A stretch of DNA of 21,347 bases. Source: a virus. The position numbers and the translations under genes were made by a program. Location: the IMG/VR virus record IMGVR_UViG_3300010155_000127, positions 1 through 21,347 of that record; one strand, written 5' to 3'. Positions within the stretch are counted from its first letter, which is position 1; each line of letters opens with the position of its first letter. Below, one piece after another: positions 1 through 21,347 of the stretch. The notes beneath the pieces were generated by a model. That model did no database searches and was not told the origin of the DNA. It was given only the letters and a program-made list of their open reading frames with translations.

Positions 1-44
1 ACCGAGGAAAGCTCGGAGGAGACAACCGAGGAAAGCTCGGAGGA
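1..44 (+). repeat. Two tandem 24-base units coding acidic TEESSEE
   Basis: Bases 1-20 and 25-44 are identical, spaced by 24 bases, and lie in frame so that each unit adds eight residues. The array may extend left of the window. It looks like slippage-type expansion within a coding tail. Confidence 0.8.
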
Positions 45-159
45 AACGGTTGAGGAAATTGATGACGGCCTGACCGATGCCGAGGCTGACTCCGACACAC
101 TGGCCAGTGCCGGCTACGGGACGGACGAGGATTACGGGGGAACTGATGAGCGTCTCTAA
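1..159 (+). CDS. C-terminal end of an acidic protein (partial)
   Basis: Frame 1 is open from the window edge to TAA at 157-159 and gives the last 52 residues of a protein that starts outside. The visible part is strongly acidic and begins with a repeated TEESSEE(E/T)T-type stretch, followed by a D/E/G-rich tail ending in TDERL. The repeat is also seen in DNA: a 20-base unit at 1-20 recurs at 25-44. Such tails are common at the ends of phage DNA-metabolism proteins and are probably disordered. No domain is visible, so the function cannot be named. The next gene starts 14 bases before this stop. Confidence 0.7.
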   Translation, partial: TEESSEETTEESSEETVEEIDDGLTDAEADSDTLASAGYGTDEDYGGTDERL

Positions 160-337
160 ACGCAAACCCAAAAAGAAAACACAATCCGTTGTGATCGATG
201 TCGGCGTTCACTCCGACCTGAAGTCTTGGTGCATCAAGCGCGGCATGAAGGTCGGTGTTGCTGCCGGCGTGTTCATTGCTTGGGGGTTGGGTATTTCGGC
301 TGAAAAGGAACACGATAAGAAAGATGCCAAAGAATAA
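146..337 (+). CDS. Small basic protein, possible ribbon-helix-helix
   Basis: A 63-residue protein. I chose the ATG at 146 because it overlaps the end of the previous gene; an upstream in-frame start at 77 would lie deep inside that gene. The N-terminus is very basic (SKRKPKKK). It is followed by a short strand-like segment (SVVIDVGV), a helix (HSDLKSWCIKRG), MKVG, and a second hydrophobic helix (residues ~38-50). This order resembles Arc/MetJ-type ribbon-helix-helix DNA-binding proteins, such as antitoxins and phage repressors. The second helix is unusually hydrophobic (VAAGVFIAWGLGI), so a short membrane segment is an alternative. The function is an inference from the layout only. Confidence 0.5.
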   Translation: MSVSKRKPKKKTQSVVIDVGVHSDLKSWCIKRGMKVGVAAGVFIAWGLGISAEKEHDKKDAKE

Positions 338-704
338 CCATTCATACGACGCGCCTGTATCGCTGGAAGGATTCAACCAGTTGGTTGGTCGACCGGCATT
401 CGAGCTGCCAATCGATGCCATCTCGCGTATCAACACCAAGCGGTACTTTGTGACTTGGGACGAGGTTACAGAGAGACGCCGAAACAATCCGCGGGTGATC
501 ATGCTTCGCCGGATGATTTGCAAGGTGCTTCGAGAGTTCGGCTACTCGCTGCCCCAGATTGGGCTGGCAATGAGTCGGCACCATGGCGCGGTGCTGAACA
601 ACATCGATACCCTAGAGGATATGCTGCAATATTATCCTGAAGTTGAGGCTGAATACCGGGCATACAAAAACGATGTTGAAAGAGAAATATCTGACGCGCA
701 ATGA
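324..704 (+). CDS. DnaA domain IV-like DNA-binding protein
   Basis: 126 residues, starting at the ATG that overlaps the preceding stop. Residues ~52-97 resemble the C-terminal DNA-binding domain of DnaA: a helix of the RRNNPRVIMLRRMICKVLRE type, then SLPQIGLAMSRHHGAVLNNI (about 75-94). The latter matches the DnaA signature pattern in which a conserved His and a V-L pair contact the DnaA box. There is no Walker A or AAA+ domain, so this is not an initiator ATPase but a stand-alone domain IV. Phages are known to carry such fragments. It could mark DnaA-box-like sites in phage or host DNA, in keeping with the initiator gene further right. Confidence 0.6.
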   Translation: MPKNNHSYDAPVSLEGFNQLVGRPAFELPIDAISRINTKRYFVTWDEVTERRRNNPRVIMLRRMICKVLREFGYSLPQIGLAMSRHHGAVLNNIDTLEDMLQYYPEVEAEYRAYKNDVEREISDAQ

Positions 705-867
705 AGTGAGCGAACACCTTCGGGTGACAACCCGAACGGTCGACAACTACATTCGCGAAGGCCGGCTCAAGGCCATCAAAATAAAAAGCCTTGTAAGGAT
801 CGAGGAGAAGTCACTTGGTCGACTGATCAGGGCCAACCCAATCAACGCTCACATGTATCTGCAGTGA
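673..867 (+). CDS. Excisionase/MerR-type helix-turn-helix protein
   Basis: 64 residues. ATG 673 lies inside the previous gene, overlapping it by 32 bases. The sequence reads YLTRNEVSEHLRVTTRTVDNYIREGRLKAIKIKSL. This is the classic winged-HTH pattern of the excisionase/HTH_17 group: a tyrosine-led first helix, recognition helix VTTRTVDNYI, then the G-x-L-x-A-x-K turn into the wing. Such proteins bend DNA or act as small regulators. No integrase is in view, so a role in excision is not supported by context; transcription control of the early block is as likely. The family match is good and the job is unknown. Confidence 0.7.
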   Translation: MLKEKYLTRNEVSEHLRVTTRTVDNYIREGRLKAIKIKSLVRIEEKSLGRLIRANPINAHMYLQ

Positions 868-868
868 A

Positions 869-1135
869 ATGAGAATACCTGAAAGTTTATCTACTTCAGA
901 AGGCATAAAAAAACTGAAGTGGCACGTTTTGCGAATGATAGAAGATCCGGATTATGGTCACCCTACAAATGATTTCGGTGGCTGCAGCATTTGGGATGTT
1001 TATCGATCAGTATCAGACGAATTATCTCGATCAATTCGTATCGCCAAAGAAGAAGGAAAAAGAACGGGCAGGCGGTTTATAGACAAAGAAATAAAAGACA
1101 TCCTGAAATGGATTAAACAGGGAGAGGGACTATGA
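869..1135 (+). CDS. Hypothetical protein, 88 aa
   Basis: Starts one base after the preceding stop and ends with a 4-base overlap (ATGA) into the resolvase-like gene, so it belongs to the same translation-coupled run. The protein is helical and charged, with a central DPDYGHPTNDFGGCSIWDVY segment and a Lys/Glu/Arg-rich C-terminus (residues ~60-88). I do not recognise the family. Local base composition is more A/T-rich than the genes on either side. Confidence 0.6.
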   Translation: MRIPESLSTSEGIKKLKWHVLRMIEDPDYGHPTNDFGGCSIWDVYRSVSDELSRSIRIAKEEGKRTGRRFIDKEIKDILKWIKQGEGL

Positions 1136-1533
1136 CTATCAACGGCCAAAGCAAAGGTGCAAGAGGAGAGCGGGAATTCGCCAGCTTTATTCGCGAACAG
1201 GGCTGGGAAGCAATTCGCGGATGCCAGAACGCAGGCCGCGACAAGTCAGGCCATACAGCACCTGACGTTCTTTGTCCGGATCTTCCAATCCACTTCGAGG
1301 TTAAGCGGGTCGAGAAACTTCAGATCCGCAAAGCCTTGAGCCAAGCCATTGCCGACGCCGAGCCGGGTCAGGTTCCGGTCGTTGCATGGCGAGAGAATCA
1401 TTCGGATTGGGTAGCCGTCCTGAAGATGTATGACTTAATGAATTTTGTGAGGGAGTTTGTATCTTCCACACAAAAAGAAGAGCCAGCCCCCAACGAATCA
1501 GGGACTGACTCAACGCAAAACGAGGGATACTAA
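1132..1533 (+). CDS. PD-(D/E)XK nuclease, Holliday junction resolvase-like
   Basis: 133 residues with the full catalytic pattern of the archaeal-Hjc/phage resolvase type of PD-(D/E)XK enzymes. GARGEREF (9-16) supplies the first acidic residue (E13), APD at 43-45 the central Asp, and FEVKR (55-59) the E-x-K motif (E56, K58). A helix with QAIADA follows, and a late VPVVAWRENHSDWVAVL strand pair completes the core. Phage proteins of this kind sit in replication/recombination blocks and are annotated as Holliday junction resolvases or endonucleases. The neighbours (ssDNA-binding-like protein and RecB-type exonuclease downstream) agree. The C-terminal ~25 residues are Ser/Glu/Asn-rich and probably disordered. 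Confidence 0.75.
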   Translation: MTINGQSKGARGEREFASFIREQGWEAIRGCQNAGRDKSGHTAPDVLCPDLPIHFEVKRVEKLQIRKALSQAIADAEPGQVPVVAWRENHSDWVAVLKMYDLMNFVREFVSSTQKEEPAPNESGTDSTQNEGY

Positions 1534-1564
1534 ACCTCGCGTAACAAAACATAGAAACAAAACA

Positions 1565-2191
1565 ATGATACTAACAGAAAAAAAACAGTACGATAGAGAT
1601 TATGTATTGGCAGACGAAGGTCTGCATCAGGCGGTGTGCGTCGACCAGTTCGAGGGCGTCACCGAGTTCATCAACCGCGAAACAGGAGAACGTCTCAGCG
1701 AAGACGCTGTTGCCGCGGCAGGAATAAAGCTAGTCGACGGGGTCTGGATAGGGATTCCCGATGAAGTGAAACAACGCAACACGATCTGGCTCGGCTTCGA
1801 GCTGGACCAGCTCACACCGGAGGGTGACAAGCCGTTAAGCATTCGCAAGAAGTTCACGGCGAGTATCCACGAACGCGCAACGCTCCGGATATTCATGGAA
1901 CGCTGGCGCGGTCGTCCGTTCACCGCTGCTGAAAAGCAAGCCTTTGAAACGGAAAATCTGGTTGGTGTTCCCTGCCAGCTCAACATAGTCCACCGTGACT
2001 TCGGGAGCGGACCTCGACAGCTCGTCGACTTCGCGATCCGAGAGGACGGGGCAGCCCTGAAGCCGAGCGGTAAGTACGTCCGGAACAAGGATCGTGAGCC
2101 TCAGAGAGTGGAAGGAATTCAACCGGCCAATGGGTCGGCTGAAAATGGGCCGGCGGATTCTGGGTTGCCCTCAGAGAACCCGCCGTTCTAG
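1565..2191 (+). CDS. Putative ssDNA-binding protein (DUF669-like, SSB-type tip)
   Basis: 208 residues from ATG 1565; an upstream in-frame start at 1457 would lie inside the resolvase gene, so I reject it. Residues ~14-150 are strand-rich with the pattern KKFTASIHERATLRIF, then WRGRPFTAAEKQAF, then LVGVPCQLNIVH. I recognise this arrangement from phage proteins found beside recombination nucleases, often described as DUF669-like or ssDNA-binding. The C-terminal ~35 residues are Pro/Gly/Ser/Asn-rich and end in ENPPF, which resembles the linker plus (D/E)-x-P-F tip of bacterial SSB. The SSB tip recruits repair and replication proteins. The ssDNA-binding role is an inference from context and tail, without a catalytic signature. 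Confidence 0.55.
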   Translation: MILTEKKQYDRDYVLADEGLHQAVCVDQFEGVTEFINRETGERLSEDAVAAAGIKLVDGVWIGIPDEVKQRNTIWLGFELDQLTPEGDKPLSIRKKFTASIHERATLRIFMERWRGRPFTAAEKQAFETENLVGVPCQLNIVHRDFGSGPRQLVDFAIREDGAALKPSGKYVRNKDREPQRVEGIQPANGSAENGPADSGLPSENPPF

Positions 2192-2221
2192 TTGACATCC
2201 CCGAATAGTCGGACATGTTAT
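2192..2221 (+). promoter_or_regulatory. Candidate sigma70-type promoter before the exonuclease gene
   Basis: A perfect TTGACA (2192-2197) directly follows the stop of the preceding gene. Eighteen bases further is TGTTAT (2216-2221), which matches four of six -10 positions. The -10 overlaps an 8-bp inverted repeat (CCCGAATA at 2200-2207 with TATTCGGG at 2219-2226), which could be an operator or hairpin. It would drive the exonuclease and the initiator block. The -10 is only fair. Confidence 0.35.
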
Positions 2222-2234
2222 TCGGGTCAGACCG

Positions 2235-2260
2235 GATGGGGAGGCGAAAGTCTCCCCATC
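2235..2260 (+). promoter_or_regulatory. 11-bp GNRA-capped hairpin in the exonuclease leader
   Basis: The arms GATGGGGAGGC (2235-2245) and GTCTCCCCATC (2250-2260) pair over 11 bp with one G-U, closed by a GAAA tetraloop. It is followed by TTATTATAAGGAG, so there is no strong T-run; the Shine-Dalgarno of the next gene begins about eight bases later. It may be a weak terminator, an mRNA-stabilising stem or a processing site. Confidence 0.6.
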
Positions 2261-2281
2261 TTATTATAAGGAGTAAATTTT

Positions 2282-3061
2282 ATGTTAATTAAACAATACG
2301 AGTCTACACATTGGTATACCGCGGACGGCAAAGCCGCCTACGGCAAGACACTTCGAGAGGCGAGAAAAGAGGCACTGCTTCCCTCGCCCAGTTCAATCAA
2401 CGGAATGCTGGCTGCTCCCGGCCTTGAGTTATGGAAGCAGCAACAGATTCTGGAGTCAGCCCTGACCATGCCTGAAACGGAGATAGCCAAGTACAATGGC
2501 GACATCGAGGAAATTGCAAAGTTCATCATCGAGGACAGCAAGGCGGCAGTCATCAAGGCGGCAGACAGAGGCACCGACGTTCATCACGGTGCCGAGGCTA
2601 TCCTGAATAATACATATTGGGACGAGGACGATGAGACACTCCAGAAGGTGAAGCTCTGGTGCGACAACAACGTCGTCTCCAAGGTCTGGACCGAGGAGAT
2701 CCTGATCAACTGTGAGATCGGGTACGGCGGTCGAGCGGATGCCCTGCTCAACCACAAGGAACACGGCATGGTACTGGTCGACTTCAAGACACAAAAATGC
2801 CGCCGGCTCAAGTCGGGTTTCAGGCCAACCTACTACGACAAATGGATATTGCAACTGGCAGCGTACTCGGAGTGCATCGACCACAAGCCGAGGTGCCTGT
2901 CCGTAGTCGTCAACACGGTCGAGCCAACGGACTGTTACGAGAAGCTCTGGAGTGATGAAGAGCAGACCGAGGGATTCAACATGTTCATCAACCTACATGC
3001 CCTCTGGTGCTGGTCAAAAAATTATTATCCAGCCAAGGAACTCGAACAGCTCTCGCTATGA
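2282..3061 (+). CDS. RecB/Cas4-type PD-(D/E)XK exonuclease
   Basis: 259 residues, starting at an ATG with a good ribosome site (AAGGAG, 2268-2273). The motifs of the RecB-like nuclease family appear in order: RGTDVHHGAE (96-105, metal-binding His), GGRAD (149-153, first Asp), LVDFKT (165-170, D-x-K catalytic pair) and QLAAY (191-195, the Q-x-x-x-Y motif). It probably resects DNA ends for recombination-dependent replication or repair. It pairs with the ssDNA-binding-like protein upstream, a common phage recombination cassette, although a RecT/Erf annealing partner is not visible in this window. The stop overlaps the next start (ATGA). Confidence 0.8.
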   Translation: MLIKQYESTHWYTADGKAAYGKTLREARKEALLPSPSSINGMLAAPGLELWKQQQILESALTMPETEIAKYNGDIEEIAKFIIEDSKAAVIKAADRGTDVHHGAEAILNNTYWDEDDETLQKVKLWCDNNVVSKVWTEEILINCEIGYGGRADALLNHKEHGMVLVDFKTQKCRRLKSGFRPTYYDKWILQLAAYSECIDHKPRCLSVVVNTVEPTDCYEKLWSDEEQTEGFNMFINLHALWCWSKNYYPAKELEQLSL

Positions 3062-3324
3062 ACATGACTACTGAAATCGACATGGAGGGTTGTAAGCCCC
3101 CCTCTATTGAGTATTTGACCGAGAGAATAGATTGTTTAAAGGAGGATTTGTGGGAGTATGTAAGTCTTTCTGAAGACCTTGAGCGAAAGTTGGATGTTGC
3201 CCACAAAACTATTGAGTATTTGACCGAGAGAATAATCGACACATCTGGGGCTTTGGATTCTTGGCAGAACTCACATCAAGATCGCAACCCTAACCCTTGC
3301 AAGGGTGAGTTGGAGCCGTGTTAA
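3058..3324 (+). CDS. Hypothetical coiled-coil protein with internal repeat
   Basis: 88 residues from ATG 3058, which overlaps the exonuclease stop; the longer in-frame start at 3007 would lie within that gene. Residues ~16-66 are heptad-like (IEYLTERIDCLKEDLWEYV and IEYLTERIIDTSGALDSW) and probably form a coiled coil. The eight residues IEYLTERI occur twice, encoded by identical 26-base DNA. The protein is acidic, with four cysteines. I do not recognise a family. Position in the replication block suggests a DNA-metabolism accessory role, but nothing in the sequence proves it. Confidence 0.55.
   Translation: MNMTTEIDMEGCKPPSIEYLTERIDCLKEDLWEYVSLSEDLERKLDVAHKTIEYLTERIIDTSGALDSWQNSHQDRNPNPCKGELEPC
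3104..3234 (+). repeat. 26-bp exact direct repeat inside a small gene
   Basis: Bases 3104-3129 and 3209-3234 are identical (CTATTGAGTATT...GAGAATA) and lie 105 bases, or 35 codons, apart in the same frame. Both copies encode IEYLTERI. Identity at synonymous positions argues for a recent duplication or conserved DNA-level function. Confidence 0.9.
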
Positions 3325-3522
3325 GTGAGGCACTTTGATCCAGACGGGAAGGTTGTGTATGGGGAGAGTCACTGGGGTAGCGTCTCGCATCTTGTGGATC
3401 TTTGGAGGGAAGTACTTCGGGACATGGACGCAGGCCCGGTGAAGCCGGTCAAGCACCCAAGAAACCACAAAGGCGTGGAGGGAGATTCTTGCCGCCAAGA
3501 TCGGTACTGGAATGGCAGATAA
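3325..3522 (+). CDS. Hypothetical protein, 65 aa
   Basis: Opens with GTG directly after the preceding TAA, with a GGAG about nine bases upstream, and runs 11 bases into the initiator gene. The product begins MRHFDPDGKVVYGESHW and includes a LVDLWREVLRDM helix; the C-terminal third is basic and low in hydrophobics. No family is recognised. It could be genuine, since the spacing is tight and there is no other gene here, but the short length and GTG start leave doubt. Confidence 0.45.
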   Translation: MRHFDPDGKVVYGESHWGSVSHLVDLWREVLRDMDAGPVKPVKHPRNHKGVEGDSCRQDRYWNGR

Positions 3523-4363
3523 GATGAACTACATAGAGCTGGTCAACCAGTTCTGGCAGGCGGATCTCATGGAGGCAGGCATTCCATCCAACGCAACCCG
3601 CCTCTACTTTGGCCTTCTCAACATGTCCAACAGGCTGGGCTGGAAGAACCCTTTTGGGGCAACCAACCAGCAACTCGCCGCCCTCCTGAAGTGCGATATT
3701 AAGACCGTTATAAAGTGCCGCAATTTGCTCGCCAATTCGGGCCTAATAACGGTGTCTCGCGGGTGGAAGAATAAGCCCACTCTCATTACCTTAAATGAGA
3801 TAGTGTGGAATTTTTCCAGTGAAAGCTCCACACAAAGCTCCACACAAAGCTCCAGTGAAAGCTCCAACCATCATAAAACAGAAACAAAAACAAAAACTAG
3901 AATATATATAGCCCAAGTAGAAGAGGTGTTCAAAATATACCCTCGAAGGGTCGGCAAAAAAGCTGCCATCAAACGGATCCGCGAAGCCATGCATGACCAC
4001 GGTTACGAATTCATTCTGGAGAAGACCAAAGCCTACGCCAAAGCCAGAGAAGGGCTGGACATTGAATACACGCCTCATCCCGCAACTTGGTATCACCAAG
4101 GCCGCTACCTCGATGAGCCTGACACTTGGGCAGTGACCGGTTCGCAATCTGGATCCTCAAAAAGCACTACCATGTCCGATTGGGAAGCCCAGAAACAACT
4201 GGTACTTGTCGAGGCAGATATGAAGCAAATCAAGGAGACGCATGCTTACCCGTCTCCGGGCGGTGGATACTCATGGAGTGGAGTTGATCAGAAACACAAG
4301 GATGCCTTCAGAAAGCTCAGAGATAGGCGCGACGAGTTAAAGCCAATTGCCATGGGACTATGA
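3512..4363 (+). CDS. Phage replication initiator, lambda O-like
   Basis: 283 residues (ATG 3512; ATG 3524 is also possible). Residues ~8-98 form a winged-HTH domain of the phage replisome-organiser type: TRLYFGLLNMSNRLGWKNPF, then TNQQLAALLKCDIKTVIKCRNLLANSGLI. A Ser/Thr/Gln/Glu linker (101-120) and a polar stretch lead to a second domain (~137-206) with YPRRVGKKAAIKRI and TPHPATWYHQGRYLDEPDTW. This pattern is shared by many phage replication proteins thought to contact the helicase or its loader. The N-terminal domain would bind origin repeats; the linker DNA itself is a tandem repeat array (see separate entry). The stop overlaps the next start (ATGA). Confidence 0.75.
   Translation: MADKMNYIELVNQFWQADLMEAGIPSNATRLYFGLLNMSNRLGWKNPFGATNQQLAALLKCDIKTVIKCRNLLANSGLITVSRGWKNKPTLITLNEIVWNFSSESSTQSSTQSSSESSNHHKTETKTKTRIYIAQVEEVFKIYPRRVGKKAAIKRIREAMHDHGYEFILEKTKAYAKAREGLDIEYTPHPATWYHQGRYLDEPDTWAVTGSQSGSSKSTTMSDWEAQKQLVLVEADMKQIKETHAYPSPGGGYSWSGVDQKHKDAFRKLRDRRDELKPIAMGL
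3816..3912 (+). other. Candidate replication origin: four 12-bp iterons plus A/T-rich stretch
   Basis: Four 12-base units run head to tail at 3816-3863 in the order A-B-B-A (A = CCAGTGAAAGCT, B = CCACACAAAGCT). Each carries AAAGCTCCA in exact 12-base phase (3822, 3834, 3846, 3858). Directly downstream, 3868-3912 is very A/T-rich, with A-rich runs and a TATATATA tract. This lies in the linker of the initiator gene, the same position as the lambda origin within gene O. Sequence structure is seen; origin function is inferred. Confidence 0.55.
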
Positions 4364-4593
4364 CCCTCGGACCAAATAAAAAGCCCTTACAACGCAAATA
4401 TGGGACAAGAATCTACTGGAAATCATACGCAAAGGGCATTTTAGCCCAAAAAAAGCCTTGGCTCTCCGAAAACAAGTGCGCCTTAATCGGGCTTGGAGCG
4501 GCTCTCAGGGATCAGGATCCCGAAGCCATCAGGCTCGAAGAGGCATTACAGGAACAAAAGAAGTACTGTAAAAGATATGACCAAATCAAATAA
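4360..4593 (+). CDS. Hypothetical basic protein, 77 aa
   Basis: ATG 4360 overlaps the initiator stop by four bases, so translation is probably coupled. The protein is rich in Lys and Arg with two aromatic-lined helices (RIYWKSYAKGILAQKKPWL and a C-terminal EEALQEQKKYCKRYDQIK). No motif allows a function call. It sits in the slot after the initiator where many phages place helicase loaders or small replication accessory proteins, but it is too short for a loader ATPase and has no Walker motif. Confidence 0.55.
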   Translation: MTLGPNKKPLQRKYGTRIYWKSYAKGILAQKKPWLSENKCALIGLGAALRDQDPEAIRLEEALQEQKKYCKRYDQIK

Positions 4594-5089
4594 ACAGGAC
4601 CGGCCCAAGCCGAAACCTAAAACACCCAACGAACACCTACCGGCTGATATCGCCTCCCTCCCCGGCCCACCAGCATCCGGCAGGGGAATGAAGGTCAACC
4701 CTGTACTCTACCGGCAATGCCTCCTGATGTTCCAAGACGGCGCAACCATCAGCGCAGTGGCAGAGTTCTCAGGCGTCGGCTTCAACACCCTCCAAGGCAT
4801 CAGAGAACGACACCTCAACCTGATCCCCAATCACAAGAAACGGATGGCCCGAAAGCTCGACTATATCTCCGAACAATGCGCCGACTCACTCATGGATGAT
4901 CTGGAGACAGGGACTGTCGACCCTAAAACTAAATCGATTGTCATGGGCATAAGTATTGAAAAGTCTGCCCAGATTAGAGGAGAAACACAAACCATTCGGC
5001 ATGAACATGTTAAGTTGTCCCAAGAAAGTGTCGAAGATCTCCTGAACAAGCTGCCAAAAGCCAATGTAATAGATGTGAAAGAACAGTAG
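4577..5089 (+). CDS. HTH DNA-binding protein, small terminase candidate
   Basis: 170 residues from ATG 4577, which overlaps the previous gene by 17 bases; an earlier in-frame start at 4493 would overlap far more. The first ~38 residues are Lys/Pro-rich and likely disordered. Residues ~43-80 form a helix-turn-helix (QDGATISAVAEFSGVGFNTLQGIRERH). A helical region follows with DPKTKSIVMGISIEKSAQIRGE (115-136) and a C-terminal SVEDLLNKLP. The 'MGI-I-KSAQ-GE' stretch resembles phage HTH proteins linked to small terminases. It lies 2.6 kb from the large terminase, so this role is tentative; a transcription regulator is the alternative. It ends the left block before a gap. Confidence 0.5.
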   Translation: MTKSNKQDRPKPKPKTPNEHLPADIASLPGPPASGRGMKVNPVLYRQCLLMFQDGATISAVAEFSGVGFNTLQGIRERHLNLIPNHKKRMARKLDYISEQCADSLMDDLETGTVDPKTKSIVMGISIEKSAQIRGETQTIRHEHVKLSQESVEDLLNKLPKANVIDVKEQ

Positions 5090-5469
5090 GTTCTACCATA
5101 AGCAATACATAAGTGCCTAGTATACAGCCAGTTACGGAAACAGTGCTATCCTTTATTGCTATCCATCGATTCAACCAACTGAGCCGAACACAACATCTTG
5201 TGGTTGCTTTTTGCCTTCAAACACTACAGAAGAGGGGGAGGGGGGGGTCGGCAAGACCGCCGCTGGTCTTCCCTTCTATTCATTATGGCGTATAGAAAAT
5301 TTTCTAAAAGGGATTTGCCGAGCTGGGCGTCTCGCTTCAAGACCCCATCTACAGGGGCTGTTCATTGTTTGGTTATTGGTTCTGCTGGTTCGTTTCCATC
5401 GTTGAATCATCTACAACACAACTGGAGGCGTCTGGCTCGGTTTTAAAAAAATGATAAGGAAGAAAATGA
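5090..5469. other. 380-base gap without a convincing gene
   Basis: No open frame here has a ribosome site and recognisable product. The stretch contains a G-tract (G5-A-G8, 5234-5247), followed by a 6-bp hairpin AAGACC/GGTCTT (5253-5258 with 5265-5270) and a pyrimidine-rich run. A 53-codon frame from ATG 5285 to TAA 5446 exists but lacks a Shine-Dalgarno. Since it separates two gene blocks, it probably holds transcription signals for the rightward operon, yet no clear -35/-10 pair can be read. Confidence 0.5.
5253..5270 (+). terminator. Possible weak terminator hairpin
   Basis: AAGACC and GGTCTT pair across a six-base loop, followed by CCCTTCTATT rather than a clean T-run. It lies after the left gene block, where a terminator would be expected, but the stem is short. 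Confidence 0.25.
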
Positions 5470-5793
5470 GTGAGCGTAAATGAGCGAAGTATGCGTATTG
5501 AAATTCTACACTTGGCCAACCGGATTGAAAAACTCAAGTCGGAGGCAAAGCTGGTTTCTGGGTACAGTTTTGATGTTAAGCCGCACCGGCACAATCCCGA
5601 AAAGTGGGAGCATGCAATGAAGACAGATTATTTTACACGGCAAGAGATAAAGCGGCTTCTCAAGGAGATTTGGACGCTCCACAAGGAAGATGCCTATAGG
5701 GAGGTTGGAGTGAATCAGGACTATCGAGGCAGGAAGATGCTTCCGTTACCTCCCGGCTGGCTTATTGGAAAGTCTTGTCCTGACGGCTGTTAA
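5470..5793 (+). CDS. Hypothetical protein, 107 aa
   Basis: Begins at GTG 5470, seven bases after an AAGGAAG ribosome site; ATG 5491 is the alternative. The protein is helical and charged: a first helix (EILHLANRIEKLKSEAKLV), a central DYFTRQEIKRLLKEIWTLHKED segment and a C-terminal RKMLPLPPGWLIG. No family is recognised. It is the first gene of the rightward middle block, and its stop is followed one base later by the next start. Confidence 0.6.
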   Translation: MSVNERSMRIEILHLANRIEKLKSEAKLVSGYSFDVKPHRHNPEKWEHAMKTDYFTRQEIKRLLKEIWTLHKEDAYREVGVNQDYRGRKMLPLPPGWLIGKSCPDGC

Positions 5794-5794
5794 A

Positions 5795-6196
5795 ATGAGC
5801 GAAGTAGATTTAGCTAACGACTTGGGGGTATGCCGGGAGACGGTGAAGAGGATCCGCAACCGGATTCTCAAACTTGGGGAAGACTACGAGAGGGGTCAGC
5901 ACAACCGGGTGGTGTACTTGCCTTCGGGAATTAAGAAAGTCTCGCAGGAGCTAATTCCGGACGACTACGGGGGTGATGTGAACGAGCCGGTTGTGATTAG
6001 TGGCAAGGTGACGAACTGGCGGTTCCGGAACAAGCGGATAGTGGAGGTTGATGGTCGGCATATTGTGAGGGTTAAGAATGCGGATTTGTATATGCCCAAC
6101 GGCAGGAGCGAGTTATGTCCGATAAGGTTCAAGGAGAACGCTAACGGATTTATTGTGCATGGGCCGGCACCGCGGAAGGCGGGTTATTGGAAATGA
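5795..6196 (+). CDS. HTH-containing hypothetical protein
   Basis: 133 residues from ATG 5795; an in-frame TTG at 5765 would lie within the upstream gene. The N-terminus has a helix-turn-helix (SEVDLANDLGVCRETVKRIRNRILKLGEDY, roughly 2-31). The remainder is strand-rich, with KVTNWRFRNKRIVEVDGRHIVRV and a GYWK end. It may be a DNA-binding regulator of the block or an adaptor with HTH-like fold; the family is not recognised. The stop overlaps the next start (ATGA). Confidence 0.55.
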   Translation: MSEVDLANDLGVCRETVKRIRNRILKLGEDYERGQHNRVVYLPSGIKKVSQELIPDDYGGDVNEPVVISGKVTNWRFRNKRIVEVDGRHIVRVKNADLYMPNGRSELCPIRFKENANGFIVHGPAPRKAGYWK

Positions 6197-6426
6197 GAAA
6201 GACTTGGTATTTTAGTTTTGATAAAGCTCCCAACTTCATGGTGAAGGTTGACGGGAAGCGGATCAACATGAGGTCGAAGGGAATGCCTACCGAGAGTGAG
6301 CTGGATGATTGGGTGGAGGCTACATGGATGAGGGCTTCTTATCACATGGCGGAGGGGCAGAGTGTGGAGTTTTATGTTTTGAACACTGTACTGGAGAGGT
6401 TCGATTTTGAGGATGTTTGCAGATGA
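6193..6426 (+). CDS. Hypothetical protein, 77 aa
   Basis: ATG 6193 overlaps the previous stop and its own stop overlaps the next ATG, in a run of overlapping small genes. The product starts MRKTWYFSFDKAPNFMVKVDGKRI, a likely beta-hairpin, followed by an acidic helix (ESELDDWVEATWMRA) and a final strand (SVEFYVLNTVLERFDF). No family is recognised. Confidence 0.55.
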   Translation: MRKTWYFSFDKAPNFMVKVDGKRINMRSKGMPTESELDDWVEATWMRASYHMAEGQSVEFYVLNTVLERFDFEDVCR

Positions 6427-6737
6427 GAAAGCCACCAAAGAGGCTGAAGATTTTGAACCTGACGTACAGTGTTGAGCTTTGTTCGAGGACAGCGCGGGAG
6501 TCGTCGGGGAGTGATGGTTGGTGTGATTTTGATGACTTGAAGATTGTTATATATAACGGTTTATCGGACGAGGCGAAGGCGGACACTTTTTTACATGAGT
6601 GCATCCATGCGGTTGCGTATGCGATGGGGATTGATTGGCGCAAGGAGGAACAGGTTTCGCGTCGGGTAGCGACGGGCTTGTGTACGTTATGGAAGGCCAA
6701 CCCCGGTGCATTCAAGTGGTGGTACAGTTTATTATGA
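6423..6737 (+). CDS. HExxH metallopeptidase-like protein
   Basis: 104 residues. DTFLHECIHAVAYAMGID (54-71) carries the zinc-metallopeptidase core HECIH (58-62), with hydrophobic residues on both sides as in ImmA/IrrE-like and related phage metallopeptidases. A downstream helix DWRKEEQVSRRVATGL (71-86) offers a third ligand Glu (E75 or E76). The N-terminal half is strand-like (KILNLTYSVEL, LKIVIYNGL), fitting the small alpha/beta fold. Some relatives of this group cleave repressors, but the substrate here is unknown, and no partner repressor is adjacent. An inactive structural relative is possible, but the catalytic residues are intact. Confidence 0.65.
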   Translation: MRKPPKRLKILNLTYSVELCSRTARESSGSDGWCDFDDLKIVIYNGLSDEAKADTFLHECIHAVAYAMGIDWRKEEQVSRRVATGLCTLWKANPGAFKWWYSLL

Positions 6738-7018
6738 AACCTGAAGACATAGCCCACAAGAGCGTGAACCGTTTTGTTGACAAGGCATACAACAAGTACA
6801 TGGCGGGTCAGGAGGAACACGGTGGATGCTTGGTTGAGAAGTGTGCATCGCTGGATTTTTTTTTAAAGCACATAGAGGAGGAGATTGTGGATCTCTGGCA
6901 TTATGTGCAGGCGTTCCGGATTGCACAGGCAGGCATGAGGGAGACGGAGTACGCGCATGAGGATGTGAAGAAGGTTCAGGAGATTTTGGACAAGGACAGA
7001 ATGGACCATGCGTTATAA
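6734..7018 (+). CDS. MazG-like nucleotide pyrophosphohydrolase-type protein
   Basis: 94 residues from ATG 6734 overlapping the previous stop. The pattern YNKYMAGQEEHGG (19-31) followed by HIEEEIVDLWHYVQAF (46-61) resembles all-alpha NTP pyrophosphohydrolases (MazG/dUTPase superfamily), where the E-E-x-x-D cluster binds magnesium. Phages use such enzymes for nucleotide-pool or (p)ppGpp control. The protein is shorter than full MazG and lacks a clear second acidic motif beyond the C-terminal EYAHEDVKKVQEILDKD helix. The call is therefore at the superfamily level only. Confidence 0.45.
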   Translation: MKPEDIAHKSVNRFVDKAYNKYMAGQEEHGGCLVEKCASLDFFLKHIEEEIVDLWHYVQAFRIAQAGMRETEYAHEDVKKVQEILDKDRMDHAL

Positions 7019-7235
7019 AAACAAGACCAAGAGGGTCGGCAGGGGCAGGCTTGTCGGCGTGATGAACAAGGCCGGTAGGTTTGGCGCGGCGAAGGAGTAC
7101 GTCTTCACGTTTCTTCGAGGTGAAGGTGGTGACGTTCCTTATTTGTTCACTCAGGCGCAGCTTGATGTGGCGGAGGACAGGGCGACAAAGAATCCGGAGG
7201 ATCTTTTGCCCAGAAGGAAATTCTTCTTTTTTTGA
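7008..7235 (+). CDS. Hypothetical basic protein, 75 aa
   Basis: ATG 7008 overlaps the previous gene by 11 bases and the stop overlaps the next ATG (TGATG). The N-terminus is Lys/Arg/Gly-rich (KNKTKRVGRGRLVG), followed by an FLRGEGGDVPYLFTQAQLDVAEDRA segment that could be a small strand-helix unit, and it ends in a run of Phe. No family is recognised. The basic start suggests nucleic-acid contact. Confidence 0.5.
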   Translation: MRYKNKTKRVGRGRLVGVMNKAGRFGAAKEYVFTFLRGEGGDVPYLFTQAQLDVAEDRATKNPEDLLPRRKFFFF

Positions 7236-7699
7236 TGGAGGTTGAGCTGGACAACGGTGAGATTCTCATGGCGACGATGCTTGGCCTGTTGAGGAACAGT
7301 GTCAACAGGGCGGCTGGGGTGGTGGACCGGAAGAAGGGTGATCTGGATCCGACGACGATGGACATTGATGGGATGGCGGCGGAGGTGGCGTTTTGCAAGT
7401 TCCAGAATTTGTATCCTGATTTTTCGTTGAACCCGCAGAAGCTGACCTATGATTGTTTGACGCAGGACGGCAACAAGGTTGACATAAAGCAGACGCATTA
7501 TCTGGATGGCCGGCTGTTGGTAAACACTGACAAGGTCAAGGCGGAGACGACGCATTATGTTTTGGTAATTGGCCGGGTTCCGAAATTCCGGATGGCGGGT
7601 TATGTGGAGAAGGAGGAAATTTTTCGGGACGAGAACTTGACGGACTTGCATGGTCGCAAGGTTTACGCCGTGGAACAGAAGAGGTTAAAAAAGTTTTGA
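7235..7699 (+). CDS. PD-(D/E)XK-type phage endonuclease
   Basis: 154 residues from ATG 7235, which overlaps the previous TGA. MDIDGMAAEVAFCKFQNLYPD (42-62) and KVDIKQTHYLDGRLLV (81-96) form the usual catalytic frame: E50 on the first helix, then D83-x-K85 on the following strand. A strand TTHYVLVIGRVPKF and a GYVEKEEI turn follow, as in phage proteins of this length that I know as putative endonucleases. It lies directly before the large terminase and overlaps its start, so a packaging- or host-DNA-degradation role is plausible. Substrate and cut site cannot be deduced. Confidence 0.6.
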   Translation: MEVELDNGEILMATMLGLLRNSVNRAAGVVDRKKGDLDPTTMDIDGMAAEVAFCKFQNLYPDFSLNPQKLTYDCLTQDGNKVDIKQTHYLDGRLLVNTDKVKAETTHYVLVIGRVPKFRMAGYVEKEEIFRDENLTDLHGRKVYAVEQKRLKKF

Positions 7700-9303
7700 G
7701 TTGGGAGAAGCATGCATACGAGCCGCATCCTGTTTATCGGATGATAACTCAGGAGGATGCAAAGTTGATCCTGAAGGAGAAGGACGGCGAGAAGGTGTTG
7801 CGTGATGCGCTGGTGAAGCGCGGCACCAAGATACATCTGGAGAAGGCGGATCCCTTTAATCACGGGTACGAGCCTTGGCACTGGAAGGATGCCGGCGAGC
7901 TGGTGGAGGAGAATGATGCGATTCTTATTTCAGGAGGCAACCGGAGTGGCAAGACGGAATTTTGCGCGAAGTTTTGCATCAAGAAACTTTTGGAAAAACC
8001 GGACACGCGGATCGTGGCTTTTCACACGACGCACCAGAGTTCATTGCAGACGCAACAGCCGGTGTTATATAAGTATCTACCCAACGAGTTGAAGGGCCGC
8101 AAGATTCGCTCGACGATAGCCAATGTGAGTTACACGCAAAAGAATGGCTTTACGGAAAGCACATTCATCATGCCGAACCGGAGCCAGTTGTGGTGCATGC
8201 ATTACAGTCAGGATCCGCGGACGGTTGAGGGGTTGGAGCTGGATTATTGCTGGGCTGATGAGCTGATCCCGAAATCGTTGCTGGACACGATCCAGTTCAG
8301 GCTTGTGACACGATCCGGAAAGTTGCTTTTGTCGTTCACGCCGATTGAGGGCATGACGCCTGTTGTGAAGGATTTTGTTGCCGGCGGAGAGGTGACGGAG
8401 TGGATGGACAGCGAGTTGTTGCCGGGGATCAACTTCCCGGCTGCGCCGAAGGGGAAGATGCCGTACACGATGCGGGGGCATAAGGACAGGACGGCGGCGA
8501 TTTGGTTCTTCACCCTGTTCAACCCGTACAACCCGTACAGTGAGCTTGTGAAGCGTCTGGACGGCGCACACACAAGCGACATAAAGATTCGGGCCTATGG
8601 TTGGGCGGACAGCATGGTTGGCAATGCCTTTCCGCGATTTGGGGATGACCACATAATAAGTCATGCAGATTTACCAACGGGGGGTCAAAACTTCATGGTT
8701 ACGGATCCGGCTGGTTCGCGTAACTGGTTTTTCTTATGGGCCAGAGCTGTAGATGGCCGGGTGTATTTCTATCGGGAGTGGCCGGATTATAGTATGGGTG
8801 AATGGAGCCTGCCTTCGGCCAAGCCGGACGGTCAGCCCGGACCGGCCCAGAGAGCCGGCGGGGGAGCCAACAGCATTGCCGAGTACAAGCGGTTGATTCT
8901 TGAGCTGGAGGAGGGCGAGCCTATATTCCAGCGGCTTATTGATCCGAGGGCGGGTCGGGCCAAGTCGATGGATGGCCGTGAAATTCTGGATGAGCTGAAG
9001 CTGGGCGAGGATGGGCTTTGGTTTGATCAGGCGTCGGGTGCCAAGATCGATGAGGGGGTCACGCTGATAAACGACATGCTGTATTATGATCATCACAAGC
9101 CGATGCTGGACGACAACAAGCCGAAGATGTTTGTGAGTGATGCCTGCAAGAATTTAATTTATTCGCTACGCGAATGGACGGGGGCGGACAAGGAGCATGG
9201 GGCGAGCAAGGATCCCATTGACTGTTGCCGCTACGTCATACAGGAGGAGAATCTTTTGGTGTCGACCGACATGGTTGGTTCCAAGGGCGGAGGTGCGTAC
9301 TAA
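7696..9303 (+). CDS. terL: Terminase large subunit
   Basis: 535 residues. The start is taken as TTG 7696 (TTGA overlap with the previous stop, AGAGG about 11 bases upstream); the next ATG is 15 codons in. ATPase motifs: Walker A GGNRSGKT (80-87), Walker B with ELDYCWADE ending in D188-E189, and a coupling motif LLSFTP (211-216). The nuclease domain shows FMVTDPAG (D337), LIDPRAG (D416) and SKDPIDCCRY (D506/D509), the acidic triad of the RNase-H-like headful/cos nuclease. It pumps DNA into the prohead through the portal and cuts concatemers. Length and order match typical phage terminases. Confidence 0.92.
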   Translation: MSWEKHAYEPHPVYRMITQEDAKLILKEKDGEKVLRDALVKRGTKIHLEKADPFNHGYEPWHWKDAGELVEENDAILISGGNRSGKTEFCAKFCIKKLLEKPDTRIVAFHTTHQSSLQTQQPVLYKYLPNELKGRKIRSTIANVSYTQKNGFTESTFIMPNRSQLWCMHYSQDPRTVEGLELDYCWADELIPKSLLDTIQFRLVTRSGKLLLSFTPIEGMTPVVKDFVAGGEVTEWMDSELLPGINFPAAPKGKMPYTMRGHKDRTAAIWFFTLFNPYNPYSELVKRLDGAHTSDIKIRAYGWADSMVGNAFPRFGDDHIISHADLPTGGQNFMVTDPAGSRNWFFLWARAVDGRVYFYREWPDYSMGEWSLPSAKPDGQPGPAQRAGGGANSIAEYKRLILELEEGEPIFQRLIDPRAGRAKSMDGREILDELKLGEDGLWFDQASGAKIDEGVTLINDMLYYDHHKPMLDDNKPKMFVSDACKNLIYSLREWTGADKEHGASKDPIDCCRYVIQEENLLVSTDMVGSKGGGAY

Positions 9304-9488
9304 TGGGAACTTTTCCAAAGCTATTATCGTTTAAGGAGGCGTCAGAGTTTAGTGGCCTGACGGTCAGGGAGCTTCAGCGTCTTGCTGATTGCGGAAAGTT
9401 GCGGGCGGTTATCCCGGTCCACAGGAAAAGAAAATTTATAAAACAGCAACTAGCTGAATTCATGGAGGACTTATTATGTCAAAAATAG
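9303..9488 (+). CDS. Excisionase-like HTH protein between terminase and portal
   Basis: 61 residues from ATG 9303, overlapping the terminase stop (TAATG), with its end running 13 bases into the portal gene. LLSFKEASEFSGLTVRELQRLADCGKLRAVIPVHRKRKFIKQQLAEF is a MerR/excisionase-type winged HTH like the one at 673-867, but with divergent sequence. Its place between terminase and portal is unusual for a regulator. It could bind packaging DNA (a small-terminase-like role), regulate late genes or be a moron; none is proven. An earlier in-frame start at 9225 falls inside the terminase and is rejected. Confidence 0.65.
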   Translation: MGTFPKLLSFKEASEFSGLTVRELQRLADCGKLRAVIPVHRKRKFIKQQLAEFMEDLLCQK

Positions 9489-11560
9489 ACGTTAAACAAA
9501 TCGCGTCGGAATACAGTCGAGCCGGGGGTTATAACAACACCTATACCGCTTGGTACAGGGCTGACAGTATTCGGTTTAGTAGATGGAATGGCCAGACCGA
9601 CGATGGCCGGAAGCATCAGTACAAGCAGTCAAAGAAGAAGGTTTTCCCTTGGGACGGCGCGGCGGATGTCAGGGTTAGGCTGGCGGACACGATCATCAGT
9701 GAGAACTCTGACATTATGACGACGGCGTTCCAGCGCGGAACACTTCGTGCAAGCCCAACGGAGAGCGGTGACGGCTCGCAGTCGGCATTGGTTACGACGC
9801 TCCTGAAGTACTACAAGGAGAACAAGCTGATGAACGAGATGCGGCAGGAGGCGCACTTGCTTGCCAACTACGGTCAACAGTATGGCATTGGAGTTTTACA
9901 GGTTGGCTGGGAGAAGGAGGAGACGAAGGCGAAGAAGCCGGTAACCATGGAGGACGTTGTTGCGTTTTCACAGGAAGCCGACCCACAGTCAGCCGAGGCG
10001 AATCTTCCCCAGATGATCATGGATCCTGAACAGGAGGATGCAGCCGTTGAGGTTGTAGCGGCCCTGATGGATGTCAGGCGCAACACGGCGAAGCGCGGTA
10101 TAAAGGAATTGAGGGAAACCGGGACGACAGAGATCCCGGTTGCCGAGGTTACAAAAAACACACCACAAATTTCGGCACTCAGGCTGGACGATGACTTCTT
10201 TGTGCCGCCGGAGACGATAGACCTACAGGATGCGAGGTTTTGTTTCCGCCGGGTCTGGATGACGGAGGTTCAGTTACGTCAGGCGGACTTCGATGAGAAG
10301 TGGGTGGAGAGGGTTATTGCTACCAAGTCACAACCGGGCATGGTATACAGCGACACATACACGCAATTCACAAATGACACGGGTCAACAGGAGGGGCTGT
10401 ATGAGATTGTTTATGCTTATTACCGTGAACTGGATGAGGATGGCATGCCGGGGATTCACTGTTGTGTTTTTACGCCGAGCATCACAGATGCTACAGGCAA
10501 AAAGGAGATGCTTGACTACATGGCGGGAGTATATCCGTTTGTGGCTTACAGGCGGGAATCGGTAACCAGAAAGTTTATTGACAGCCGTGGGGTTTCGGAG
10601 ATCTGCATGACATGGCAGGACGAGATCAAGACGCAGCGCGACATGTTAAGTGATCGTGCGAGCCTGATCATAAATCCGCCCATAGTCCATGCGGCCCGGT
10701 CCGGATCCAACTACGAGTTCAAGCCGGGAACGGCAATTGCGGAGATGCGGCAGGGTGAGGTTCGGTATCTGGATCCTCCGCGGTCGAACCCAATGGAGAG
10801 CCTCTCGATCATAGAATATGTCGAGCGTCAGGCGGCTGAATACTTTGGCCGCTCGACAGAGAAAGGTGACCCAACGACGGCGGCACTCAGGCGTCAGGCC
10901 ATGGTTGACACCTACATGTCATGCTGGTCCGAGGCGTTCACGATGATATTTAAGTTGATACAGGAATTCGTGAGTGACGAGGAGCTGGCGCGGATAGCCG
11001 GCAAGGAGGTTGCGCTTCCGAAGTCGTCGGCGGAGATTCAGGGTAATTTTGATTTCCGGACGGTGTTCGATGTTCGCGAGATGGATCAGGATTACATGTC
11101 CTCCAAGTTGCAGGCGATGAGCCAGTTTGTTTTGCCGGAGGACACGGCAGGCGTGATTGATCGAGCGGCCTATACGAAGTTCAAGGCGACACTGATTGAC
11201 CCGGTACTGGCCGACATGGTTGTGCAGGACAAGACCGGTGCAACGCAACAGTCGTTCGACAAGGTGAACAGCGACATCGGCTTCATGGCCTTGGGCAACG
11301 AACCGCAATATGTTGAGAACGATCCGACTGCCGAGATGAAGATGAAGTTCATGGAACAGATCCTTGGCAACAACCCGAAGTATCAGGAGATGTTGCAGGA
11401 GGGTGGAGACGAGAGGTTCTCGGAGCTGGTTCAGAACTACGGGAAGAACTTGCAGCATTCTGTTACGCAAAGGCAGAACGCAGAGGTAGGCCGGGTCGGC
11501 GTTCAGCCGGTCGGAGGAGGTCAAGGCGGTCAGGCCGGAGGACAGGGTGGTGGATACTAA
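9476..11560 (+). CDS. Portal protein
   Basis: 694 residues with a clear ribosome site (GGAGG just upstream of ATG 9476). Long portal of the podovirus/P22-like size class. The N-terminal part has the recurring FPWDGAADVRVRLAD motif (57-71), then a helical region with ENSDIMTTAFQRG, a mixed core, an EYVERQAAEYFGRS segment that fits the portal stem helices, and a Gly/Gln-rich C-terminus (GGGQGGQAGGQGGGY). It forms the dodecameric ring at one capsid vertex, through which terminase packages DNA and to which the tail docks. Position next to terminase supports this. Confidence 0.85.
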   Translation: MSKIDVKQIASEYSRAGGYNNTYTAWYRADSIRFSRWNGQTDDGRKHQYKQSKKKVFPWDGAADVRVRLADTIISENSDIMTTAFQRGTLRASPTESGDGSQSALVTTLLKYYKENKLMNEMRQEAHLLANYGQQYGIGVLQVGWEKEETKAKKPVTMEDVVAFSQEADPQSAEANLPQMIMDPEQEDAAVEVVAALMDVRRNTAKRGIKELRETGTTEIPVAEVTKNTPQISALRLDDDFFVPPETIDLQDARFCFRRVWMTEVQLRQADFDEKWVERVIATKSQPGMVYSDTYTQFTNDTGQQEGLYEIVYAYYRELDEDGMPGIHCCVFTPSITDATGKKEMLDYMAGVYPFVAYRRESVTRKFIDSRGVSEICMTWQDEIKTQRDMLSDRASLIINPPIVHAARSGSNYEFKPGTAIAEMRQGEVRYLDPPRSNPMESLSIIEYVERQAAEYFGRSTEKGDPTTAALRRQAMVDTYMSCWSEAFTMIFKLIQEFVSDEELARIAGKEVALPKSSAEIQGNFDFRTVFDVREMDQDYMSSKLQAMSQFVLPEDTAGVIDRAAYTKFKATLIDPVLADMVVQDKTGATQQSFDKVNSDIGFMALGNEPQYVENDPTAEMKMKFMEQILGNNPKYQEMLQEGGDERFSELVQNYGKNLQHSVTQRQNAEVGRVGVQPVGGGQGGQAGGQGGGY

Positions 11561-11563
11561 TTT

Positions 11564-11797
11564 ATGGAACTCAACGAACAGCAACTAATATCTGCGATAA
11601 GAAACCTGACAGATGACAACGAGATATATGTCGCGTTGAAACAACTGTTTGAACAGCAGATAAGAATAGGGGTGGATGCGCTGACTGCACAACCATCACA
11701 AAGAGACTCCGAGCGGCACTGGAATGCCGGGTATGTATATTCGATAGAACAATTGTTCGACCGGATAAACGAGATACGGAAAGCAAAGATAGAATAA
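11564..11797 (+). CDS. Hypothetical helical protein after portal, 77 aa
   Basis: Starts three bases after the portal stop. The protein looks all-helical: LNEQQLISAIRNL, EIYVALKQLFEQQIRIGVDAL and a C-terminal SIEQLFDRINEIRKAKIE. No family is recognised. It is the last + strand gene before the minus-strand gene; the terminator behind it has its T-run on the minus strand. Confidence 0.6.
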   Translation: MELNEQQLISAIRNLTDDNEIYVALKQLFEQQIRIGVDALTAQPSQRDSERHWNAGYVYSIEQLFDRINEIRKAKIE

Positions 11798-11826
11798 AAA
11801 ACCCCGCGCACCTTTCGGTGCCGGGG
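11796..11826 (-). terminator. Rho-independent terminator of the minus-strand gene
   Basis: Read on the minus strand, CCCCG-GCACC-type arms pair over 10 bp with one bulge around a short loop (arms at 11817-11826 and 11802-11812). A run of six T (A6 at 11796-11801 on the + strand) follows. On the + strand the stem is not followed by T, so it ends the leftward transcript, not the portal operon. Confidence 0.75.
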
Positions 11827-11837
11827 CTGCAGGCGTG

Positions 11838-12197
11838 TTACGCCTCAACTGCGTGACGGTAACCAACCAGCGGAAGGGTTTTCAGTTTCACCCATCGTGC
11901 TAACTCTGCGTGAAACCGCTTTGGAACCTTTCGGTTATTGTCAAACCTTTCTGGTAACAAGCCAGTGTCAAGATCGACATACGCCCAAGCGCGGTCAGTA
12001 ATTCCGTCATGCGGATTGCCGGTGTTGAAGACCAACACCAGTTCCTCATTATCGTCAAGGTCTGCCGCGACCTGATTGCCTTCGCCATCAGTCCACACAA
12101 ACCTGTCAAATAGAGGAGACTCGAAAAAATTGTGATCATGGATGTCTCCATTCTCATCAATTGTTTCAGTATCCCATTCGTACAATACTGTATCCAA
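11838..12197 (-). CDS. Acidic protein of a minus-strand moron
   Basis: 119 residues from TTG at 12197. I prefer it to the in-frame GTG at 12206 because AGGAGG (12211-12206) touches that GTG but lies eight bases from the TTG. The product is very acidic (25 Asp/Glu against 11 Lys/Arg), with most acid in the first ~85 residues (DTETIDENGDIHDHNFFES, DGEGN, DLDDNEE). The C-terminal ~30 residues are basic (VPKRFHAELARWVKLK). It is the only minus-strand gene and has its own promoter and terminator. I do not recognise the family. A DNA-mimic or anti-host role is a possible reading of the acidity, without direct support. Confidence 0.7.
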   Translation of the reverse strand: MDTVLYEWDTETIDENGDIHDHNFFESPLFDRFVWTDGEGNQVAADLDDNEELVLVFNTGNPHDGITDRAWAYVDLDTGLLPERFDNNRKVPKRFHAELARWVKLKTLPLVGYRHAVEA

Positions 12198-12205
12198 TAA
12201 TCTCA

Positions 12206-12211
12206 CCTCCT
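12206..12211 (-). promoter_or_regulatory. Shine-Dalgarno deciding the TTG start
   Basis: AGGAGG on the minus strand (12211 to 12206), within AAAGGAGGTGA. It is eight bases from TTG 12197 but overlaps the alternative GTG at 12206-12204, which argues for TTG. Confidence 0.65.
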
Positions 12212-12300
12212 TTCGGGGTTATATGTAAGAGAACAATTGCTTGCAGCCTGTTTGAATTTATACTCAAAGAATAATTTCAAACGACACAAGCAAAGGAGAC

Positions 12301-12309
12301 ATTATATCA
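12301..12309 (-). promoter_or_regulatory. Extended -10 promoter of the minus-strand gene
   Basis: On the minus strand the sequence reads TGATATAAT (12309 to 12301): a perfect TATAAT with the TGn extension. No good -35 is seen 16-18 bases upstream, which is normal for extended -10 promoters. Transcription would begin near 12294, giving a leader of about 97 bases that contains a 7-bp inverted repeat (12250-12256 with 12276-12282). Confidence 0.6.
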
Positions 12310-12517
12310 TATTGGGTTTTCAAAAATCTGGGATTCTGGTGTTTTCGAGCCTCAAAAGTTTCTAGTTGTTAGGAAATAAAAAGTTAAAAAAAACGGTTGA
12401 CACTGTTTTTTGAGTTTCCCCGAACAGGATTATATCAAACTAAATTAGCCCTATTATTATTATTATACCTATCAACCCGATTACCTGGACTAAAGCATAA
12501 CCAATGGCTTGCCTTCG

Positions 12518-12554
12518 CGTTATAAAGGCGACGGGTTCTTCGCACCTTTAAGCG
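12518..12554 (+). promoter_or_regulatory. Stem-loop in the scaffold/capsid leader
   Basis: CGTTaTAAAGGCG (12518-12530) can pair with CGcaCCTTTAAGCG (12541-12554) over 12 pairs, with two small bulges and a 10-base loop. No T-run follows, so it is not a classic terminator. It may be an mRNA leader structure for the strongly expressed head genes. Confidence 0.4.
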
Positions 12555-12588
12555 ATGTCTACCTACTTGCGGGTAATAAAAATTTAGC

Positions 12589-13611
12589 ATGGCTAACGAA
12601 GAAAGTGTGGCGACGGATAGCCACGATAAAGAAGCCGGAACCGCATCAGGTCACGATGCAGACCAACTGCCTGATCTGGATCAGTTACTGGTTCAGGGAT
12701 TGGGCGGTGCAGAGGTTGGATCAGACCCTTCTCCGGGTGGAGAAGAGGCAGAACCGGAGGAGGCTGTAGCTGAAGAACTTTCAGCCCCTGAAGGGGAAGA
12801 TCAGGCTCTTTCTCAGGATGAAGTAGAGGACGCCGACGCGCCTGAATGGTATCAGAAGCGCATTGATCGGTTTACTCGAAAATTACGCACGGCTGAAGAG
12901 GAACGAGATGACTTGGCTGAAGAGGTTGGGGAGCTGAAGGCGAAAGCAATGGCACCGCAACCGGTTCAACCGGGAGCAAATCCCCTCGGCAATATCAACT
13001 CCAATAAGGAGCTGGATGACTTGGCTGCTCTCGAAGAAGCGCGGCTTGATTTTGTCGAGGATCAAAAGGATCTGCTCATGGATGACGGTCTTGATCAGGT
13101 CATTGAAAATCTCAAGGGCCAAGGATTGACACTTGAGGACGACGTTTCTGAAAACGAAATCCGCAAGGAGATTCGGAACATCGAAAGGAACAGTTCAAAA
13201 AATTTATCTAGGAACATTCCGAAAAGAAAAACCGAGCTTCAACACAAGGAACAATTCGATGCCCATGCCGAGCAACTCTATCCTTGGCTTAAAGACGATA
13301 AGTCTGCCGAGATGGAAGTTTTCGGGGAAGTCGTTAAGTCGTCGCCAGCTTTGGCCAGTGTGCCTACAAGCAAACTGGAAATTGCCCGGTACGTCACGGG
13401 AGTGATGATTGAAAATCAAAGGGGTAAGGTTAAGGCAACCGCCAAGACGAAACCCAGAAAGTCTCCAACAAACCCCGGCAAGCCAACGGCGGCACCAGCC
13501 TCCGCTGACGATGCGGCCAACAACTACGAAACATCCAAGGAAAGACTGTTCACGGATCCAACCAAAGACTCGCTAGATGATATGCTAGTGAATGCGGGAG
13601 TTCTTCAATAA
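12589..13611 (+). CDS. Capsid scaffolding protein
   Basis: 340 residues directly before the major capsid gene. The first ~85 residues are acidic and low-complexity (GGEEAEPEEAVAEEL, EDADAPEW). A coiled-coil-like segment (WYQKRIDRFTRKLRTAEEER..., about 87-120) follows, then helical charged regions (ENEIRKEIRNIERNSSKNL) and a C-terminal Lys-rich, Pro/Ala-rich linker ending in a short helix (LDDMLVNAGVL). This composition and position are typical of tailed-phage scaffolds, which template prohead assembly through the coat protein and then exit. The ribosome site is weak. No protease domain is seen. Confidence 0.75.
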   Translation: MANEESVATDSHDKEAGTASGHDADQLPDLDQLLVQGLGGAEVGSDPSPGGEEAEPEEAVAEELSAPEGEDQALSQDEVEDADAPEWYQKRIDRFTRKLRTAEEERDDLAEEVGELKAKAMAPQPVQPGANPLGNINSNKELDDLAALEEARLDFVEDQKDLLMDDGLDQVIENLKGQGLTLEDDVSENEIRKEIRNIERNSSKNLSRNIPKRKTELQHKEQFDAHAEQLYPWLKDDKSAEMEVFGEVVKSSPALASVPTSKLEIARYVTGVMIENQRGKVKATAKTKPRKSPTNPGKPTAAPASADDAANNYETSKERLFTDPTKDSLDDMLVNAGVLQ

Positions 13612-13623
13612 TGAAGAAATAAA

Positions 13624-14883
13624 ATGGCTTCTCCTTTATATAGTTATACACAAAATGATGAAAGCGGGTCGGCTGCTGATGTTTTCGGTCCGGCACCGGG
13701 CGGTTCTAACCGCGACTTACTAAACGCCATAACCTTGGTGGATGCAAAAGAGTGTCCGTTCATGGCTATGGTTCCGAAAGCTGGGGGCGTTACTAACCTC
13801 AACTTTGAATGGCCTGTCGATAAGGAATTAACGGCAGATGATAATGCGACCATTGACGGACACGATCTGCAACACGGGTTTTCCTCGGTTAACACTGACG
13901 GGGATGACGAATCCGACTTCGGCCATGTGCTTGATCAGTACGCCATCATGGACAACCGTGTCCAGTGGTTCAGACGCGCTGCCTTGGTTTCCAAGCTCAC
14001 CGAGTCTGCAACCAACTTGGCTGGCGTTGCCAACCAAAGGGCGTTTGCGGTTCGTAAGCAGTTGCTGGCACTGAAGCGGGACATGGAAGTTCGCCTTTGC
14101 GCGGATGACATTCCGAAGACGACCGATGAGGTTTATTACAACGCCAATGCGGTGACCGGCTCAAGTACTGCCGGTAACAAAACCCGTGCCTTGGGTAAGT
14201 TCATCGATCCTTACGCAGCGGCGGGGGATGTTCCGGCTGGTTATGTAACCCCAGCGGCTTCGACTCTGGAAACGGATGCTACGAGGAACGACTATGCAAC
14301 TGACATTACAGATGATGGCACAACTACATCTGTCAACCTCACAGAGGATCAGGTGAATGCCGTGTTGCAGTCTGTCTACGAGCAGACCGGCAAGATCAAC
14401 ACCAAGACACTGCTTTGCGGCCCGAACCTCAAGAAACGGTTCAAGGACTACACGGCTGTTACGAGTGGCTCGACCAATTCGGCAGTTGTTGCTCGCAGTT
14501 ATGGGGCGAGTCTTGCAGACAAGAAGGTCATCTCGACGGTTGATGCGTATGAAGGCGACTTCGGCTCCATCGTTTTGGTGCCGACTTTGTGGAATGCGTT
14601 CCACGGTTGGTCTTCTGGAAATGTTTCCGGAACCAAGGGACATGCTTGGGCGGGAACGGATCCTGATAGCGCTACAGCCGGTAATCAGAACGAAGGATGT
14701 AACCCTAACTTGTCTTACGGTTATCTGTTGGACATGGATCTGGTTGAGCTTCGGTTCCATCAGTTGCCACAGGTTCAGCCGCTACCTAACCAAGGTGCAG
14801 GCGAGCGTTTTGCAGTCGATGCAATCGCCGGATTGTGCGTGAAGAATCCGCTCGGATTAGCGGCCTTCAAGCTGCTGAAATAA
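13624..14883 (+). CDS. Major capsid protein, SU10 family
   Basis: 419 residues following the scaffold by 12 bases. The N-terminal pattern NRDLLNAITLVDAKECPFMAMVPK (29-52), then NLNFEWPVDKEL (58-69) and the RVQWFRRAALVSKLTE stretch match the phage SU10 major capsid family (DUF5309), a HK97-fold coat. The long central helix (AFAVRKQLLALKRDMEVRLCAD) corresponds to the spine. The C-terminal part has DLVELRFHQLPQVQPLP, usual near the end of this family. It builds the icosahedral shell. Codon use and position agree with a highly expressed late gene. Confidence 0.82.
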   Translation: MASPLYSYTQNDESGSAADVFGPAPGGSNRDLLNAITLVDAKECPFMAMVPKAGGVTNLNFEWPVDKELTADDNATIDGHDLQHGFSSVNTDGDDESDFGHVLDQYAIMDNRVQWFRRAALVSKLTESATNLAGVANQRAFAVRKQLLALKRDMEVRLCADDIPKTTDEVYYNANAVTGSSTAGNKTRALGKFIDPYAAAGDVPAGYVTPAASTLETDATRNDYATDITDDGTTTSVNLTEDQVNAVLQSVYEQTGKINTKTLLCGPNLKKRFKDYTAVTSGSTNSAVVARSYGASLADKKVISTVDAYEGDFGSIVLVPTLWNAFHGWSSGNVSGTKGHAWAGTDPDSATAGNQNEGCNPNLSYGYLLDMDLVELRFHQLPQVQPLPNQGAGERFAVDAIAGLCVKNPLGLAAFKLLK

Positions 14884-15209
14884 TGTCGGATCTTGTCGAT
14901 CTTTCTGAATTTGGGCCGGGGCAGAAGAACGCCATCATCAAGGAATTGGTGACAGGGCATCAGATGCAAATGGTTCAGTCTGAAATTAATCAGAAGAAAA
15001 TCGCCAAGGAGAATCAACGCGACCACCGGTCAAGCAATGGGTTTGGCCGGTTGGTCGCTAGGTTCGATCTGAACGGATATTTGTCCAACTTCATACGCAA
15101 GGGAGAATCGATTCAGGACAACGACTACCTCAAGTGGGTGGTCAAAAGTCACCCTGAAGTTGCGGTCAAAAGCGTAGGAACAAGGACGCAAGTCGGGCAT
15201 GGAAGCTAG
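14883..15209 (+). CDS. Hypothetical small protein after capsid, 108 aa
   Basis: ATG 14883 overlaps the capsid stop; a longer in-frame start at 14835 would lie in the capsid gene. The product begins MSDLVDLSEFGPGQKNAIIKELVTGHQMQMVQ, helical with a coiled-coil-like Gln/Asn/Lys-rich middle, then a LVARFDLNGYLSNFIRKG segment and a basic C-terminus. It probably is a minor virion or head-completion factor by position. No family is recognised. Confidence 0.6.
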   Translation: MSDLVDLSEFGPGQKNAIIKELVTGHQMQMVQSEINQKKIAKENQRDHRSSNGFGRLVARFDLNGYLSNFIRKGESIQDNDYLKWVVKSHPEVAVKSVGTRTQVGHGS

Positions 15210-16075
15210 TGAGAAAAGTTTCAGCCAGAAACGTATTACAAGGGGCGGTCGAATCTACGGGCCGTCTTTATTCTAATTTAACCAACGACGAGTTTGTTCT
15301 CTTTCGTGGAGCAATGAACCGTCGACTCAGGGAGGCTTACGAACTGGAGTTCTGGCCTGACCTGATGACAATCGAGAAGAGGTACTGGCGGGATATATGG
15401 ATTGCCGGGACATACGCTAACGGTGCCGAGGTTTATTCCGCAACCGAAGAGAAGTACTACACCAACTCCAGCGGAGGCTCGACGACCGGCACTCCCGGCG
15501 TCAGCACAGATTGGACAAGCCTAACAGATTACATCACCTACGTTTCACATGAGCAGAATCTGCAAACAGAGATAGGTGCTACCTACCGGGGAACGTCAAA
15601 GGATCCAAGGCTCAGTTTGGACTACGAAACTTTCCCGTTTGAGGTAAAGGATATTGGGGTTGTGTTTCCGTATGTGGACAAGAGTTATATTTATCTGGAA
15701 TACAGAAAACGTGCGCCAGAGATAAAGGGCGACAAGTTCGATTCGACCAAGACTTACTACGAGGGCCAGCAAGTTTTTTATGAGGGAACAGATAGCCGGG
15801 ACGTTGGAGAATTCTATACGGTTATCACCGCAAGCACTACCGCAACCCCCAGCACAAACGGAGCGGTTAACGGGGCTTGGTCAAAGGTAGACATCCCCTA
15901 CATCTTCGGAGCTTATCTGGAAAAGTCTATCTCGGCGGACATATTATTGCTGGACGAGAAATCAGATTTAGCTGGGATACAATTTAATGAGTCGAACCGT
16001 TTGTTGGGGTGCGAAGTCAAGAAGGCAACCAACCAACAGGGCGACACGGTTCAACCAAAGTTTAGAGGATATTAA
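15209..16075 (+). CDS. Head-tail adaptor-like virion protein
   Basis: 288 residues starting at GTG 15209, which shares one base with the previous stop (TAGTG). The N-terminal ~65 residues are helical (RKVSARNVLQGAVESTGRLY, FRGAMNRRLREAYELEFWPDLMTIEKRYW). This resembles small phage proteins that sit below the portal. Two strand-rich modules follow with Y-x-x-G-x-x-V-x-Y-type patterns (EVYSATEEKYYTN; TYYEGQQVFYEGT), recalling carbohydrate-binding or adaptor decorations. The C-terminal helix-rich part (AYLEKSISADILLLDEKSDLAGIQFNE) may contact the portal. Adaptor is inferred from position and layout; a family name cannot be given safely. Confidence 0.5.
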   Translation: MRKVSARNVLQGAVESTGRLYSNLTNDEFVLFRGAMNRRLREAYELEFWPDLMTIEKRYWRDIWIAGTYANGAEVYSATEEKYYTNSSGGSTTGTPGVSTDWTSLTDYITYVSHEQNLQTEIGATYRGTSKDPRLSLDYETFPFEVKDIGVVFPYVDKSYIYLEYRKRAPEIKGDKFDSTKTYYEGQQVFYEGTDSRDVGEFYTVITASTTATPSTNGAVNGAWSKVDIPYIFGAYLEKSISADILLLDEKSDLAGIQFNESNRLLGCEVKKATNQQGDTVQPKFRGY

Positions 16076-16077
16076 TT

Positions 16078-16335
16078 ATGAACACTGTAAGACAGGCACC
16101 GAGTTCCTCGGTTAAAAGCGTTGCAACGACCCTTGTGGCAAACACGGCAAGGCGGCGGTTGCTTATTTCAAACGGCACGGGAGCGGTTGCTTATGTGAAC
16201 TTCTCCACAACGGCGGGAGCTTCTGGTGCTGGAAATTACCACTTAAAGTTGGCCATTGCTGAAAACCTTATGATTGAGGCATACGACGGCCCAGCTACTG
16301 CTGGCAGCGCGGTGGTTTTCACAGAATTTATTTAG
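16078..16335 (+). CDS. Small beta-rich virion-type protein, 85 aa
   Basis: Two bases after the previous stop, with AGAGG upstream. The sequence VATTLVANTARRRLLISNGTGAVAYVNFSTTA...GNYHLKLAIAENLMIEAYDGPATAGSAVVFTEFI reads as eight alternating strands, like small phage beta-barrel or head-fibre/decoration-type proteins. It could be a virion decoration or receptor-associated protein. I recognise the type but cannot assign a function. Confidence 0.55.
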   Translation: MNTVRQAPSSSVKSVATTLVANTARRRLLISNGTGAVAYVNFSTTAGASGAGNYHLKLAIAENLMIEAYDGPATAGSAVVFTEFI

Positions 16336-16341
16336 TTAGAC

Positions 16342-16521
16342 ATGAACGCAAAACAGGCACTAAACATATTGTTCCAAGCCGCCGGTATGGCTGCTTTGAG
16401 TCGCGAGGGTCACGAACAAGTGACGCAGGCTACACAGGTTTTAAGCAAACTTGTGGAAGGGCAACCGGACGAGCCTCCAAAGGAGGTCGCCAAGGTTGAG
16501 AAGAGTAAGGGGCAGGGTTGA
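16342..16521 (+). CDS. Small hypothetical protein, 59 aa
   Basis: ATG 16342 to TGA 16521. The product begins MNAKQALNILFQAAGMAALS, a helical start, continues REGHEQVTQATQVLSKLVEG, and ends in a Pro/Lys/Glu-rich tail. It overlaps the next gene's TTG start and lies six bases after the preceding stop. Dense packing and coding-like composition support it. It may be a lysis- or virion-associated small protein, but nothing identifies it. Confidence 0.55.
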   Translation: MNAKQALNILFQAAGMAALSREGHEQVTQATQVLSKLVEGQPDEPPKEVAKVEKSKGQG

Positions 16522-16682
16522 ACTGGTTGGATGATTTCAAAGTGCTTTTAGCTTCAACGGCGGGGATTGGAAACCTCCTGTTGAACATTGACCTATGGTT
16601 AAAGATCACAGTTTCCTTGCTCACATGTGTATACCTTGGGTTCAAGGTGTACCAGATACACTGTAGCATAAGAGATAAATGA
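16518..16682 (+). CDS. Small membrane protein, possible holin partner
   Basis: 54 residues from TTG 16518, which lies in the preceding stop region, with AAGGGG about nine bases upstream; it ends TGA 16682. The product has an amphipathic start (NWLDDFKVLLASTAGIGNLLLN) and a hydrophobic segment (WLKITVSLLTCVYLGFKVYQI), followed by a short basic end. It resembles small phage membrane proteins found beside holins. Role as antiholin or holin is inferred from the next gene and size. The TTG start makes expression level uncertain. Confidence 0.5.
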   Translation: MNWLDDFKVLLASTAGIGNLLLNIDLWLKITVSLLTCVYLGFKVYQIHCSIRDK

Positions 16683-16686
16683 AGAT

Positions 16687-16878
16687 ATGGAAAAGACACT
16701 AGATGCCATTTCTGGTAAAAAGACCTACTCTGTTGGGATAGGTGCGATTGCGGTTTGTATAGGGATGTTCCTACAGGATCCCGAATCGATGCCCATGTCT
16801 ACGATGATAAGCACGGTCATCACCAGCCTTCTCGCGATGTTCATTCGTAGCGGGGTGAAGAAGGATACCGGTAGCTGA
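16687..16878 (+). CDS. Holin-like membrane protein
   Basis: 63 residues. Two hydrophobic stretches: YSVGIGAIAVCIGMFLQ (about 15-31) and MISTVITSLLAMFIRSGV (about 40-57), with a short polar DPESMPMS turn and a charged KKDTGS end. This two-helix layout with GKKTY near the start and an L-A-M-x-x-R-S-G-V ending resembles phage holins of the short class. Holins make inner-membrane lesions that time lysis. The lipoprotein/spanin-like pair downstream fits a lysis cassette, though no endolysin is present in this window. Confidence 0.6.
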   Translation: MEKTLDAISGKKTYSVGIGAIAVCIGMFLQDPESMPMSTMISTVITSLLAMFIRSGVKKDTGS

Positions 16879-16880
16879 TA

Positions 16881-17168
16881 ATGATTCAGGGCATCATCGC
16901 TTTGTTCAAGGCGATGCCGTTCTTGGCAAGGCTGTTTGAGAAGGCTGTTGATGCCTATCGGATACAAAAGGCCAATGCGCGGCATGATGAAAAGGTCCGT
17001 AACATTGATGATACTATTGATGGTATTGTTGGTGACGGGATGTCAGTCGGTCGAGTTGAACAACTCGGAGAGGCTGATGGCGATGCCGGGCTTCAGGGAA
17101 GCACTTACAGCGTCACCTTCAGCGACGGAATGGTGTCGGGAAGCACTGAAAACGATAGCAAGCCTTGA
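16881..17168 (+). CDS. Small protein, possible inner spanin or accessory
   Basis: 95 residues, two bases after the previous stop. The first ~40 residues are amphipathic (MIQGIIALFKAMPFLARLFEKAVDAYRIQKANAR), then a charged HDEKVRNIDDTIDGI region; the C-terminal half is Gly/Ser/Asp-rich. The early part recalls small phage proteins that precede a lipoprotein gene, a spanin-like arrangement. However, the hydrophobic segment is short and broken by charges for a true transmembrane helix. The second half is overlapped in another frame by the lipoprotein gene, which may force its low-complexity composition. Confidence 0.5.
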   Translation: MIQGIIALFKAMPFLARLFEKAVDAYRIQKANARHDEKVRNIDDTIDGIVGDGMSVGRVEQLGEADGDAGLQGSTYSVTFSDGMVSGSTENDSKP

Positions 17169-17202
17169 GAGGGAAATTGAAAAATGCCCCAACCACCAGT
17201 AA
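16984..17202 (+). CDS. Overprinted lipoprotein, outer-spanin-like
   Basis: 72 residues (ATG 16984; ATG 16987 adjacent), lying mostly inside the preceding gene in another frame and running 19 bases into the next gene. The product has a classic lipoprotein signal: MMKRSVTLMILLMVLLVTGCQ, with lipobox LVTGC (Cys 20). The mature part is short and helical (MAMPGFREALTASPSATEW, ALKTIASLEREIEKC). Outer spanins (Rz1) are short lipoproteins often embedded in or overlapping the Rz gene, so the architecture fits. Proline content is lower than in classic Rz1. It would be anchored in the outer membrane, implying a Gram-negative host. Confidence 0.6.
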   Translation: MMKRSVTLMILLMVLLVTGCQSVELNNSERLMAMPGFREALTASPSATEWCREALKTIASLEREIEKCPNHQ

Positions 17203-19277
17203 CCGATTTGGATCAGGGATTCATTGGGGTGAACGGAAGAACAGATCCGGCCCTGACGAAGGAGGGCTTGGTATCTTCAGCCAAGAACCGGAGGTTCGTT
17301 AAGGGCGTTGCCACTACCCGTCGCGGTGTAAAGATTCTGCCTTGGTCAAACAAGGCTTCTGGTTTCTACAAGAACGTCGCCTACGCTACTGGCGACATCG
17401 TTCGGTTTTCCGGCCTGAAGATAGACGGCGGAACAGGCGATGCGGCTACTGTCATTACGACAGCGACCGAGGCGTACAATGGGGTAACGCCGAATGCGGA
17501 TCCTGACGGCCCAAGCAGCAACAGGCTTGCTGGCCCTTACTTCGAGCGAACCAGTTTAAATTCCGGATCGGGGCTAGGGGAACTGCCGGTCACGGCGTAT
17601 AACACCTCCGGCCCTGCCGTCACGGTCAACACTAGCTACTGGACTGACGAGGGTGCATTGGTTTTCAAGTACGGCACCGTGTACGGAGCTGGAGTTTTCC
17701 GGACGCCCAACGACATCGAGTGGTTGGTTGTTGCTACGACGACCGGGGTTTTCATTACTCAGGAAAACAACGCAAGCGAGGAGCTGAAGGTTGACGGAAA
17801 GACCTATGCAGCGGCGGCTGACGCAACTCACTACACAGATCTGATAACAGGATCCCATAACCGGGTGACTTTTGTTCAGTGCTTCGACAAGCTGATCATA
17901 TTCAGGGGCAAGGATGATGCTCCACTTGAGTTGAGCGAAAACCTTGCTGCCGGATTTAAAATAGTAGGCAAAGAGGAGAGCGAGGATGTTGACGAGAATC
18001 CAAACGGCACCGGGTTGGAAAGCATCCCGAACGCCGACACAGGGGTGTACTTTGGGAACCGGTTGGTGGTGCCGCATGGCAGGGACGAGATTGCGGTCAG
18101 CGACTACCTGAACTATACCGCCTTCGAGCCAACCAGAAGCAGCCTGCGCGTCAACGTCGGCTCAAGCGATTCTCTTAAAGCTGTATTTAAGTTTGACCCA
18201 AACACCCTGATCGTCTTCAAGACGGGTTCAGTTTATGCCGTCCGAAATTTGTATGGTGACTTGGCTGGTGCCTATCTAGATCTCATTACGGATCAGTACG
18301 GGCTGAAGGCATCCAAGAGTCTGGCGGCGGCTGGGAAGGATCTGATCTTCCTGTCAGACCAGCGCGGTGTTGTCAGTTTGCAGATGACCGAGTCAGGCCA
18401 GACTCAGGGAGTGGATGTTCCATTGTCGGAACCTATAAGCAACATCATCGAGGACATCAACTGGACTTACGCCGAAAATGCGGTCGGCGTCTACCATGAC
18501 AACAAATACTTTTTGGCAGTCCCGTTGAAGGGGCTGAACGGCGACAACCCAACAGAGAACAATGCCGTGCTGGTGTATGACTTCATCAACAAGGCATGGG
18601 CCGGCATCGATCATGGTGATGCCATTGGAAAGCTGGACGGAACTTGGACCGGAATCCGAGAGTGGATCCTGAAGGACTACCGTGGGGCGAAGCGGTTGTT
18701 TTTTATTAGCAGCGACGGGACGCTTGCTTTGTATGACGACAACATGTTTGGCGGCTACATGGACGAGGTGATCAACGCCACAACCAACAAGGTTGACGAG
18801 AAGACGATAGCGACCGAGCTGGTGACACGCGGTTATGGGGGCGGGGTTCCGGACATGAAACGGTTTCAGGCTCTGTCGATTGGAATAGCGAGCTGGCATC
18901 CAAACTACTCTGTATCGGTTTTGGTTGATGGCGTTGAGGAGAGTACCAGCCTTGTCACCGACAAGAAGTTTGACCGGACAAAGTACCAGACCTTTGCGGA
19001 TGCGGACTACACGGCAACAAACGCCAACAACGATTTTCATAATCCCAACCGTCAGGACTACAGCGTTGCAATTCCGTTTATAATCGGAAGCAACGGCTTC
19101 ACGCCTGACCTGAAGCAGAGCTGGATGGACCGCCACAGGTTTTTGAAGGAGGGCCGGTTTGCCCAAGTGAAGATAACGACCCAATCCGACACAAGTGAGT
19201 ACGGCGTTATAGATATAAAAGAGTTAACAATTTTAGGAACGCAGAGAGCGAGAACAATAACATCTGAAGCAGTATGA
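17184..19277 (+). CDS. Tail nozzle-like beta-propeller virion protein
   Basis: 697 residues with GAGAGGG upstream of ATG 17184. The N-terminus (DLDQGFIGVNGRTDPALTK, KNRRFVKGVATTRRGVKILPW) and later repeats of strand-rich blades (NTLIVFKTGSVYAVRNL; KDLIFLSDQRGVVSL; NKYFLAVPLKG; KRLFFISSDGTLALYDD) resemble the propeller-type tail proteins of podoviruses (T7 gp12 nozzle, P22 gp10). An inserted loop region (YATGDIVRFSGLKI..., about 65-125) departs from the repeat. It would close the tail tip and hold DNA in. This rests on repeat pattern and position, not on a family signature. Confidence 0.5.
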   Translation: MPQPPVTDLDQGFIGVNGRTDPALTKEGLVSSAKNRRFVKGVATTRRGVKILPWSNKASGFYKNVAYATGDIVRFSGLKIDGGTGDAATVITTATEAYNGVTPNADPDGPSSNRLAGPYFERTSLNSGSGLGELPVTAYNTSGPAVTVNTSYWTDEGALVFKYGTVYGAGVFRTPNDIEWLVVATTTGVFITQENNASEELKVDGKTYAAAADATHYTDLITGSHNRVTFVQCFDKLIIFRGKDDAPLELSENLAAGFKIVGKEESEDVDENPNGTGLESIPNADTGVYFGNRLVVPHGRDEIAVSDYLNYTAFEPTRSSLRVNVGSSDSLKAVFKFDPNTLIVFKTGSVYAVRNLYGDLAGAYLDLITDQYGLKASKSLAAAGKDLIFLSDQRGVVSLQMTESGQTQGVDVPLSEPISNIIEDINWTYAENAVGVYHDNKYFLAVPLKGLNGDNPTENNAVLVYDFINKAWAGIDHGDAIGKLDGTWTGIREWILKDYRGAKRLFFISSDGTLALYDDNMFGGYMDEVINATTNKVDEKTIATELVTRGYGGGVPDMKRFQALSIGIASWHPNYSVSVLVDGVEESTSLVTDKKFDRTKYQTFADADYTATNANNDFHNPNRQDYSVAIPFIIGSNGFTPDLKQSWMDRHRFLKEGRFAQVKITTQSDTSEYGVIDIKELTILGTQRARTITSEAV

Positions 19278-20449
19278 GTTTAAATGTAACAGTAACACCG
19301 GGCCACACTTTCACCGACAGTGAAACGGTAACAACAGGGAAGCTGAATGCGGCGTCAACGCCAACAGTTTCAGTTTCAGGATCCATCGATTCAAGTGAGC
19401 TGGGAGCTGGTTCGGTTGACACAACCCAGCTTGCCGTTGGTGCGGTTACTCCACCCAAGATGGGAGAGTCGGAACTTGGTACGCCGTCTACGGGTTCGTT
19501 CACAATGAAGCAGGACGCCGACGATGGTGATTCGGAAACTGTCTACCAAAAGAAGGGGAACATCCTTGTGAGCGGCGCAGGCGGGGCAGTGGACGGTAAG
19601 TATGAGGAAACTTTCGCAGGGTATCCAAACCGGTTTCTGATTGGACACGCAAAGAAGGTTGGCGATGGAACTGATGATGTATGGACGGGCGATTGGACTT
19701 TAAGAAGCAAGTTCCTTAATTCGGAATCTTCCATACTGGTTGACCAGCAAGATGACCAGAGTATCACCTTGAAGATCGGATCCTTTAAACTCACCAGCAA
19801 CATGTTTACGGCGGGTTGTGTTAAGTCGGGAACGATCAGTGACTACTCGATAACACTCGACAAGCTGACCCCCGGAGGCGGGGCGTCTACCGGGAGCGCA
19901 GGCGAACCAATCGCAGAGAAGGACGACAGCTTTTGGGGGGGCTTGATTGATTTTAATCCCGGTAATCAGGCGGGGGTAACCGAATACCACGGCAAGGCGG
20001 AAACCCTTCAGCCAACGGCAAAGAATCAGGTTGTATATGCCGTGGCCGAACAACAGAAACTAGCGTTCGGCCATCACCCATGCATTCCGAGGGCTTGGTG
20101 CCATATCGCACAAACTGCCAGCCAAGATAGCGACTCAGATGCCGCGGTTGCGGCGGAGAACTATAGTTTATTAGCCGGATTCGGTGTAGCAGAATTTAGC
20201 AGAGCGGCAAACCATGTACACACGGTGAAGTTTGATGCGGGGGTTTTTAGCGAGAGCGATACAGTTAAGTGTGTGGGCGAGGGCAATTGGAGCAATGCCG
20301 TATCCTACTATCCTCTTGCCGGGGCATCAGCTTCTGAAAACTCTGATACTGTTGACGCGTTGCTTGAAATCACAGTGATGTTTTATCATAATATTGCTCC
20401 TTACTCGTCCTTGCGAAACCCTCGACACTTCCTTTTATATTTCTATTAA
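19274..20449 (+). CDS. Tail fibre-type protein, 391 aa
   Basis: ATG 19274 overlaps the previous stop (ATGA). The N-terminal ~70 residues are Thr/Ser/Val-rich with short repeated phrases (IDSSELGAGSVDTTQLAVGAVTPPKMG), a pattern typical of phage fibre shafts. The middle has Gly/Asp-rich strand segments (KKGNILVSGAGGAVDGKY). The C-terminal ~150 residues include aromatic-rich strands (QVVYAVAEQQKLAFGHHPCIPRAWCHIAQ) and may form the receptor-facing domain. The extreme C-terminus ends in FLLYFY. The next fibre gene overlaps the stop (TAATG). Host-binding role is inferred from composition and order. Confidence 0.55.
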   Translation: MSLNVTVTPGHTFTDSETVTTGKLNAASTPTVSVSGSIDSSELGAGSVDTTQLAVGAVTPPKMGESELGTPSTGSFTMKQDADDGDSETVYQKKGNILVSGAGGAVDGKYEETFAGYPNRFLIGHAKKVGDGTDDVWTGDWTLRSKFLNSESSILVDQQDDQSITLKIGSFKLTSNMFTAGCVKSGTISDYSITLDKLTPGGGASTGSAGEPIAEKDDSFWGGLIDFNPGNQAGVTEYHGKAETLQPTAKNQVVYAVAEQQKLAFGHHPCIPRAWCHIAQTASQDSDSDAAVAAENYSLLAGFGVAEFSRAANHVHTVKFDAGVFSESDTVKCVGEGNWSNAVSYYPLAGASASENSDTVDALLEITVMFYHNIAPYSSLRNPRHFLLYFY

Positions 20450-21201
20450 TGATTAGTGGTGGACAAATTGCACAAGGCGCGATTACCGACAACAAAGTTG
20501 GTAAGAACGCCAACATTAAGCACTCGAAGCTGGACAAGGCGAACGAGGGCGAGGTGCTTGTCGCGCAGGGTGACGGAAGGCTCAAGGCAGTCCGGATCTC
20601 TGGTGATGCCAGAATGTCCACCACTGGCAGGCTCACGGTTACTTCTCCTGAAGTAGATATTCCTGATGTCTCGGAGATCGATAAAAGGTTTTTAAGGAAG
20701 ACAGATCTCAAGGAGGGCAAGACCCTCGTAGGTGGCCCTACAAAGCCGGAAGAGGTGCCGGTAGGGTCTGGAGCCAACGCAATCCCACAAAGAGACTCCA
20801 GCGGCAACCTCAAGGCAGAGACGGCTGATCAGGCAACCACAGCAACCAATGCCGACAAGCTGGATGACCAAGAGGGCAGTTATTATACGGACGTTGACAA
20901 CCACACCTACCCGGAGGCGACAACCACAACTGTTGACAGCAACGAAACGACCACAACAAAGCGGGTACATGAGGTTGTGGAGTTCGTGCCTAGCAGCGCC
21001 TATGGCTCAACGAATTACCCCATTACCTTTGAGCATTTGATGCCGTACATCCCTGATGTGTCGGTGTTTATTTTAGAAAGCAACGAGTACCATGAAGTGG
21101 ACGCCAAGGTAAAAGCCACGGCAGCGGATGGGAACACGGCAGGGACAGTCAGCGTTGATGTGTCCGAAACAGGTTTGAATTTAAAAGTGATAGCGAGTTA
21201 A
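20449..21201 (+). CDS. Tail fibre-type protein, 250 aa
   Basis: ATG 20449 overlaps the previous stop. The start (ISGGQIAQGAITDNKVGKNANIKHSKLDKANEGEVLVAQGDGRLKAVRISGD) and the NADKLDDQEGSYY motif (134-146), preceded by SSGNLKAETAD (117-127), are phrases that recur in phage tail-fibre and collagen-like shaft proteins. A Thr-rich stretch (TTTTVDSNETTTTK) follows, then a C-terminal beta-rich domain (VVEFVPSSAYGSTNYPITFEHLMPYIPDVSVFILESNEY) that may contact the receptor. Adsorption role is inferred. Confidence 0.6.
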   Translation: MISGGQIAQGAITDNKVGKNANIKHSKLDKANEGEVLVAQGDGRLKAVRISGDARMSTTGRLTVTSPEVDIPDVSEIDKRFLRKTDLKEGKTLVGGPTKPEEVPVGSGANAIPQRDSSGNLKAETADQATTATNADKLDDQEGSYYTDVDNHTYPEATTTTVDSNETTTTKRVHEVVEFVPSSAYGSTNYPITFEHLMPYIPDVSVFILESNEYHEVDAKVKATAADGNTAGTVSVDVSETGLNLKVIAS

Positions 21202-21205
21202 TAAG

Positions 21206-21347
21206 ATGGCATCGAAAAAAGTTTTTACGAGTTTAGCGTTTCAGTCGGGCGCGAAGTTAATTGCACCGAAGGTGGAGCAACGATCCCCGGCGGCAACGCT
21301 GACTGATCCAACCGACAACGACTACTACACGGGTAGTGCGGGGCAGT
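21206..21347 (+). CDS. Fibre-type protein, N-terminal end only (cut by window)
   Basis: ATG 21206, four bases after the previous stop, stays open to the window edge (47 codons seen). The visible part MASKKVFTSLAFQSGAKLIAP... followed by a DPTDNDYYTG stretch is like the start of phage fibre or baseplate-associated proteins. No domain can be defined from this piece. Confidence 0.45.
   Translation, partial: MASKKVFTSLAFQSGAKLIAPKVEQRSPAATLTDPTDNDYYTGSAGQ

Follow-up and report, generated by a model that had tools for sequence, protein, structure and literature searches.

A candidate 12-bp iteron origin of replication within the initiator gene of a virus and its homologues

The replication initiator gene of virus record IMGVR_UViG_3300010155_000127 very probably contains an origin of replication. 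The stretch of DNA analyzed here (the window) comprises 21,347 bases and is probably a fragment of the genome, given that the contigs of its relatives measure 38-45 kb. Judging from the nucleotide sequence, positions 3819-3866 together with 3874-3910 very likely constitute an in-gene iteron origin for theta replication, in which the initiator encoded by the same gene would line up head to tail on asymmetric ~9+3-bp sites. We infer that binding, melting, helicase recruitment and the start of replication take place at this array. The features of the region are as follows:

3512-4363, + strand: replication initiator gene, 283 aa, encoding a winged helix, a hinge and a helical C-terminal domain (phrog_270, phrog_186, AF2)
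3530-3793, + strand: N-terminal winged-helix DNA-binding domain, residues 7-94 (AF2; RepA_N N-domains are the best PDB fold and profile matches)
3803-3895, + strand: disordered hinge, residues 98-128 (pLDDT <50); its DNA takes in the array and the larger part of the A-rich tract
3819-3830, + strand: iteron 1, GTG+AAAGCTCCA, 12-mer GTGAAAGCTCCA (repeat search, pattern search, TRF)
3831-3842, + strand: iteron 2, CAC+AAAGCTCCA, 12-mer CACAAAGCTCCA (repeat search, pattern search, TRF)
3843-3854, + strand: iteron 3, CAC+AAAGCTCCA, 12-mer CACAAAGCTCCA (repeat search, pattern search, TRF)
3855-3866, + strand: iteron 4, GTG+AAAGCTCCA, 12-mer GTGAAAGCTCCA (repeat search, pattern search, TRF)
3874-3910, + strand: A-rich, strand-biased tract, candidate DNA unwinding element (codon ends, family-wide profile)
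3908-4351, + strand: helical C-terminal domain, residues 133-280, putative helicase/primase recruiter (AF2; phrog_9474/9327)

A repeat search located AAAGCTCCA on the + strand at positions 3822, 3834, 3846 and 3858 (spacing 12, 12, 12), and TRF reported an array at 3822-3866 with a period of 12. The initial annotation had described four 12-bp units in A-B-B-A order and exact 12-bp phase, and this arrangement was confirmed at 3819-3866. These were the only four copies in the whole 21.3-kb record; the reverse strand held none, nor did a reversed-pattern control find any. The array, which begins ~310 bp into the initiator gene, gave a z of 15.9 against shuffled sequence, and dyad symmetry was unsupported (palindromicity 6.14 vs. 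5.96 in shuffles). When the same peptide was randomly recoded with synonymous codons at the codon usage of the virus, the observed 12-bp self-similarity was reached in none of 20,000 trials (score 26.8 vs. 7.8 +/- 3.1; p 5e-5), indicating that the array is more than the SSES/STQS linker requires. A DNA-level search of annotated phages with the window region yielded no match. Five contigs matched three AAAGCTCCA units: one was the window's near-identical relative, one encoded another initiator (L017), and the other three (L018, L019 and L020) matched within Ala/Pro/Lys- or Ser-repeat coding stretches.

Comparison of the initiator protein with PHROGs identified phrog_270 (replication initiation; E 7.8e-24) and the DnaD-like phrog_186 (E 1e-11), while residues 106-230 matched phrog_9474/9327 (replication initiation/primosomal). 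The phrog_270 match supports the earlier view that this is an initiator gene, and direct repeats resembling iterons are indeed present in its hinge along with an A/T-rich element. Pfam matches were sub-threshold only, helix-turn-helix models among them, and an NCBIfam search returned no family. An AF2 model built with 21 related sequences had a mean pLDDT of 76 and a pTM of 0.35, too low for the positions of the domains relative to one another to be interpreted. Residues 98-128 were disordered in the model, between residues 7-94 and 133-280, and the array therefore does lie between the DNA-binding and C-terminal domains, as first proposed. The top Foldseek matches of the N-terminal domain (4pql, 4pt7 and 5kbj) were N-domains of RepA_N plasmid initiators, albeit weak (E 2.6e-3), and the top PDB profile matches, also weak (E 0.024), were likewise RepA_N initiators. 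Profile and fold, two methods, thus agree on the RepA_N ranking despite weak E-values. The Pfam RepA_N model (PF06970) fell below threshold on the initiator in a search whose positive control did not register.

The array was surveyed among homologues using the winged helix alone as query, which gave 80 viral loci; with annotated phages and near relatives added, 65 non-redundant genes had enough linker to test. Arrays were scored by ungapped self-match at lags of 9-30 over the 246 bp that follow the winged helix, a score of at least 16 being considered strong. Such scores were obtained for 46/65 homologues compared to 2/607 flank windows and 1/123 in-gene controls, with lags of 12 (33 arrays), 24 (10) and 11/22 (3). 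An independent scan of cellular genomes produced 29 loci, or 18 once duplicates of the first set were removed, mostly from Bacteroidota (Bacteroides, Prevotella, Hymenobacter, Chitinophaga, Pontibacter and others); 13 of the 18 had arrays, with a lag of 12 or 24 in every case, compared to 0/159 flanks. Taken together, a strong tandem array occurred directly 3' of the winged helix in 59 of 83 non-redundant homologues vs. 2 of 766 flanking control windows, in a survey de-duplicated at about 90% identity only and seeded with one winged-helix type. The period was 12 or 24 bp in 56 of the 59 and 11 or 22 bp in three; about 10 of the 83 had no detectable array. With a gentler mismatch penalty, a lag of 12 or 24 emerged in 13 of 24 weaker cases. 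The positive controls lambda O and TP901-1 rep were scored at lags 20/23 and 15, respectively. Two other winged-helix types also carried 12-bp arrays (L142/L143 and Lactobacillus phage PLE3, L027). Where the host is known, array-bearing phages are mostly those of Bacteroidota. In the replication gene of Streptococcus phage Javan10 (L026:1501-2262), a long near-exact duplication with palindrome-like parts occupies the hinge position and encodes the peptide GTVKVTGQDLNNLQ twice; it is apparently a different origin type.

The A/T-rich stretch described after the repeats was confirmed. The 45-mer at 3866 has an A+T count of 36/45, which ties the window maximum in a record of 51% GC, and TATATATA at 3903-3910 closes the A-rich tract. 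Its A count (29/45) is the second-highest in the window, where another A-rich site lies at 1541-1547. A or T occupies the third position in every one of the 12 codons spanning 3875-3910 (A3 for the gene, 0.24). For the 46 arrays of the viral survey, the 45 nt on the 3' side had A at.45-.59 and A+T at.71-.75 vs. about.57 elsewhere, and the bias on the coding strand was toward A, not T. In 54 of 58 genes, A/T was more frequent at third codon positions within the tract than in the remainder of the gene (AT3.78 vs..56; Wilcoxon p 5e-10), which implies that the tract is more than a Lys/Thr/Asn-rich peptide. Tracts 3' of arrays (e.g., L006:5348-5370) frequently have a 6-bp rhythm (TAAAAC, CATAAA, AAGACT) that encodes Lys-X pairs; such a tract might represent a single-strand binding motif for an initiator or helicase loader.

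Could the repeats be a feature of the peptide, a flexible Ser-rich linker preserved for the sake of the protein, so that repetition of the DNA is a by-product? The array does coincide with the predicted disordered hinge and 12 bp, as a multiple of 3, produces a 4-residue repeat, but the synonymous recoding null was rejected for the window and for 45 of the 46 arrays, each of which was more repetitive than recodings of its own peptide (p<0.05). Differences between units were spread evenly over the three codon positions (.31/.34/.34). Among codon differences of a single base, a share of 0.226 was synonymous vs. 0.216 expected without selection on the protein; outside the array, homologues displayed the usual third-position bias. 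An even spread without a synonymous excess indicates that the DNA is kept rather than the peptide. Moreover, three homologous initiators (L025, L043 and L105) had 11-bp arrays, and their peptides are not repeated because the reading frame rotates with that period. In many units the variable positions form one block beside a ~9-bp core, and the block can start in any codon phase. The peptides encoded by the arrays are wholly different among relatives (GNVN, DTLS, PKVE, ASRD and SSES). We therefore consider a peptide-driven repeat highly improbable. The proposal that one segment may serve as both origin and hinge fits, although the differences between units look like constraint on the DNA and not on the peptide.

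Functionless repeats arising by replication slippage and drifting in a dispensable linker would explain the perfect copies seen in L050, L060 and L104, which recent duplication would yield. Recent tandem duplication does add to the recoding result, but not to the 11-bp arrays or to the block-and-core pattern. Slippage would not account for a single period (12, rarely 11) shared by unrelated units, nor for the absence of arrays from the flanks and the rest of the gene. Differences between copies are also often clustered beside the conserved core, and the unit tracks the DNA-binding domain at 50-60% identity. We assign this explanation a very small probability and retain the in-gene origin.

The protein encoded by L005 is identical to the window initiator, those of L006 and L007 are 82% identical, and those of L012-L014 are 57-64% identical in the best segment. 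All of them have 12-bp units at the same place, with altered unit sequences. Relatives that keep the protein without the repeats, which would have spoken against an origin, were not met among these near relatives; at 57-82% identity the 12-bp arrays were in place, that of L012 being a partly decayed AACGCCAGTGAA array. The unit is AAAGCTCCA+NNN in the window, GAATCCTCCAGT in L006, a mixture that includes GAATCCTCCAGT in L007, and AACGCCAGTATA in L014, while L013 has five 12-bp units in which the fourth codon is AGC, TCC or ACC. The fourth codon of the unit changed from Ser AGC to Ser TCC in 4/4 units of L006 and 3/4 of L007. Between the window and L006, each of the four copies must have acquired two base substitutions for this switch.

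In sequence comparisons, the unit tracked the DNA-binding domain and not the C-terminal domain. Among pairs with C-terminal domains <30% identical, unit similarity was about 6/12, the chance level, when winged helices were <50% identical, and rose to 7.4, 8.9 and 9.3 of 12 at winged-helix identities of 50-60, 60-70 and at least 70%, respectively, although the pairs are not phylogenetically independent. An opposite-strand control gave 5.2-5.8. Conversely, when C-terminal domains were at least 50% identical and DNA-binding domains <50%, the unit was at chance (5.9; n=7). L080 and L089, for example, share 91% identity in the DNA-binding domain, 27% in the C-terminal domain and 11/12 positions of the unit. 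Part of the association is explained by linkage, since the array physically adjoins the DNA-binding domain. The overall Mantel correlation between DNA-binding domain and unit was weak (0.16, p 0.0015) and its opposite-strand control was also weakly positive (0.12, p 0.005), making the binned comparison and the subset with low C-domain identity fairer evidence. An initiator of a different winged-helix type (L017:3011-3706, - strand) has three GAAAGCTCCAAT units whose 9-bp core is identical to the window's, which may reflect convergence, transfer or chance. Next to this initiator, ATPase-like motifs mark L017:1749-3020 as a probable DnaB-type helicase gene. A relative of the same initiator, L143, carries three GAAAGCACCAAC units and a C-terminal domain that looks unrelated.

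In the mechanism best supported by these observations, the winged-helix domain would bind the ~9-bp core of each 12-bp unit. The copies point one way and are non-palindromic, and protomers would probably sit in a head-to-tail row that could open the A-rich tract directly downstream. The C-terminal domain, flexibly tethered by a linker that the origin DNA itself encodes, may then recruit the replicative helicase/primase of host or phage. Iteron-binding initiators can autoregulate, and a multi-copy site is not by itself proof of an origin; the array might be a site at which the initiator or another phage regulator acts in autoregulation or partition, with replication starting elsewhere. Judged by sequence, it may also be an operator or serve to bind some other protein. 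The array is well inside the gene and not at its start, a melting-prone A-rich tract follows directly on the 3' side, and the location matches that of the origins established for lambda, SPP1 and pSK41. A site of regulation or partition with replication starting elsewhere is very improbable in our estimation.

Whether the origin read in the window extends to a large phage group, whose known hosts are mostly Bacteroidota, is in our judgment evenly balanced. Members of this group would have ~9+3-bp asymmetric sites at a fixed 12-bp (rarely 11-bp) pitch in the DNA that codes for the hinge, followed by a strand-biased A tract. The DNA-binding domain and array would form a specificity module shuffled against various C-terminal domains that recruit the helicase, and the resulting pairs would amount to a natural table of winged helices and their cognate sites. 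The constant pitch would stem from a head-to-tail row of the initiator with about one protomer per 12 bp. If true, this would provide a sequence-only rule for finding the origins of many uncultured phages, together with the initiators that act on them, particularly in phages of gut and environmental Bacteroidota, and dozens of natural protein-site pairs for decoding DNA recognition by winged helices. It would also predict which phages and prophages share replication specificity or act as mutual origin-based decoys.

Several other elements were observed. Another coding repeat with a 12/24-bp period, ACCGAGGAAAGCTCGGAGGAGACA, which encodes TEESSEET, lies at window positions 1-48, ~3.8 kb upstream of the candidate origin, and at L005:1466-1533. 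Both it and the iteron core contain GAAAGCTC, but no such array was present in the fetched DNA of L006 and L007, and the repeat may therefore be due to chance. Positions 255-704 encode a small protein that matches the Bac_DnaA_C DNA-binding domain (E 1e-4, below the curated cut-off), and in Tenacibaculum phage Gundel_1 a gene annotated as DnaA is located just upstream of the initiator. A scan of the window for DnaA boxes found 1 site vs. 1.4 expected, giving no sign of them in the candidate origin. The small ORF immediately preceding the initiator contains a perfect 26-nt direct repeat (3104-3129 and 3209-3234, 105 bp apart). GC skew was positive nearly throughout the 21-kb fragment, with no clear switch at the array; nearly all long genes are on one strand, hence skew provides no test here.

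In-gene origins are already known, and the 2006 account of phage replication modules by Weigel and Seitz reportedly lists them. In lambdoid phages ori sits within gene O, and in lambda, as here, iterons and then an A/T-rich region occupy a central position in the initiator gene (L111 annotation; PMC7466680). The lambda iterons, however, consist of imperfect inverted repeats of 18-19 bp that are bound by dimers (PMC7466680) and spaced 20-24 bp apart, whereas the units described here are 12 bp in length and without dyad symmetry. Together with the lack of a match to Phage_rep_O (PF04492) in a Pfam search and a weak match to an O-like PHROG (E 7.6e-4), this led us to abandon the lambda-type O label of the initial annotation. 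The novelty resides in a shared 12-bp layout with diverse units and not in one new iteron sequence. No description of a fixed, asymmetric 12-bp layout with sequence-diverse units was found in the literature, which was incompletely covered, and we suggest with caution that it is this layout that is new. The rep gene of Lactococcus phage TP901-1 also encodes a DnaD-like initiator with in-gene repeats, but the repeats are 15 bp and the N-terminal domain differs in sequence. In SPP1, oriL is within gene 38, the gene for the origin-binding protein; compared by description, it resembles the window in having direct repeats and an A/T-rich element inside an initiator-type gene (PMC6316719). RepA_N plasmid initiators are a better structural analogue than lambda O, and the window initiator is possibly a distant RepA_N relative. 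In pSK41 and pTZ2162, a winged-helix N-domain binds direct repeats at the center of its own rep gene and, as here, the repeats encode a linker and the C-domain is separate; in pSK41, where the Rep boxes are within rep, the origin-encoded linker is dispensable (PMC5703833). The window array shares with RepA_N plasmids its central position inside the initiator gene, yet RepA_N iterons are mostly semi-palindromic around an inner poly-A tract (PMC7145576), whereas the window's 12-bp units are asymmetric and the A tract is outside them. With direct repeats between the parts coding for its two domains and an adjoining A/T-rich element, the initiator gene has these two traits of in-gene iteron origins and, by analogy, would work like those of lambdoid phages, SPP1 and pSK41.
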